Below, one piece after another: positions 1-64,000 of a stretch of DNA of 64,000 nucleotides; the stretch's first letter is position 1; each line of letters begins with the position of its first letter. The DNA is taken from assembly GCA_029861865.1 (NCBI GenBank), contig JAOTYL010000001.1, forward strand, positions 562,536-626,535. The letters run 5' to 3'. Position numbers and translations under genes: made by a program. A model generated the notes under the pieces. It did no database searches and was not told the DNA's origin. It saw nothing but the letters and a program-made list of their open reading frames with translations. The stretch is from Myxococcales bacterium. GTDB lineage: Bacteria; Myxococcota_A; Polyangia; Polyangiales; Houyiibacteriaceae.

Positions 1-897
1 AATCAACGACACCCGTGCCGCGGCGGCACTGCAGTCGATCGACGCAGCCCGTCGTCGAACCTCGTCGCCGCGCCCAGAAAACGCAAGGCTCGTTGGGTCA
101 TCTCCAAGCGACGAGATCGCGAGGTCGCGATAGAAGCTTTGCATCGCGAGGAGTGCGAGCTCGAGGTCATCCCGACGGCCGAGTTTCTCCGCGAAGTCGA
201 GCAGCGTACCGGGGCCTGATTCACGCACTGCATCATCGACCGAGAAGACCAAATCGGTCAGCTCTTCGATCGTGCCGTGGCGCGCCAACTCGAGCGCTAC
301 ATCCGCCCTGCCTGCGCTCAATGCAATCGCCGGGGCAATGGACGTCTCGGGGAGGTTGTCCTTCAGCAGAATCTCGCGCAGGACGACCGTAGGCAGACGT
401 CCGAAACGCACGCGTTGACACCGTGAGCGAATCGTAGAGAGCAACGAGTCAGGCCGCTCGGACGTCAAGATGAAATGCACGTTCGGCCGCGGCTCTTCCA
501 GCGTCTTTAGGAGCGCGTTTGCTGCTTCCGGCTGAAACTCGGGAAATGACACGTCAGCCTCTGGAAAGATGAAGAAAGTCGATTCGGCTTCGAAGGGTGC
601 GAACTGCGCGAGCGGCAATATTTCGTTACGCAGCACCTCGACCTGGATGTTGCGCTTGCCTTCGTCACGAGGTCGAAACACACGCACGTCGGGGTGGGTG
701 CCCATTTCGATTCGATCGGCGACGTGGGGGTCACCAGCTGCAACCGCGTCGGTCGCAATCGCTGTCGCGGTGAGCTCTTTCCCAACGCCGCTCGGGCCGA
801 CAAACAAATAGGCGGAGGCCATTCGCCCGAGCTCGCGCGCGCGTCGGAGTGTTTCGACCGCTGCGCCCTGTGCCTTCACGACGTCGAGGGCGCTCAC
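1..897 (-). CDS. holB: DNA polymerase III subunit delta' (3' end off window)
   Basis: Clamp-loader subunit delta', part of the replicative DNA polymerase III complex that loads the beta clamp. The first 299 residues are visible and the stop lies beyond the left edge. A P-loop GPSGVGKE sits at residues 34-41, followed by the usual 'NALLKTLEEP' and 'TIRSRCQRV' segments of the clamp-loader AAA+ fold. The start is GTG, and its GTGA overlaps the stop of the upstream tetR gene, so translation is probably coupled. The Cys cluster that binds zinc in E. coli delta' is not seen; only two Cys are visible. It could be a DnaX-type subunit, but the length and GKE P-loop favour delta'. Confidence 0.88.
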   Translation of the reverse strand, partial: MSALDVVKAQGAAVETLRRARELGRMASAYLFVGPSGVGKELTATAIATDAVAAGDPHVADRIEMGTHPDVRVFRPRDEGKRNIQVEVLRNEILPLAQFAPFEAESTFFIFPEADVSFPEFQPEAANALLKTLEEPRPNVHFILTSERPDSLLSTIRSRCQRVRFGRLPTVVLREILLKDNLPETSIAPAIALSAGRADVALELARHGTIEELTDLVFSVDDAVRESGPGTLLDFAEKLGRRDDLELALLAMQSFYRDLAISSLGDDPTSLAFSGRGDEVRRRAASIDCSAAAARVSLI

Positions 898-1502
898 TTT
901 GCCTCGGTCCCTGGCGCGAAAATCGAAACGGCGATCGTTTGAATGGCGTCGACCACGTCGTCCGGGGAAAGAGCATCGGGGTCGACGAAGGCTTGCATGA
1001 CCAGCCCATCGAGCATGCCGATGACGACGCGAGGCAACAGGTCGAGCGAGATCAGCGGCTCGAAACCCAACGAGACGAGGTGTTCCTCCAGGTATTCCCG
1101 GATCTGCCGCGCTCCTAGCTCGTAGAACTCGGCCAGGGTGGCCCGGAGCGATTCTTCATACAAGCTCAGCGCGAGCAGGTCCGCGACGACGAGAGCTTCG
1201 TCGGTGCGCTGCACACGCGTAGCCCAAAGCTCCTCGAGGGACTTGCGGAGCGCCTCGAAAGGATTATCCGACGGCGACCACGCTTCGACCGTCCTTGCCT
1301 GCACCGCATTGCACGCCGCCTCCAGCACCGCATGAATCAACGCTTCCTTCGTCGGGTAGTGGTAGTGCAGCGCCCCCTTGCTCATGCCCGCTTCCTTGGC
1401 GATCTCGAGGAGGCTCGTTCGTGCGTATCCCTGTCGCGCCAGCACGCGGATTGCGGCGTCGATGATCTGTTGAGAGCTGATCGCACTTTTCGCGTACGCC
1501 AT
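894..1502 (-). CDS. TetR family transcriptional regulator
   Basis: Predicted one-domain repressor of 202 residues. The N-terminal TetR helix-turn-helix is clear at about residues 12-58, with 'LLEIAKEAGMSKGALHYHY' as the recognition region, followed by an all-helical ligand-binding domain without recognisable specificity. The ATG at MAYAKSA was chosen because it places the HTH at the normal distance. An in-frame ATG ten codons upstream (1532) is possible, and neither has a strong ribosome site. The gene is divergent from mazG with a gap of about 90 bases, and its stop overlaps the start of holB. The target is unknown; self-regulation together with holB is an inference from the layout. Confidence 0.85.
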   Translation of the reverse strand: MAYAKSAISSQQIIDAAIRVLARQGYARTSLLEIAKEAGMSKGALHYHYPTKEALIHAVLEAACNAVQARTVEAWSPSDNPFEALRKSLEELWATRVQRTDEALVVADLLALSLYEESLRATLAEFYELGARQIREYLEEHLVSLGFEPLISLDLLPRVVIGMLDGLVMQAFVDPDALSPDDVVDAIQTIAVSIFAPGTEAK

Positions 1503-1590
1503 CCAACCGCGAACATGACGCCTGCGCCCCATCCTCGTCAACCGCCATGATGACGCGGCATCGAGCTTTGATTGTGCTAAGAAAGCGCGA

Positions 1591-2373
1591 GTGAGCGACT
1601 CCGGCCATTCGTTGCCCAGGCTCGTCGAGCTGATGCGAACCCTGCTCGGTCCGAACGGTTGCCCATGGGATCGCGAACAGACCCTCGAGTCCCTCCGCCA
1701 ATACGTGATCGAAGAGGCCCACGAGGTCGTCGATGCGATCGACCGCGGTACGCCGGAGATGCTCCGCGAGGAGCTCGGCGACTTGCTGTTACAAGTGGTT
1801 TTCCAGGCTGCTCTCACTGAGAGGAAAGGGTGGTTCGACATCGACGGGGTCGTCGATGCAATTTGTGACAAGCTCGTGCGTCGGCATCCGTGGGTGTTTG
1901 GCGATGAAGACGTGACCGGCGCGAGCGGGGCAGTCGACGGTTGGGAGGCCATCAAACTCGAGGAGAAGAAGGACCGAGGCGCGCTCAGCGGAGTGCCGCT
2001 TGCATTGCCCGGCTTGCTTCGTGCCGTGCGCATCGGGGAGAAGGCGAGCGCCGTCGGTTACGACTGGCCAGACGCGGGCGGGCCCCGAGCCAAGATCGAC
2101 GAAGAGCTCGCAGAGCTCGATGACGCGGCGATGGCTCAGGATCGGGCAGCTCTCGAGCACGAGCTCGGCGACCTCTTGTTTGCGCTCGCTACGTATGGTC
2201 GCAAGCAAGGTCTCGATCCAGAGGCTGCCCTCCGGAAGTCGCTGAACAGGTTCTCCGAGCGCTTTCGCCGTTGCGAGCGTGCAGCGCAAACCGCAGGGAA
2301 AGGCCTTCGCGACTACTCCGACGAAGAGCTCGACGTGTTGTGGGAGCAAGCCAAGGCGGCCGAACGCGCCTAG
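1591..2373 (+). CDS. mazG: Nucleoside triphosphate pyrophosphohydrolase MazG
   Basis: Hydrolyses (d)NTPs to NMP and pyrophosphate, a nucleotide-pool housecleaning enzyme. At 260 residues it is the long two-domain form. The MazG signature GCPWDREQT is at residues 23-31, EEAHEVVDAI at 41-50 and EELGDLLLQVVF at about 60-71 supply the acidic metal ligands, and a second ELGDLLFALATYGRK copy occurs near residue 190. The start is GTG; an in-frame ATG at residue 15 would cut into the fold and is less likely. It ends 6 bases from the convergent epmA gene. Confidence 0.94.
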   Translation: MSDSGHSLPRLVELMRTLLGPNGCPWDREQTLESLRQYVIEEAHEVVDAIDRGTPEMLREELGDLLLQVVFQAALTERKGWFDIDGVVDAICDKLVRRHPWVFGDEDVTGASGAVDGWEAIKLEEKKDRGALSGVPLALPGLLRAVRIGEKASAVGYDWPDAGGPRAKIDEELAELDDAAMAQDRAALEHELGDLLFALATYGRKQGLDPEAALRKSLNRFSERFRRCERAAQTAGKGLRDYSDEELDVLWEQAKAAERA

Positions 2374-2379
2374 GCGCTG

Positions 2380-3306
2380 CTAGAGTCGGTCTTCCGGAAA
2401 TGGCATCACCGCTTGAATTGAATCGGCGCCGACGAGCAGCATCAGCAAACGGTCGACTCCGAGCGCGTTTCCCCCGCTTTCGGGCATGCCCTCCTCGAGC
2501 GCCTGAAGAAAGCGTTCGTCCACCGGATAGACCGGCTTGCCGGCAGCGCGCCGTTCGGCTTGATCGCGCAGCAGTCTTCGCCGCTGCTCGTCAGCGTCAG
2601 TGAGCTCGCCGAACCCATTGCATAGCTCGACCCCCCTGAGGAATGCTTCGAATCGGTCGGCCATTCCGTTCGGTTTCAACCTCGCGAGCGACGCCATCGA
2701 GGCGGGCCAGTCGGTCACAAAAACCGGCCCATCGCTTCCCAATCGTGGCTGCACCTGATCGACCCAGATCCGAAAAAACTCTTCATCGTTCCCTGTGAGT
2801 GTGTCGAGCTCGACGCCCGCGTGCTCGCGAACGACATGCTCCACGGTGCATCGTGGCCACGGGGCCTTCGCAGTGCGAAGAAGTGGGCTCTCTCCTTTCG
2901 CCAAACTCGTCGCGAGGTGTTCGACGAGCTCTTCTGTGTCGCGCATGACGGTTTCCGAGGTGGCGTGCGCCCGATACCATTCGAGCATGGTGAATTCCCG
3001 CTCGTGGAGGACACTCTTTTCGTCCGCGCGATAGCTCTTGGCGAGTTGAAAGATCCGTTCGGCCCCCGACGAGAGGAGCCGTTTCATCTGATACTCGGGG
3101 CTGGTGGCCAACCAACCGACGTGTGCTCCGTGCGGGTCGTTCACCTCGAACGCCGAGAGGTGAAAATCGAGGCCCGGGGAGGGCACGATGGTGGGCACTT
3201 CGACTTCGATGAATCCGCGGTCCTCGAAGAAACGACGCATGGAGCGAAGCAACCGGGCGCGGAGCTTCAGGACATCGAGAGGGCTCAGATCGGCAGGTGC
3301 CGCCAC
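2380..3306 (-). CDS. epmA: EF-P--(R)-beta-lysine ligase (EpmA/PoxA/GenX)
   Basis: Class II lysyl-tRNA-synthetase paralogue that attaches (R)-beta-lysine to a lysine of elongation factor P. The 308 residues lack the N-terminal tRNA anticodon-binding domain of LysRS, as expected for EpmA. Motif 2 appears as 'RIFQLAKSYRADE' then 'HEREFTMLEWYRA', and motif 3 as 'GNALGVDRLLMLL' near the C-terminus. The start is GTG, 7 bases after the efp stop, so enzyme and substrate are in one transcript. The lysine 2,3-aminomutase EpmB that makes the donor in E. coli is not in this window. Confidence 0.93.
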   Translation of the reverse strand: MAAPADLSPLDVLKLRARLLRSMRRFFEDRGFIEVEVPTIVPSPGLDFHLSAFEVNDPHGAHVGWLATSPEYQMKRLLSSGAERIFQLAKSYRADEKSVLHEREFTMLEWYRAHATSETVMRDTEELVEHLATSLAKGESPLLRTAKAPWPRCTVEHVVREHAGVELDTLTGNDEEFFRIWVDQVQPRLGSDGPVFVTDWPASMASLARLKPNGMADRFEAFLRGVELCNGFGELTDADEQRRRLLRDQAERRAAGKPVYPVDERFLQALEEGMPESGGNALGVDRLLMLLVGADSIQAVMPFPEDRL

Positions 3307-3313
3307 GGCTTGC

Positions 3314-3877
3314 TCAGCCTTTGACGCGCTCCACGTAGCTGCCTGTGCGCGTGTCGATTTTGAGCCTGTCGCCTTCGTTGACGAAGAGCGGGACGTTCAC
3401 CTGCAGACCTGTTTCGAGAGTCGCCGGCTTGGTCGTATTGCTGCTCGTGTCGCCCTTGAACCCTGGCTCCGTCTCGGTGACCAGGAGCTCGACGAACGTC
3501 GGAGGCGTAACGCCGATCGGACGCCCCTCGAAGAGCATGATGTTGCACTCGGTTCCGTCCATGAGATAGTAGATGTTCTCGGCGAGCTGATCGTTGGTCA
3601 ACCTGAGCTGCTCGTAACTTCGCGTGTCCATGAACACCCGCGAATCGCCGTCGGGGTACAGGTACTGCATCGTCCGTTCTTCCGTGTCTGCCTTTTCGAC
3701 CTTCTCACCGCTCCTGAACGTCCGGTCGATCACGGCTCCGGTCATCATGTTCTTGATTCGCGTGCGAATGAACGCCTGCCCCTTGCCGGGCTTCACGAAC
3801 TGATGCTCGACGACGGCGTACGGCACTCCGTCGATGAGCATTTTGAAACCCTTTTTGATGTCTGAGGTGTCTGCCAT
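3314..3877 (-). CDS. efp: Translation elongation factor P
   Basis: Ribosome-binding factor that relieves stalling at polyproline stretches. The protein is 187 residues with the three beta-barrel domains of EF-P. The loop 'VKPGKGQAF' puts the modifiable lysine at position 32, matching the EpmA-type Lys (34 in E. coli), and epmA follows directly. The C-terminal 'GDRLKIDTRTGSYVERVKG' is the conserved EF-P end. The ATG was chosen over longer upstream readings because it starts the family-typical N-terminus and lies 4 bases after the preceding lipoprotein gene. Confidence 0.97.
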   Translation of the reverse strand: MADTSDIKKGFKMLIDGVPYAVVEHQFVKPGKGQAFIRTRIKNMMTGAVIDRTFRSGEKVEKADTEERTMQYLYPDGDSRVFMDTRSYEQLRLTNDQLAENIYYLMDGTECNIMLFEGRPIGVTPPTFVELLVTETEPGFKGDTSSNTTKPATLETGLQVNVPLFVNEGDRLKIDTRTGSYVERVKG

Positions 3878-3881
3878 GGCG

Positions 3882-4289
3882 TCATTTCTCTCGGATTTGC
3901 TGGGAGGCAACGAGCAAGAAGCTCGGTGTATTGGGTTCTGGGGTGTTCTCGGCCGTGACCCGCATCTCGAAGTCACGGAGCGAGGTCGGGACGCTTGCTC
4001 GGCCGACGAGCGCTTCGGCGTCGTACTCGAGGGCGGTCTGACGCTCTGGATCCTCGCCGCCGCCGACGAACCATAGCACGTAATGTGTGAGCCCTGCTTC
4101 GATTTTGCTGGGCGGTGGAAGCTCATCGAGCTGAACGGTGACGAGCAGCTGATCCCGATCGATCTTTTCGATCCTCACGTCGCCGTGCACGGACGGGACG
4201 TCAGCGCTTCCTACGAGCGCATAATCGGCCGGACGATTGCAGCTCGTGACCGCCAAGACCGCGAACAGAAAGATGAATCGCAACCCCAC
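3882..4289 (-). CDS. Putative lipoprotein, first gene of the efp operon
   Basis: Protein of 135 residues with a short signal peptide 'LRFIFLFAVLAVTSC' whose LAVTSC reads as a lipobox, so it is probably lipid-anchored in the cell envelope. The mature part has no motif I recognise and is likely a small beta-rich domain. The GTG start is supported by a strong GAGGAGG ribosome site 5-6 bases upstream; longer readings lack this. The stop is 4 bases from efp, suggesting one transcript lipoprotein-efp-epmA. A link in function to EF-P is not evident. Confidence 0.72.
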   Translation of the reverse strand: MGLRFIFLFAVLAVTSCNRPADYALVGSADVPSVHGDVRIEKIDRDQLLVTVQLDELPPPSKIEAGLTHYVLWFVGGGEDPERQTALEYDAEALVGRASVPTSLRDFEMRVTAENTPEPNTPSFLLVASQQIREK

Positions 4290-4382
4290 CAGATCCTCCT
4301 CGGGTCGGCTTGTAGGCGGCGTCTCGGGATACGTCAAGCGCCGGTCCTTGCTTCACGCGCGCCCCGGCGGTACTGCGCTTTC

Positions 4383-5306
4383 ATGCGAGACGTCGAAGAC
4401 GAGGTGCGCGAGATCAAGAAAGAGATCGTCGAGAGCCGAGGCCTGATCATCAAGACCAACAACCTGGTCAATGCGCTCGGCTCCGACATCAAGTCGATCG
4501 CAAAACGGCAAGCCGGCTACGAGCGCCGCTTCAAGTGGGACAGCGGCGTCGCTCTGGCGGTGATCGGGGTGCTGACTTTCCTGGGCCTCAAGCTGTATTA
4601 CGATGCCCAACTGTCGGCCTATCGGTCCGACATGGGCAGCGCCGAAACGGCTGCGGAAGAGCTTCGAGTAGACCTCGGCGACGAGGTACGCCGTGCCTCC
4701 GAGCGAGCCAGCGCGGCAGCGCAAGCGGAGAAGTACTACGGGCTCATTCGTGCACGAAAGCGAGCCGAGGTCGTCGAGCAGTACCCGACGATTTCAAAGG
4801 CGGCGTTGTCTCCTGCGGAGGCCGCCGTCTTCCGCGACTTCGAGCAGCAGTTTCGCCGGGACTTGTCGCTCGCGGTCTACAAGAAGGGACTCGTACTCTC
4901 GGAGGGTCGCAAGTATGCCGATGCCATCAAGCATTTCGAGGAAGCGATCGAGCTCGATCCCGATGGCTCGAACACCCCAGCGATCCGGTCGGCCCTGGCG
5001 TTTGCTCTACGCAAGGACGGGAGGCCTGCAGAGGCCCTCGTGCTCGCCCAACAGGTCGCCCAACAGGAAACGGATCTCGCTTTGCAACCCGACGGATGGT
5101 GGCTAACCGCGCTTTCGGCGCGCGATGTGGGTGATCTGGACACCTCGCGCGATGCGTTGCGCGTTCTGATCAACAAGTGGCCACGTTCGGTGCTATCGAG
5201 GGATGCACGACCGCTGCTGCGCGAAGTGACGAAGCAGATCTACCTCGGGAAGAAGGGCGCCACCACGACGACGGCAGCGCCTGCGACGAGCCCGACGAGC
5301 AACTAG
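4383..5306 (+). CDS. Membrane-anchored TPR protein
   Basis: Protein of 307 residues, function unknown. An N-terminal charged coiled-coil-like stretch is followed by one membrane helix ('VALAVIGVLTFLGLKLYY', about residues 57-74), a second helical stretch, and a TPR region where 'YADAIKHFEEAIELDPDG' and the next 'RPAEALVLAQQVAQQ' fit the repeat. The C-terminus is a Thr/Ala/Pro tail. The start is ATG, 93 bases from the divergent lipoprotein gene, so the two share a promoter region. TPR proteins of this layout usually act as scaffolds; no partner is visible. Confidence 0.75.
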   Translation: MRDVEDEVREIKKEIVESRGLIIKTNNLVNALGSDIKSIAKRQAGYERRFKWDSGVALAVIGVLTFLGLKLYYDAQLSAYRSDMGSAETAAEELRVDLGDEVRRASERASAAAQAEKYYGLIRARKRAEVVEQYPTISKAALSPAEAAVFRDFEQQFRRDLSLAVYKKGLVLSEGRKYADAIKHFEEAIELDPDGSNTPAIRSALAFALRKDGRPAEALVLAQQVAQQETDLALQPDGWWLTALSARDVGDLDTSRDALRVLINKWPRSVLSRDARPLLREVTKQIYLGKKGATTTTAAPATSPTSN

Positions 5307-5358
5307 TCGTTGGCTTGTGGGTCGACTCACAACCCCGCGTGTGGCAGGTTGAAGTTTG

Positions 5359-6279
5359 ATGGCCCGGCCGCGCATAGCATTCGTCGGCTCTGGTGGTGCC
5401 GCGAAAGGCGTTGCGCACATAGGGGTCCTTCGCGCGATGGAAGAGCTCGGCATCGAAGCCGACATCTGTGTGGGCGCCTCGGCGGGCGCGATTGCGGGAG
5501 CTTTCTACGCCCAGGGATACACCCCCGCGCAGATGGTCGATTGGTTTCGCCCCTTTTGGCGCCGAGGCCTCGAGGACCCGCCCCTCAAGGCTCGGTACTT
5601 TCTCGGGCTCCCGAATCGCGAGCAGCGCCGGAGCTGGGGCTATCTGACCAGTGGCCTCTTCTCGATCGATCGCTTTGAGCAGTTCGTCGCCGAGCGACTG
5701 CCCACGGACGATTTTCGCGAGCTGGACAAGCACCTCATGGTCACGGCGGCCGACATCGACGGTCGGGGCCGCGTCGTCTTCGGTCGCGGATATCGCGAGG
5801 ACGTCCCGATCAGCAAAGCCGTGGCTGCTTCATCGTGCGTCCCAATGCTGTTCCGCCCCTACAAGATCGGCGACCGTTTCTACGTCGATGGTGAAGTCGT
5901 CCGCACCTTGAGCATCGATCTCGCGGTGGAAGCCGGCGCTGACGTCGTCATCATTTCGAACGTCTACCGCCCGCACGTGAGCCGAGTCGGCAGCCCGTCT
6001 CTGGTTTTTAAAGGCGGTGCCGCAGTGGTCCGCCAGTCGCTAAACTTGATTCTCAACGAAAAAGAAAAGCGCGGCATCGACTTGATTCACCGGATGTACC
6101 CACAGATTCAGGTGCTCGTGGTGTCGCCCGACCTCGGACGACTGCCATTCACCTCGAGGCTGCACGCCGGGAAGATGCTCCGACGCGGTTACCGAGATGC
6201 CCTGCGCATCCTAGCCAAAGCCAAACGCCGCGGCGTCTTCGAAGTCGCCCCCAACGTAAGAAGCATCGGCGAAGCGTAA
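5359..6279 (+). CDS. Patatin-like phospholipase
   Basis: Patatin-family serine hydrolase of 306 residues. The glycine-rich oxyanion loop 'GSGGAAKG' is at residues 10-17, the nucleophile elbow GASAG has Ser41, and the second member of the Ser-Asp dyad is Asp177 in 'YVDGEV', where many relatives have DGG/DGA. This is the short bacterial RssA/YchK type, predicted to cleave acyl ester bonds in phospholipids; no signal peptide is seen, so a cytoplasmic or inner-membrane location is likely. A TTG directly before the ATG could add one residue. It is convergent with cutA across a hexamer repeat. Confidence 0.9.
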   Translation: MARPRIAFVGSGGAAKGVAHIGVLRAMEELGIEADICVGASAGAIAGAFYAQGYTPAQMVDWFRPFWRRGLEDPPLKARYFLGLPNREQRRSWGYLTSGLFSIDRFEQFVAERLPTDDFRELDKHLMVTAADIDGRGRVVFGRGYREDVPISKAVAASSCVPMLFRPYKIGDRFYVDGEVVRTLSIDLAVEAGADVVIISNVYRPHVSRVGSPSLVFKGGAAVVRQSLNLILNEKEKRGIDLIHRMYPQIQVLVVSPDLGRLPFTSRLHAGKMLRRGYRDALRILAKAKRRGVFEVAPNVRSIGEA

Positions 6280-6306
6280 AGTCACCGGTTGACGCAGAGT
6301 GCCTCC

Positions 6307-6420
6307 GGCACTGACACTGACACTGACACTGGCACTGACGCTGGCACTGACGCTGACACTGGCACTGACGCTGGCACTGACGCTGACACTGGCGCTGACA
6401 CTGGCGCTGCCACTGTTACT
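6307..6420. repeat. Degenerate hexamer tandem repeat between patatin and cutA
   Basis: Nineteen consecutive 6-base units built from GGCACT, GACACT, GACGCT and GGCGCT, filling almost the whole gap between two convergent genes and ending on the cutA stop codon. Two perfect 30-base blocks are adjacent (6331-6360 and 6361-6390), showing a recent higher-order duplication. All units keep period 6, so all frames stay open, which produces artificial low-complexity readings on both strands. Confidence 0.93.
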
Positions 6421-6742
6421 GCGTCTGTTCGACGGCCCACTTGGCGTAGGGCTCGGCGACGTCACAGGCCGACAGGGCGACTAGCTCTGGCACGTCGTAC
6501 GGATGCTGTTCGTGGATCCACTCTTCGATCGCTTCGAAGCGCGACCGCTGGGTCTTGATCAGCATCTGGACTTCCGAGCCGACTTCGATCTTGCCTTCCC
6601 ATCGGTAGAAGGAGCGAACCCCCGAAATCACCTTCACGCAGGCGGCGAGCCTACTTTCGACCAATCCCTTTGCGAGGCGCTCGGCCGTTTCGTCGTCTGG
6701 GACCGTGCAAAAGATGACGATGAGCTCGTGTGGGACGGTCAC
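6416..6742 (-). CDS. cutA: Divalent-cation tolerance protein CutA
   Basis: CutA1 family, 108 residues, a PII-like trimeric protein linked to copper/divalent ion tolerance. Typical segments are present: 'ETAERLAKGLVESRLAACV', 'SFYRWEGKIE', 'LIKTQRSRFEAIEEWI' and 'HPYDVPELVAL'. The start is GTG. The stop TAA lies at the very end of the hexamer repeat. The upstream amidotransferase-like gene ends 13 bases away in the same direction, so the two are probably transcribed together. Confidence 0.95.
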   Translation of the reverse strand: MTVPHELIVIFCTVPDDETAERLAKGLVESRLAACVKVISGVRSFYRWEGKIEVGSEVQMLIKTQRSRFEAIEEWIHEQHPYDVPELVALSACDVAEPYAKWAVEQTQ

Positions 6743-6755
6743 GAGCCGAGTCTAC

Positions 6756-7568
6756 TCAAAGCGCGTGGACCGTCACGTCGAGCCCGCGATTGATCACTGC
6801 GACGGAGCGTTCCGGCACGATATTGTAGCCGACCGGGGCGTCCTCGACGTCGGTTACGACCATCACGTAGCGGAGCTTGGTGCTCCCAGTCGGGGGTGGT
6901 TTGTAGTCTTTGGGCGGGTCGTGCATGCCCTGGCGCTCGACGTAGGCCATTGGTGCACCGTAGCGGAGCGCATACATCGAGCGGCCATTGGTGAGAATGA
7001 AGCTCAGGCTGTTGTCGGTTGCGCCGACTTCTGCGGTGAGCCGCTCGACGAGCGCCACTGCGGTGCCGATCGCAGCGAGGGCTTGCGCCTCGGCGACGTC
7101 CGGGTTGTCGAGCTGCCCTGCGTCATGAAGGAACGTCAGCATCGTGTGGAAAAGGTACTCGCTGTCGGTCTGCCCACGGATGTTGCGGCGAATGAAGTCC
7201 GGAATCGTCTCGGCGAGGCTAGCGCGGATCGCGTCGAACCGATCGATCGTTCCCTCATGCGCGAACAACCACTGTCGCATACGGAACGGGTGGGCGTTTT
7301 CGGCTCGAAAGTCGCCAACGGTGGGTTGTCGCAGATGCAACACGGCACAGTCGCTATGCACGTCGCCAGCGATGTGCTCCCAATCGACTCGTTCGGCAGC
7401 GCGTGTCGGGCGCTTCTTGTGGAGCACTTCGTCGCCGTGATAGAACCCGATCCCCCATCCGCTCGCGCTAGGCGGCGCCGTGTCTTGGTTCAACACCGCG
7501 CGCTCTTGATGGAGCGCATCGCGCATTCGATCCGCCCGGTTCGCCACGTATCCGATGAGCCTACTCAT
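6756..7568 (-). CDS. Class II glutamine amidotransferase homologue lacking catalytic Cys
   Basis: Protein of 270 residues of the YafJ/EgtC-like class II glutaminase family (Ntn-hydrolase fold). Family landmarks: 'SRLIGYVAN' at the N-terminus, 'HLRQPTVGDF' and 'NAHPF', 'LFAHEGTID', and 'GQTDSEYLFHTML'. Active members begin Met-Cys, exposing Cys as nucleophile; here residue 2 is Ser (AGT). The oxyanion-hole Asn of the usual HNG is Glu105 (HEG). Both changes predict loss of ordinary glutaminase activity, though Ser can act as nucleophile in other Ntn hydrolases. The open frame and intact fold residues argue against a decaying gene. It lies upstream of cutA and divergent from xerD. Confidence 0.85.
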   Translation of the reverse strand: MSRLIGYVANRADRMRDALHQERAVLNQDTAPPSASGWGIGFYHGDEVLHKKRPTRAAERVDWEHIAGDVHSDCAVLHLRQPTVGDFRAENAHPFRMRQWLFAHEGTIDRFDAIRASLAETIPDFIRRNIRGQTDSEYLFHTMLTFLHDAGQLDNPDVAEAQALAAIGTAVALVERLTAEVGATDNSLSFILTNGRSMYALRYGAPMAYVERQGMHDPPKDYKPPPTGSTKLRYVMVVTDVEDAPVGYNIVPERSVAVINRGLDVTVHAL

Positions 7569-7724
7569 TGATTCACCATCGGAAGGTAAGTGGAGTGAAA
7601 CAGCATCGATCGATGTCTTCAAAATACCACGGCACGCGATGCTCATCAACGAAACCGATGTCAGATGGCAACTTACACACGTACATAAAATGGGCCGTCC
7701 CGCAGGTTTGTGGTAGCGAGTAGT

Positions 7725-8618
7725 ATGTCCGTCGTATTCGACGGTGCGCTGGATGACTATATTCAGCATCTGCGCGTGGAGCGGGGACTTTCGCAGCACA
7801 CGGTGGGCGGGTATGCGCGCGATCTCGGGCGCTTCGGTGCTCGGTTGAAGGCCGACAACACGCCGCTTGCCAAGGTCGATGAGGCCACCGTCGCTGGTTA
7901 CTTGGTCACATTGTCGCACGAGGGTCTGAGTGCACGTACTCAGGCGCGGGCCTTGAGCGCGATTCGGGGTTTTTTTCGGTTCCTCGTGCAGGAGGGTCGG
8001 CATGGCCGTGATCCTACAGAGCTACTGGAAGGGCCGCGCCTGCTTCGTAGGCTCCCGGACGTGCTGAACCGCGACGAGATCTTGCGGCTCCTACGAGCCC
8101 CGGCCGGCGACAAACCAAACCGAGTTCGCGATCGTGCCATGCTGCACACCATGTACGCCGCCGGCCTTCGCGTGAGCGAGCTCGTGAACCTAGACCTCGG
8201 CGATCTGAATCTCGGAGAGGGGTTCCTTTCGGCGCTCGGCAAGGGGAACAAGCAGCGCATCGTTCCGATCGGCGAGCATGCGCGCGTCGCGATGGTGCAG
8301 TACTTGAGCGAGGTGCGGCCCAAGTGGGCACGACCGGCGAGCCGCGCCTGTTTCGTCACGGCTCGCGGCAAGGCGATGACGCGTCAGGGCTTTTGGAGCA
8401 TCGTGAAGAAGTACGCTAGAGCGGCAGGCATCACAAAACAGATCTCACCCCACAAGCTCCGGCACTCGTTCGCCACTCACCTTTTGGCAGGGGGGGCCGA
8501 CCTCCGGTCCGTTCAGACCATGCTTGGGCATGCGGATATCTCGACGACACAGATCTATACCCATGTGACGGGTGATCACCTTCGCAAAATGCACGAGCGC
8601 TATCACCCGCGCGGATAG
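7725..8618 (+). CDS. xerD: Site-specific tyrosine recombinase XerD
   Basis: Tyrosine recombinase that, with XerC, resolves chromosome dimers at dif. The 297 residues match XerD length. An N-terminal SAM-like core-binding domain (about 1-100) precedes the catalytic domain with Arg149, Lys173, His243, Arg246, His269 and the nucleophile Tyr278, close to the E. coli numbering. The ATG at MSVVF was preferred to a GTG five codons upstream. It stands alone, with no transposon ends or cargo, so it is read as the housekeeping enzyme and not a mobile integrase. XerC is possible by sequence similarity alone. Confidence 0.9.
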   Translation: MSVVFDGALDDYIQHLRVERGLSQHTVGGYARDLGRFGARLKADNTPLAKVDEATVAGYLVTLSHEGLSARTQARALSAIRGFFRFLVQEGRHGRDPTELLEGPRLLRRLPDVLNRDEILRLLRAPAGDKPNRVRDRAMLHTMYAAGLRVSELVNLDLGDLNLGEGFLSALGKGNKQRIVPIGEHARVAMVQYLSEVRPKWARPASRACFVTARGKAMTRQGFWSIVKKYARAAGITKQISPHKLRHSFATHLLAGGADLRSVQTMLGHADISTTQIYTHVTGDHLRKMHERYHPRG

Positions 8619-8690
8619 GGATGATCACCGGTTCAGGTCGGCCTGCCAAACAATCGCCGGGCGGCACATCAGTCGGTATCCTCAGGAGCG

Positions 8691-9356
8691 ATGTCGTCGT
8701 TCGACGTATGGGTAATTCGTTTCTCGCCGGGTGGAGCTCCCCCCTCGGAGCGGTTGAAGAACGCCTTCGGCATCGACGACGCCAGCGCACGGTCGCTCGA
8801 GCAGAACCTTCCCCGCGTCGTCAAGCACGGCGTTCCCGCAAAAGAGGCGGGGGAAATGCGAAAAGTACTCGAGTCGATCGGTGCGGTGGTCGAGTGCCGT
8901 CCTGCCCGGGACCCTAAACCATCGGCTGGACCCGGGCCGGCGGTATTCCAGCGGCCGGCCGAAGACCTCTTGCCGGGCCGCATGTCGGCGATCGATCCCT
9001 TCGCGCCCGCCGCTCGACCCGACGTTCCAAGGATCTCGGTCGACGATCCTGTCGCTCCACGGCCGCCAGCGACCAAGTCAGATGTGTCCGGAGTGCTTCG
9101 TCCGTCCTCTTTGCCGCCGCCAGGCTCCGTCGATCAGTTGATCCGCGCCAAGTCGCGCGATCAACAACGAAGGGTCTTCCTCAAGCAGGCTGTAGGCACG
9201 ATTCTCGCGGGCGTTGCCATCCTTGCGATCGGCTGGTTCATGGGGACCTCCGTTCTTCGCGGCGACGCTGGTTGGGTGGGCATTGCTTTTGACGGCGTCG
9301 GAATCTACTTCCTAGGCGTCGGGGTGTGGGACTTGTTCACCACGCTCAGGAGCTAG
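8691..9356 (+). CDS. Membrane protein with ribosomal L7/L12-like N-terminal domain
   Basis: Protein of 221 residues, not recognised as a named family. Residues about 5-70 resemble the C-terminal domain of bL12: a first strand 'VWVIRFSPGG', helix 'SERLKNAFGIDDASARSL', 'LPRVVKHGVP', then 'KEAGEMRKVLESIGAVVEC', paralleling the KEAKDLV / PVKEGVSKEEAEEIKKKLEEAGA pattern. A Pro/Ala-rich linker (about 75-145) follows, then two hydrophobic segments ('AVGTILAGVAILAIGWFMG' and 'GIAFDGVGIYFLGVGVWDLF'). The domain is probably a cytoplasmic protein-interaction module held at the membrane. The next gene starts 5 bases downstream. Confidence 0.75.
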   Translation: MSSFDVWVIRFSPGGAPPSERLKNAFGIDDASARSLEQNLPRVVKHGVPAKEAGEMRKVLESIGAVVECRPARDPKPSAGPGPAVFQRPAEDLLPGRMSAIDPFAPAARPDVPRISVDDPVAPRPPATKSDVSGVLRPSSLPPPGSVDQLIRAKSRDQQRRVFLKQAVGTILAGVAILAIGWFMGTSVLRGDAGWVGIAFDGVGIYFLGVGVWDLFTTLRS

Positions 9357-9361
9357 CGACG

Positions 9362-9880
9362 ATGCAGGTCACGGTTCCGAAGTTGCTTTGGTTGATCGTT
9401 GCGTTTGGGGTTGCATGGGGCATCAATACGTGGCGACAGCAAGCCATCACGCACGAGCTCACCGCTGCCCGGGCAGGTGACCGCGACGCTGCCGAGAGTT
9501 GGGTCGACCGAGCACTCCGGGAGAGCGACTGCGAGCTTCACGAGGCCAAGACATATCTGTCCTCAGCGACTCGTCAATACGTTCGTCGCCCGGACTACGT
9601 CGAGACGTTCGTCGACAAGCTCTATGCCGGCGGCGCACCGAGTGTCGAGGTATGCGATTCCGATGCACTGGGCTTCAGGTTCGCCCACTACCTGGTCGTG
9701 ACGCTTCCGGAAGACTCGCGCGAGCAAGAGAGAGTCATCGCGGATGCTCAAAGCTTCGTCCGGCGTGATGCTGTCGTTTATCGCGGCGTGACCTCGCAGG
9801 AAGTCGAAGAAATCGTACGCGGTTCGACGCTCGTCGGTGAGACTCGCGTGCTCGTCGATTTGCCCGCGCAAGCGCGTTAG
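9362..9880 (+). CDS. Hypothetical signal-anchored protein
   Basis: Protein of 172 residues that I do not recognise. An N-terminal hydrophobic segment '[17 protein letters not shown]' (about 7-23) is a signal anchor; the rest is soluble, charged and contains two Cys (in '[10 protein letters not shown]' and '[11 protein letters not shown]') that could pair if exported. The ATG was chosen because it follows the preceding stop by 5 bases and puts the hydrophobic segment at the N-terminus. Likely co-transcribed with the L12-like membrane protein. Confidence 0.65.
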
Positions 9881-9977
9881 TTCCGGTTCGGGCGCCTTTA
9901 CGTCGTTGTGCTATAGCCGGGAGGCCGCGGCGCTGGGCCACGGTCCCGGACGCGCAATACACGGAGGCACACGCGTG

Positions 9978-11276
<1,299 letters not shown>

Positions 11277-11317
11277 CCTGCCGCTCAGAACGGACTCGCG
11301 CTCAGGAGACCAACACT

Positions 11318-12496
11318 GTGAACATCCACGAGTATCAAGCGAAAGAGCTCTATCGGAAGTACGGCATCCCCGTGCCGCGGGGCATCGCCTGCATGTCGGT
11401 CGAAGAAGCGACCGCGGCGGCGAAAGAGCTCATCGAAGAGACCGGAAACGAAGTCGTCGTCGTCAAGGCACAGATCCACGCCGGCGGCCGGGGCAAAGCG
11501 GGCGGAGTGAAAGTCGTCAAAGGTGTCAAAGCAGCAACCGAGGCCGCCACGGACATCCTTGGCAAGACTTTGGTGACCCATCAGACCGGCCCGGAAGGCA
11601 AAGTCGTGCAACGGCTCCTCGTCGAGCAGGGTCTCGCCATCAAGAGCGAGCTCTACCTCGCGCTGGTCGTTGATCGAGAGGCGAGTCGCGTTGCGATCAT
11701 GGCGTCGACAGAGGGCGGCATGGACATCGAGGAGGTGGCGGCCCGGACCCCGGAGAGGATTTACACCGTGCACATCGACCCGGCCGTCGGCCTCCAGGGT
11801 TACCAGACGCGACAGCTCGCCTTTGCACTTGGCTTGTCGAAGCAAGAGCAAAAAGGGTTCGGTAAGCTCCTAAGCGGTCTCGCAAGGCTCTTCATCGACG
11901 AAGACTGCTCGATCGCCGAGATCAACCCCCTCATTCTGACCGAAGACGAACGGGTCATCGCTCTCGATGCCAAGGTGAACTTCGATTCGAACGCCGACTT
12001 TCGTCACGAGGCCTACTGGAGCTCGGTGCGCGACCTGACCGAGGAGGCCCCAACCGAAACCGAGGCCAAGGAAGCTGGGCTTTCCTACATCCAGCTCGAC
12101 GGCAACATCGGCTGCCTCGTCAACGGCGCCGGCCTCGCGATGAGCACGATGGACACCATCAAGTACTACGGCGGCGAGCCTGCGAACTTCCTCGACGTCG
12201 GTGGCGGTGCCAGCCAAGAGGCGGTCACGAAGGCGTTCAAGATCATCCTTCAGTCCACGGCCGTGAAGGGCATCTTCGTGAACATCTTCGGCGGCATCAT
12301 GCGTTGCGACACCATCGCCAATGGCGTCGTCGCCGCAACCAAGGAGCTCGGCCTCGAGGTACCCTTGGTCGTTCGGTTGGAGGGAACGAAAGTCGAAGCA
12401 GGCCGAAAGATCCTGGATGAGTCGGGGCTCGCGATCACTTCGGCATCGACGATGGCCGAGGGCGCCCAGAAAATCGTCGAGCTGGCGAAGGGATAA
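11318..12496 (+). CDS. sucC: Succinyl-CoA synthetase beta subunit
   Basis: ATP-grasp beta subunit of succinyl-CoA ligase (succinyl-CoA to succinate with NTP formation). At 392 residues it has the usual length. '[19 protein letters not shown]' is the nucleotide-binding region, 'AEINPLI' supplies metal-binding residues, and '[16 protein letters not shown]' with '[13 protein letters not shown]' form the CoA-ligase domain. The GTG start is supported by AGGAG about 10 bases upstream. It lies 5 bases before sucD and follows icd, consistent with a TCA operon. Confidence 0.97.
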
Positions 12497-12501
12497 CCGG
12501 A

Positions 12502-13371
12502 ATGTCGATTCTCGTAGACAAGAACACCAAGCTCGTCGTTCAGGGAATGACCGGCAGCGTCGGCAAGTTCCACACCGAGCAGATGCTCGGGTATGGGACC
12601 AAGGTCGTGGCTGGCGTTACCCCGGGCCGCGGCGGGCAGTCCTTCATGGATGTCCCGGTCTTCAACACCATGCGGGAAGCCGTGAAGCAGACAGGCGCCA
12701 ACGCGTCCTGCATCTTCGTGCCGCCGCCCTTTGCCGCCGACGCCATCCTCGAGGCCGTCGATGCGGAGGTTCCGCTAGTCGTGACGATCACCGAAGGCAT
12801 CCCGGTGATGGACATGATCAAAGTTCGACGTGTTCTAGATTCACAGCACAAGACGCGACTGATCGGTCCAAATTGCCCGGGTGTCATCACGCCCGACCAA
12901 TGTAAGATCGGCATCATGCCGGGGCACGTCCACAAGGCCGGGCGGATCGGCGTCGTCTCGAAGAGCGGTACTTTGACGTACGAAGCCGTGGGCCAGCTCA
13001 CCGCGCTCGGGATCGGCCAAAGCACCGCGGTCGGAATCGGCGGCGACCCAATCAACGGCACCGACTTCATCGAAATCCTAAAGCTCTTCAACGACGACCC
13101 GGGCACCGATGGGGTGATTTTGATCGGGGAGATCGGCGGCAATGCCGAAGAACAGGCCGCGGCGTGGATCAAGGAGAGCTTCCGCAAGCCCGTTGCTGGC
13201 TTCATCGCGGGACGGACCGCTCCGCCAGGCAAGCGCATGGGTCATGCGGGGGCTATCATCAGCGGCGGCAAGGGCACGGCAGATGCGAAGATCACGGCCC
13301 TCGAAGACGCTGGCGTGAAGGTCGCGCCAACACCGTCCGACATGGGCACCACCCTGCAGAGCCTTCTCTAA
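12502..13371 (+). CDS. sucD: Succinyl-CoA synthetase alpha subunit
   Basis: Alpha subunit, which binds CoA and carries the phosphohistidine. '[10 protein letters not shown]' is the CoA/Rossmann loop, '[10 protein letters not shown]' and '[12 protein letters not shown]' are family signatures, and the active-site His248 is in '[17 protein letters not shown]'. The 289 residues are normal length. It forms the SucCD heterodimer or heterotetramer with the upstream gene. Confidence 0.97.
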
Positions 13372-13385
13372 GGAGGGATAGAACG

Positions 13386-14369
13386 ATGTCAAAGAAACCG
13401 ATGCGTGTCGCGGTCACCGGGGCCGCAGGTCAGATTGGCTACAGCTTGCTCTTTCGCATTGCGGGCGGCGACATGCTGGGGGACGACCAGCCGGTCATCC
13501 TGCAACTGGTCGACATTGCGCCCGCGATGAAGGCGGTCGAAGGCGTCATGATGGAGCTCGAAGACTGTGCGTTCCCGCTGCTTGCCGGGATGGAGTCGAG
13601 CGACGATCCCACCGTTGGCTTCAAAGACGCCGACGTGGCTTTGTTGGTCGGTGCACGGCCGCGCACCAAGGGCATGCTTCGCAAAGACTTGCTCGAAGCG
13701 AATGGCGGAATCTTCACCGGGCAGGGCAAGGCGCTCAACTCGGTCGCCAGCCGCGACGTCAAAGTGCTCGTGGTCGGCAACCCTGCGAACACCAATGGCT
13801 ACATCGCGATGAAGAACGCGCCCGACCTCGATGCTTCGTGCTTCTCGGCGATGGTCCGGCTCGATCAGAACCGCGCCATGTCTCAGGTCGCCGCGAAGAC
13901 AGGTCGTCCGGTGACCGACATCAAGAGAATGACCATCTGGGGCAACCACTCGAACACCCAGTACCCCGACCTCTTCCACGCCGAGATCGAAGGCAAGAGC
14001 ATCGCAGCCATCATCGACGACCAGAGTTGGGTCGAAGACGATTTCATTCCGACCGTGCAACAGCGTGGCAAAGCGATCATCGATGCGCGCGGCCTCTCGA
14101 GCGCGGCGTCCGCGGCGAATGCGGCGATCGACCACGTCCACGATTGGGTGCTCGGTACCCCGGAGGGCGATTGGGTCTCGATGGCGGTCCCCTCGGGCGG
14201 TAGCTATGGCATTCCCGAGGGCATCGTCTACGGCTTCCCGTGCACCTGCAAAAACGGGCGCTGGTCGATTGTCGAGGACCTGAAGATCAACGACTTCAGC
14301 CGCGCCAAAATGGATGCCACTGCCGGCGAGCTTCAAGAGGAAGCTGCTGCCGTTGCGCATTTGCTCTAG
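13386..14369 (+). CDS. mdh: Malate dehydrogenase (cytosolic MDH1-like)
   Basis: Oxidises malate to oxaloacetate with NAD+. The 327 residues are of the eukaryotic-cytosolic/Thermus type and not the LDH-like MDH: '[19 protein letters not shown]' is the NAD loop, '[16 protein letters not shown]' carries substrate arginines, '[12 protein letters not shown]' follows, and '[12 protein letters not shown]' contains the catalytic His. A strong AAGGAGG ribosome site precedes the ATG. It is 14 bases after sucD. Confidence 0.96.
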
Positions 14370-14397
14370 GCTCTCGAAAACCACGCGGGGGTCCCCC

Positions 14398-15297
14398 ATG
14401 CGAAAGCCACGATTGGTCGAAGAGCACGAAGCAGCGGGGCGAAGAATCGTCGTCGATGGTCACCAGATCTTCGTGCGAGAAGAGGGTCAAGGCGAGCCGG
14501 TCCTGCTGTTGCACGGTGTGCCCTCGAGCTCCTTTCTATTCCGCAAAATGCTCAAGCCGATTGCTGAGGCGGGTTTTCGTGCCATCAGCTTCGATTTCCC
14601 TGGCGTCGGATTGAGCGACAAGCCGAAGAACCTCGCGTACGACTGGCATGCGCTCGCAAAGTGGGTGGGGCAAGTGGTCGACACGCTCGAGCTCCCTCCT
14701 GTCCATCTCGTCGTGCACGACGTTGCAGGCCCAATCGGAGTCGAGTGGGCTATCCACAATCCGGTCAAAGTGCGATCGATCACGATCACCAACACGCTCC
14801 TCGACGTCGCGCACTTCTCCCCGCACTTCCCCATCTGGACCTTCCGTGTTCCCGTGATGCGACACGTGGTGTTCGCCACCATGAACACTCCGGTGATGCT
14901 GCAGCTGTTCCGCCAGGCCGGTGTCAAGAATCCCGAAGCGGTCGATGAAGATGTCATCGCCAGCTATATCTATTTGCTCAAGTCGAACGGGGGGCATCGC
15001 AGCTTCCTCGAGATCATGGCCGGCTTTGATCTCACCGAGCAACATCGCGACTGGCTCCGAGACAACCTTCTTGCGATCGACAAACCGATGCAGTTGATCT
15101 GGGGCGAGCAAGAAATCGCGATTCCCAAGGCGCAGCTCGACTACATCTGCCAGGCGTTTCCGCTTCGTGCCGAGCACATGGTCGAGGCGCGGCACTTCCT
15201 CCAAGAGGAGCAGCCCGAGGTCGTCGCGGCGCATATCACCTCGTTTGCCAAGGGCATTGCCGACCAACCAAAACGCGCTACAAACGCGCCGAGCTGA
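14398..15297 (+). CDS. Alpha/beta hydrolase, haloalkane dehalogenase-like
   Basis: Alpha/beta-hydrolase of 299 residues. The oxyanion region is '[12 protein letters not shown]', and the nucleophile elbow '[10 protein letters not shown]' places Asp108 where lipases have Ser, as in haloalkane dehalogenases and epoxide hydrolases. The C-terminal His is in '[10 protein letters not shown]', and '[11 protein letters not shown]' marks the usual acid-region strand. Substrate is unknown. It follows mdh by 28 bases and precedes ndk; the gap contains the palindrome GGGGGTCCCCC just upstream of the ATG, which could affect translation. Related epoxide hydrolase function cannot be excluded. Confidence 0.85.
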
Positions 15298-15328
15298 TTC
15301 GAAATATCAGCCGGTCAAAGGAGCCAGA

Positions 15329-15748
15329 ATGGCCGTCGAACGCACCCTCAGCATCATCAAGCCCGATGCTGTCGAGCAGAACAACATCGGAAACATCCTC
15401 GCCATGATCCAGGGCGCCGGCCTCAAGATCATCGGCATGCGGATGCTGCACCTGAGTCGGGCCCAGGCCGAAGGCTTCTACGAGGTTCACAAGGACCGCC
15501 CGTTCTTCGGCGAGCTCGTCGAGTTCATGACGCGGGGTCCAGTCGTGGTGTCCGTGCTCGAGAGCGATGACGCTGTTGCGCGGTACCGCAACCTCATGGG
15601 CGCGACCGATCCTGTCGAGGCGGACAAGGGCACCATTCGCAAGGCATACGGCACCGATATCGGAGAGAACGCGTGCCACGGCTCGGACAGCGTCGAAAAC
15701 GCAAAGATCGAAGTCGGTTATTTCTTTCCCGAGTATCTCCTCAGGTAG
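15329..15748 (+). CDS. ndk: Nucleoside diphosphate kinase
   Basis: Transfers the gamma-phosphate between nucleoside di- and triphosphates. At 139 residues it is complete: '[12 protein letters not shown]' at the start, '[18 protein letters not shown]', '[18 protein letters not shown]' and the active-site His in '[12 protein letters not shown]'. AAAGGAG lies about 8 bases upstream. dapD follows after 3 bases. Confidence 0.97.
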
Positions 15749-15751
15749 CCG

Positions 15752-16585
15752 ATGGCGAACGCAACCGAACATCAGCTACGCGCGTCGATCGAGCAGGCTT
15801 TTGAAGACCGTTCGAAGCTCGAGGACGCCGAGTATCGGCAGGCCGTCGAAAAGACTATCGCGCTCCTCGACCAAGGCAAGATCCGAGTCGCCACCCGGGG
15901 TGACGATGGAGAGTGGACGGTCCATGCCTGGGCCAAGCAGGCCATCCTTCTCTATTTCAGCGTTCGAGGGATGGAGCGCGTCGAGGTCGGCGCGTACGAG
16001 TACCACGACAAGATCCCGCTCAAGAAGAATCTCGACGAGCAGGGCATTCGCGTCGTTCCTCCAGGCACGATTCGCTACGGCGCACACATGGAGCCGGGCT
16101 CGATTCTGATGCCGGGCTACGTGAACATCGGTGCCTACGTCGGTGCTGGCTCAATGGTCGATACCTGGGCCACTGTCGGTTCGTGCGCTCAGGTCGGCAA
16201 GGGAGTCCATCTGTCGGGTGGGGTTGGCCTCGGCGGCGTGCTCGAACCCCTCGGCGCCACTCCGGTCATCATCGAAGACGGCGCGTTCATCGGGTCCCGG
16301 GCCATCGTCGTGGAGGGCTCCCGCATCGGCGAAGAAGCGGTGCTTGGCGCCAATGTGGTGATCACCGCAAGCACGAAGATCATCGACGTCACCGGCACCG
16401 AGCCGATCGAGATGCAGGGCTACGTGCCCCCACGCTCGGTGGTGATCCCCGGGACTCGCGCCAAGAAGTTTCCTGCAGGCGAGTATCAGATCCCGGTCGC
16501 GTTGATCATCGGTCGACGAAAACCGAGCACCGACAAGAAGGTGTCGCTCAACGACGCATTGCGAGACTTCAACGTCTCCGTGTAG
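15752..16585 (+). CDS. dapD: Tetrahydrodipicolinate N-succinyltransferase
   Basis: Succinylase-branch enzyme of lysine/diaminopimelate synthesis: tetrahydrodipicolinate + succinyl-CoA. The 277 residues comprise an N-terminal helical part and a left-handed beta helix of hexapeptide repeats ('PGYVNIGAYVGAGSMVDTWA', 'GSCAQVGKGVHLSGGVGLGG', 'IEDGAFIGSRAIVVEG'). The use of succinyl-CoA fits with the nearby sucCD. Its TAG stop is the first triplet of a structured intergenic element. Confidence 0.96.
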   Translation: MANATEHQLRASIEQAFEDRSKLEDAEYRQAVEKTIALLDQGKIRVATRGDDGEWTVHAWAKQAILLYFSVRGMERVEVGAYEYHDKIPLKKNLDEQGIRVVPPGTIRYGAHMEPGSILMPGYVNIGAYVGAGSMVDTWATVGSCAQVGKGVHLSGGVGLGGVLEPLGATPVIIEDGAFIGSRAIVVEGSRIGEEAVLGANVVITASTKIIDVTGTEPIEMQGYVPPRSVVIPGTRAKKFPAGEYQIPVALIIGRRKPSTDKKVSLNDALRDFNVSV

Positions 16586-16760
16586 TCTGCGGATCTTTTT
16601 CCTTGTGGCCGGCTTACGTCCTCGTCGCTCCGCTGCGAGGTAGGCGATAGTGTGGGGGCGGTGGGGCGGGACCAATTGCCCGCCGAAGGCGGTCTGGGCG
16701 TACCTCTCACTACGCTCCTGCGGGCGCGCTCGACCACAAGAAAAAATCTGTCGCACACTA
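16583..16760. repeat. Structured intergenic element with terminal inverted repeats (copy A)
   Basis: The whole gap between convergent dapD and the TM2 gene is one structured element. Its ends, 16583-16608 and 16734-16760, are imperfect inverted repeats beginning with the TAG stop of each flanking gene (TAGTCTGCGGATC... and, on the other strand, TAGTGTGCGACAG..., both ending CTTGTGG or close to it). Inside is a G-rich motif at 16646-16676 and a hairpin CCGCC-GAA-GGCGG at 16680-16692. A transcript from either side could fold the ends together, so a two-way terminator is plausible. Related parts recur at 46295-46342 and 63053-63304. Confidence 0.75.
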
Positions 16761-16985
16761 GTCGTTCGCGTTTAGGGCGAGGGACGGGGGATTGTCCTTG
16801 GCCCATTGGTAGGCCATGTACGAGGAAATCAGGTGGCATACCCAGCCGAAAAAGCCTCCGGTACCGAGCCAAAAGCCTGGGGTGATGATCAACCAGACGA
16901 CCCCACGCAGAAACTTGCCGTTGTAGATCTGGCCTGCACCGGGAAGGATGAACGACAAAATAGCCGCAGTTCCAGGACGGTTCAT
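16758..16985 (-). CDS. Small TM2-type membrane protein
   Basis: Protein of 75 residues. 'SFILPGAGQIYNGKFLRGVVWLI' is the core pattern of TM2-like small membrane proteins (PGxGxxYxGK followed by a membrane helix), and 'GTGGFFGWVCHLISSYMAYQWA' gives a second helix. Function is unknown; such proteins sit in the inner membrane. It is divergent from rlmN, with 82 bases between the starts. The stop TAG is part of the adjoining structured element. Confidence 0.8.
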   Translation of the reverse strand: MNRPGTAAILSFILPGAGQIYNGKFLRGVVWLIITPGFWLGTGGFFGWVCHLISSYMAYQWAKDNPPSLALNAND

Positions 16986-17067
16986 CTACTTAAGGTGCGT
17001 CTGCGTCCGGGATTGTCAACCGCGCTCGATTGCGCCGCGCCCCAAACTCTGGCACCCCACCAAGATC

Positions 17068-18186
17068 GTGAAGCTTCCCGAACGAGCATTGACCGACCCC
17101 GACCATCCGATCGCGCGTCTACCGGATGAATGGGAGCAGACCGTCACGGCCTGGGGTGAGCCCGCCTACCGGGGGCGCCAAATCTTCGAATGGATCCACC
17201 GTCACGGCGTCCTCGATCCCGCCGAGATGAGCAATCTCCCGAAGGCGTTGCGGGCGCGGCTCGTGCAAGATGGCGTCTCTTGGCCGCTCGCGCTGGTTTC
17301 GTCCCACGTGTCGGACGACCGCACCAACAAGTTGCTCCTCGGCATGCCAGACGGAGAGCGAGTCGAGACCGTTCTGATTCCACAACTTCAAGATCCGAGC
17401 GTGGTCACCCAATGCGTTTCGAGTCAAGTCGGCTGCGCCATGGGTTGCGTGTTTTGTGCGTCGGGCGTCGCCGGATTGAAGCGCCAGATGAGCACCGGTG
17501 AGATTGTGGCCCAGGTATTGCTCGGGCGACGAGAGCTCGAATCCGATCAACGCATCCGCAACGTCGTGTTCATGGGCATGGGGGAACCGCTCCACAACTA
17601 CGAAGCACTCGCTCGTGCCCTAGTCCTGCTGACTCATCCTGCGGGTATCGACCTCTCGAAGCGTCGGGTCACCGTATCGACCAGCGGCTTGGTCCGCCAG
17701 ATCGATCGCCTGGCTCAGGACTTCGGCGGGCAGGTCCAGTTGGCAGTCTCACTTCACGCGGTGCGTGACGAAGATCGAAGCGCCATCATGCCGATCAACC
17801 GCAAATATGGACTCGACGAGCTGATGGGCTGTCTCCGGCGCTATCCGCTCTCGAAGCGTCAGCGGATTACCATCGAGTACACGCTGATCGAGGGCACGAA
17901 CGACTCGGTCGCAGATGCAACCGCGATGGTCAACCTGCTACGTGGCATTCCGGTCAAGGTGAACCTCATCCCGATGAATCCGATCAGCGAGTCCGATTTG
18001 CGTGCCCCCGACGCGTCGCACGTGACGCGTTTTCAGAAGTGCCTAACCGAGCGTGGCATGTCGGTGTTCGTTCGAAAAACACGAGGCGACGACGTTGCGG
18101 CCGCCTGCGGTCAGCTCGCGTTTCACCCCCCAGAACGGGGCAAGGCGCCGTCACGGACCAGGCAGCGCACGACGATTTCGTCCTGA
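17068..18186 (+). CDS. rlmN: 23S rRNA (adenine-C2)-methyltransferase RlmN
   Basis: Radical SAM enzyme that methylates A2503 of 23S rRNA and A37 of some tRNAs. The [4Fe-4S] ligands are Cys123, Cys127 and Cys130 in 'GCAMGCVFCAS'; the methyl-carrying Cys near the C-terminus is in 'DDVAAACGQLAF', and an upstream Cys in 'VTQCVSSQVG' matches the second conserved Cys. The N-terminal domain 'WGEPAYRGRQIFEWIHRHG' is typical. The GTG at VKLPERAL was chosen; further upstream codons overlap the divergent promoter region and look non-coding. 372 residues, normal length. Confidence 0.95.
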   Translation: MKLPERALTDPDHPIARLPDEWEQTVTAWGEPAYRGRQIFEWIHRHGVLDPAEMSNLPKALRARLVQDGVSWPLALVSSHVSDDRTNKLLLGMPDGERVETVLIPQLQDPSVVTQCVSSQVGCAMGCVFCASGVAGLKRQMSTGEIVAQVLLGRRELESDQRIRNVVFMGMGEPLHNYEALARALVLLTHPAGIDLSKRRVTVSTSGLVRQIDRLAQDFGGQVQLAVSLHAVRDEDRSAIMPINRKYGLDELMGCLRRYPLSKRQRITIEYTLIEGTNDSVADATAMVNLLRGIPVKVNLIPMNPISESDLRAPDASHVTRFQKCLTERGMSVFVRKTRGDDVAAACGQLAFHPPERGKAPSRTRQRTTISS

Positions 18187-18191
18187 ACGCG

Positions 18192-19310
18192 TCACAAGCA
18201 GCCCCGTGCTTCGAGGGCTTTGACGATGTCGGCGCGTTCTTTGTCGATGTCTTCCGGTGTCTTGATCGGCTGAAACCGGGCGTCGGGACCATGCCGTTCG
18301 ACGCGTAGGAATGCCGGATCCAGGAACGCCGTCAGCTCGCCGACTAGGCGCTCGAATTGCACGGCCGGCTTGCCGTCGACTGTCTTGTTCACCGCGAACC
18401 AGGTCAGGGGAAACTCCGCGTCGATCGATTTGGCATCTAGGACGAAGGTATTGGTGTTGAACACCGGGATCCTTTCCTGGTCGAAGTCCTCTGGAAACCG
18501 AAACGCCTCGACGATCTGCGCCCTGCCGTCGACCCGGGCTGGCGCGCCTCCCTTATCGCCTGGCTCCTTTGGGGCCATCTCGGCCGTGAGCGCGGCTCCG
18601 GCCTCGATGTGCGCGCCGATGACCGCCGGGTCGAGCGTCGCCGTCAGGTTGTCGACATTCGACATCATCAAGGTTCGCCCGCCGCTGCCCTGAAAGGCTT
18701 CGAGGATGCCAGATCGCCGAAGCGCAAAAGTGAGGTCGCCGTGGCCAGGAGCATAGGGTGAAGGCGCCCCTGCGTCGTTGCGGAAGAGCTGACCCTCGGG
18801 CGTCATTCGGAGCGAGATGAACTGCGGGAAGGTCTTGATCGGACACCGATCGGTGGTGAGAGACTCCGCCATCTTTCGGAGCACGTCGTCGGTCGCGAAG
18901 CTCGTCATCAAGTAGACAGGGATCCGCGCGTCGCAGCGTTGGGCCGTGGCAGCGATGTCGCGCAGCTTGAGCTCCAAGAACGAGGCGCCATCGAGGACTT
19001 CGACGGCGGCCTTGACCACCCCGCCAAAACGCGTCGCCATCCCACCTGCCAGGATGACAGCTGCCACCTCACCTCGGTGCATCGCCTTCGTACCCAGCTC
19101 CATCAGCTCGCGTCGAAGGTCCCCGCCCATCGGGGGAAGTGCCTTGAGATCTCCCTCCTCCGGGGGTTCCACCTTGCCGCGGATCCGGTTCTGGGCGGGG
19201 CCCGCGGTTCCCTCGGCTAACCGCTTTTGCAAGGATTCAAACGGAATGTCGTCAAATCCATACCTTTGAAGAAGTTGCCGGGTCGCGGCGTCTATGCTCT
19301 GTGAGTCCAT
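18192..19310 (-). CDS. UDPGP-family sugar-1-phosphate uridylyltransferase
   Basis: Protein of 372 residues of the eukaryotic-type UDPGP family (UDP-glucose or UDP-N-acetylhexosamine pyrophosphorylase). 'AAVILAGGMATRFGG' is the nucleotide-binding loop, though the usual PKG Lys motif is not in standard form. 'FPQFISLRMTPEGQLF', 'YAPGHGDLTFALRRSG' and 'MMSNVDNLTATLDP' are family landmarks, and 'FNTNTFVLDA' continues the catalytic domain. It presumably activates a sugar phosphate for envelope glycan synthesis; which sugar cannot be read from sequence. It ends 5 bases from the convergent rlmN stop. Confidence 0.85.
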   Translation of the reverse strand: MDSQSIDAATRQLLQRYGFDDIPFESLQKRLAEGTAGPAQNRIRGKVEPPEEGDLKALPPMGGDLRRELMELGTKAMHRGEVAAVILAGGMATRFGGVVKAAVEVLDGASFLELKLRDIAATAQRCDARIPVYLMTSFATDDVLRKMAESLTTDRCPIKTFPQFISLRMTPEGQLFRNDAGAPSPYAPGHGDLTFALRRSGILEAFQGSGGRTLMMSNVDNLTATLDPAVIGAHIEAGAALTAEMAPKEPGDKGGAPARVDGRAQIVEAFRFPEDFDQERIPVFNTNTFVLDAKSIDAEFPLTWFAVNKTVDGKPAVQFERLVGELTAFLDPAFLRVERHGPDARFQPIKTPEDIDKERADIVKALEARGCL

Positions 19311-19426
19311 CGAAATCGTCCGAACCCAAGCACTTTCTGTCGAACCTGTCGAGCGGGCCGCGCCTGCTCACCCAAGGGGGGGTGACGGCGGCTCGATCCG
19401 GACGTACACCTGAAAGAAGGTTTCCC

Positions 19427-20740
19427 ATGGCTTTTGCCGCACCCTTTCTAGCACTCGCAGCTTCGCTGGTGGTGAGCGCGATCGCCGTCCCCTCAGGTGC
19501 ACAATCCTACCAGGGGTCGGATGGTTACATGCGAGAGGCCCAGGACACGGAAGTCGTGGTCGGCCGTGATGGCTACGTTCGTGACAACGTCGGCGTCGAA
19601 CAGGACCCGACCAATTACATCGTGATCGAGGAGGGGCAGGGCACGACCCAACAGATCGAGGGCGAGACCGTCATCGTCGTCGAAGAACCTCAGCCGACCG
19701 CCGCCACCGAGAAAGCCCCCCCGGCGCCTACGACGGTGATCGTCGAGCAGCCAGTTGCGCCGTACGACGGAGCGATCTGGGTGGATGGATACTGGTATTA
19801 CGGGTCGGGCGGTTATGTCTGGGTCGACGGCCACTACGTGGCACCGCGTCCTAACTACGTGTTCGTGCACCCGCGCTGGGATTACTACAGCTCCGTGTGG
19901 TACTTCGTACCCGGCTACTACCGACCGTGCAGCGTGTGGGTTGGCTTCGGGTACTACCGCCCCTTCTTCTACTACCCGCCCTATTATAACTCGTACTACT
20001 ACCGCGCCCCGTACTACTATCCGCGCTATTACGGTCACTACGGGAGGCGGGGTTACTCCTCCTACCCTCGGGGTCGGGGCTATCCTGTCCGAGGCACCAC
20101 TGCGCGTGAAACCGGACATCGTACCCACTCGCAGCCAAGTCGATCGGGAACCCGTGGCAGAGCAAGCACTGCGACTCGCACGCGCCCCGTCGACCGCGGC
20201 ACGATCCGTCCCGTGCGGACAGGCGCTGTGAGCCGAACGACGCCGACCCGCAGCAGTGCGACAGTCGATCGAATCCGACCGAGCACGACGAGGACTTCAA
20301 CGGTGACGAGGACGGTGCCGGGCAGCGTGAGAACCGGTTCGGTCGTCCGCACACCGCCACGAGCGGGCGTCACTCGCGCCAACACGGTGACGCGCCAGAA
20401 TCCGTCTCGATCCAGGCTCGGGCCATCGCGAAGCAACGGGCCCTCGCGCACGAACACCGTCGCTCGCCCGAGCTCCGGGCCCTCCCGAAGCGGTACCGTG
20501 GGTCGCTCGAGGCCAAGCTCACCGAGGAGTGGCGCGGCGGTCGGCCGCTCGAGGTCGGCGCCCTCCCGAACCGGCACGGTGAGCCGGTCGAGGCCCAGCC
20601 CATCCAGGAGGGGCTCGGCCGCCCGCCCGAGCTTCGGCTCTTCGCGTTCGCGGGGCTGGGGGGGCTCTCGCCCGAGCATGGGCCGGTCTTCCGGCGGCTT
20701 CGGGGGCGGGCGATCCACGTCGACGGCCCGGGGTCGCTGA
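19427..20740 (+). CDS. Secreted YXWVxG-repeat protein with basic Ser/Arg tail
   Basis: Protein of 437 residues with a signal peptide (about 1-25, ending 'AVPSGAQS'). Residues about 110-185 hold YXWVxG-type units ('AIWVDGYWYYGSGGYVWVDG', 'PRPNYVFVHPRWDYY'), a family seen in exported proteobacterial proteins, followed by a strikingly Tyr/Pro-rich stretch. The C-terminal half (about 225-437) is Ser/Arg/Thr/Pro-rich with loosely repeated 'PSRSGTVGRSRP' units of about 20 residues and a Gly-rich end. A surface or outer-membrane role is likely. GAAAGAAGG precedes the ATG. The tail is very basic and may bind polyanions. Confidence 0.75.
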   Translation: MAFAAPFLALAASLVVSAIAVPSGAQSYQGSDGYMREAQDTEVVVGRDGYVRDNVGVEQDPTNYIVIEEGQGTTQQIEGETVIVVEEPQPTAATEKAPPAPTTVIVEQPVAPYDGAIWVDGYWYYGSGGYVWVDGHYVAPRPNYVFVHPRWDYYSSVWYFVPGYYRPCSVWVGFGYYRPFFYYPPYYNSYYYRAPYYYPRYYGHYGRRGYSSYPRGRGYPVRGTTARETGHRTHSQPSRSGTRGRASTATRTRPVDRGTIRPVRTGAVSRTTPTRSSATVDRIRPSTTRTSTVTRTVPGSVRTGSVVRTPPRAGVTRANTVTRQNPSRSRLGPSRSNGPSRTNTVARPSSGPSRSGTVGRSRPSSPRSGAAVGRSRSAPSRTGTVSRSRPSPSRRGSAARPSFGSSRSRGWGGSRPSMGRSSGGFGGGRSTSTARGR

Positions 20741-20825
20741 CCCCTTTTCGTCGACTCTTTGCCGTTGCGGTGGGGGGGTGTAACCCTACATTGGGCAAGC
20801 GGAGCCCACCCCCAAGGATCATTTC

Positions 20826-22432
20826 GTGCACCACCGCTATCGAGAGCCGGTTTTCGTAGCGTTCGTGATCGCCCTGATCGCGTCCCTATCGGTGCATCTG
20901 CCGGTCTACGAAGTTCTCGGCAATCTGGCGGACCACCTCCGAGCCCTGGCTGAGGAAGCCCAAGCAAAGCGCGACTTCGAGCCGGTAGAGGTGGAGTTCG
21001 AAGTTCCCGACAGCTCGACCGCGGAGGCCCCGAAGCCCAAGAAGCGCCGGAGCGCCCAACGCCGGGCCAAGCTGCAGGAGAAGGTGGCACGGGCCGTCGC
21101 GCAGCAAGAGAAACAGCAGGACAGGCCCCCACCGCCCCAGGAGCAGCTGAATCGTCAAGCGATCCAGCAGCGCAGCCAAAACCCAGACGTCGAGCCACCC
21201 CCCGATGCTCAATACATCGCGCAGGAGAACCAGCGGGTCGAAGAAGAAACCGCAGCCAGAGTGCGCAACTACAACCGCGATGACGAGGAGACTGCGGTCG
21301 GTCGGCAGCAGAAGCCCGCGTCGACCCTCGACAAGGAGGGCAACTCACAAGACGACGAGATCGCGGACGCCAGGGACAAGCAGGGCAGCGAAGCGCGCAC
21401 GGTCACCGAGGACGAGGCCAGGAAAGAGCGCCCCGACAAGGCCATCGATGCCGATCCGATCAAGGCCGATCGAGTGGCGAGCGAGTCGCCCAACGGACGG
21501 CGCGCGAAAACGACTGGCGATCAGGCCGGCATGCAAGGCGACAAGACGATCACCATCACCGATGGTGCGGGCACGTTTACCGTCAGTCGGCCGACTCGCG
21601 CCGGGCGGGGTGGTGGTCAGCGCGCAGAAGGACGCGGGCCCGGAACCGAGCTCACGTGGTCGAAGTTCGAGGCGGCTGTCGGCTCGGACAAGCTTCGAGA
21701 AGATCGACGCGCCCGAATCGCCGAGCACAAGTCCTCCCAACAGGGCGTCTCTCGCGAAAAGAACTGGGACCAGTTCCGCGCGGCGATCGAGAACTTCACG
21801 CCGGCGGTCAAGCCCGGTTCTCAAACCGCGCTCAACGCTGCGGCATCCCCCTTCGCAAACTACATCGCTGCGGTGCATCGCCGAATTCACCGGCAGTTCG
21901 CCGATCGGTTTCTGCGCAACCTTCCGATGTTCGCCGGAAGCCCGTACTCCGATCCGACGCTCATGACCAAGCTCGAGATCGTCCTCAACAAAGACGGGTC
22001 GGTGCACCGGGTGGGCATTGCGCGGACGAGCGGGCTCTTGCCGTTCGATTTCGGTGCTTTCAACTCGGTCTTGCGGGCTCAGCCGTATCCGCCCGCGCCG
22101 GACTCGATCCTGAGCGGCGACGGGCGCGTCTACTTCCACTGGGGCTTCTACAAGAACCAGCGGCAATGCGGGACCTTCAACGCCGAGCCCTACATTCTTC
22201 CCAACCCTCCTGGAACCCCGGTCCGGCGCGACGGGCTCACCGACGCACCCGATTGGGATACGGTCGTGCCTGAAGGCGCAACCCCGACCTGGCGCACGCG
22301 CGACGAGCCCGACGATTCCGAGGACGAGCCCGAAGAAGAGAAGCCGCGACAGAACAAGTCGCCTCCCGCCGAGCCAAAAGACGACGACGACGCGCCCAAA
22401 GTGCCTCCGGCGCCACGCGGCTCCGCGGTCGG

Positions 22433-22436
<4 letters not shown>
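20826..22436 (+). CDS. TonB-like energy transducer / TonB C-terminal domain protein
   Basis: Protein of 536 residues. One N-terminal membrane helix ('VFVAFVIALIASLSVHLPVY', about 9-28) is followed by a long charged Pro/Gln/Glu/Lys linker, and residues about 340-445 resemble a TonB C-terminal fold ('ANYIAAVHRRIHRQFADRFL', 'LEIVLNKDGSVHRVGIARTSG', 'PYPPAPDSIL'). The C-terminal tail is acidic and Pro-rich, which is unusual after a TonB domain. The GTG start has AAGGAT about 7 bases upstream. No exbB/exbD are in the window. The last codon overlaps queG by four bases (ATGA). Confidence 0.7.
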
Positions 22437-24509
<2,073 letters not shown>

Positions 24510-24535
24510 TTAGGACTCGTACAAATCCGCGGGAT

Positions 24536-24554
24536 GCGTACACTGCACGTACGC
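24536..24554. promoter_or_regulatory. Inverted repeat upstream of response-regulator gene
   Basis: Perfect 6-base inverted repeat GCGTAC / GTACGC with a 7-base spacer, placed in the 110-base gap between divergent obg and the response-regulator gene, 27 bases before the GTG. It could be an operator or simply chance; no matching -35/-10 pair is convincing. Confidence 0.3.
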
Positions 24555-24580
24555 TTAGTCTGCTGCCCGATGCAGATCCC

Positions 24581-26572
24581 GTGCCCTCAGAAGCAAAAAT
24601 CATCCAAGCTTTGGACGCCAAGAGCTTGGAAACAATCAGGTTGACGGAATCGCTGGCTCTCGATCCAGGGGATTTGGACGCTAGGGCTGCGCTCACCAAC
24701 CATCTCATGGAGCTTGGCCAAATCGCCACCGAGCACGGGTTGGTTCACTTGGAGGCGTCGGTTCAGGTGGTGCTCGATCAGTTGAGAGAAGAGTCGTTCG
24801 GCCCCGCTTCGATCCACGCAGCGCGTGTGCTGGCCGCTCGATACCAAGAGCTGGCTCGCATCCCAAGCCGCTCTGGAACCCATCCTGTCGTGACCGAGGC
24901 CAGGGCACGGGGCGAGACTCCAAAGCCCGAGAGCCTTCAGGGGCGCCGCGTGGTGGTTGCCGATGACGATACTGAAGCGCGTTGGTTGTACGTGTCTATG
25001 CTTCGAGAGGCGGGCGCACGGGTTGTCGAGGCGACCGACGGCGTGCGGGCTCTCGAGCTCGCCCGCCTGGCGGCGCCTGACCTGATCCTCGCCGACATCT
25101 TGATGCCACGGCTCGACGGGCTCGCCCTGTGTGCCGCGGTACGGCGCGAGCCCCGCCTCGATGGGGTTCCCATCGTTCTCCTGTCATGGAGGGATGACTT
25201 TCTGCACCGCATGCGTGAGCTGCGGGCGGGGGCTGAGGACTACCTGCGGAAGGAGCTTCCCGCCCGGCAGGTCCTCGATCGCGTGGCGGCGGTCCTCGAG
25301 CCCCTGCGTCGCTTCGAGGAGGCGCTGAGCAGCGGGACGGAGGCGCGCGGAAATCTCGACGAGCTTGGCGCTTCCGTATTCTTTCGAGCGGTGCGGCGCC
25401 TCAGGCCCAACGCACGAATCGTGCTCCAGGATCCCTGGAGCTTGTTCGAGGTCGAGCTCTATGGAGGTCGCATCGTCGATGTCACCTGCACCGCGATCGA
25501 CGGCACCGTGACCCACGGGTCGGCAACCCTGATGTCGTTGGCGGGGATGAGCTCCGGGCGCTTCGTGGTAACCGAGCCGATCAGCGTGGCCGAGAGCCGC
25601 GACGTGTCGCTCGACGAAGACTTCGAAGCCGCCACTCGGCGGCTGGGCGAGTTGATCGCCAAGCTCACAGACACGCCCGATTGTCGAGTCGAGCTCGATC
25701 CGGCCGCGTTGACAACCTACGTCCGGCATTCGCCGGCCCGGATCCAACGGATGATCGCGCGCCTGGCGGCGGGAGAGCCCCCTCGTGCGTTGTGGGAGCC
25801 GGACGAGGGGTCGCGCGCAGTGGTGGATGCGCTATTGGTGACCCTGGCGAGGCAAGGCGCGGTCCTAGATGTGGGGAACGCGGGGGAGCAGGAAGTGAGT
25901 GAGGCCGAACGAGAGCCCGAGCAGTCGATCGAGCCTCTCGAGAGAGAGGACTTTCGCGCTGAGTGGGCGGTATCGATGTATCGAGAGCCTGCCAATCCGG
26001 TGCCGAGGTCCCGTGACACGATTTGGCGGCGCGGGGCTGACCGGCACCCCGAGGATGATGAGCTGCTTTCTGGGTTTGGGCTAGAAATGCAGCTGACACC
26101 GAGAATATTGGCGTGGGGATTCGTCCTGATCCTCGGCGCGACCGTCGGTTTTCTCCTTTGGCGGGAAGGAGTCCGTGGGGCCGATCAGGTGTATTCCGAG
26201 CCGACATCGAAAGCAGCACAACCCGCAACGGAGCTCGCCGAGCCGCCTCGCGGCGTAGATGCTGAGCCGGCGCCGACTCGGACGGGGCTTTGGGCCTATG
26301 CCGGAGAGCTCCGGGCGGGCGTCCCGAGCTCGCTCGCGGTATCCGAGACGCAAGGCGTGCTCGAGCTCGGCGGTCCGGCAGGGGTCACGGTGCAGGTCGA
26401 TGGGATCGACCGAGGCCCGCTCCCGGTGACGCTCGTGTTGGATGAAGGTCAGCACGTGGTGCGGTACGCGATCGGCGACACGTGGACGTACCGTTTCTAT
26501 TACGTGAAAGCGGGTGCGACACGCGTGCTCCGCGTGTCCGCAACACCGGGTGGTTTTGTTGACGCCCGTTGA
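24581..26572 (+). CDS. Response regulator with DUF4388/PATAN-like domain, TM and PEGA-like end
   Basis: Multidomain protein of 663 residues. N-terminal helical region (about 1-110); receiver domain (about 123-245) with 'VVVADDDTEARW' acidic pocket, phosphoacceptor Asp in 'APDLILADILMPRLDG' and Lys in 'AEDYLRKELPA'. Next, about 265-370, a region resembling DUF4388/PATAN ('ELYGGRIVDVTCTAIDG', 'SLAGMSSGRFVV'). A membrane helix 'ILAWGFVLILGATVGFLLW' lies near 510-530, and a PEGA-like beta domain ('VTVQVDGIDRGPLPVTLVLDEGQHVVRY') ends it, probably in the periplasm. The start is GTG. No histidine kinase is adjacent. Confidence 0.78.
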   Translation: MPSEAKIIQALDAKSLETIRLTESLALDPGDLDARAALTNHLMELGQIATEHGLVHLEASVQVVLDQLREESFGPASIHAARVLAARYQELARIPSRSGTHPVVTEARARGETPKPESLQGRRVVVADDDTEARWLYVSMLREAGARVVEATDGVRALELARLAAPDLILADILMPRLDGLALCAAVRREPRLDGVPIVLLSWRDDFLHRMRELRAGAEDYLRKELPARQVLDRVAAVLEPLRRFEEALSSGTEARGNLDELGASVFFRAVRRLRPNARIVLQDPWSLFEVELYGGRIVDVTCTAIDGTVTHGSATLMSLAGMSSGRFVVTEPISVAESRDVSLDEDFEAATRRLGELIAKLTDTPDCRVELDPAALTTYVRHSPARIQRMIARLAAGEPPRALWEPDEGSRAVVDALLVTLARQGAVLDVGNAGEQEVSEAEREPEQSIEPLEREDFRAEWAVSMYREPANPVPRSRDTIWRRGADRHPEDDELLSGFGLEMQLTPRILAWGFVLILGATVGFLLWREGVRGADQVYSEPTSKAAQPATELAEPPRGVDAEPAPTRTGLWAYAGELRAGVPSSLAVSETQGVLELGGPAGVTVQVDGIDRGPLPVTLVLDEGQHVVRYAIGDTWTYRFYYVKAGATRVLRVSATPGGFVDAR

Positions 26573-26657
26573 AACTGCGTGATAACCGCGTAGATGGTTC
26601 TGAAGGCCGAAAACACAGGGGAAACGGGTCTGGCGGAGCCTCGAGAGGAAGTGGCGG

Positions 26658-28907
26658 ATGCGACTGTTGGTGCTGGTGATGGTGGCTTTCGTTCTGACGA
26701 CTGGTTGCAGTCGCAGGGGAACTGATTCCGATCTCTTTGGGGGCCTCGACACCCATGTCGACCTTACCGAGATTCGGCACCTCGCCGAGGTGGATGATGG
26801 TGGCTGGTACATCGACTTCGGCACCGCAGCGCAGTCGAAGTTCACGGTGGGTGACTGGCGCAGTGGCTGGGTGGGTCGCGGTGTAGACGGGGACACCACG
26901 TATGCTCAGGCGGGAATGCGTGGTCGCGTGTACTTCAGCGCCGACGTGCAAGAGGCGCTCGTCGCCCGCATTCGCCTCCGGCCCCTCGGCACCCAGGCAC
27001 TCACCCCGTACCTCAACAACAAACAGCTCACGTCGGTTCACCTCGGGCAAGGACATGGTTTTGCCGAGTACGACATCCCGCTCCCGAGGGAGCACGTGCA
27101 GGTGGGGGAGAACTACCTGTTGTTGACCTTCGGTGGCACGGTGCCGGTCGATGGGGAGGAGGTGTCGGTTGCGGTCGACTCGATCTGGATTCGAAGCGAG
27201 GACACCCAGCCAAAAAGCGCGCAGGCAGCACCGGGCTACGAAAGCTTGCTCGCCAATGTGCGACTTGGCGAAGAAGAGCGCCGCGCGCTGGCTCTTTCGC
27301 GCCGCTCGACCCTTCGCTACCACGTGCAGATCCCCGCAGGTGCCTCACTCGGGGTCGGGGTAGGCAGCGAAGGCGAGGGCACCACGCCGCTCGTCGTCGA
27401 GGTTGCGATGGAGGGCAAGCCCGCTACGCAGGTGCTGGCAGCGGAAGCCGGCTCCTCGTGGACGGACCACAAGGTCGATCTCAGCGGGTTCGCAGGGCAG
27501 GTCGTCCGCATCGACTTGCGAGCGAAGGGGCAGGGCGCGGGCCGGGTCGCCTGGCATGCTCCGCGGATCCTGTTGCCGGCCAAAGCCGAGCAGCCGATCG
27601 AGCCCGCCAAGAATGTGATCGTGCTGGTTATCGACACGTTGCGGGCCGACAAGCTACGGCCGTTCAATCCAAAGACGAGGGTCAAGACCCCGACGATCGA
27701 CCGGTTGGCCACCGAAGGCGTGGTGTTCCAGCTTGCGCAGGCGCCGGAAAACTGGACCAAGCCGTCCGTCGCGTCGATCTTGACGGGCCTTCACCCGCAG
27801 ACCCATCAGCAGAAAACCGGCGATGCGGCATTACCGAGCTCGGCTCTTCTGTTGAGCGAGCATCTCAAGGGCGAAGGCTTTGGGACCGGCAGCTTCATCG
27901 CCAACGGCTACGTCTCCGACCGGTTCGGTTTCGACCAAGGCTGGGACCACTACACCAACTACATTCGCGAGGGAAGGAACACCGAAGCGAAAAACGTGTT
28001 CGAAGAAGCGGGCAACTGGATCGAGGAGCACAAAGACGAGCGCTTCTTTGCATACGTCCAGACCATCGACCCGCACGTGCCCTACGACCCCCCCGGCGAG
28101 TACTTGAGAATGTACGACCCGAGCGAGTACTCGGGGCAGATCAAGCCGCGCATGACTGGGGATCTGCTCGAGCGCGCGAAGCGTCGGCCGCCGGCGGTGG
28201 TGTTCGACGCGCGTGACAAACGAAGGCTCGTCGCGCTCCACGATGGAGAGATCACACAGCACGATCACTTTCTCGGGCTCTTCATCGATCGACTGGTCGA
28301 CCTCGGCGTCTGGGAAGACACCCTGTTGGTGGTGACGTCGGATCATGGAGAGGAGTTCGACGACCACGGATCCTGGGGGCACGGTCATTCGGTGTATCAA
28401 GAGCTTCTGCACGTGCCGCTGATGTTTCGTCTTCCGAATAGGCTGCCAGCGGGAGCGCAGATCCCGAACGCGGTGAGCACCCTCGATGTTGCGGCCACTG
28501 TGACCGAGCTGGTGGCCGTTTCGCCGATGCCCAAGAACGAAGGGCAGACGCTGGTGGGGCTGATGCGCGGCGCGCCACCCGAGAAGCCGACGGTAGCGTT
28601 CAGTGACTTCCAAGATGACCGGCGTGTCATCACGACTGGGCGATACAAGCTCATCCTTCGAGGCAACCTCACCTCCACGATGTTCGATCTCATCGCCGAC
28701 CCGCATGAAAAGAACGAGCTCGACGCGTCGGCTTCGCCGATTGGGCGCCGCTACTCTCGCATGCTGCTCGGACAGTTCCTGGGTGCGACCGATCGTGGCG
28801 ACTGGTTGAGTGCCGAGCAGAAGAGCGGTACACAACTCGAGCGAGAGAATGCGGAGATGGATGATACGATCCGCGACCAGCTTCGGGCTCTCGGTTACGC
28901 ACACTGA
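26658..28907 (+). CDS. Sulfatase/alkaline-phosphatase superfamily lipoprotein
   Basis: Protein of 749 residues with a lipoprotein signal 'LLVLVMVAFVLTTGC'. Residues about 30-310 form a beta-rich region; the catalytic domain starts at 'NVIVLVIDTLRADKLRPF' and carries metal-ligand motifs 'TSDHGEEFDDHGSWGHGHS'. At the nucleophile position, where sulfatases have Cys/Ser-x-Pro-x-Arg, it has Thr367 in 'NWTKPSVASILTG', so formylglycine cannot form and a phospho-transferring or phosphodiesterase role fits better than sulfate hydrolysis. The substrate is unknown. A DUF3604 gene follows 6 bases after the stop. Confidence 0.85.
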   Translation: MRLLVLVMVAFVLTTGCSRRGTDSDLFGGLDTHVDLTEIRHLAEVDDGGWYIDFGTAAQSKFTVGDWRSGWVGRGVDGDTTYAQAGMRGRVYFSADVQEALVARIRLRPLGTQALTPYLNNKQLTSVHLGQGHGFAEYDIPLPREHVQVGENYLLLTFGGTVPVDGEEVSVAVDSIWIRSEDTQPKSAQAAPGYESLLANVRLGEEERRALALSRRSTLRYHVQIPAGASLGVGVGSEGEGTTPLVVEVAMEGKPATQVLAAEAGSSWTDHKVDLSGFAGQVVRIDLRAKGQGAGRVAWHAPRILLPAKAEQPIEPAKNVIVLVIDTLRADKLRPFNPKTRVKTPTIDRLATEGVVFQLAQAPENWTKPSVASILTGLHPQTHQQKTGDAALPSSALLLSEHLKGEGFGTGSFIANGYVSDRFGFDQGWDHYTNYIREGRNTEAKNVFEEAGNWIEEHKDERFFAYVQTIDPHVPYDPPGEYLRMYDPSEYSGQIKPRMTGDLLERAKRRPPAVVFDARDKRRLVALHDGEITQHDHFLGLFIDRLVDLGVWEDTLLVVTSDHGEEFDDHGSWGHGHSVYQELLHVPLMFRLPNRLPAGAQIPNAVSTLDVAATVTELVAVSPMPKNEGQTLVGLMRGAPPEKPTVAFSDFQDDRRVITTGRYKLILRGNLTSTMFDLIADPHEKNELDASASPIGRRYSRMLLGQFLGATDRGDWLSAEQKSGTQLERENAEMDDTIRDQLRALGYAH

Positions 28908-28913
28908 GGCCAC

Positions 28914-30785
28914 ATGCCTGTCATCGAACAGACTCCACAGCGGTACTTGAGAAGCCCGCAACTGGAGGCGGTGGCGGGGGGGGGAGCGCTCCTTCACGTC
29001 TTGGCGTGGTCCGACGATCACGAGTACGTGCTGCGGTACACGCTTGCGGACGACGGCTCCTTGGTGGGCGAGCCCGTCGCCACCGATCATGGCCCGGCGA
29101 TCATGGGATGGGTGCCGGGCGCTCCGCGTCCGACCGACGACCCCGGCGCCGAGCTCGAGGCGAGGTATCACGGGTGGCACGTGATCGTTCGCTACGAGGG
29201 TGCTCGTTCGATGGTGGTGGTCACGCCGCCGTCTGGGGGCGAATTCGTGGTTTGGAGCGCGATCGGAATCGCAGCGGCGCCGTGCATCACAACAGCGCCC
29301 GGAGGAGCCTGGGTGGGGTTTCACCACGACGTCCGCGAGGACACCGGCGAGCCGGACATCGCCAAATGGATCGGGATTCGCTTCGTCGACATGGAGGGGC
29401 AGGTGTTCGAGCCAGCGGCCTCAATGACCGATCGCGACCGCGACCTCGCGGGCGAGGAGCAGGGCTTCGAGTTTCCGAGCCTGGTCATCGGCGACGATGG
29501 AGCCGTTGACCTCTTTGGACGCGGTTCGCACAACGTGTATCGGCAGCGCTTGAGTGCCGCCGGCTTCTCGCCTCGGGAGCCGATCGATGACGGTCGATGG
29601 GGGTGTCGCGGAAGGCGGACCAGCGCCGTCCGACTCGCAAGTGGTGCTACGCTCGTCGCCCGAAGAGGGCGTAAGGGGATTCTGATCCAGCGTTTTGATG
29701 CACCGTTGGGCGGAGCGCCGGCGTTGGTGCCCGCTGTGGTTGAAGTGGGGGTTGGCGCCTCGAAGATGCCTCATACCAGCGCGTGGTCCGGCCCACAGGT
29801 GCTTTTCGGAGACATCCAACAGCACAGCGCCCATTCGGATGGCGTCGGAAGCGCCGACGAACCGTACCTCCGCGCGCGGTACCGGTATGGCGACGACTTC
29901 GCCGCGTTGACCGATCATGAGTCGTTCTTGGGCAAGCGAATCGGCCCCGGAGAGTGGGCGTATCTACAAGGCGTCACCGAGCGACACAACGAGCCAGGCG
30001 AATTTGCGACGATCGTGGCCTACGAATGGACCGGGAAGGCCTATCCAGGGCCGGGACACAAATGCGTTTACCTTCCCGGCCCTGGGTTCCCGATCGTTTC
30101 CCGCGATCGGGTTCCGCGCGGCCGTGAGCTCGTCGAGCAGATCCGTGAGCAGGGAGCCTTGACCGGGCCGCATCACATCGGCTGGACCGGTGCCGATGCG
30201 CCGGGACACGACCCGGTCGGGCAGCCGGTGTGGGAGATCTGTTCGTGCCACGGGTGCTACGAGGAGCCGGGCAATCCACTCGGGTATCGTGGCGAGCTCG
30301 ACGACCAGTTTGCGAAACCGATGCTCGATGCAGGCCTGCGCTTTGGATTCATCGCCAACTCGGATAGCCACGGTCTTCTTTGGCATCATGGTGAATGCCG
30401 TAAGCGCGACCCGTTTCGAACCGGTCTCACCGCGGTGTTGGCCCCAGAACGGACTCGCGAGTCGATCCTCGAAGCGCTTCGCATGCGCCGTTGCTACGCG
30501 ACGAGCGGAGCCAAGATCCTGCTCGACATGCAGGTCGCAGGTTCACCAATGGGTAGTGAGATCGCGGTGCACGGGCCGGTCGAGGTCCACGCCAGGGCGC
30601 TCGGTACGACCGACATCGCGCGCATCGAGCTCGTGACCCCGTTCGGGGTGTCGGCGTCAGACGAGCCGGGATCCCCGTCGGTGAGCTTCGTCGCCGAAAT
30701 TGAAGCTCCCTACGTCTACTGTCGCGTCACCCAGGCCGACGGTGAAATGGCTTGGTCGAGCCCCATCTTCTTCGACGCCCCGTAG
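28914..30785 (+). CDS. DUF3604 (PHP-like) protein
   Basis: Protein of 623 residues. The N-terminal half (about 1-295) is beta-rich without a known name. From 'VLFGDIQQHSAHSDG' on it matches DUF3604, related to PHP-type metal phosphoesterases: 'FAALTDHESF', 'TIVAYEWTGKAYPGPGHK', 'GPHHIGWTG', 'CSCHGCYE' and 'GFIANSDSHGLLWHHGE' supply the His/Asp ligands. No signal peptide is visible, so it is probably cytoplasmic. It lies 6 bases behind the sulfatase-like gene and they are likely co-expressed. Confidence 0.82.
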   Translation: MPVIEQTPQRYLRSPQLEAVAGGGALLHVLAWSDDHEYVLRYTLADDGSLVGEPVATDHGPAIMGWVPGAPRPTDDPGAELEARYHGWHVIVRYEGARSMVVVTPPSGGEFVVWSAIGIAAAPCITTAPGGAWVGFHHDVREDTGEPDIAKWIGIRFVDMEGQVFEPAASMTDRDRDLAGEEQGFEFPSLVIGDDGAVDLFGRGSHNVYRQRLSAAGFSPREPIDDGRWGCRGRRTSAVRLASGATLVARRGRKGILIQRFDAPLGGAPALVPAVVEVGVGASKMPHTSAWSGPQVLFGDIQQHSAHSDGVGSADEPYLRARYRYGDDFAALTDHESFLGKRIGPGEWAYLQGVTERHNEPGEFATIVAYEWTGKAYPGPGHKCVYLPGPGFPIVSRDRVPRGRELVEQIREQGALTGPHHIGWTGADAPGHDPVGQPVWEICSCHGCYEEPGNPLGYRGELDDQFAKPMLDAGLRFGFIANSDSHGLLWHHGECRKRDPFRTGLTAVLAPERTRESILEALRMRRCYATSGAKILLDMQVAGSPMGSEIAVHGPVEVHARALGTTDIARIELVTPFGVSASDEPGSPSVSFVAEIEAPYVYCRVTQADGEMAWSSPIFFDAP

Positions 30786-30788
30786 GCC

Positions 30789-32045
30789 TCAGTCGAGGAT
30801 TTCGTGGACGCGCTTGGCCGCTTCTTTTCTGAACACCGTCTGCTGTGTTTTCTCGAGCAGGTCCTTGACTTGGACCGCGCCGGCCGCCACTTCGGACTCG
30901 CCTAGAATCATCGCGATACGGGCGTTCATTTTGTCGGCGCGGCGCAGTTGGCTCTTGAGTGAGCCCCCGCGCAAGTCGCTTTCCACCCGGAGCCCGGTGT
31001 CTCGAAGCTCGCGGCCGAGCAGCGCGGCCTCGGCGCGGACGGTCGGCTGCGCGGCGATGACGAAGACGTCGACATGGGCCTCGGGCTCGACTTCGGGCAT
31101 GGCCATCAAGAGCCGGTCGAGCCCCACGGCGAACCCGATCGCCGGCGTGTCCGGACCTCCGAAACTCTTCACCATCTCGTCGTACCGTCCGCCTCCGAGG
31201 AGCGCGTTCTGGGCGCCGAGCGCCTCGCCTTTGCCAAGTACCTCGAACAGAGTGCGGGTATAGTAGTCGAGGCCGCGCACGAGCGAACCGTCGACCCGGT
31301 ACGGGGTGCCCAAGGTCGTGAGCGTCGCCTGCAGCTCGTCGAAGTGCGCACGATCGTCGTCGGTGAGGTGCTTCAGCATCGAGGGGGCGTCGGCGGCGAT
31401 TTCGCCACATCGGGGGACTTTGCAGTCGAGCACGCGGAGCGGGTTGGCCCCCATCCGCCGCTGGCAGTCCGGGCAAAGCTCGTCTCGGTGCGGCTCGAGG
31501 TAGGCGAGCAACGCTGCGGTGTACTTCCTTCGGGTTTCGGGACCGCCGATCGAGTTGATCAAGACTTCGACCTCCGTGATGCCGAGGCTTGCGATGAAGC
31601 CGACGACCAGGTCGATCACTTCGGCATCGACGTAGGGACCAGGGTCGCCGAACACCTCGATGCCTGCTTGGTAGAACTGACGGTAGCGTCCTTTGGCCGG
31701 CCGCTCGCGGCGATACATCGGCCCGACGTAGTACCATTTCGTGACCGGCTCGCGGCCCTGCACGCTGTGTTGGACATACGCGCGCACAGCCGACGCGGTG
31801 GCTTCCGGCCGCAGCGTGAGCGACTTGTCGCCCCGGTCTGTGAACGTGTACATCTCCTTTTCGACGATATCGGTCGTTTCACCGATCGAACGGACGAAGA
31901 GGGCCGTCGGCTCGACGATGGGAAATCGGGCCTCTCGAAACCCATGAGCCTCGACGCACTCGCGGAATGCTCTCTCTAGGCGATGCCACTTCGAGATCTC
32001 GTCCGGCAGGATGTCCTTCATCCCTTTGACGGCGCGCAGGCTCAT
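30789..32045 (-). CDS. hisS: Histidyl-tRNA synthetase
   Basis: Class II aminoacyl-tRNA synthetase charging tRNA-His, 418 residues. Motif 2 region 'LTLRPEATASAVRAYVQHS', histidine loop 'RGLDYYTRTLFEV', motif 3 'GFAVGLDRLLMAM', and a C-terminal anticodon domain ('VDVFVIAAQPTVRAEAALLG'). A Cys cluster 'CPDCQRR...LDCKVPRCGE' in the insertion domain may bind zinc, as in some bacterial HisRS. It ends 3 bases from the convergent DUF3604 gene. Confidence 0.97.
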   Translation of the reverse strand: MSLRAVKGMKDILPDEISKWHRLERAFRECVEAHGFREARFPIVEPTALFVRSIGETTDIVEKEMYTFTDRGDKSLTLRPEATASAVRAYVQHSVQGREPVTKWYYVGPMYRRERPAKGRYRQFYQAGIEVFGDPGPYVDAEVIDLVVGFIASLGITEVEVLINSIGGPETRRKYTAALLAYLEPHRDELCPDCQRRMGANPLRVLDCKVPRCGEIAADAPSMLKHLTDDDRAHFDELQATLTTLGTPYRVDGSLVRGLDYYTRTLFEVLGKGEALGAQNALLGGGRYDEMVKSFGGPDTPAIGFAVGLDRLLMAMPEVEPEAHVDVFVIAAQPTVRAEAALLGRELRDTGLRVESDLRGGSLKSQLRRADKMNARIAMILGESEVAAGAVQVKDLLEKTQQTVFRKEAAKRVHEILD

Positions 32046-32082
32046 GGCGTCCCGTTACCCGATGCGCCCACGGCGGGCAAGC

Positions 32083-32556
32083 TCAAGGTCGCGGATCGAA
32101 CTCGACAAAGACGTAGTTGAAACCGTCCTTGCCCTTTTCCTGCTTGATCGTCGGGGTAACGTCGTCGCGCATCTCGAAGACCATCACCACGTCGTTTTGG
32201 CCCCTCTGTTGAACCGTCGCGCGGGTCACCGGAGTGCTGAAGTATTGAGTCTCGAGCGGTCGGTAGCTGTTGCTCAGGAACACTTGGGTCTTCCGCATAA
32301 CGAGCTCGAAGCGTCCGGCCGACTTCTTGGTCGCGACCTCGACCGGCTTCGACGTCTGGATGAAGAAGCAGGAGCGGCCTTCCTTACGCATCACGAAGCC
32401 AGGCCAGGTAAGCATGAGGGCATCCGCCGGGATCTCGTCCGCGCGTGGTGGCGGGTTGTCCGAGCCCGGAGTTACCCCTTCATAGTCCGCCGATGCGATC
32501 GACCCCGTCGTCCCCAGCGCGATGGCGAGCACCGCGATCCACCATGTCTTGCCCAC
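32083..32556 (-). CDS. Hypothetical secreted protein (AMIN-like)
   Basis: Protein of 157 residues with a signal peptide 'WWIAVLAIALGTTGSIASA'. The mature part is beta-rich ('CFFIQTSKPVEVATKK', 'GRFELVMRKTQVFL', 'NDVVMVFEMRDDVTPTIKQ'), a pattern that recalls AMIN domains of envelope proteins, but the match is loose. The GTG at VGKTWW was chosen because it begins the signal peptide; an upstream start would add 12 residues. It precedes hisS by 37 bases on the same strand. Confidence 0.65.
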   Translation of the reverse strand: MGKTWWIAVLAIALGTTGSIASADYEGVTPGSDNPPPRADEIPADALMLTWPGFVMRKEGRSCFFIQTSKPVEVATKKSAGRFELVMRKTQVFLSNSYRPLETQYFSTPVTRATVQQRGQNDVVMVFEMRDDVTPTIKQEKGKDGFNYVFVEFDPRP

Positions 32557-32713
32557 GGCAGTAGGGTAGCGAGCAATGGGGCCAGGGCACAAGTTTCGCT
32601 ACGAGGGGAGCCTTTTCTTGGGGGAATGCGGAGTGGGATGCTCTGGGTCGAGGACGAGGACGAACACGAGCGGAAGTACGTGCACGACTACGAGGACGCG
32701 GGCACCCGGCGCG

Positions 32714-32730
32714 GCCCGGCCCAGCCGGGC
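32714..32730. other. GC-rich hairpin before membrane-protein gene
   Basis: Seven-base perfect stem GCCCGGC / GCCGGGC with a 3-base loop in the 206-base gap between two divergent starts, 33 bases before the next ATG. It lies in the likely 5' leader of the downstream gene. The rest of the gap holds short GAGGACGA-type runs and no recognisable element. Confidence 0.35.
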
Positions 32731-32762
32731 GTGCATGCGGCTTTCGCGCTAGGAAGAAATTC

Positions 32763-33197
32763 ATGGAGTTCGCCGCCAAAGTAGACACCTGGTTCCTGCT
32801 TTCTTTCTACGGAGGGGCGCTGTTCATGTTCATCGGTGCTCTCCTTCGGCGGAGCGGATCGAGCTTTTTGAGGGTGCTGCTGTTGGTGCTGGCGTTCGTG
32901 TTCGTCTGCGTCGCGGTGTTCGTCGACAACCGGGCGTACATAGTCGACGGCGCAGCGCTCTACGAAAAGGACCTCTTTGGCGTCCGCCCGTTTCGCGACC
33001 TGGACCACGTGACGAGCGTCAGGCCGTCGAACAATCCTCGTGCATCGAAAGCCGCCTCGCTGGACCGGCTCCGCGTCGAGGGAGACGATGGCAGCGTGGT
33101 TTTCATCGCCGTCGAAGACAAGCCCGCGTTCTTGAGGGCGCTGGCGGAGAACTCGCGGCTGCTGCCCGACGGCGACGGCTTGGTCCAAGGGCCTTAG
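32763..33197 (+). CDS. Two-helix membrane protein with PH-like domain
   Basis: Protein of 144 residues. Two membrane helices ('FLLSFYGGALFMFIGALL' and 'VLLLVLAFVFVCVAVFV') are followed by a soluble beta-rich region ('RAYIVDGAALYEKDLFGVRPFRDL', 'VVFIAVEDKPAFLRALAENS') with the look of bacterial PH-type domains found in small membrane proteins. Function unknown. AGGAAG precedes the ATG. It stands alone between divergent and convergent neighbours. Confidence 0.65.
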   Translation: MEFAAKVDTWFLLSFYGGALFMFIGALLRRSGSSFLRVLLLVLAFVFVCVAVFVDNRAYIVDGAALYEKDLFGVRPFRDLDHVTSVRPSNNPRASKAASLDRLRVEGDDGSVVFIAVEDKPAFLRALAENSRLLPDGDGLVQGP

Positions 33198-33269
33198 CGT
33201 GGCCCCGGGCTGAGCTATACTCGTGAGAACTTCCGATGCGCCCGGAGTCGAGTACCTTTCTCGAAGTGC

Positions 33270-34475
33270 TCAATCGCGGCTACCGCGGTCGGGTAAAACT
33301 CGGAGCGTGTTGTCTTTGATGAGGGCGACGGTTGTTCCTAGCTTTCGTCCTTCGCGCGCGAGCGTGTCGCAAAGCCATTGCGCGTCTGTTTTCGATGCGT
33401 GTTTCAAGCGGAAGCGCTCAATTTGGAACGCTGGCATTTCTAGGTGGACGAGCTTGCGAGTGTTCGGATCCATCGCGAGGAAGTACATGAGGGAGAGGTC
33501 ACCGCGATAGCTTTCGTGACCGCGGATGCCTTCGTAGTCGTTGATGAAGTCACCACAGCCGTAGAGGATCGGCTTCCCGCGGTAGATCTCGATTCCTCTC
33601 GGGTGGTGGGACGAATGACCATGAACGATGTCCACCTCAGCCTCATCGATGAGCCTATGGGCAAAAGCCCGATGCTCCTTCGGAATCCTGTAACCCCAGT
33701 TGCTGCCCCAATGAATGGAAGCCACCACAATGTCTGTTGACCGGCGCGAGGCGCGGACCTGTTGCGCGACGCTCCGTGCGCTCTTTTCAGACAGATCGGG
33801 AAGGAGATGGACGCCAGGCTTCGTTACAGTGGCTGCCCAGCTTGCGGGAATACCACTCGTCACCGAGCCAAGTCCGAACACGAGGATCCGGAAACCCGAC
33901 GCCGCCTGAAGGATCGCGGGGGCGGCTGCCCGAGCCGATTCATGTCCCGCCCCAGCTGTCTTGACATGCATGCCATGCAACGTCTCGAGCGTCTCGACGC
34001 ACCCAGCGCTCCCCCAATCCAGAATGTGGTTGTTCGCCAAGACGCAGCAATCGATCCGAGCCGCGCTGATGCATCGTGCGTTCTCGGGGCTCATTCGGTA
34101 GTTGATCCCCTTGGGCGCGGGCTCGTCGTATTTGGTAATGCTGGTTTCGAGATTGATGACGCGCACGTCAGGGGCACGCCGCTCGAGCTCGCCAAGTGCA
34201 TCCCCCCAAACATACGAATAGCCTACAGGCTTGGCGATCGGACCATTCTTCGTTTCGGCAAGCCGCACGTAGTCGAGCGCGCTCTTCGCATAGGGCTCGT
34301 AGATGCGAGGGTCGCTCGGATGAGGCAGAACCTGGTCGACTCCGCGCCCGGTCATGACATCGCCGCACAAGAAGAGCGAGACCAAACCATGGCGCGCGCG
34401 GGTCGAAGTTGGCGCGAGAGCTCCCAGGGCCGCGCTACCCGCGAGCGTCATGAATCGCCGTCGACCCACCACCAT
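33270..34475 (-). CDS. CapA-like metallophosphoesterase, Tat-exported
   Basis: Protein of 401 residues of the PGA_cap/CapA family (calcineurin-like fold; CapA of poly-gamma-glutamate capsule is the named member). N-terminus 'GRRRFMTLAGSAALGALA' is a twin-arginine-like signal. Metal-ligand motifs: 'FLCGDVMTGRG', 'VINLETSIT', 'VLANNHILDWG', 'ASIHWGSNWGY' and 'DIVHGHSSHHPRGIEIY'. No capB/capC or other polyglutamate genes are nearby, so its role need not be capsule-related. The gap to ftsH contains a tRNA 3'-end remnant. Confidence 0.85.
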   Translation of the reverse strand: MVVGRRRFMTLAGSAALGALAPTSTRARHGLVSLFLCGDVMTGRGVDQVLPHPSDPRIYEPYAKSALDYVRLAETKNGPIAKPVGYSYVWGDALGELERRAPDVRVINLETSITKYDEPAPKGINYRMSPENARCISAARIDCCVLANNHILDWGSAGCVETLETLHGMHVKTAGAGHESARAAAPAILQAASGFRILVFGLGSVTSGIPASWAATVTKPGVHLLPDLSEKSARSVAQQVRASRRSTDIVVASIHWGSNWGYRIPKEHRAFAHRLIDEAEVDIVHGHSSHHPRGIEIYRGKPILYGCGDFINDYEGIRGHESYRGDLSLMYFLAMDPNTRKLVHLEMPAFQIERFRLKHASKTDAQWLCDTLAREGRKLGTTVALIKDNTLRVLPDRGSRD

Positions 34476-34511
34476 GACAGACCCTCGCTACCGCATAGCT
34501 CATCGTGACCC

Positions 34512-34540
34512 TGGTGGGGGGAGTGGATTCGAACTAGCGA
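34512..34540 (-). other. tRNA 3'-end-like remnant (possible old attachment site)
   Basis: On the minus strand, directly after the ftsH stop, the DNA reads GTTCGAATCCACT followed by CCCCCCACCA: a perfect tRNA T-loop, the 3' half of a T-stem, a 7-base acceptor strand and CCA. The 5' half of the T-stem (GCTAG) does not pair, and no D or anticodon arm precedes it, since that sequence is the end of ftsH. So it is not a working tRNA. Such displaced tRNA 3' ends are typical of integrase attachment sites; a chance match is also possible. Confidence 0.4.
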
Positions 34541-34542
34541 TC

Positions 34543-36420
34543 TCATGCGGGAGTCGCTTCCAAAGCTATAGAGCGCTTCTGTTCGATTTTGTCGTACAGA
34601 GCGTTCAGCTCTGTTTCACCAAGGGTTTCTTTCTCGAGCAATTGTCCGGCACCCTCCTCCAACGCGTCACGCTGCTCGCGGAGTATGGTGAGCGCCATGT
34701 CGAAGCTACCTTGCACCATGGCGCGGACCGCCGTGTCGATCTCCCGTGCGGTGTCGTCACTGTATTCTCGGGTTCGAAATGGAGAGGCGGGACCCCCCAA
34801 GAACGCCGACGATTCGCTCTCGTAGGACACGTGACCCAGCTCAGGCACCATGGCGTAGCGAGTCACCATGCTTCGCGCAACGTCGGTCACCTTGGCCAGG
34901 TCGTCCGCCGCACCCGTGGACAAGTGACCAAAGACCAATTGTTCGGCGGCACGGCCGCCCAGCAGGACCGCCATCTTTTCTTCGAGCTCCTCGCGCGTCA
35001 TCAGGAAACGATCTTCGGTCGGTCGCTGCATCGTGTATCCCAAAGCCCCGACACCCCGTGGAATGATCGAGACCTTGTGCACCGGGTCGCACTGCTTGCA
35101 CATCAGTGCCACCAGCGCGTGACCCATTTCGTGGTACGCAACGACCTTGCGCTCGCGAGGATTGAGAAGGCGGTTCTTCTTCTCGAGGCCGGCCACGATC
35201 CGCTCGATGGCAGCGGTGAAATCCTCCATGTTGACGGCTTCGGCGTCCCTTCGCGTCGCCACCAGCGCGGCCTCGTTGACCAAGTTGGCCAAGTCGGCGC
35301 CCGTGAATCCCGGTGTGAGCGAGGCCACGGCTTGCAGGTCCACCTCAGACGCTAGCGCCACGTTCTTGGCGTGCACCTTGAGGATCTGTGTTCTGCCAGG
35401 GCGATCGGGCCGGTCGACGAGCACCTGACGATCGAAGCGACCCGCACGGAGTAGGGCGGGATCCAAGATCTCGGGGCGATTCGTGGCCGCAAGGAGCACA
35501 ATGCCTGTCGACGGATCGAAGCCGTCGAGCTCCACTAACAACTGATTGAGCGTCTGCTCCTTCTCATCCATGCCGCCGCTGAAAGGTTGGGCGTTTCTCG
35601 CTCGGCCGAGGGCATCGAGCTCATCGATGAAGATGATGCAAGGTGCTTGTTGACGAGCCTGGTCGAACAAATCGCGAACGCGAGCCGCGCCGACACCCAC
35701 GAACATCTCAACAAACTCCGATCCACTGATCGAAAAGAAAGGGACTCCCGACTCTCCGGCGACGGCGCGGGCCAAGAGCGTCTTGCCTGTGCCGGGTGCG
35801 CCTACCAGCAGAATCCCTCTGGGCATACGCGCGCCGAGCCGACCGTAGGACTTCGGGTCTTTGAGAAAGGCGACAACCTCCTGGAGCTCTTGCTTCGCTT
35901 CATCGACGCCAGCGACATCGGAGAAGGTCACCCGGGTATCGGTTTCCATGTAGACCTTTGCCTTGCTCTTTCCAACCGACATCAGCCCGGCACCGGGCCC
36001 GCCCGTGCCTGCCATCCGCCGACTCAAGAAGAGCCAAAACCCTATGAGGAGCAGCAGAGGCAACAGCCACGACGCCAATGCACGCCCAAACACGCTTTGC
36101 TGTTCTTTGGAGTACTTCACACCGTGCGCCCGGAGGTCTTTTGCCAGGTCGGGATCCACCTGATTGGTCACGAACCGCGTCTTCCCGTCGATCGGATCGG
36201 TCAGCTCCCCCCGCAGGGCGTCGTCTGTCACGACAACCTCTTTGACCTTTCCGTCTTCGAGGAGTTGCTCGAACTGGCTGTAGGGGATCGGTGCGACGGT
36301 CTCGGATGACTGCCAGACCTGGAGCAGCAGCGACGCGGCAACGACGGCCGCAAGAAGATACAAAATACCGAGACGCGGCTTAGGTTTCAGCCGTTTGGGC
36401 TTGCTGTCTTTGTTCGGCAT
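34543..36420 (-). CDS. ftsH: ATP-dependent zinc metalloprotease FtsH
   Basis: Membrane AAA+ protease that degrades unstable membrane and regulatory proteins. 625 residues: two membrane helices ('[20 protein letters not shown]' and '[15 protein letters not shown]') around a small periplasmic domain, AAA+ module with 'GAPGTGKT' and '[11 protein letters not shown]', second region of homology '[20 protein letters not shown]', and the zinc site HEMGH with His430. The ATG at MPNKDSKP was chosen over two upstream starts because of the GAGAG ribosome site. The C-terminus is shorter and less charged than in E. coli. Confidence 0.96.
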
Positions 36421-36563
36421 TTTCGCTCTCATCGAAAACAGTAGCGAGGCGTGGCCCGGGAGCAAGTAGCCTTAGCGAAACGTCGTGAAAGGAGTCGCGT
36501 TGTTCCCGCGTCTTCTCCGAGAGTAAGCTCCGGGAGGCTCCCCTCCCGAAATCGAGACACGTG

Positions 36564-36761
36564 ATGCCCTTGATCGTCCGAAAGCGCGGCGACAAATACC
36601 GCATTCTGGAAAGTGAGACCGGCAGGATCGCCAAGGGGCGAGCCGGCAAGGCGCTTGACCGAGGCGGGAGCCGAAGCCCCACGTCGCTCAGAAAACAAGC
36701 CGCTGCCATCAACATCGCCCAGGCGCGCAAACGGGGGCACGAGATTCCACAACCGAAATAA
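36564..36761 (+). CDS. Small conserved-looking basic protein
   Basis: Protein of 65 residues, divergent from ftsH. 'PLIVRKRGDKYRILESETGRIAKGRAGKAL' followed by 'SLRKQAAAINIAQARKRGHE' looks like the small single-domain proteins of the type 'KWRVVEKATGK...A..QARAINA' found widely, sometimes in phage. No function is known to me. A GTG one codon upstream is equally possible. The ribosome site is weak. Confidence 0.5.
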   Translation: MPLIVRKRGDKYRILESETGRIAKGRAGKALDRGGSRSPTSLRKQAAAINIAQARKRGHEIPQPK

Positions 36762-36792
36762 CGCACATGACCCAAATCCCGGACGACCGGTG

Positions 36793-36948
36793 TTATCTGA
36801 GATTGCAGCTGACCCGCCGGGGCAGATGTTCGCTCTCGATTCGCGTCCGAACGGAGACCAAGCCGTCCTCACGAAAACGAAACTCGTGGTAGCGCGTACC
36901 CTGGGCGCCCTCCAGCGTCTGGTGGAGGATCCCGCCATGGCGCTTCAT
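36793..36948 (-). CDS. Possible 51-residue small protein
   Basis: Open frame of 51 codons in the 235-base gap between two genes. The product ('MKRHGGILHQTLEGAQGTRY', then 'HEFRFREDGLVSVRTRIE') has protein-like alternation and codon use similar to neighbours, and GGAG lies 2-3 bases from the ATG, which is closer than ideal. It would follow the 181-residue... neighbour on the opposite side only as a separate unit. Evidence is weak. Confidence 0.28.
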   Translation of the reverse strand: MKRHGGILHQTLEGAQGTRYHEFRFREDGLVSVRTRIESEHLPRRVSCNLR

Positions 36949-36996
36949 AGCTCCATCGCTAAGCCCTTCGGACCTTACCCGGGCCGGCCAGTGCGG

Positions 36997-37542
36997 TCAC
37001 TCGGCGGCTTCGAGGTAAACGTATGGAGCTTCGGCGGGCTCGAGGCGCCCCTCGAGCAGGTCGGCCCACGCTTCGAGGTAGGCGACTACGTTTTCTCGCA
37101 GGTGGTGGGGGAAGTGCCGCTTGTGTGTGTCGAGCTGGCGCCGCACCTCCGGGTCGCTCAATCGTTCGAGATGCCATACGTCGTTGGGGCTCAACCCAAG
37201 CGCGTACATCTGCCCGAGCACCTCATCGAGTGGTGCACCGGTGACCTGGCACGCGCCGATGTCCTCGGGCTCCCACGCCCCTTCGTCGAGGGCTGGGCGG
37301 TCGCCGTAATCGAACTCCGGAAAGCGGCGAGCCGCTACATCGAGGGCCTGGCCGCCCCAGTCGCCTTCACGACGCATCGCACGGCGCTGAATCTCTTCGG
37401 GGGCGAGGCCGGTGATGGTTTGTGCGAGATGCCCGCAGTTACAGTACGCGAAACTCCCCCACTGATACTTCACCTTCTCGCGGACGAGTCGCGCCGCGGT
37501 TTCACGCAGCGCGACGATGAGCTCGACCGAAGCCTTGGCCAT
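36997..37542 (-). CDS. Conserved hypothetical protein with YCNCGHLAQ motif
   Basis: Protein of 181 residues, function unknown. 'YQWGSFAYCNCGHLAQTITG' near residues 27-46 carries two close Cys and a His, suggestive of a metal or cofactor site. 'PEEIQRRAMRREGDWGGQAL', 'ACQVTGAPLDEVLGQMYALG' and 'DVWHLERLSDPEVRRQL' look like conserved blocks, from memory shared with other bacterial hypothetical proteins. No signal peptide. A longer reading on the opposite strand across this gene was rejected as a shadow. Confidence 0.72.
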   Translation of the reverse strand: MAKASVELIVALRETAARLVREKVKYQWGSFAYCNCGHLAQTITGLAPEEIQRRAMRREGDWGGQALDVAARRFPEFDYGDRPALDEGAWEPEDIGACQVTGAPLDEVLGQMYALGLSPNDVWHLERLSDPEVRRQLDTHKRHFPHHLRENVVAYLEAWADLLEGRLEPAEAPYVYLEAAE

Positions 37543-37598
37543 GCACGGAACCTAACGCCAAGACAGCAGCTCGCCAAGAAGTTCCCGGCTCGGTCGCG

Positions 37599-38870
37599 TC
37601 AATCACGGAAGAACTCGGGGTGAGCGACCTTGTAATCCTCGAAGGTGTCCAAGTCCGGAGGAGTGGGTTGCTTGGCGAGCACCCTGTCCATCATCTCGAG
37701 GGTCTCGGGCTTTAGATCGCCTGGGGGTCGTCTCTCGAGCATGCCTGTCACATCTCCCCATACCGTCAGCATCGGATCGCCGAAGACCACAATGCCCAGA
37801 GCCCAGGTGTCATCGGTATGGCCGTAAGAGTTGTACCAATATCGAAATGCCTCCCCAACTGTCTCATTTTGAGCCAGGCGACCGTGAAGGATCTCCTGTC
37901 TTCGCACCGCACCTTTCTTCGTGCTGCCGATCGCTGCGAGCCCCCGATCGTTCTCTACCGTGTAAATCATGGCTAGGTTTGAGTCCCTGACGAATCGCCC
38001 TGAGAAGCAGTTCCAAAGGTGCACGAAGGAGGAGCGGAAGTTGTAGTCACGGATCTCATCCGAACGGAGCATTCCGCCTCCGACACCTTCGAACACGAGA
38101 TAGGTGACGCCAGAATGCATCATTTGGAGAACGAACTCGGCGCCGTGTTCGGTGAGCCTTTGTACGTAGTTGTCAAGCGTGGATTCGCCGGGGTCAGAGA
38201 CCAAGTCCACCGTGCGGTAGAGATCATCGAGTTGGTACGTGCTCGCAGTACTCGCCCAATCATCGTCGATGAAAACGAATGCGGAGGGGTCGACGATGGG
38301 GCCCTCCCTGCGCGCGCGGTTGACCCTGTCAAAGTACCTCTGAAGGTCGGCGACCTCGCCCATGACCCTCGAGGTGGATATCTCGAGCCTGAGCCCCGAG
38401 TGCGTGTCGAATACCTCGTCGCCATCGGTGTCGGCAAAGGTGGCATCGAGATCATCGAGATACAGATCCGTGGGGAACTCTTCCCACTCGTCAAACGCTC
38501 GCTGCTCGTACCAGGCCACCGGGAGATTGCCGACGAGGAACGCGCTCTCGATGTTGTGAAGAGTCAGTTGTTCGGCCAGCAACGCCCTCAGCTCACTGAC
38601 CGGTGCGGGTTCGAAGCCCACGACATACCCTCGAAACCGCTCATTCGACAACTCATGCAAGTACGCGTCGAGTTGGGAGTCGAGGGGCTCGAGCAGTGCC
38701 GCCTCCACCACGACGACGACGTCGAAATCACAGTCTAGAGCACAGGTCTGAAGTGACTCGTCCTCGAAGCAGATTCCGTCGCCGCATCCCGGTAGGACGT
38801 CTGCGTCGGCACACGCCACACCAACCGTGATGATGAGCGCAAGAAGACTCCAGCGCGAGCCGCAATTCAC
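37599..38870 (-). CDS. Lipoprotein with peptidase C25 (gingipain-like) features
   Basis: Protein of 423 residues. Signal peptide 'LLALIITVGVAC' ends in a lipobox-like VGVAC, followed by the Cys motif GCGDGICFEDESLQTCALDC common in myxobacterial surface proteins. The rest resembles C25 peptidases: 'SAFLVGNLPVAWYE', a catalytic His candidate in 'LQMMHSGVTYL', Cys candidate in 'HLWNCFSGRFV', and the typical ending 'GIVVFGDPMLTVWG'. The GTG start has GAGGAA about 6 bases upstream. Protease activity is predicted, not shown; Asp/Glu-rich stretches ('FADTDGDEVFD') may bind calcium. Confidence 0.7.
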   Translation of the reverse strand: MNCGSRWSLLALIITVGVACADADVLPGCGDGICFEDESLQTCALDCDFDVVVVVEAALLEPLDSQLDAYLHELSNERFRGYVVGFEPAPVSELRALLAEQLTLHNIESAFLVGNLPVAWYEQRAFDEWEEFPTDLYLDDLDATFADTDGDEVFDTHSGLRLEISTSRVMGEVADLQRYFDRVNRARREGPIVDPSAFVFIDDDWASTASTYQLDDLYRTVDLVSDPGESTLDNYVQRLTEHGAEFVLQMMHSGVTYLVFEGVGGGMLRSDEIRDYNFRSSFVHLWNCFSGRFVRDSNLAMIYTVENDRGLAAIGSTKKGAVRRQEILHGRLAQNETVGEAFRYWYNSYGHTDDTWALGIVVFGDPMLTVWGDVTGMLERRPPGDLKPETLEMMDRVLAKQPTPPDLDTFEDYKVAHPEFFRD

Positions 38871-38887
38871 CGTTCCTCAGCTCCTGC

Positions 38888-38905
38888 CACCGCTAGCCAG
38901 CGGTG
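38888..38905. other. Hairpin in intergenic region upstream of C25-like gene
   Basis: Stem of 7 perfect pairs CACCGCT / AGCGGTG with a 4-base loop, in the 211-base gap between divergent lipoprotein and GST genes. It lies 18 bases upstream of the lipoprotein GTG, so it could act in that gene's leader or as an operator. Nothing else in the gap is recognisable. Confidence 0.35.
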
Positions 38906-39081
38906 CCATTTTGCCGATAACCCAAATGAATTCGATGAATCCAACCATCACTGGTCCCCCAGGTAGGGGAAAAGGTCACCCTACCGTACAAAGAGGACGG
39001 TGCAAGTCAGAAGGGCCCAGGTTCGATGGGGCCTTCATGACAAGAGCCACGCAACCGCTGCGCTGAGCTACACTTGGCGCC

Positions 39082-39702
39082 ATGCCGAAGCTCAAGCTGA
39101 CCTACTTTGACATCCACGGCGGTCGTGCCGAGCCTGCGCGCCTTGCGATGTACATCGGTGGCGTCGACTTCGAGGACAACCGCATCAGTTTTCAGCAGTT
39201 CGGCGATGCCCGTTCGGGCTTTCCCTTCAATCGAGTCCCAATGCTCGAAATCGACGGCATCGAATTAAGTCAGTGCAACGCAATCCTCCGCTATGTCGGC
39301 AAGCTCGCCGGTCTGTCCCCGACCGACCCGCTTCAAGCTGCTTTTTGCGACGAGGTGATGGATGCCGTGGAAGACATCGTCTCCAAAGTCGTGGCCACAT
39401 TCCCGATCCAAGACGAGGCGGAGAAGAAGGCTGCACGCCAAGCGCTGGCCGACGGACCGATCACGGTCTACCTCCAACAGCTGGAGGCGCTGCTTCGGGC
39501 GCACGGCGGAGAATACTTCGCAGACAGACGGCTCACAATCGCCGACCTCAAGGTGATGGTTTGGATTCGGAGCCTTCGCTCCGGGATTCTCGATCACGTA
39601 CCCCGAGACCTTCCCGACACCGCCGCCCCGCTGCTCGTCGAACACCTGACGCGCATCGAGGGTCACCCGAAAGTCCGCGAGTACTACGCCCGCTTTTCCT
39701 GA
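39082..39702 (+). CDS. Glutathione S-transferase (sigma-like)
   Basis: GST of 206 residues. N-terminal thioredoxin-like domain: 'LKLTYFDIHGGRAEPARLAM' with the catalytic Tyr near position 8, 'NRVPMLEIDGIELSQCNAIL' containing the cis-Pro and the SQxxAI glutathione-binding site; then the helical C-terminal domain ('GGEYFADRRLTIADLKVMVW'). The sigma/alpha-like N-terminus resembles eukaryotic-type enzymes. It conjugates glutathione to electrophiles or isomerises substrates; the substrate is unknown. Confidence 0.9.
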   Translation: MPKLKLTYFDIHGGRAEPARLAMYIGGVDFEDNRISFQQFGDARSGFPFNRVPMLEIDGIELSQCNAILRYVGKLAGLSPTDPLQAAFCDEVMDAVEDIVSKVVATFPIQDEAEKKAARQALADGPITVYLQQLEALLRAHGGEYFADRRLTIADLKVMVWIRSLRSGILDHVPRDLPDTAAPLLVEHLTRIEGHPKVREYYARFS

Positions 39703-39910
39703 GCAGCTCGTGACACAGACACCGGCCCTGACGCCGCCGCTGACTCGACCTAGTGGGCTTTGTTGGCCGCCGTGGCCAGTAGGCAATTGTGGGGAAAAGC
39801 TTATGAGTCTGCTCACGGTCTGCGGAAATGTGTCTCTTGTAGTGCCTGTCTACCTGCCGGACGTGCATATTGAAAGTGGGGCTCCTGAAAAGGAAACGAA
39901 GGGGATCGGA

Positions 39911-40417
39911 ATGAAGAAGAAGACTCTAGCTTGGATCGCCGTGGCGGCCGTCGTCGGTCTGGTGGTCCTGGGACTTGCGGGTGCGAGCCCGTTCAGCATG
40001 TTCATGCTTTCGGATGACATGCACAATACGACCAATGCCATGCCCCCGTCGGGGAACGCGGGAGGCACCGCAGGGAGCAACGAGGGGGACGGGAACGGGA
40101 ACGGAACCCAAGGGAACGGCGAGGGCAGCAGTAGCACCGGCAGCAGCGACACCTCGGGCACCGGCGGGGACGGGAATGCCGGACACGGCGATAATGAGAC
40201 CGGCTACGATCCGGACAACCCCGGCAAGAGCACCGGTACGAATCGCGGCGGTAACGCCGAAGGTGGCGACGCGATCGACACGGGCGATGGCGCGACTAGC
40301 GATAGCAAGGGCAAAGGCGCCAATAGCAGCAACAAAGGCAGCAACGCCGAGGGTGGCGCGGAAGTCAGCACCGGGGACGGTGCTACCAGCGACAGCAAGG
40401 GCAAGGGCGCAAAGTAA
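39911..40417 (+). CDS. Signal-anchored Gly/Ser/Asp-rich low-complexity protein
   Basis: Protein of 168 residues. 'LAWIAVAAVVGLVVLGLAG' is a signal or anchor; the remainder is composed almost only of Gly, Ser, Asn, Asp, Thr, Glu and Lys and is probably unfolded. A 30-residue unit ('NAEGGDAIDTGDGATSDSKG' and onward) is repeated once with slight change. The ATG is preceded by GGGGATCGGA. The 208 bases upstream hold no feature I can name. Exported; function unknown. Confidence 0.6.
   Translation: MKKKTLAWIAVAAVVGLVVLGLAGASPFSMFMLSDDMHNTTNAMPPSGNAGGTAGSNEGDGNGNGTQGNGEGSSSTGSSDTSGTGGDGNAGHGDNETGYDPDNPGKSTGTNRGGNAEGGDAIDTGDGATSDSKGKGANSSNKGSNAEGGAEVSTGDGATSDSKGKGAK
40253..40414 (+). repeat. 90-base tandem repeat within low-complexity gene
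   Basis: Two copies of a coding unit at 40253-40342 and 40343-40414 (second copy lacks its last 18 bases). Both encode the core 'TGDGATSDSKGKGA'. Synonymous differences between copies show that the duplication is not very recent. Confidence 0.8.
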
Positions 40418-40426
40418 GCCCCGCGG

Positions 40427-41599
40427 CTAATGGGCTTTGCCACCCTTGAGGAGGTGGCCGACGCCCTCTCCGAGGCCTTCGAGGGTCAACGGGAACATCT
40501 CAAAGACCTGGCGAACGTATTCGATCGTGTTGCCGTTCCAGTACCGTTGGGGCTCGGGATTGAGCCAGATGCTGCGGTGGAAGTGTTGGCTCAACATCAT
40601 CAGCCACTGGATGCCCTCGATGCCTCGGTCGTCGCCGAGGTCCAACGAGCCGCCCGCGGCTAGCAGCTCGTACGGGGCCATCAAGGCGTCGCCCACCATG
40701 ATGAGCTTATAGTGAGACCCCGCCTCGTGGACGAGGTCGCGCACGCGGATGGGTTTGTCGAAGCGCTCGGTTTCGTACACGTGACCGTAGACGCAGTTGT
40801 GAAAGTAATACGTCCGAAGCTCCTTGAAATGGCTCGACTTCTTTGCCGCCGAAAAGAGGCGGGAGCAGAGGTGGGCGAACGGATCCATCGAACCGCCCAC
40901 GTCCATCATCAAAATGATGCGGGTGTTGTGACGTTTGGGCGGGCGGGTGACGACTTCGAGCTCGCCAGCGTTTTTCGCGGTCGCGTCGACGGTCCCTTCG
41001 AGGTCTAACTCTTCTTCGCCGCCTTCCCGGGCGAAGGCCCGAAGCTTGCGAAGCGCAACCTGCATCTGGCGGACATCGAGGGTGAGGTCTTGACGGTAGG
41101 GTCGGTAGAGGCGCGCGTCGGCGACTTTGACCGCGGTTCGGCCGCCACCCGACCCACCGATACGGAACCCTTGCGGCGATCGACCACCATGGCCGAAGGG
41201 GGAGGTGCCCCCGGTGCCGATCCATTTGTCGCCGCCGTGATGCTCTTCATCCTGTTCAGCGAGTCGCTCCTCGAACAATTTGCGAAGCTCGTCGAGGTCG
41301 AGGCTTTCGACGAACTCTCGCTGCTCGTCGGTGAGCTCGCCCATGTTCTCCTTGGCCTCTTGGAGCCAGTCCCAGAGCTCGTCTTTGAGCTTCTTCGATT
41401 CGATTTCGACGCCCTTGAAGAACGACAAGAACGCCTCGTCGAACGAGTCAAGGTGCGCCTCGCTATGGATCATCACCGAGCGGGCAACGTTGTAGAACCC
41501 GTCGAGTGAGCTTTCATGGAGCCCTGCCTTCAGCGCTTCGGCAAGCGCGATGACTTCCTGCGTCCCTACCGGGACGCCGCGGCCGCGAAGCTCATACAT
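40427..41599 (-). CDS. VWA / CoxE-like protein, partner of MoxR ATPase
   Basis: Protein of 390 residues. N-terminal helical region, a Gly/His-rich linker ('GHGGRSPQGFRIGGSGGG'), and a von Willebrand A domain with a MIDAS-like 'LMMDVGGSMDPF' (DxGxS in place of DxSxS) followed by 'ELRTYYFHNCVYGHVYETE' and 'KLIMVGDALMAPYEL'. Such CoxE-like proteins work with a MoxR AAA+ ATPase as metal-insertion or activation chaperones. The moxR-like gene ends 16 bases upstream, and no target enzyme is adjacent. Cytoplasmic. Confidence 0.88.
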   Translation of the reverse strand: MYELRGRGVPVGTQEVIALAEALKAGLHESSLDGFYNVARSVMIHSEAHLDSFDEAFLSFFKGVEIESKKLKDELWDWLQEAKENMGELTDEQREFVESLDLDELRKLFEERLAEQDEEHHGGDKWIGTGGTSPFGHGGRSPQGFRIGGSGGGRTAVKVADARLYRPYRQDLTLDVRQMQVALRKLRAFAREGGEEELDLEGTVDATAKNAGELEVVTRPPKRHNTRIILMMDVGGSMDPFAHLCSRLFSAAKKSSHFKELRTYYFHNCVYGHVYETERFDKPIRVRDLVHEAGSHYKLIMVGDALMAPYELLAAGGSLDLGDDRGIEGIQWLMMLSQHFHRSIWLNPEPQRYWNGNTIEYVRQVFEMFPLTLEGLGEGVGHLLKGGKAH

Positions 41600-41615
41600 G
41601 AAAGGGACTAGGATC

Positions 41616-42458
41616 TTAACTTCTCCATTGCCTGCCGCCCGAGAGCTGGTCGGCGAAGGCCACTAGGTCTTGTTCCTTCTTGAGCAGTGCGCCCAGGAAC
41701 GGAAGGTTTTCCTCGAGCTTGACGTTGTCGATGCCCGCGCGTTGCAGCACTGCGATCCAGTCTACCAGCTCGCTGGTGCTCGGACGTTTGCGGAGCCGCC
41801 GCATCCCCCGAATTTCGTAGAAGGTCTTGAGTGCCTGGTCGACCAGGCTCTCGTCGATATCGGGATGATGCACCCTAACGATGTCGTGCATCAGCTCGGG
41901 CGTAGGGAAGTCGATGAAGTGGAAAACACAGCGCCGAAGAAAGGCGTCCGGAAGCTCCTTTTCGGCGTTGCTGGTGATGATCACCACCGGGCGCTCGGTC
42001 GCGACGATATCCTCTTGGGTCTCGTCGACGTGAAACTGCATCCGATCGAGCTCGTTCAGCAGGTCGTTTGGGAACTCGACGTCGGCTTTGTCGATCTCGT
42101 CGATCAGCAGAACGACGCGCTCCTTGGCGTTGAACGCCTCGCCCATCGGCCCGAGCTTGATGTACTGACGGATGTCGTTGACGTCCTTGTCTCCAAATCG
42201 GGAGTCGTAGAGGCGCTGCACGGTGTCATACACATAGAGCCCGTGCTGGGCGAGGGTGGTGCTCCGGATGTTCCACCGAAGGAGCGGCATCTGGAGGGCT
42301 TCAGCGACCGCTTCGGCCAGGAGCGTTTTTCCGGTGCCAGGCTCGCCTCGGACCAAGAGCGGTCGCTGAAGGACGATGGCGCAGTTGACTGCCGACTCTA
42401 GGGCGTCGCTAGTCAGGTAGGTGGCTGTTCCGGAAAAGCGTCGAAAATCATCGGTCAT
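41616..42458 (-). CDS. MoxR-type AAA+ ATPase
   Basis: AAA+ ATPase of 280 residues. Walker A '[19 protein letters not shown]', Walker B 'VVLLIDEIDKADVEFPNDLL', sensor 1 region 'VVIITSNAEKELPDAFLRR', arginine finger region 'RRCVFHFIDFPTPELM'. The short lid domain and strict linkage to a VWA gene fit the MoxR group (CoxD/APE2220-like). It probably remodels a target with the downstream CoxE-like partner. It is divergent from yceD. Confidence 0.92.
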   Translation of the reverse strand: MTDDFRRFSGTATYLTSDALESAVNCAIVLQRPLLVRGEPGTGKTLLAEAVAEALQMPLLRWNIRSTTLAQHGLYVYDTVQRLYDSRFGDKDVNDIRQYIKLGPMGEAFNAKERVVLLIDEIDKADVEFPNDLLNELDRMQFHVDETQEDIVATERPVVIITSNAEKELPDAFLRRCVFHFIDFPTPELMHDIVRVHHPDIDESLVDQALKTFYEIRGMRRLRKRPSTSELVDWIAVLQRAGIDNVKLEENLPFLGALLKKEQDLVAFADQLSGGRQWRS

Positions 42459-42635
42459 GTCAGCGCAAAACCTATCACGGTCCTGCAGAAAGGCGACCTC
42501 AGGGCGACGATGGCAGGGATCTGCTGCAGGCCTGCAGCGTCAAGGCCAGTTTGACAGCCTCCGACGCCCACTGAATAGTAGCGCCTCTCATTAGCCAGGA
42601 GAGCGGGTGGGAAGTTCCCAAACCCGCCATTTTCA

Positions 42636-43187
42636 ATGTCTGCTTTCGTCCTACAGGTCCAAGACCTCGATGAGTCTGGAAAGGAATGGAGCTTTGCCAT
42701 CGGCACGGCCTGGCTGGGCTCTGTTTTGGCCGAAACCGAGCTGAGGCCGGCGGGACACGAAGGCACGCTGCAGGTTCACGCGCAACGCAACGGCCAAGAC
42801 ATTCTCGTCCAGGGTCAACTCACCGCCGACATGCTGGCCTCCTGCGCCCGGTGCCTCGGCGACGTGGCCATCGACGTCGACCTCCCCGTGGCGGCTCTCT
42901 TCAGCCCCGAGCACGCGAGGCGCTCCTCGAGCGAGGAAATCGAGGTTCGGCTGGACGAGATGAACCGGGACTACTACGGGGGAACTGAAATTGTGTTGGA
43001 TCCGATGGTCCGGGAGCACTTGCTCCTCGAAGTCCCAATGAAACCACTTTGCTCCGAAGACTGTGAGGGAATCGCCATCCCGGCGCATCTTCGACCTCCC
43101 GACGAGGTCTTCGGGGCGTCCGCACCCGACCCGCGATTCGCCGCTTTACTGAAACTCAAACGAGAGCTTATAAAGAAAGAGGAGTAG
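42636..43187 (+). CDS. yceD: YceD/DUF177 family protein
   Basis: Protein of 183 residues of the family linked to 23S rRNA accumulation and almost always placed before rpmF, as here (4-base gap). Recognised by 'ADMLASCARCLGDVAIDVDL', with its CxxC, and 'LVREHLLLEVPMKPLCSEDC'-like region (here 'PMVREHLLLEVPMKPLCSED') with the second Cys pair, followed by 'DPRFAALLKLKR'. Probably a ribosome-related factor in the cytoplasm. Confidence 0.92.
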   Translation: MSAFVLQVQDLDESGKEWSFAIGTAWLGSVLAETELRPAGHEGTLQVHAQRNGQDILVQGQLTADMLASCARCLGDVAIDVDLPVAALFSPEHARRSSSEEIEVRLDEMNRDYYGGTEIVLDPMVREHLLLEVPMKPLCSEDCEGIAIPAHLRPPDEVFGASAPDPRFAALLKLKRELIKKEE

Positions 43188-43191
43188 TCCA

Positions 43192-43386
43192 GTGGCAGTT
43201 CCGAAACGCAGAACGAGCCCGATGAAGCGCGATCAGCGGCGTGCCCATCACGACAAGGTTACCGCCCCGAACGTCGCGCCATGTCCAAACTGCGGTGACG
43301 TGATGCTGCCGCATCGGGCGTGCCCTGCGTGCGGGCACTACAAGGGCCGCCAGGTCATCAAGGGCAACGTCGACGAGCTCGAATAG
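43192..43386 (+). CDS. rpmF: 50S ribosomal protein L32
   Basis: bL32, 64 residues. 'AVPKRRTSPMKRDQRRAHH' is the conserved basic N-terminus and 'CPNCGDVMLPHRACPACG' a four-Cys zinc ribbon, so this is the zinc-containing (C+) form. The start is GTG. It is 4 bases after yceD and 2 bases before fabG. Confidence 0.97.
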   Translation: MAVPKRRTSPMKRDQRRAHHDKVTAPNVAPCPNCGDVMLPHRACPACGHYKGRQVIKGNVDELE

Positions 43387-43388
43387 CT

Positions 43389-44135
43389 GTGTTCGCTCTG
43401 GCGGGGAAGATCGCAGTCGTGACCGGGGGGTCGCGGGGTATTGGGCGCGCCACCTCGGTTGCGCTCGCCCAAGCGGGCGCGTACGTCCTCGTCAACTACC
43501 GAACGAGTGCTCAGGCAGCAGAGGAAACCCTTCGGCTCATTCGGGAGGCAGGCGGGCAGGGCGAGCTACTCGCTTTCGATGTGTCCGACCCCGACGCCGT
43601 CGACCAGGCGATCAAGCAGGCTTACGATAAGCACGGAAAGATAGACATCCTGGTCAACAACGCCGGAATCTCCATCAACCAGCTGTTGTTACGTGTATCG
43701 CCAAGGGATCTCGAGATGACCTGGGCCACGAACGTCAACGGGGCGGTGTTTTGTGCCAAGGCCTGTATCAGGACCATGATGAGGAAGCGTCACGGCCGGA
43801 TCATCAATCTGTCGAGCGTCGTGGCCGAGTCCGGGAACCCCGGGCAGGTCGTCTACTCAGCTTCCAAAGCGGCGCTATTGGGGGTGACCCGAACTCTCGC
43901 TCGCGAGTACGCGTCCCGCGGCATCACGGTCAATGCGATCGCGCCGGGATTCATCGAGACCGACATGACCTCGGGGCTCGATGAAGCCGCCCGCAAGGGG
44001 ATCGTCGAACAGACCCCGCTCGGCAGGATCGGGCGCCCGGAGGAGGTCGCCGCGGCGGTAGTGTTTTTGGCAAGCGACGAAGCGAGCTATATCACTGGAC
44101 AGGTAGTCCGGGTCAACGGAGGCATGCACGTTTAG
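43389..44135 (+). CDS. fabG: 3-oxoacyl-[ACP] reductase FabG
   Basis: NADPH-dependent reductase of fatty-acid elongation (SDR family), 248 residues. Cofactor loop 'TGGSRGIGRA', 'LVNNAGIS', catalytic Ser in 'INLSSVVAESG', 'YSASKAALLG' (Tyr and Lys), and 'FIETDMTSGL'. The GTG start 2 bases after the rpmF stop was chosen since earlier codons lie inside rpmF. In many relatives plsX, fabH and fabD stand between rpmF and fabG; here they are absent. Confidence 0.95.
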   Translation: MFALAGKIAVVTGGSRGIGRATSVALAQAGAYVLVNYRTSAQAAEETLRLIREAGGQGELLAFDVSDPDAVDQAIKQAYDKHGKIDILVNNAGISINQLLLRVSPRDLEMTWATNVNGAVFCAKACIRTMMRKRHGRIINLSSVVAESGNPGQVVYSASKAALLGVTRTLAREYASRGITVNAIAPGFIETDMTSGLDEAARKGIVEQTPLGRIGRPEEVAAAVVFLASDEASYITGQVVRVNGGMHV

Positions 44136-44155
44136 CCACGTGACGGAGGAAGCAC

Positions 44156-44389
44156 ATGGACATTGCCGAGAAGGTTAAAGAAATCGTATCGCAGCAGTTG
44201 GATGTCGATCAGGCGGAGATCAAAGAAGCCGACAACTTCATCGACAACCTGCAGGCAGACTCGCTCGCGATCGTCGAGTTGGTCCTCGCCTTCGAAGAGC
44301 AGTTCGAGATCGACATCGACGACGAGGACACCGAGAAGATCAAGACTGTCCAAGATGCGATCAACTACATCACGGAGCGAAAAGGCTAA
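44156..44389 (+). CDS. acpP: Acyl carrier protein
   Basis: ACP of 77 residues, carrying acyl chains on a 4'-phosphopantetheine arm attached to Ser in '[19 protein letters not shown]'. Acidic, four-helix bundle; '[19 protein letters not shown]' is the conserved end. GGAGG lies 8 bases upstream of the ATG. Placed between fabG and fabF. Confidence 0.97.
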
Positions 44390-44421
44390 TCGACCTCGAG
44401 TCCCAAGTCTGGGATTGATCG

Positions 44422-45660
44422 ATGCGGCGAGTAGTCATTACAGGGGTGGGGACGGTGAGCCCGTGTGGCGCGGATACCGCGACGACATGGGAGAACATCA
44501 AAGCCGGCCGAAGCGGCATCGCTCGGATTCAGGCGTTTGACCCGACCGAGTTCGGTTCTCAGATCGCCGGCGAGTGCACGGACTTCGACCCGCTAGAGTA
44601 CATGCCCAAGCGCAGGCTGCGTGAGGCTGCACGCTTCATCCACTTGGCGATCGCGGCTTCTACACAGGCGATTCAAGCCGCTCACTTCGAGCCCACCGAC
44701 GAGCAAAAGGAGCGAGTAGGCACCTTCATCGGTGTCGGGTTTTGCGGGCTAGAGGTCTTCGAAGATACTTGCAAGACGCTTTTCGAGAAGGGGCCGCGAC
44801 GGGTCTCGCCGTACTTCATTCCCTCGGTAATCTCGAACTTGGCGCCGGGTCAGGTTTCGATTCAGTACGGGTTCAAGGGCCCAAGCTACACCCACACCAG
44901 TGCGTGTGCTTCGGGAGCGCATGCGATTGGCGATGCCTTTCGCTGGATTCAACGTGGCGAGATCGACGCCGCGATCGCGGGTGGTGCGGAGGGCGCGGTC
45001 ACCCCGGTCGGCGTGGCAGCGTTTTCGTCCATGCGCGCACTGTCGCGTCGAAACGACGACCCGGAGGCGGCGAGTCGACCCTTTGACACCGAGCGAGATG
45101 GGTTCGTGATCGCCGAAGGAGCCGGGATCTGCGTGCTCGAAGAACGGGAACAGGCAATGGCGCGGGGTGCGACGATCCTTGCCGAGATCGTTGGCTACGG
45201 GGCAACTTCCGACGCGTATCACATGGTGCAGCCGGCGCCGGAGGCCGAAGGAGCCCGCCGCGCGATGAACCTGGCACTCGAGGATGCCAAGATGAATCCA
45301 GACGAAGTCGACTACGTGAACGCCCATGGTACGTCGACCCCGGCAGGGGACGTGGAGGAGATCAAGGCCATCCGCGCCGTTTTCGGCGCGCATGCCACCG
45401 ATGGCCTGGCGGTTTCGAGCACCAAGAGCATGACTGGTCACCTCCTCGGGGGGGCTGGCGGCCTCGAGCCCGCCCTTTGCATCCTGAGCATGCGGGATCG
45501 AGTGATTCCGCCGACGATCAATCTCGGGAGCTCGGACGCCGCCGCAGCTGGGATGAATCTCGTCCCCAACGAGGCACAGGAACGGCAAGTGAACGCGGTG
45601 ATGAACAACTCGTTTGGCTTCGGCGGGACCAACTGTACGCTCGTGCTAAGACGCTCGTAG
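44422..45660 (+). CDS. fabF: 3-oxoacyl-[ACP] synthase II
   Basis: Condensing enzyme of fatty-acid elongation, 412 residues. Catalytic Cys in 'THTSACASGAHAIGDAF', His in 'YVNAHGTSTPAGD' and in 'KSMTGHLLGGAGGLE' complete the CHH triad of KAS II. The C-terminal 'NNSFGFGGTNCTLVLRR' is typical. rpiB starts 4 bases after its stop. Confidence 0.97.
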   Translation: MRRVVITGVGTVSPCGADTATTWENIKAGRSGIARIQAFDPTEFGSQIAGECTDFDPLEYMPKRRLREAARFIHLAIAASTQAIQAAHFEPTDEQKERVGTFIGVGFCGLEVFEDTCKTLFEKGPRRVSPYFIPSVISNLAPGQVSIQYGFKGPSYTHTSACASGAHAIGDAFRWIQRGEIDAAIAGGAEGAVTPVGVAAFSSMRALSRRNDDPEAASRPFDTERDGFVIAEGAGICVLEEREQAMARGATILAEIVGYGATSDAYHMVQPAPEAEGARRAMNLALEDAKMNPDEVDYVNAHGTSTPAGDVEEIKAIRAVFGAHATDGLAVSSTKSMTGHLLGGAGGLEPALCILSMRDRVIPPTINLGSSDAAAAGMNLVPNEAQERQVNAVMNNSFGFGGTNCTLVLRRS

Positions 45661-45664
45661 CGGC

Positions 45665-46108
45665 ATGGGCAAGATTCTCATCGTCGGCTCGGATCACGCA
45701 GGCTTCGCGCTCAAGAAAGAGCTCTGCGAAGTAGCGCGCGAGCTGGGGTATGAAATCGAAGATGTCGGCACTCACTCGGCCGAATCCACCGACTATCCGG
45801 ACTACTCGCACCGAGTCGCCGGCGCAGTAGCGCGCGGCGATGGGGTCGGGCTCTTGGTGTGCGGTACCGGCGTCGGAATGTCGATGGCGGCCAATCGGCA
45901 CCCTGGCGTTCGCGCTGCGACATGTGGGGATAGTTACAGCGCGGCGATGGCCAGGCGGCACAACGACGCCAACGTCTTGTGTCTGGGGTCTCGAGTCGTC
46001 GGGTCTGGGTTGGCGGTCGAGATTCTCAAGGCATTCCTCTCCTCGAGCTTCGAAGGCGGTCGCCACGAACGGCGCGTGCACAAGATCGAGCTTCCCGATG
46101 AAGGTTGA
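45665..46108 (+). CDS. rpiB: Ribose-5-phosphate isomerase B
   Basis: Interconverts ribose 5-phosphate and ribulose 5-phosphate. 147 residues, RpiB/LacAB fold: 'IVGSDHAGFALKKEL', 'DYPDYSHRVA', 'GLLVCGTGVGMSMAANRHPG' with the catalytic Cys, and 'RRHNDANVLCLGSRV'. Last 11 bases overlap the next small gene. Confidence 0.95.
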   Translation: MGKILIVGSDHAGFALKKELCEVARELGYEIEDVGTHSAESTDYPDYSHRVAGAVARGDGVGLLVCGTGVGMSMAANRHPGVRAATCGDSYSAAMARRHNDANVLCLGSRVVGSGLAVEILKAFLSSSFEGGRHERRVHKIELPDEG

Positions 46109-46292
46109 GCAAGACGAACGCTTCCGCGAACAGCGTGAACGCTTCCGCCTCAGATGGAACTGCGAGGACTGCGCCTTGTTCGACCCCTCGCTGAGCTGCG
46201 CACACGGCTTCCCCACACACCGGCATCGCCGCTCACGCTACGACGACCCTCAGGCCGACCTCCTCTTCTGCAAAGACTTCGAGCTCGCATAG
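46098..46292 (+). CDS. Small Cys-containing protein overlapping rpiB
   Basis: Protein of 64 residues beginning inside the end of rpiB (11-base overlap). Contains 'WNCEDCALFDPSLSCAHGFP' and 'LLFCKDFELA', i.e. a CxxC plus two further Cys and several His, suggesting metal binding. Function unknown. The overlap with rpiB implies translational coupling. The TAG stop is followed at once by copy B of the intergenic repeat. Confidence 0.72.
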   Translation: MKVEQDERFREQRERFRLRWNCEDCALFDPSLSCAHGFPTHRHRRSRYDDPQADLLFCKDFELA

Positions 46293-46294
46293 GA

Positions 46295-46342
46295 GATAGT
46301 GTGGGGTGGTGGGGTGGGACCAATTGCCAGGGCCGAAGGCCC
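46295..46342 (+). repeat. G-rich/hairpin intergenic repeat, copy B
   Basis: Starts GATAGTGTGGGG, continues with a G-rich run and GGGACCAATTGCC, and ends in a hairpin GGGCC-GAA-GGCCC at 46330-46342. Same order and spacing as 16646-16692 and, on the other strand, 63053-63089. It lies in the 75-base gap between convergent genes. The following AATCTGGACAGTCCCCTTTT resembles sequence often seen in REP-like elements. Confidence 0.8.
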
Positions 46343-46367
46343 GACCGAGAATCTGGACAGTCCCCTT

Positions 46368-47729
46368 TTATGCAGCTTTCGCGGTGTTGGGTCCTGGGCG
46401 AGTGAGCTTCATCTGTAGGCCTTCGGCGGGGCGTAGGGTGACGGAGGGCTTGAGCCTTAACGTTTGGCCGGGGATGAGCTCGAACCGGTATTCACGGATG
46501 AGGGTCGACAGGAGCAGGATCGCTTCGGTCATCGCGAAGTGATTGCCGATGCAGATGCGAGGGCCTCCGCCGAACGGGAAATATGCATACTTGTGCAACG
46601 CGCCGGCGCGCTCGGGAAGCCAGCGGTCGGGATCGTAGCGAAGAGGGTCGTTGAAGTAGTCCGCGTGGCGGTGCGTGACCCACGGCACGAAGAGTAGGGT
46701 GACGCCTTTTTCGACCACGTATCCACCGAGCTCGTAGTCCTCGGTGAGTTGCCTGCCGATGGCGTACACCGGCGGGTAGAGGCGCATGCTCTCTTTGATC
46801 ACGCGTTCGCTGAGGACCAACCGGCTCACGTCTTCAGAGGTCGCACGTCGGTTGCCAAGCACGTCGGCTGCCTCCGCGTGCACTTGCCGCTCGATCTCAG
46901 GATGCTGGGACAAAAGGTAGAATGTATTGGCCAACGCCAGCGATGTCGTTTCGTGTCCCGCCAAAAAGAGCGTGATGCACTCGTCTCGCAGTTGCTGATC
47001 ACTCATCCCTCCGCCGCCGTCGTCTTGCGCCTGGAGGAGCGCGCTGAGCAGGTCGCCCCGGTCCTCACCACTCTGGCGCCGGTCTTCGATGATGCGCCGG
47101 ACGATACGGTCGACCTTATGGGCATTCCGTCGAAAGCGCCGCATCGATGGTGATGGCCACCACTCTGGGGGCACAATCGGCTTCTCGAGCACATCGGTGT
47201 AGAAGTCGCTGATGACCTGAAGGGCTTTGCCGACCTCTTTCGCCTCGCCTCGAACATCGGCGTCGAAGAGCGTGCGGCCCACGACGTCGAGGGTGAGCTC
47301 TGCCATCGCCGCGTGGATATCGAGGACGTCACCGTCGGCCCAGCGGTCGAGGCTTCTGTGTGCCGCCTCGACCATGGCATCGCCGTAGGTTCGTATTCGT
47401 CTCGGGATGAAGGCGTGAGACACGAGCTTGCGTTGCCGTCGCCAGAGATCGCCTTCGCTCGTCACCAGGCCCTGACCCATCACTCGCCCGAGCTCGTGGG
47501 TGAACCGATCCTTGCGCATGACGGTATGGCCCTGGGTCAAAGCCTGCTGGATCAAAGCCGGCCCGCGGACGAGATAGTAGCGCTCGAACAGGATCGGAAG
47601 ATCGACGATCGGCCCATGCTCTGCCGCCTTCGTCATGTACGAGAGCTGGTCTTTCATCATGCCTCGCAAGTTGCCGAGGCCGAGTCGGTTTGGAGGGCCC
47701 GGAGGCCGTGGAAGGCGGGGCACCGTCAC
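46368..47729 (-). CDS. Cytochrome P450
   Basis: Soluble P450 of 453 residues. I-helix 'LFLAGHETTSLALA', ExxR in 'VIKESMRLYPPVYAIGR', PERF-like 'DPDRWLPERAG', heme-binding loop 'FPFGGGPRICIGNHFA' with the thiolate Cys. It is closest in feel to the CYP102/CYP4-like fatty-acid hydroxylase group, but the substrate cannot be told; no reductase is adjacent. The GTG start shares one base with the stop of the M18 peptidase (TAGTG). Confidence 0.95.
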   Translation of the reverse strand: MTVPRLPRPPGPPNRLGLGNLRGMMKDQLSYMTKAAEHGPIVDLPILFERYYLVRGPALIQQALTQGHTVMRKDRFTHELGRVMGQGLVTSEGDLWRRQRKLVSHAFIPRRIRTYGDAMVEAAHRSLDRWADGDVLDIHAAMAELTLDVVGRTLFDADVRGEAKEVGKALQVISDFYTDVLEKPIVPPEWWPSPSMRRFRRNAHKVDRIVRRIIEDRRQSGEDRGDLLSALLQAQDDGGGGMSDQQLRDECITLFLAGHETTSLALANTFYLLSQHPEIERQVHAEAADVLGNRRATSEDVSRLVLSERVIKESMRLYPPVYAIGRQLTEDYELGGYVVEKGVTLLFVPWVTHRHADYFNDPLRYDPDRWLPERAGALHKYAYFPFGGGPRICIGNHFAMTEAILLLSTLIREYRFELIPGQTLRLKPSVTLRPAEGLQMKLTRPGPNTAKAA

Positions 47730-48988
47730 TACTCCATGAAGAAGCGTTTGAGCAGATCGATCATTTTGGGCACGTCAGAGGTCGCGGCAACCTCCCGGCA
47801 CGAGTGCATCGAAAGCATCGGACTTCCGGCGTCGACGGTGCGGATCCCGAGCTCGGCCGCGGTGATCGGTCCGATCGTGCTGCCGCACCCGAGGTCCGAG
47901 CGGACGACAAATCGCTGTGTCGTGACGTCAGCTTGGCGGGCCCACCGTTCAAATGCCGCCCAGCTTTCACCGTCGGTGGCATACGATTGATTGACGTTGA
48001 TCTTGATGACCGGACCGCCACCGAGAACTGGCTGATGCTCGGGTTCGTGAAGATCGGCGTAGTTCGGATGTACTGCATGCGCCATGTCTGCCGAGATTAG
48101 AAACGAACTCGCAACGGCCCGGTGGTAGTCCTCCCTGGCGCTTCCCGACAGCCGCTGGAGGCAGCTTCGAAGAAAGTCGGAAGCTGCCCCCTGCGCGCTA
48201 CGGCTGCCCACCTCTTCGTGATCATAGAGAACCAACCCGCGTGTCGCGGCCGCGCTAGAGGACGCTGCAATGAGCGCCGTGCACGCCGCGTGACAGCTCG
48301 CCAGGTTGTCGAGCCGCCCGGCATGGATGAATTCTCCGCCGACACCACTGACCGCAGCGGACTGAACGTCATACGCCATCAAGTCCCAGGCTGCGATGTC
48401 GACCGCCTCGACACCGTCGAGCTCGTCGGCAAGCCATGCGGCAAAGTCGAGCGCCCCGGCGCTCGCCAGGCCAACCAGGGGCGCCATGTGCTCTTGCGCG
48501 TTCACCATCAGCCCCTTCTTGTTCACCTCGCGGTTCAAGTGAATCGCAAGCGAGGGAATCCGGAGCAGCGGGCGGCCCAAATCTACGAGCCGCGAGCTTC
48601 CATCGGTGAGCGTCAACCGGCCGGCGAGCGAGAGGTCGCGATCGAGCCACGTGTGAAGAAGCACGGCCCCATACGGCTCGACACCGAGCTGCTCATAGCC
48701 CGCCTTCTTTCGCGCGGGATTGGGCTTGACGCGAAGGTTTGGGGAGTCGGTATGCGCGCCGACGAGCCGGAAACCCGCTTCGCTTGCCGGGGTGGTGCCG
48801 AGATGAAAGGCCGCGATCGAGCCGCCTCCTCGGGTGACGTAGATCTTGTCACCGGCCTCGACCCGCCAAGGCGCCGATTCGTCGAGCGGCCGAAAGCCGT
48901 GCTGCTCGAGTCGCTCAGCCGTCTCAGCAACCGCATGAAAGGGGGTCGGCGATGCGTCGATGTAGTTGAGCAGATCTTGGACTGGCAC
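47729..48988 (-). CDS. M18 family aminopeptidase
   Basis: Dinuclear zinc aminopeptidase of the aspartyl-aminopeptidase (M18) family, 419 residues. 'LVGAHTDSPNLRVKPNP' has the first His/Asp, 'YDHEEVGSRSAQGA' the Glu pair, 'DMAHAVHPNY' and 'SMHSCREVA' the remaining ligands. Cytoplasmic, dodecameric in known members. The GTG was chosen because GAGGGAAGAG lies at proper distance and it begins the family N-terminus; further upstream sequence is antisense to nothing useful and reads through the end of the lyase gene. It is 16 bases after HMG-CoA lyase. Confidence 0.93.
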   Translation of the reverse strand: MPVQDLLNYIDASPTPFHAVAETAERLEQHGFRPLDESAPWRVEAGDKIYVTRGGGSIAAFHLGTTPASEAGFRLVGAHTDSPNLRVKPNPARKKAGYEQLGVEPYGAVLLHTWLDRDLSLAGRLTLTDGSSRLVDLGRPLLRIPSLAIHLNREVNKKGLMVNAQEHMAPLVGLASAGALDFAAWLADELDGVEAVDIAAWDLMAYDVQSAAVSGVGGEFIHAGRLDNLASCHAACTALIAASSSAAATRGLVLYDHEEVGSRSAQGAASDFLRSCLQRLSGSAREDYHRAVASSFLISADMAHAVHPNYADLHEPEHQPVLGGGPVIKINVNQSYATDGESWAAFERWARQADVTTQRFVVRSDLGCGSTIGPITAAELGIRTVDAGSPMLSMHSCREVAATSDVPKMIDLLKRFFME

Positions 48989-49004
48989 GTGCTCTTCCCT
49001 CGCT

Positions 49005-49925
49005 TCACTTGGCAAGCGAGCGTACGCCCGCACGATGAACCTTGCCCGGGAGCTCGCGGCCGACGATCGCTTCTGCGACCTGACCGGCCTGCCAGAGTCG
49101 GTCGAGGTCGATTCCGGTTTCGATGCCCATGCCCTGGAGGGTATACACCAAGTCTTCGGTCGCGAGGTTGCCGGCAGCGCCTGGCGCAAAAGGACAGCCA
49201 CCGAGGCCGGCGACCGACGCGTCGAAGGTGGTCACGCCCATTTGCAGCCCAACCAAAACATTGGCCAAGGCGGTTCCGCGCGTGTCGTGCAAGTGCAGGG
49301 CGATCTGCTCGACGGGTACCTCCGACAAGAACAACTCGAGAATCCGATGCGTCTGCAGTGGCGTCCCCACGCCGATCGTGTCCCCGAGCGACACCTGATA
49401 ACAGCCCTCCCCGAGAAGATGGCGCGCAAGCTCGAGCCCCCGCTTCGGGTCGACGCCGCCTTCATACGGGCAACCCCACATGGTCGATACGTAGCCTCGA
49501 ACGCGAAGGCCTTGCGCGACGGCAGGGCCGATCACCGCGTCGAACACCGAAAGTGTCTCTGCGATCGTCTTGTTGACGTTCTTCAGGTTGTGCGTCTCGC
49601 TTGCGCTCACGAACACCGCGATCTCGTCGACATCCGCTTCGAGCGCACGATGCAGTCCGCGCGCATTTGGGCACAAACCGGAGTATGTGACGCCCGGTCG
49701 GCGCTCGATCATTCGGAACACCTCGTCCGCGTCAGCCATCTGCGGGACCCACTTCGAGGCGACGAAGCTTCCGACCTCGATGCGAGTGATTCCGGCATCC
49801 ACCAAGGCTTCGATCAGTCGCACCTTGGCATGAGTGGCCACCTGGGCGCTTTCGTTCTGGAGGCCGTCCCTAGGGGCCACCTCGTAAACGGAAACTTCGG
49901 TGGGCAACTCAGGTGGCGAAGCCAT
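49005..49925 (-). CDS. mvaB: Hydroxymethylglutaryl-CoA lyase
   Basis: Cleaves HMG-CoA to acetyl-CoA and acetoacetate, last step of leucine breakdown. 306 residues, TIM barrel: 'YEVAPRDGLQNESAQV' with catalytic Arg-Asp, 'LHLHDTRGTALANVL', and the active-site loop 'GLGGCPFAPGAAGNLATED' with the conserved Cys. No other leucine-degradation genes are in the window. It heads the lyase-peptidase-P450 operon. Confidence 0.95.
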   Translation of the reverse strand: MASPPELPTEVSVYEVAPRDGLQNESAQVATHAKVRLIEALVDAGITRIEVGSFVASKWVPQMADADEVFRMIERRPGVTYSGLCPNARGLHRALEADVDEIAVFVSASETHNLKNVNKTIAETLSVFDAVIGPAVAQGLRVRGYVSTMWGCPYEGGVDPKRGLELARHLLGEGCYQVSLGDTIGVGTPLQTHRILELFLSEVPVEQIALHLHDTRGTALANVLVGLQMGVTTFDASVAGLGGCPFAPGAAGNLATEDLVYTLQGMGIETGIDLDRLWQAGQVAEAIVGRELPGKVHRAGVRSLAK

Positions 49926-50044
49926 ACCTTTCCTCTACAGCGACTGGCTCTCCGTGAAAAGCCGGTGACCCCGAGTCTAGAATTCGGCCCTAACCCGCGC
50001 CAACTCCTGGCCCCACGGAGAAATCTGGTAGATACTCCGCCGCG

Positions 50045-50737
50045 ATGGGCCCCCTGACCGCTCTCTTGCTTGCCACTCCGATTTTCGGCTTGTCTCTCAA
50101 CATCGAGTCATCGTTGGAGGAACCCCCCGCGGTGGTGATCGACGCGGCAGCAGTGCTCGCGGTTCAAGTGTCGACCGAGCTGGAAGAGCCGGCCGAGCCG
50201 ACCACGGCTGACCTCGTTCGCCAGCGAAACAAGATCAAGAGGTTCCACAAGTCGTTTGGGATCGCCACCTGGGCGATGATGACGGTGACCGTGGCTGCCG
50301 GCTTCATCCAGTTCTACAACCAATACGGTTGGTGGGCGGGCCAAGGCAGCAATCCATGTGTGACCGGCGATGCCATCTTCGGCCAAGGTCAATGCAGCGG
50401 CGCACCGACGATACACTTAACGTTGGGCGTCGTGACCAGTGCCCTCTATTTCACGACCTTTGGCTTATCTTTTGCGATGCCCGACCCGTTGGGGGTCAGC
50501 GAGGGCAACAGTGATTTCGCGAGGAAGCTGCGGACCCACAAGGTGCTGCGATGGGTGACGTTGGCCGGCATGCTCGCGCAGATCGGCATGGGGGTCGTGA
50601 TCGCCAACCCAGACTGGTTCGGCCTGGATCGGGCCAACAACTACAGAACATTGCAGGCGTTGGCGACGACCCACCTGGCGCTGGGGGTCGTCACCTGGGG
50701 CGCGTTGACCTGGGCCGGCGCGATCATGCTCTTCTGA
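50045..50737 (+). CDS. Four-helix membrane protein with duplicated His-bearing helix pairs
   Basis: Protein of 230 residues with an N-terminal signal-like segment and four membrane helices. Two helix pairs look like a duplication: 'RFHKSFGIATWAMMTV' with 'IHLTLGVVTSALYFTTF', and 'RTHKVLRWVTLAGMLAQ' with 'THLALGVVTWGALTWAG'. Each helix begins with a His, a layout seen in b-type cytochromes. The loop between helices 1 and 2 has two Cys ('NPCVTGDAIFGQGQC'). A heme-binding role is inferred, not known. No clear ribosome site. Confidence 0.72.
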   Translation: MGPLTALLLATPIFGLSLNIESSLEEPPAVVIDAAAVLAVQVSTELEEPAEPTTADLVRQRNKIKRFHKSFGIATWAMMTVTVAAGFIQFYNQYGWWAGQGSNPCVTGDAIFGQGQCSGAPTIHLTLGVVTSALYFTTFGLSFAMPDPLGVSEGNSDFARKLRTHKVLRWVTLAGMLAQIGMGVVIANPDWFGLDRANNYRTLQALATTHLALGVVTWGALTWAGAIMLF

Positions 50738-50766
50738 GGGCGGCCCGACCAAGCATCAGGCGAACG

Positions 50767-50784
50767 CGAATTTCCTCAAATTCG
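50767..50784. other. Inverted repeat after the four-helix membrane protein gene
   Basis: Perfect 7-base stem CGAATTT / AAATTCG with a 4-base loop, 30 bases after the stop. It is AT-rich in a GC-rich region and without a U-run, so a terminator is only weakly suggested. The rest of the 197-base gap up to the giant gene shows only the strong ribosome site AGGAGGGG. Confidence 0.35.
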
Positions 50785-50934
50785 AGGCTTGCCGTTGGGT
50801 TCTTCAGACCGCTAACATCTATGCATCGGTGAGGTGGGGCGCTTAGTTCCCAGGATCCTTTTGTTTTTCGGGGTTTCGTGACATCACCCAAGGGTGAAAA
50901 TTTCCCTCCAACCGAGGGATCAACAGGAGGGGAG

Positions 50935-53900
50935 ATGCCGGACCTCACGGTGGCGAACTACTTGGGCATGTTGCTCGAGGATCCGTACGACACACGACCG
51001 ATCAAAGAGTTGCGTCAGCTGCTCGATAGCGAGCCGGCGAACAAGAACGCTCAGGACCCGCTTCGATTGATCGAAGCGGCACGCGGAGGGCACGAGCGAC
51101 GGGGCGAGTTCTTAGCGGCGTCGTTGCTGATGGAGATCGAGTCGGAGCTGGTGTCGGACGATCCGGAGTTCCACAGGATCTTGGTCAAGGAGCTCGGCCG
51201 CGTTCGGCGTGACGAGCTGATGGACGATCAGGGTGCCCGCCAGGCATACGAGCGGCTCGGAGGCCGGGAGTCCGATGATCCCGAGGTGGCACAAGCAGTC
51301 GAGCAGATCGAGCAGGCTGCGGAGCGGTGGCGTGAGATCGCGCATCGCTTCGTCGAAGAAGCGCGCGAGGCGACCGATCCGCGGCTCAAGACCTCGTTGC
51401 TCACGCGGGCGGCATCGCTGATCTGGCAGTACGGCGGCGACAAAGAAGTGCAACAAGCCGATGCGATTTTCGACGAGGCGCTCGCTGCCGACCCATCTCA
51501 TCTACGGACCGCTCGCCAGTACGCCTTGAGCCTCCGCGCGCGCGAGCGCTGGGAGGACGTGGTCTCCGTCTTCGTGTTGGCCGCAAAAGCCGCCCGTAGC
51601 CGAGAGGAAAAGGCCGCGGCCTGGTTGCAGGCGGCCCGCGTGCTCCGTCGGTGCCTCGAGGATGTGGAGGGCGCTGCCGAGGCGTATCAGAAAGTCCTCG
51701 AGCTCACGCCGACCGATGAAGAAGCGCTCGGGGCGCTGGTTCAGTACTTCACCGACAGGGAGGCGTGGGATGAGCTGGCGGCGATGTACGACGACGCCCT
51801 CCGTGCCAGGCAGAAGCTCGAGTCCGAAAAAGGGATGCTTCTACAGCTCGCGATGGTGCATTGGCGCTTCCGCGAGGACCCCGAATCGGCAGAACCCTAC
51901 TTTGCCCGGCTGCGAAAGATCGACGCGGCGCATCCCGGCATGCTTGATTTCTATCGCGAGCGCATCGGCGACAAGGACGCCGAAGGCCGCCTGCTGACCA
52001 TTCTCGGCGACGCGTTGCGTACGACCACGGACCCGGAACGGCAGCTTCAGCTCGCGCGGGAGCTCGGTCATCGTGCGAATGCGGCCAACCGACCGGAACG
52101 TGCGCTCGAAGCCTGGAAGCTCGTCGAGCGCCTCTCGCCCGGAGACCTCGATGCGCGCACGGCGCTTCAAGAGCTTTACGAAAGCAGCGGAAAGTGGAAC
52201 GCGCTATCGGAGTCGATTCGGGGCGAAATCGAGGCGCTCTCTCCGAGCGCGAAGGAAGAGAAGCTCAGGCTGCTGCGGGACTTGATTCCGATTTATCGCG
52301 ATGCGCTCGATCTCGATTCGATGCTCATTCAGGTCTATGCCGAGATTCTCACGCTAGCGCCGCACGACCCGGAGGCCCTGACCGCGCTTGCCGAGCTCTA
52401 CGAAGCGTCGGGCCGCTGGAACGAGCTCATCCAGATCCTCGATCGCCAAGCCGAGATCGCCAAGGGCTCCGACGAGCAGATCGCGCTCTATCTGCGGGAG
52501 GCCGACCTCTGGGTCGAGCGCTTCGGCAATCTGAACCAAGCGACCCAGCCCCTTGAGCAGGTCATCGCCCTTCAGCCCGACCACGCCGACGCGCTCGCAC
52601 GACTCAAGGAGATCTACACCAAGAAGCGCAAGTGGGCCGCGTTGTTCAATGTGCTCGGGAAAGAGGCCGAGCTCGCTGCCGATCCGCCCGCTCGGCTGGA
52701 GAAAAAGATCGAGATGGCGGAGCTTTGCACCAGCCGTCTTCGCCAGAACGCGGTCGCGATCCGGTTGTGGAAGGAAATCCTCGAAGAGGCGCCCGATACG
52801 GCCGGCGCCCTCGATGCGCTCGAACAGCTCGCAGAGCGTGAGAAGGACTGGGAAACTCTCGCGTCGATTCTTCGACGTCGCGCCGAACAAAGCGACGGCC
52901 AACCCGCGCAAAGCGACGTCCTCCAACGCCTCGGCGTGGTGTTGATGGAGCGATTGTCGCGGCCCGAGGAAGCGGTGACGGTGTGGGAGCAGCTTCTCGC
53001 GCGGGACCCCGACAACAGCCGTGTCCGCCGGACGTTGAGAGATGCGTACGTGGCGTCTGGCGCGTGGGAACCCCTCGAGGCGCTTTACGGTCAGACCGAA
53101 GATTGGGCGGGGCTGGCCGACGTGCTCAACCAGGCCGCAGAAGACGCCGAGGAGCCCGAAGTGATCGTGGAGCTAAGCCTTCGCGCCGCGCGAGTGTACT
53201 GCGACCGGGTTGGGGAGCCGCATCGAGCGCTGCGAAGTCTCGAAAGAGTGCTCGTTGCAGATCCGACAAACGAGGAAGCCGCTCGCATGCTCGCGCCGAT
53301 CTACGAGAACGACCAAAAGTGGGGTCGCTACACCGAAATGCTCGAGATTATCGAGGCAAGCGCAACCGTTGGAACTCCGCCAGAGGAAAGGCTCGCGCGC
53401 CTCAACGCGCTCCGAAGTGTCACGCTCGAGCGCCAGCACGACCCCGCCTCGTCATTCGCCTGGGCAAGCCGCGCATACATGCTCTTTCCGACTGCCCCCG
53501 AGGTTGTGGTGGGGCTCGAGGAGTCGGCCGAAGCCGCAGGGGCATACGAGGACCTCGTCGCGCTGTTTCGTGCACGCGTCAACGATGCAGGGACCTCGGA
53601 GGCCGAGCGGATCGACCTGCAGCGACGGATCGCTGCGATCGCTGGTGAAAGGCTCGGGGAATCCCAAGAATCGATTCACGAATTAGAGGCCATTCTCGAG
53701 AGGGAGCCGGACGACGCCGAAGCCATGGCGGTGCTCGATCGACTGTACCGTGCCGAGAGGCGCTTTACGGACCTCCGTGGCCTCTATGAGCGCCGTGTGC
53801 AGGCCGTGGCCGATCCCGCCGAAGAGTGGGTGTTGCTCAACGAGGTTGCCCAGATCGAAGAAGAACAACTGGGGGACCTTCCTGCCGCGGCGGAGCGCCA

Positions 53901-56900
53901 CTGGCAAATCCTCGAGAGCAACCCGCACGACGTCGATGCATTGAGGGCAGTCGAACGGCTGTCGCAGCAACTGAAACAATGGGATCGCCTCGACAGAGCG
54001 CTGGAAAAGCGACTTCAATCGAAAGTGGGCGACGACGATCGACTTGCGGTGTATCTGCAGCTTGCCGACTTGCGGCGCATTCACCTGGAAGATCCGTCGG
54101 GTGCTCTCGAGTGCTACAGCGAGGCGCTTGCGCTCGACGGCCGAAACCAGGTGGCAATCGGCGGGCTCGAGGCGATTTCGTCAGAGGGCGGCGAGCTTTT
54201 GGCGAATGCGATGGTCTTGCTCGAGCCCGCGTATGCCAAACGCGGTGAGTTCGAGAAGCTCGCCGACCTACTGCAAAGGCGCCTCGACCAGACCGAAGAC
54301 CGCAAGGAGCGTCGTACCTTGCGCCTACGGATCGCCGAGCTAGCGGCGTCGGAGCTCGGTGATGCCTCCGGCGCGTACTCCGCGCTCGAATCCGCTTTCA
54401 TGGACAACCCGCACGACCTCGGTCTTCTCGACCGGCTCGGCGGTGTTGCAGAGGCAGCGGGTCAGCATGATGCGTTCGCAAAGGCATTGGTGGTCGCGAT
54501 CGATGCCGGCGATTTGGATCCCGAGACCGAGGTGGCCCTTTGTAGACGGGCCGCCGAGCTCTTCGATGGGGCCCTTGGGCTTCCCGAGGAGGCCGCGCGG
54601 TTTCATCGCCGGGTCCTCGAGGAAGATCCCGGCGATGCCACCGCCTTCGCCGCGCTCAAGCAGCTATACACCAAGCAAGAAGAGTGGAACGACGTTCGAG
54701 CGCTCTACCAACAGCGCATCGAGGCGACCACCGACGCGGTGGCCAAGCTCGACTTGCTCTTGCAGCTCTGTTTTCTCTTCGAGGAGATCCTCGACGAGCC
54801 GAAGCATGCGATCGCGAGCTACGAGCAAGCGCTGGAGCTCGATCCGACCCACACGCCTTCGAGGCGCGCACTACAGCGGCTCTACGGCCGGTTGAAGCGC
54901 TGGCCCAAGCTCGCAAAGCTGTTGCGGCGAGACCTCGACGAGGCCACTGGCCAAGAAGCGGCCGACCTCGCTTACGAGCTTGCCACCCTCTACGAAACGC
55001 GCCTCAATCGCCCGAGCGACGCCATCGATCACTACGAGCTGGTCCTGGCGTCGAGCCCCACCCACCTTCGTGCGCAGGAAGGCCTCGAGCGCCTCATGGA
55101 GAACCGCGAAGAGCGCCAACGGGTTGCGGGAATCCTCGAGCCGATCTTCGAGTCGCAAGGAGCATGGGGTGAGCTCGCAAAGGTCCTGGAAGTTCAGCTC
55201 GAGGACCTCACCGATTCGAGCTCTCGGGCAGCGCACCTCGGCCGCCTCGGGGAGCTCGTCGAAAGGAAGCTGAGAGATCCGGAGATGGCCTTTGACGTCT
55301 ACGCACGGGCGGTGCGAGAAGACGTCGCGGACGGGAGCGCACGCGCGGACCTCAAGCGGATGGCATCGGAGCTCGACCGACAGCGGGAGCGGGCCGAGTG
55401 TCTAGAGGCCGGGCTTTCATCGGTGGCCGACGAGTACATCAAGACCGAGCTTTGTCTCGAGCTGGCCGAGCTCTGGGAGGAAGCTGAGTCGGAGCCCGAA
55501 CGGGTCGAACGGGCCTATCGACAGTTGCTTCGGCAAGAGCCGGACAACCCCGACATCGTGTTGAAGGCGTCCCGCGCTCTGGAACGAATCCATCGCGCGT
55601 CCGGCGCTCACCAAGCGCTTGCCGAGGATCTACGCCGACAGCTTGGTTTTGAAGAAGCTCCCGACCGAAGGGAGGAGCTGTTTGCCGAGCTTGCGGCCCT
55701 CCTCGAAGGCTCGCTCCAGGATCCGGACGGCGCCATCGACATCCATCGGCAGCGCCTCGAGCTCGACCCCACCAACGAGGAAGTCCTCGCGGCACTCGAG
55801 CGACTCTACGAGCAGCGCGCGCGGTGGGAGCCTTTGGTGGAGGTGCTCGAGCGCCGCAACGAGCTCAGCGACGATGAGGCGCAACAAAAGGCTTCATTGC
55901 TCAGGGTTGGCCGAATCTTCGAAGACAAGCTCGGCAACGTGGACAATGCCATCGCGACCCATCGCGACATCCTGTCGAGGTTCGGGTCGGATGAGGATAC
56001 GCTGACAGCCCTGACGCGGCTCTACCGGGAAACCGAGCGTTGGCGCGAGCTGCTCGAAATCATCGAGCTTCGGGCCGACACTGCCGAGGCCGTCGACGAT
56101 CAGATCGCGTATCGGTTCGAGGCGGCCGAGCTGATGCGAACCAAGACCGATGAAGGCGAACGTGCGTTCGACGTCTATCGAGAGCTGCTCGAGCGGATGC
56201 CCGGGCACGAGCCGACGGTGCGCGCCCTCGAGGAGCTCGCGCGTGAAGGCGAGCCTTCCCTCCGGATCGCGGTTGCCCGGCGGCTCATCGAGCATTTCCA
56301 AAGCTTCAGCCAGCACGCCGATCAGGTGCGGATGCTGGAGATGGTCGCCGCGCAGGGCGGCCCGAGCGAGCGAGTCCGTGCGCTGCTCCGAGCTGCAGAG
56401 GTGAGCGAGGTCGGGTTGCACGATTCCGAGGCGGCGTTCGAGTTCACGGGGCGCTCCCTCCGGGCCGGCGTCGAGCCACACGAATTGCAACGCGTGGTCG
56501 CCGACTACGAGCGCCACGCCCTTGCGACGGGCCGTTTTGCAGAATGCGTCGAGACCCTGAGTGCCATCGTACCCGAGCTTCTCGATGGTGACCTCCGCAC
56601 CGAGGTCCGGACGCGCGCTGCCGACATTGCGGAGCAGAGCCTCGGCAATGCTCAAGTCGCGCGCTCTCAGTACGAGCAGATCCTCGAGGAGCAGCCCGAT
56701 CATCGGGCTTCTCTCGATGCGCTGTTGAGACTGGTCGAGGGAACTGGCGACGTTGGCGAATTGGTAGACCTATTGCGGCGCAAGGCCGAGCTCGTCGACG
56801 AGCGCGACGAACGTGCCGAGTTGTTGGTGCGTCAGGCGGGGCTATACGAAACCGACATCGAGGACCTCGATTCTGCGATCGACGCCTTCGACCGGGCGCT

Positions 56901-59900
56901 CGGAGTAAATGATCATCCCGCCGCTTACGAGGGCCTCGAGCGCTTGTACCGCAAGACCCGCCGCTGGGAGGACCTTTCCACCCTCTACGAGCGGGAGATC
57001 GACCAACGGGTCGGTGATGCCGCCACCGTGCGCTACGAGCTTGGGCAACTGTGCCTACGCAAGCTCGCCGAGCCATGGCGCGCGCTCGATCAGTTCCGTG
57101 AGGCGCTCAGCCAAGATCCGAACCACGAACCGACCGTCCGGGTTCTCGAGGATCTGCTCCAGCAGCCGGAGTACCGAAGCGCGGCGGCCGAGTTGCTCGA
57201 GCCTCTTTATCTCAAGCGGATGGAGTGGGACAAAGTGACCGCCATTCTCGAAGCCCGTCTCGACGGCGAGCACGATCCGACCCAAAGGCTCGAGCTGCTT
57301 CGGCACCTCGGCGACGTGCAGGAGTCGCACCTCGAAGACCTCGATGGCGCCCTCGAGACTTACGGTCGGCTGTTTGCCGAAGATCCCCATGACCAAGGAA
57401 GCCAAGAGAAGCTGACCCGACTCGCGAGGTCGCTGGGGCGTTGGAGCCGGCTGGCTGCCATTTTTGATTCCACGCTGCGGGCGGTCGAAGTCGACGACGG
57501 AAGCACGGCGGCTCTCGCACTGACAACCGCCAAGCTCTACGACGAGCGCTTGGAGAACCCTGAGAAAGCGGCGATCTACTATCGGCGGGCACTCACCTAC
57601 GACCCGAGCAACAAGAAAGCGAGCACTGCGCTCGCGACCGTCTACGCCAAGAGCGGGAAATGGCCTGAGCTCTTGGAGCTCGATCGCGAGCGTGAGAGCT
57701 TTGCGGAAGACGACGCCGAGAGGGTTTCGATCCTGCACGAGATCGCGCGCATCGAGGTAACCGAGCTCGGGGCGCCGTCTGATGGCATCGTCACGCTCCG
57801 ACGAATCCTCGAGATCGACCCATCCGACAAGGACGCGACCACTGAGCTCGACGCGCTGCTCGAGGCGGCCGAGCGCTGGGAAGATCTTGCAGCCCACATC
57901 GAATTCCAAATCGACAACACCGCGGACCCCAGGTCTTCGATCGCTCTTCGCAGCCGTTTAGGCTCAGTCACCGAATCGAGGTTAGGTGATGTCTCGCGCG
58001 CGCTCGACATCTACGAGGACGTGCTCGCGGACAATCCGTCCTACGAGCCCGTCCTCGAAGCGGTGACCCGCTTGGTTTCGCACGAGGAGCAAGGGCCGCG
58101 TGCGGTGCAGATCCTCGAGCCCATTCACCGCGAAGGCAGCCACTGGCGTGAGCTCATAGCGGTGCTGCGTGCCAAGGCGGGGCAGACCACGGATTCGTTC
58201 GAACGAGCCGAAACTTGGCGTGAGGTCGCTCAGCTCTACGCTGCACCTGGCGGTCATGAAAAAAAGGCGTTCGAGGCATGGGGCCGAGCGCTTGGCGCCG
58301 AGCCTTCCGACGAGCCCACCCGAGCGGAAGTCGACCGGCTGGCAAAGGTTCTGAGGGATTCGGCCGGCTACATCGCGATCTGTGAGGCGGCCGCCGCTGC
58401 CTCGGACGATCCCTCCCTCAGGGCTTCTTTCCTGCGAAGCGTTGCGGAGACTCAAGACCGTGAGCAGGGCGATCCGCGGGCCGCCATCCAGACATTCGGC
58501 CGGATCCTCGAAGAGGATCCCGAGGCTGCGATGGCCCTTGACGACCTCGAAGGCCTTCAACTGATGATCGGAGATTGGCAAGGAGTTGCAAGAGTTTATG
58601 AGCTGAAGCTCGAACGTTCGAATGACCCCGATCACCGCGCCGCGCTCCTGACCCGGCTTGGCGCTCTCTACGAGGAGCAGCTTTCCGATTCGGAGCGAGC
58701 TGTGTCGTACTACCAACAAGCGGCGGGCGAAAAGCCCGACGATGGCGAGGCCTATGCCGCGCTCGACCGCCTGTTTGCCGCTTCCAACGACAGTGACCGG
58801 TTAGCGGATGTGCTCGAGCATCGCATGACGATCGAAGTAGATCCCGATGTGCGTGTGGAGGTGGGGCTCCGACTTGCCGAGCTCTACGAAGCCCAGCTGG
58901 GTCGTCCCGAGGCTGCTTGCGATGCGCTAAGGGCAGTGCTCGATGCAGACCGCGATCACAGAAAAGCGCTCGAGAGTCTAAGCCGCCTCTACGAACGGCA
59001 AGGGCAATGGCAAGACCTGGTCGACATGCTGCGCCGTCGGATCGACACAGCTCTCCACGACTCGGAACGGGTCGAGCTCACGCACCAGTTAGGCAACATC
59101 ACCGAACGAGAGCTCGACGACGAGCTGAGCGCGATCGCGGTGTACGGAGAAGTCTTGCGTATCGATGAGTCTCACGAGCCTTCCGTGCAGGCTCTTCTCC
59201 GAATCACCAAGCTTGCCGACTACCGCGAAGACGCTGCTGCGGTCGTCGAGCCCTATCTCCGTGCTCATGAACGATGGAACGACCTCGCTGCCCTACTTCG
59301 ATTGCGGGCCGACGCGATGACCGATCCCCATGAAAAGGCGGCGCAGCTGGTGGCGCTGGCAGACGTGCAAGAACAAGGGCGCAACGACCTCAACGCCGCA
59401 CTCGACGCGCTGCTTCAATCGATCGAAGAGCGACCCGAAGATGACGCCATCATCGACCGCACACAGACGCTGGCACGCGACCTTCAGCGCTGGCCGGACC
59501 TCGTGGAAGTCTTGCTCGCGGAGGCGGGTGCGAGCCTCGAGCCGGAGCGGGGCGCGGCTCTCTATCGCCGCGTGGCGCGTATCTGCGAAGACGAGCTGAA
59601 AGATCACGCCAGCGCGATCGATGCCACCGAGCGAGCTCTCTCTCTGCTCGGTGACGAGCCTTTGATCCTCGAGGAGTTGGATCGATTGTTTGAAAAGACC
59701 GAACAATGGGATCGCCTTCACGACGTGGTATCGCGGCGCCTCGAGGCGGGCGACGCGGAGCGGCCCTCGCTATTGCTCCGTCAAGGCCGGCTTCGGGCCA
59801 GCTACCTCGGCGACCTCGAAGGCGGTCTCGGCGCTTATCAAATGGCGATGGAGCACGAGTCAGGCCGCGATGAGGCCATCGAGGCCGTCCGCCGTCTGGT

Positions 59901-62121
59901 CGAAAAGCCTCAAGTCGCCGCAAGCGCCCTCGACCTGCTCGAGGATCACTACCGCAACGAAGGCGACCTCGAGGAGGTCGTCCGTCTGTACGAAAATAGG
60001 GTCGCGATCGCTCCTAGCGACGCCGACCGGGTCGCGCTGCTCAACGAAGCCGCTGCGATCTGGGAAAACGACCTGGGTCGTCCCGAGGAAGCCATTGCGG
60101 CCCTGCGCGCCGCCGTTCGGATCGAGCCGCGTGACCGTGAACTGATCGCCTCCCTCGAGCGTCTGGCGGACAAGTCGGGACGCTGGGACGAGCTTCGGGG
60201 GCTCGTCGAAGAGATCGCCGCCAGCAGTGAACTCGACCGACGCGAGCTCTACGAGCTTCGGCTTCGAGCCGCCGAATGGTATCGGGACCGCCTCTCGGAT
60301 GAAAAAGCGGCCGAACGCACGCTCGCCGACGCGCTCGCGCTCGATCCCGAGCCTGTCGAGGCGCACGCCCAGCTCGTCGCGCTGCTGCGAGAACAACAAA
60401 GGTCGACCGAGTTGGTGGCGGCGCTGCGTGCATGGGCGGTGGTCGAGCCCGCCGTGGAAGAACGAACGGGGCATCTCCGAGAGGCGGCTGGCATTGCCTT
60501 GAACACCATTTGCGAGCCCGAGCTTGCGGCCGAGTGCTATCAGGAGCTGCTTTCCACCGACCGCACCGATGCCGACGCCCTCCGCGCTCTTTCCGACATT
60601 CGAGAGGGGCAGTCCCGATGGAACGAGGTCGTGGGTCTTCTCGAACGAAGGCTCGATGTCGCTTCGGACGACAGCGAACGCGCCTCGTTGGCGCGCAAGA
60701 TAGGGGCGGTATACCGCACGCACCTCGGCGATTCGAGGGCGGCAATCGAGGCGTATGAAGCCGCGCTCGAGTGCGAAGAGAGCGACAGCGGGACTCTCGA
60801 CGCGCTCGAGGAGCTCTACAAACAAAACGATCGCATCGAGGCGCTTCGTTCGCTTCTTCAACGCCGGTGTGAGCTCGTCGACGATCAGGAACGATCCAAA
60901 CTTCAGCTTCGGCTCGCAAGGCTCTACGAGGATTCCTTCCGTGATCAGACCGCCGCCATTGCGATGTTGCGGGAGGTGGTGCGGTCCGACCCGACCCACG
61001 AGGCGGCGCTCAACGACTTGGAGCGCCTGCTCGAAGCAGCCGGTGCCTGGGATGAGCTCGTCGCCTCGTTGCTGTCACGGGTGGGGAATGCGACCGACGA
61101 AGACCAACGCGACCTCCTCGAGCGGATTGCCGAGATCCACGCCGACAAGCGCCACGATCCCGAATCAGCCATCGAGACCTACGAGCGGATCCACGCCGAA
61201 GTCGGCGCCAACGAGAGCTCGCTCCGCGCGCTTGCGTCGTTGTACGAGCGCAGCGAGAGTTGGACCAAGGTCGCAGATACCCTCGAACGCCTGGCCGCTC
61301 GCCTGGATGGCCAGGCCGCGATCGAGCTTAGCCATCGAGTGGTGGATCTGTGGGCCGAGAGGATCGGCGATCGGGAGCAGTCTGGCAGGGCGCTTCGGGC
61401 GGCTTACGAACGTTTCCCGAGCGACCGCGCCACCCGCGAGCGCCTCAAGGCCCACTACGAATCCGAGGGCGACTATCGAGCGCTCGCCGGCGTCCTGGAC
61501 GATGAGCTCCAGGCCGGGGTCTCCGACCAAGAGCGGGTCGTCTTGCTTCGGTCGATCTCCGATGTCTATCGAGACCGTCTCGACGATCCTGGCACCGCCG
61601 CCACCTATCTCGAAAAGGCGGTCGCTCTCGACCGAGAAGATCGGGCGGCCCTCGTTCCTCTCTGCGACCTCTACATCGCGGCCGGACGTCAGCAAGATGC
61701 GGTTCCCATTCTTCGACAGATCATCGAGAGCTTCGGTAGGACGCGAAGCAAGGAGCTCGCGACGCACCATCACCGGCTCGGGCAGGCGCTCGAGTCTTTG
61801 GGGGACGCCGAAGGCGCGCTCGTCGCGTACGACGCCGCCTTCAAGGTCGACTTGGCCAACGTTGAGATCCTACGCGACCTCGGGAAGCTGACCCTCGCCC
61901 AGGGCGACCTCGGTCGGGCTCAGAAAAGCTTTCGAGCGCTCCTTCTTCAGAAGCTTGAGCCGTCATCTGGGATTCGAAAGGCCGATGTCTACTATTACCT
62001 AGGGGACATCGCAGCTCGCCAAGACGACAAGCGCAAAGCGATCACGATGTTGGAACGGGCGCTTGCCGAGGACGCGAGCCACGAGCAGGCTTCGCAGCTA
62101 CTCGCTCAGTTGAAGGGTTGA
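50935..62121 (+). CDS. Giant TPR-like repeat protein (3,728 residues)
   Basis: One uninterrupted frame of 3,728 residues, all made of helical TPR-like units. A unit starts '[RK]W..L...L', continues with a helix holding '[A]E[LI]...L', then 'A[IL]..Y...L..DP....AL..L..LY'. Spacing between the Trp anchors is about 72 residues in most units, for example 'RWEPLVEVLERRNELS' to 'RWRELLEIIELRADTA', and about 91 in others that carry an extra 'QILEPI...G.W' helix pair. About 45-50 units fit. No signal peptide, membrane helix or enzyme motif is seen. The ATG at MPDLTVANYL was chosen for its AGGAGGGG site; a GTG 19 codons upstream lacks one. A class IV aminotransferase follows 3 bases later. Likely a cytoplasmic scaffold. 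Confidence 0.92.
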   Translation: MPDLTVANYLGMLLEDPYDTRPIKELRQLLDSEPANKNAQDPLRLIEAARGGHERRGEFLAASLLMEIESELVSDDPEFHRILVKELGRVRRDELMDDQGARQAYERLGGRESDDPEVAQAVEQIEQAAERWREIAHRFVEEAREATDPRLKTSLLTRAASLIWQYGGDKEVQQADAIFDEALAADPSHLRTARQYALSLRARERWEDVVSVFVLAAKAARSREEKAAAWLQAARVLRRCLEDVEGAAEAYQKVLELTPTDEEALGALVQYFTDREAWDELAAMYDDALRARQKLESEKGMLLQLAMVHWRFREDPESAEPYFARLRKIDAAHPGMLDFYRERIGDKDAEGRLLTILGDALRTTTDPERQLQLARELGHRANAANRPERALEAWKLVERLSPGDLDARTALQELYESSGKWNALSESIRGEIEALSPSAKEEKLRLLRDLIPIYRDALDLDSMLIQVYAEILTLAPHDPEALTALAELYEASGRWNELIQILDRQAEIAKGSDEQIALYLREADLWVERFGNLNQATQPLEQVIALQPDHADALARLKEIYTKKRKWAALFNVLGKEAELAADPPARLEKKIEMAELCTSRLRQNAVAIRLWKEILEEAPDTAGALDALEQLAEREKDWETLASILRRRAEQSDGQPAQSDVLQRLGVVLMERLSRPEEAVTVWEQLLARDPDNSRVRRTLRDAYVASGAWEPLEALYGQTEDWAGLADVLNQAAEDAEEPEVIVELSLRAARVYCDRVGEPHRALRSLERVLVADPTNEEAARMLAPIYENDQKWGRYTEMLEIIEASATVGTPPEERLARLNALRSVTLERQHDPASSFAWASRAYMLFPTAPEVVVGLEESAEAAGAYEDLVALFRARVNDAGTSEAERIDLQRRIAAIAGERLGESQESIHELEAILEREPDDAEAMAVLDRLYRAERRFTDLRGLYERRVQAVADPAEEWVLLNEVAQIEEEQLGDLPAAAERHWQILESNPHDVDALRAVERLSQQLKQWDRLDRALEKRLQSKVGDDDRLAVYLQLADLRRIHLEDPSGALECYSEALALDGRNQVAIGGLEAISSEGGELLANAMVLLEPAYAKRGEFEKLADLLQRRLDQTEDRKERRTLRLRIAELAASELGDASGAYSALESAFMDNPHDLGLLDRLGGVAEAAGQHDAFAKALVVAIDAGDLDPETEVALCRRAAELFDGALGLPEEAARFHRRVLEEDPGDATAFAALKQLYTKQEEWNDVRALYQQRIEATTDAVAKLDLLLQLCFLFEEILDEPKHAIASYEQALELDPTHTPSRRALQRLYGRLKRWPKLAKLLRRDLDEATGQEAADLAYELATLYETRLNRPSDAIDHYELVLASSPTHLRAQEGLERLMENREERQRVAGILEPIFESQGAWGELAKVLEVQLEDLTDSSSRAAHLGRLGELVERKLRDPEMAFDVYARAVREDVADGSARADLKRMASELDRQRERAECLEAGLSSVADEYIKTELCLELAELWEEAESEPERVERAYRQLLRQEPDNPDIVLKASRALERIHRASGAHQALAEDLRRQLGFEEAPDRREELFAELAALLEGSLQDPDGAIDIHRQRLELDPTNEEVLAALERLYEQRARWEPLVEVLERRNELSDDEAQQKASLLRVGRIFEDKLGNVDNAIATHRDILSRFGSDEDTLTALTRLYRETERWRELLEIIELRADTAEAVDDQIAYRFEAAELMRTKTDEGERAFDVYRELLERMPGHEPTVRALEELAREGEPSLRIAVARRLIEHFQSFSQHADQVRMLEMVAAQGGPSERVRALLRAAEVSEVGLHDSEAAFEFTGRSLRAGVEPHELQRVVADYERHALATGRFAECVETLSAIVPELLDGDLRTEVRTRAADIAEQSLGNAQVARSQYEQILEEQPDHRASLDALLRLVEGTGDVGELVDLLRRKAELVDERDERAELLVRQAGLYETDIEDLDSAIDAFDRALGVNDHPAAYEGLERLYRKTRRWEDLSTLYEREIDQRVGDAATVRYELGQLCLRKLAEPWRALDQFREALSQDPNHEPTVRVLEDLLQQPEYRSAAAELLEPLYLKRMEWDKVTAILEARLDGEHDPTQRLELLRHLGDVQESHLEDLDGALETYGRLFAEDPHDQGSQEKLTRLARSLGRWSRLAAIFDSTLRAVEVDDGSTAALALTTAKLYDERLENPEKAAIYYRRALTYDPSNKKASTALATVYAKSGKWPELLELDRERESFAEDDAERVSILHEIARIEVTELGAPSDGIVTLRRILEIDPSDKDATTELDALLEAAERWEDLAAHIEFQIDNTADPRSSIALRSRLGSVTESRLGDVSRALDIYEDVLADNPSYEPVLEAVTRLVSHEEQGPRAVQILEPIHREGSHWRELIAVLRAKAGQTTDSFERAETWREVAQLYAAPGGHEKKAFEAWGRALGAEPSDEPTRAEVDRLAKVLRDSAGYIAICEAAAAASDDPSLRASFLRSVAETQDREQGDPRAAIQTFGRILEEDPEAAMALDDLEGLQLMIGDWQGVARVYELKLERSNDPDHRAALLTRLGALYEEQLSDSERAVSYYQQAAGEKPDDGEAYAALDRLFAASNDSDRLADVLEHRMTIEVDPDVRVEVGLRLAELYEAQLGRPEAACDALRAVLDADRDHRKALESLSRLYERQGQWQDLVDMLRRRIDTALHDSERVELTHQLGNITERELDDELSAIAVYGEVLRIDESHEPSVQALLRITKLADYREDAAAVVEPYLRAHERWNDLAALLRLRADAMTDPHEKAAQLVALADVQEQGRNDLNAALDALLQSIEERPEDDAIIDRTQTLARDLQRWPDLVEVLLAEAGASLEPERGAALYRRVARICEDELKDHASAIDATERALSLLGDEPLILEELDRLFEKTEQWDRLHDVVSRRLEAGDAERPSLLLRQGRLRASYLGDLEGGLGAYQMAMEHESGRDEAIEAVRRLVEKPQVAASALDLLEDHYRNEGDLEEVVRLYENRVAIAPSDADRVALLNEAAAIWENDLGRPEEAIAALRAAVRIEPRDRELIASLERLADKSGRWDELRGLVEEIAASSELDRRELYELRLRAAEWYRDRLSDEKAAERTLADALALDPEPVEAHAQLVALLREQQRSTELVAALRAWAVVEPAVEERTGHLREAAGIALNTICEPELAAECYQELLSTDRTDADALRALSDIREGQSRWNEVVGLLERRLDVASDDSERASLARKIGAVYRTHLGDSRAAIEAYEAALECEESDSGTLDALEELYKQNDRIEALRSLLQRRCELVDDQERSKLQLRLARLYEDSFRDQTAAIAMLREVVRSDPTHEAALNDLERLLEAAGAWDELVASLLSRVGNATDEDQRDLLERIAEIHADKRHDPESAIETYERIHAEVGANESSLRALASLYERSESWTKVADTLERLAARLDGQAAIELSHRVVDLWAERIGDREQSGRALRAAYERFPSDRATRERLKAHYESEGDYRALAGVLDDELQAGVSDQERVVLLRSISDVYRDRLDDPGTAATYLEKAVALDREDRAALVPLCDLYIAAGRQQDAVPILRQIIESFGRTRSKELATHHHRLGQALESLGDAEGALVAYDAAFKVDLANVEILRDLGKLTLAQGDLGRAQKSFRALLLQKLEPSSGIRKADVYYYLGDIAARQDDKRKAITMLERALAEDASHEQASQLLAQLKG

Positions 62122-62124
62122 ATC

Positions 62125-63006
62125 ATGGCGACAGGCAAGGTCTGCATCGACGGGGAGATCGTCGACACCGCAGAAGCGCGCGTGCCGGTGCTCGATCGGG
62201 GCTTCCTCTACGGTGACAGTGTGTTCGAGGTCTATCGGACCTACGGGGGTGTTCCGTTTGCCGAAAAGGAGCATCTCGAACGGCTGAGCCGGTCGGCGGA
62301 CCGCCTGATGATTCGGATGCCGGTGCCGATCGACGCGCTTTCGTCCGAGGTGCGGGCCACGCTGGCGGCCGCCGGAGAAGGCGAGTGGTACATCCGGGTC
62401 GTGATCACTCGCGGAACGGGGCCGCTCACCTACGACCCTACGACCGCGACCTCGCCGTTGCGGGTGATCATCGTCGCCCCGATCACGCCGTATCCTCGGG
62501 AGCTTTACGAGCATGGGGCGGCCGTCGTGCTGCTCAGCGCTTCGCGGCCTACCGACGACGCACGCGCAGCCGGCGCCAAGGCATCGAACTACCTCGCCAA
62601 CTTGCTCGCCGTGCACGAAGCGAAGCAGAAGGGGGCCCAGGAGGCGATCGTCCTCGGACGGCGTGGGCAGCTTCTCGAAGGGGCATCCAGCAACCTCTTC
62701 GTGGTGAAGGACGGGGTCATTCGGACGCCAAAACCGGAGCCGGGAATCCTAGTCGGGATCACGCGTGCGACGGTGCTCGACGTCTGCAGATCGGAGGGGC
62801 TGTCGGTCGACGAGACCGAGCTCTACCCAGCGGACCTCTACGACGCCGATGAAGCATTCATCACCAGCAGCATTCGGGAGGTGATGCCGGTGGTGCTCGC
62901 CGATGGCCAATCGATAGGTGATGGAACGCCAGGCCCGTTTACCGAAAGGCTTCGTCAGGGGTATCTCAGGGCTGTTGCGGCTGGAACCCGCGCAGCGGCG
63001 GTTTGA
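62125..63006 (+). CDS. Class IV PLP aminotransferase
   Basis: PLP enzyme of fold type IV (branched-chain aminotransferase, D-amino-acid transaminase or aminodeoxychorismate lyase), 293 residues. PLP Lys is Lys152 in 'GAKASNYLANLLAVHEAKQ'; 'DRGFLYGDSVFEVYRTYGG' starts the fold, 'LEGASSNLFVVKDG' and 'PGILVGITRATVLDV' are family motifs. Which reaction it performs cannot be decided here. It is 3 bases after the giant TPR gene and probably co-translated. Confidence 0.88.
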   Translation: MATGKVCIDGEIVDTAEARVPVLDRGFLYGDSVFEVYRTYGGVPFAEKEHLERLSRSADRLMIRMPVPIDALSSEVRATLAAAGEGEWYIRVVITRGTGPLTYDPTTATSPLRVIIVAPITPYPRELYEHGAAVVLLSASRPTDDARAAGAKASNYLANLLAVHEAKQKGAQEAIVLGRRGQLLEGASSNLFVVKDGVIRTPKPEPGILVGITRATVLDVCRSEGLSVDETELYPADLYDADEAFITSSIREVMPVVLADGQSIGDGTPGPFTERLRQGYLRAVAAGTRAAAV

Positions 63007-63052
63007 CCGCTGGGGCTCAGGGCAGTATCAAGCCGCTCTCGGATCTTCCAGA

Positions 63053-63089
63053 GGCCTTCGGCCGCAGTTGGTCCCGCCCCACCACCCCC
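63053..63089 (-). repeat. G-rich/hairpin intergenic repeat, copy C
   Basis: On the minus strand: a G-rich run GGGGGTGGTGGGGCGGGACC, AACTGC, then hairpin GGCC-GAA-GGCC (63053-63063). It matches copies at 16646-16692 and 46295-46342 in order and spacing. It lies between the aminotransferase stop and the start of the small basic protein, in reverse orientation to both. Confidence 0.78.
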
Positions 63090-63101
63090 GCGCGAACACC
63101 T

Positions 63102-63242
63102 ATGTCAGACACCAGTAAGACCAAGGCCCGGCGGCGCCGGAAACGAGCCGCCCAGGGCAAAGACCGCAAGAAGAAGCTCGAGAAGCAGGGCAGCACCCCG
63201 AAGTTTCCGATCCACCCCGCGGCGTCCCCAAAGCCAGACTGA
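63102..63242 (+). CDS. Small very basic protein (46 residues)
   Basis: Product of 46 residues, one third Lys/Arg: 'MSDTSKTKARRRRKRAAQGK' followed by 'DRKKKLEKQGSTPKFPIH' and a Pro-rich end. No Cys, no membrane segment. Such short Lys/Arg-rich proteins occur in myxobacteria and may bind nucleic acid or ribosomes, but I do not know a named family. There is no clear ribosome site. Confidence 0.5.
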   Translation: MSDTSKTKARRRRKRAAQGKDRKKKLEKQGSTPKFPIHPAASPKPD

Positions 63243-63270
63243 CGTCTCGCAACCAACGTCTGACCCATAA

Positions 63271-63304
63271 ACTAGTGTGCAAGCGAAAAGATCCGCACAC
63301 TAGT
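63271..63304. terminator. Perfect inverted repeat overlapping a stop codon, probable two-way terminator
   Basis: Ten-base perfect stem ACTAGTGTGC / GCACACTAGT with a 14-base loop, between convergent genes. The TAG of the right-hand peptidase gene lies within it. On the minus strand it reads TAGTGTGCGGATCTTTTC, nearly the same as the sequence following the dapD stop at 16583. The T-run TTTT lies in the loop and not after the stem, so it is not a textbook terminator. Confidence 0.55.
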
Positions 63305-64000
63305 GGAGGGTGTGGGATTCGCCGTCATGCTCGACCCGCGGCACGCCCGCATCGCTCACGACGTCCGTCTCGGCCTCGGGCGGCGGTGGAGGAAGCGTTG
63401 CTTCCGCTGCCTCGAGCTCTTCGCGATGGGCCATCTGTTGCAGCTTGAGATGATGGTAGCGTCGTCTCCGGCGGTACGCGACCACGACCAGGATGGCAGC
63501 GAGAACCCAAATCGTCGTCCCACCTAGGAGAGCCGGCACGATTCGGTACCGCGTGCGGAGGCTTTCACGCCATTCGCGCTCGAGCCCGACGCTGGTCCAC
63601 CCGTATGCAGTCGAGAGCGCCGTATCGAACGTCTCCCCGGCCGCCATGGATTGGATCAAGAGATGAAAGCGCCGCTTGTCGTTGGGCGTGCGGCGCAGGA
63701 ACCCAACGATGTCCGCGCTCTGCGCGTAAGCGATGTTGACCTCGTGAGGTCGGTTCGGGAATCGGTCGGAGAGCTCCGAGAGGCGCAGCATCGATCGCTG
63801 AGCGGCGGCGCGCAGGAGTGATTGCATCCGCGGCAGGAGACGGACCTCCGATTGGTGGATGGCGACGCCCTCGCTGAACCAGCGCGGGACGCCGTGTCCC
63901 CTGACGGCACGGTAGAGCGCGACGTGAGAGAGCTCGTGTACCAATACGACTTCGAGGTCGGGGGGCTGCCACGTGTCGGGGGCCGACATGGTGATCAAAA
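63300..64000 (-). CDS. Membrane peptidase, MA-clan type (5' end off window)
   Basis: At least 233 residues of the C-terminal part; the start lies beyond the right edge. The zinc motif 'VVLVHELSHVALYRAVRGHG' (HELSH) is followed by 'RWFSEGVAIHQSE', where the Glu is the expected third ligand (gluzincin type). One membrane helix 'ALLGGTTIWVLAAILVVVAY' comes near the C-terminus, then a basic stretch and an acidic, Pro-rich cytoplasmic tail. The catalytic domain is therefore periplasmic. Similar short peptidase-MA proteins are common in this phylum. Confidence 0.78.
   Translation of the reverse strand, partial: LITMSAPDTWQPPDLEVVLVHELSHVALYRAVRGHGVPRWFSEGVAIHQSEVRLLPRMQSLLRAAAQRSMLRLSELSDRFPNRPHEVNIAYAQSADIVGFLRRTPNDKRRFHLLIQSMAAGETFDTALSTAYGWTSVGLEREWRESLRTRYRIVPALLGGTTIWVLAAILVVVAYRRRRRYHHLKLQQMAHREELEAAEATLPPPPPEAETDVVSDAGVPRVEHDGESHTLH

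Follow-up and report, generated by a model that had tools for sequence, protein, structure and literature searches.

Catalytic class II glutamine amidotransferases possess an N-terminal Cys nucleophile, an oxyanion Asn within an HNG motif, and a substrate-binding Arg and Asp. In the glutaminase domain of GlmS and PurF, which is attached to a synthase domain, these features are represented by GlmS Cys1, Asn98 together with Gly99, Arg73, and Asp123. EgtC (TIGR03442; PDB 4zfj, 4zfk, and 4zfl) is a gamma-glutamyl Ntn hydrolase that functions in ergothioneine biosynthesis. The uncharacterized family PF13230 (GATase_4) includes SPO2029 (PDB 3mdn), E. coli YafJ, and yeast Dug3. Not every domain with this fold is known to work as a glutaminase: the N-terminal domains of beta-lactam synthetase and carbapenam synthetase have lost the Cys and are not known to have kept that function. 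The class II fold can nonetheless bind without its nucleophile, because Cys-to-Ala variants have been crystallized with ligands, as the PDB titles of EgtC C2A with substrate (4zfl) and GlmS C1A with glutamate (3ooj) record.

Here, we describe a stand-alone relative of these proteins from the phylum Myxococcota. Its gene lies in a window (the whole stretch of DNA analyzed, 64,000 nucleotides) with the following features.

6756..7568, minus strand: coding sequence of a 270-residue protein with a class II glutamine amidotransferase fold and no Cys nucleophile, a predicted pseudo-glutaminase (open reading frame and translation, Pfam, AlphaFold2, fold matches)
7563..7565, minus strand: codon 2, AGT (Ser), at the site of the catalytic Cys, GlmS Cys1 (GlmS alignment; AGT in 17 of 17 loci of the genus)
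7254..7256, minus strand: codon 105, GAG (Glu), at the site of the oxyanion Asn, GlmS Asn98 (GlmS alignment; Gln or Glu in the genus)
7329..7331, minus strand: codon 80, Arg, equivalent to GlmS Arg73, which binds the substrate carboxylate (GlmS alignment)
7164..7166, minus strand: codon 135, Asp, equivalent to GlmS Asp123, which binds the substrate amino group (GlmS alignment)
6416..6742, minus strand: cutA, a probable co-transcribed neighbor in the window's genus (PF03091 at 3.2e-36; order conserved in the genus)
5356..6279, plus strand: patatin-like phospholipase gene, which repeatedly neighbors the family's genes across several families of the order (PF01734 at 1.7e-33; neighborhood comparison)

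The reading frame begins ATG-AGT (Met-Ser) and carries FAHEG (His104-Glu105-Gly106), NAHPF, and GQTDSEYLFHTML. Pfam assigns the product to PF13230 (GATase_4; 2.5e-20) and PF13522 (GATase_6; 2.6e-10), and its sequence matches are EgtC, the SPO2029 protein 3mdn, and 1te5. Alignment to E. coli GlmS bears out the proposal, made in an earlier note on this DNA, that Ser2 and Glu105 stand in place of the Cys nucleophile (Cys1) and the oxyanion Asn (Asn98). Retained in the same alignment are Arg80 (Arg73), His93 (His86), Gly106 (Gly99), Thr134, and Asp135 (Asp123). Thus, the protein and the GlmS/PurF domain correspond in fold and, residue by residue, in the pocket, whereas the nucleophile and oxyanion Asn are replaced and the synthase domain is missing. 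A sequencing error at 7563-7565 is excluded because 17 of 17 loci from the same genus read ATG-AGT, with CAR or GAR, and in no case an Asn codon, at position 105. A wrongly chosen start codon was rejected on similar grounds: the 17 loci agree, and there is no conserved upstream extension. A promoter scan and an Rfam search of the region returned no match.

Structure prediction, as the earlier note had recommended, yields a confident class II Ntn fold. Specifically, the AlphaFold2 model, built from an 85-row alignment, has a mean pLDDT of 94.3 and a pTM of 0.92, and it matches known class II glutaminases over its whole length at Z 22-25 (24.7 for 3mdn, 22.4 for GlmS C1A, and 22.1 for EgtC). In the model, the fold is intact and of the class II (Ntn) glutaminase type, and residue 2 aligns with the nucleophile end (residue 1/2 of GlmS/EgtC). 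The best Foldseek match is EgtC (Z 22 over ~213 residues). Like EgtC, the protein possesses equivalents of the substrate-binding Arg and Asp; unlike EgtC, it has neither Cys2 nor HNG, and its TIGR03442 score of 68.8 bits falls below the equivalog cut-off of 218.65. With GATase_4, it shares the Pfam family, the fold, and the NxHPF and TDSE motifs. The beta-lactam and carbapenam synthetase domains match the model at Z 9-12, but they are fused to a synthetase, while the protein described here stands alone and belongs to another branch of the superfamily.

We searched 377 Myxococcota genomes and found homologs in 257. Approximately 100 homologs were extracted and aligned, giving a set of 86 non-Cys and 12 Cys members. 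Among the 86, residue 2 is Ala in 36, Ser in 26, Gly in 11, Pro in 4, Thr in 3, and Tyr and Arg in 1 each, and it is absent in 4; position 105 is occupied by 15 different residues across the non-Cys family. Asn105 is universal in the 12 Cys members. A wider set, to which plasmid homologs from other phyla, E. coli YafJ and GlmS, and distant members were added, contains 33 Cys2 and 58 non-Cys proteins, and Asn105 is present in 33/33 of the former versus 4/58 of the latter. Every plasmid relative from another phylum with a readable N terminus has Cys2. On trees built with the residue-2 and residue-105 columns excluded, the non-Cys rows form one side of a single branch, with SH-aLRT values of 92 for the phylum set and 64, which is not significant, for the wider set. 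Most likely, the Cys nucleophile and the oxyanion Asn were lost together, once; since the value in the wider tree is only 64, a single loss is the best reading of the data and not a forced one. The earlier note had reasoned that its proposal would fall if homologs of the same clade all had Cys2 and HNG. They do not: 58 of 58 clade members in the wider tree are non-Cys.

The clade has conserved residues of its own. Whereas the Cys members of GATase_4 (33/33 sampled) have both Cys2 and HNG and this clade, as a rule, has neither, Leu49 (57/58), Pro54 (58/58), Arg96 (57/58), and Pro123 (55/58) are near-invariant in the clade and differ from the residues of the Cys homologs. The substrate-binding pair is less uniform: in the non-Cys phylum set, Arg80 is present in 74/86 and Asp135 in 76/86, and branches whose proteins start MSQVFGY, MKLFACM, or MDKLIAYF have lost Arg80, Asp135, or even the GWG motif. 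Three loci from one family (L119, L121, and L122; genomes G231, G322, and G392) are extremely degenerate. They start MDKLIAYFANH, and their GWG, substrate Arg, HPF, HNG, and TDSE elements are all altered; LVKSRP and PFRFG stretches are still present. A second deep branch (L178, L179, L180, L183, and L184), found in other families of the phylum and starting M[ST]xxxGYxCS, conserves RKHP, QPFR(F/Y)R, and PD(H/Y), and the glutamine-binding residues are changed or lost in some of its members. In one further locus, L042:5001-5729 on a related chromosome, the match ends at query residue 167 and the frame then differs (a 243-residue open frame), indicating an assembly frameshift or a truncated copy.

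Ser2 is found in 17/17 loci of the window's genus, always encoded by AGT, while residue 105 is Gln in 14 and Glu in 3. Sister lineages have Gly2 or Ala2 together with Ser, Thr, Leu, Asn, His, or Val at 105, and one Gly2 relative uses GGT, a single transition from the AGT of the genus. Across the family, Ser2 members carry Gln, Glu, His, Val, Ala, Asp, Ser, Leu, Asn, and other residues at 105. In the 28-sequence subclade around the protein, position 105 ranks at the 97th percentile of variability (entropy), flanked by invariant His104 and Gly106, and Arg80 and Asp135 are invariant in 28/28. The idea in the earlier note that Ser2 and Glu105 are two matched changes does not survive these comparisons: residue 105 is free to vary in proteins that have Ser2, Glu and Gln alternate within the genus, and the two residues do not co-occur as a clade, Ser2 being fixed only in the window's genus and nested among Gly2 and Ala2 relatives. 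Because the sisters have Gly2 or Ala2, position 105 is varied, and GGT is one transition away, we regard Ser/Glu as a combination that arose locally and recently at positions free to change, and we rejected the pair as a functional unit.

Purifying selection on the gene is strong. Pairwise dN/dS within the genus has a median of 0.07 (range 0.035-0.13), and the neighboring xerC has a higher median nonsynonymous difference than the gene does. In the order, members at E 1e-57 or better occur in 61 of the 71 genomes searched, as counted from the match list, and at least three genera have no gene or a much degenerated form. No internal stop codons occur among the matches listed. With its catalytic residues lost, one change on the trees, and dN/dS of ~0.07, the family has the properties of a selectively kept, monophyletic GATase_4 pseudoenzyme clade. 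Gene order in the genus is kept as xerC, the amidotransferase-like gene, cutA, patatin, tpr, efp, and genX. Other families retain parts of this neighborhood (efp/genX, patatin, xerC), and loci at 35% identity still have the gene beside tpr-efp-genX; this conservation therefore indicates vertical inheritance.

The earlier note had offered two readings of the reused fold, a pseudoenzyme or a Ser-nucleophile Ntn hydrolase. The old, conserved clade that lacks both nucleophile and Asn argues for the former, and the Gly2 and Ala2 of the nearest relatives argue against the latter. Enzymes of the Ser type do exist (PMC9140057), and a penicillin-acylase-like hydrolase in the genus, with Ser2 as nucleophile and Gln or Glu105 in an oxyanion or acid role, would fit the presence of Ser2 in all 17 genus loci; moreover, removal of Met alone would make Ser N-terminal, and the predicted fold puts it where the nucleophile belongs. 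As to precursor processing, the loci contain no conserved upstream propeptide. However, the N-terminal Ser is fixed only within the genus and is not conserved across the clade, as it would be in a family of the penicillin acylase type. Ser2 is nested among Gly2 and Ala2 orthologs with the same synteny and family-specific residues, all 17 genus loci share one AGT codon that a single transition from GGT could generate, Glu105 alternates with Gln, and Ser2 elsewhere pairs with unrelated residues at 105. We reject Ser catalysis as the family's mode, since close orthologs have Gly2 or Ala2. Because Ser2 is fixed only in one nested genus, a conserved Ser-nucleophile hydrolase is unlikely, and one confined to the genus is quite unlikely too. 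Retention of glutaminase activity through another residue or an upstream, processed Cys is barely conceivable. Ntn enzymes can have a short propeptide ahead of the nucleophile, as in B. subtilis PurF, but here the position that aligns with the Cys carries another residue, and extending the N terminus would not bring the Cys back. The oxyanion Asn is lost too, and the sequence 5' of the start is unconserved, with stops in several loci.

Two further readings were considered. The strongly conserved polar and charged residues that are absent from Cys homologs could mark a different enzyme whose active site was rebuilt around Arg96, Arg98, His/Asp148-149, and the basic run at 51-54, with residue 2 unused. 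We judge this unlikely, as Pro54, Leu49, Arg96, and Pro123 are the only near-invariant residues family-wide, and Arg98, His148, and Asp149 vary in divergent branches. Alternatively, the gene could be a decaying paralog with no selected function and headed for loss. Some genera of the same family indeed lack it (G022, G357, and G360, where matches are only at the Cys-paralog level), and degeneration in the family of L119, L121, and L122 is extreme. Decay is nevertheless highly improbable in the face of a dN/dS of ~0.07, phylum-wide retention, family-specific invariant residues, and the lack of internal stops among the matches listed.

We favor, with good though incomplete confidence, the interpretation that the protein represents an ancient Myxococcota family with the class II (Ntn) glutaminase fold that lost its Cys and Asn and was kept as a non-catalytic binding or regulatory protein. 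The comparisons show that the nucleophile and oxyanion positions are released from constraint, while the predicted fold is retained and purifying selection on the rest of the protein is strong. Family members would hydrolyze neither glutamine nor gamma-glutamyl substrates, because residue 2 lacks a nucleophilic side chain in most orthologs. Loss of a key residue in a deep ancestor combined with strong preservation across the phylum means that, judged from sequence, the protein probably binds something and does not cut it. Function across the family may well rest on Leu49, Arg96, Arg98, Pro123, and a run of basic residues that ends at Pro54; together, these perhaps form a partner-protein or anion-binding surface. 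An adaptor or binding surface is favored as the shared function because Leu49, Pro54, Arg96, and Pro123 are near-invariant and the Arg80/Asp135 pocket is not universal; its loss in several divergent branches likewise means that glutamine binding is not common to the whole family. Inactive proteasome alpha and beta subunits, in which the Ntn fold is retained as a non-catalytic scaffold (PMC9140057), provide a precedent for such a role, although they belong to a different Ntn family and nothing here points to ring assembly.

In the subclade around the protein, the retained Arg80/Asp135 pocket could still hold a glutamine-, glutamate-, or gamma-glutamyl-like ligand, and the protein could serve as a subunit with a binding, sensing, or adaptor role. 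Ligand sensing would be an additional role, possible in the order-level clade, beside the shared surface function. We speculate, tentatively, that the family is a metabolite sensor or adaptor that defines the phylum: an early Myxococcota duplicate of a gamma-glutamyl hydrolase that, after losing Cys and Asn, still reads, in the order-level clade, glutamine, glutamate, or a gamma-glutamyl compound via Arg80/Asp135 and signals through the basic, Pro-containing KKRP54 and R96xR98 surface to a near-universal partner.

Our search of the open-access literature found no description of an inactive class II amidotransferase clade of this type, nor of one in Myxococcota. Cys loss is already known in the fused domains of beta-lactam and carbapenam synthetases; a pseudo-glutaminase that stands alone and occurs across a phylum is new, as far as our tests reach. 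Pfam places the protein in a glutamine amidotransferase family, and default annotation would call it a class II glutamine amidotransferase, yet the clade appears incapable of the usual chemistry. A conserved, vertically inherited pseudo-glutaminase alongside active paralogs offers a clean natural experiment. With the oxyanion site free and the substrate-recognition residues fixed, conversion of an Ntn pocket into a sensor would be directly testable. Functional genetics in culturable myxobacteria, in turn, gains a defined, near-universal gene that has no assigned role.

The genome that carries the pseudo-form also encodes a canonical Cys2 paralog (MCRLFGF...HNG; L002), as do many other genomes of the order. 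Obligate pairing of the two is unsupported, as several pseudo-form genomes gave no other full-length match at the threshold used, a comparison limited by the incompleteness of genomes. The neighborhood comparison reveals no apparent shared pathway among the conserved neighbors (patatin, efp/genX, xerC, and cutA). Adjacency to cutA, to which the earlier note drew attention, is real: cutA follows the gene on the same strand after a 13-bp gap. The arrangement is a local one, tight in the window's genus and one other genus and loose or absent elsewhere, and we set the putative operon aside as a functional clue for that reason. Two features of the surrounding DNA are also of note. A 221-residue protein encoded at 8691-9353 has, near its N terminus, a weak, below-cut-off match to the C-terminal domain of ribosomal L7/L12, followed by other sequence, and is syntenic in the genus. 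At 6309-6415, where cutA and the patatin gene converge, the gap that separates their ends is filled by a short tandem array of ~18 hexamers (CACTGA-type units, with higher-order periods of 12, 18, and 30 bp), which abuts the cutA stop codon.
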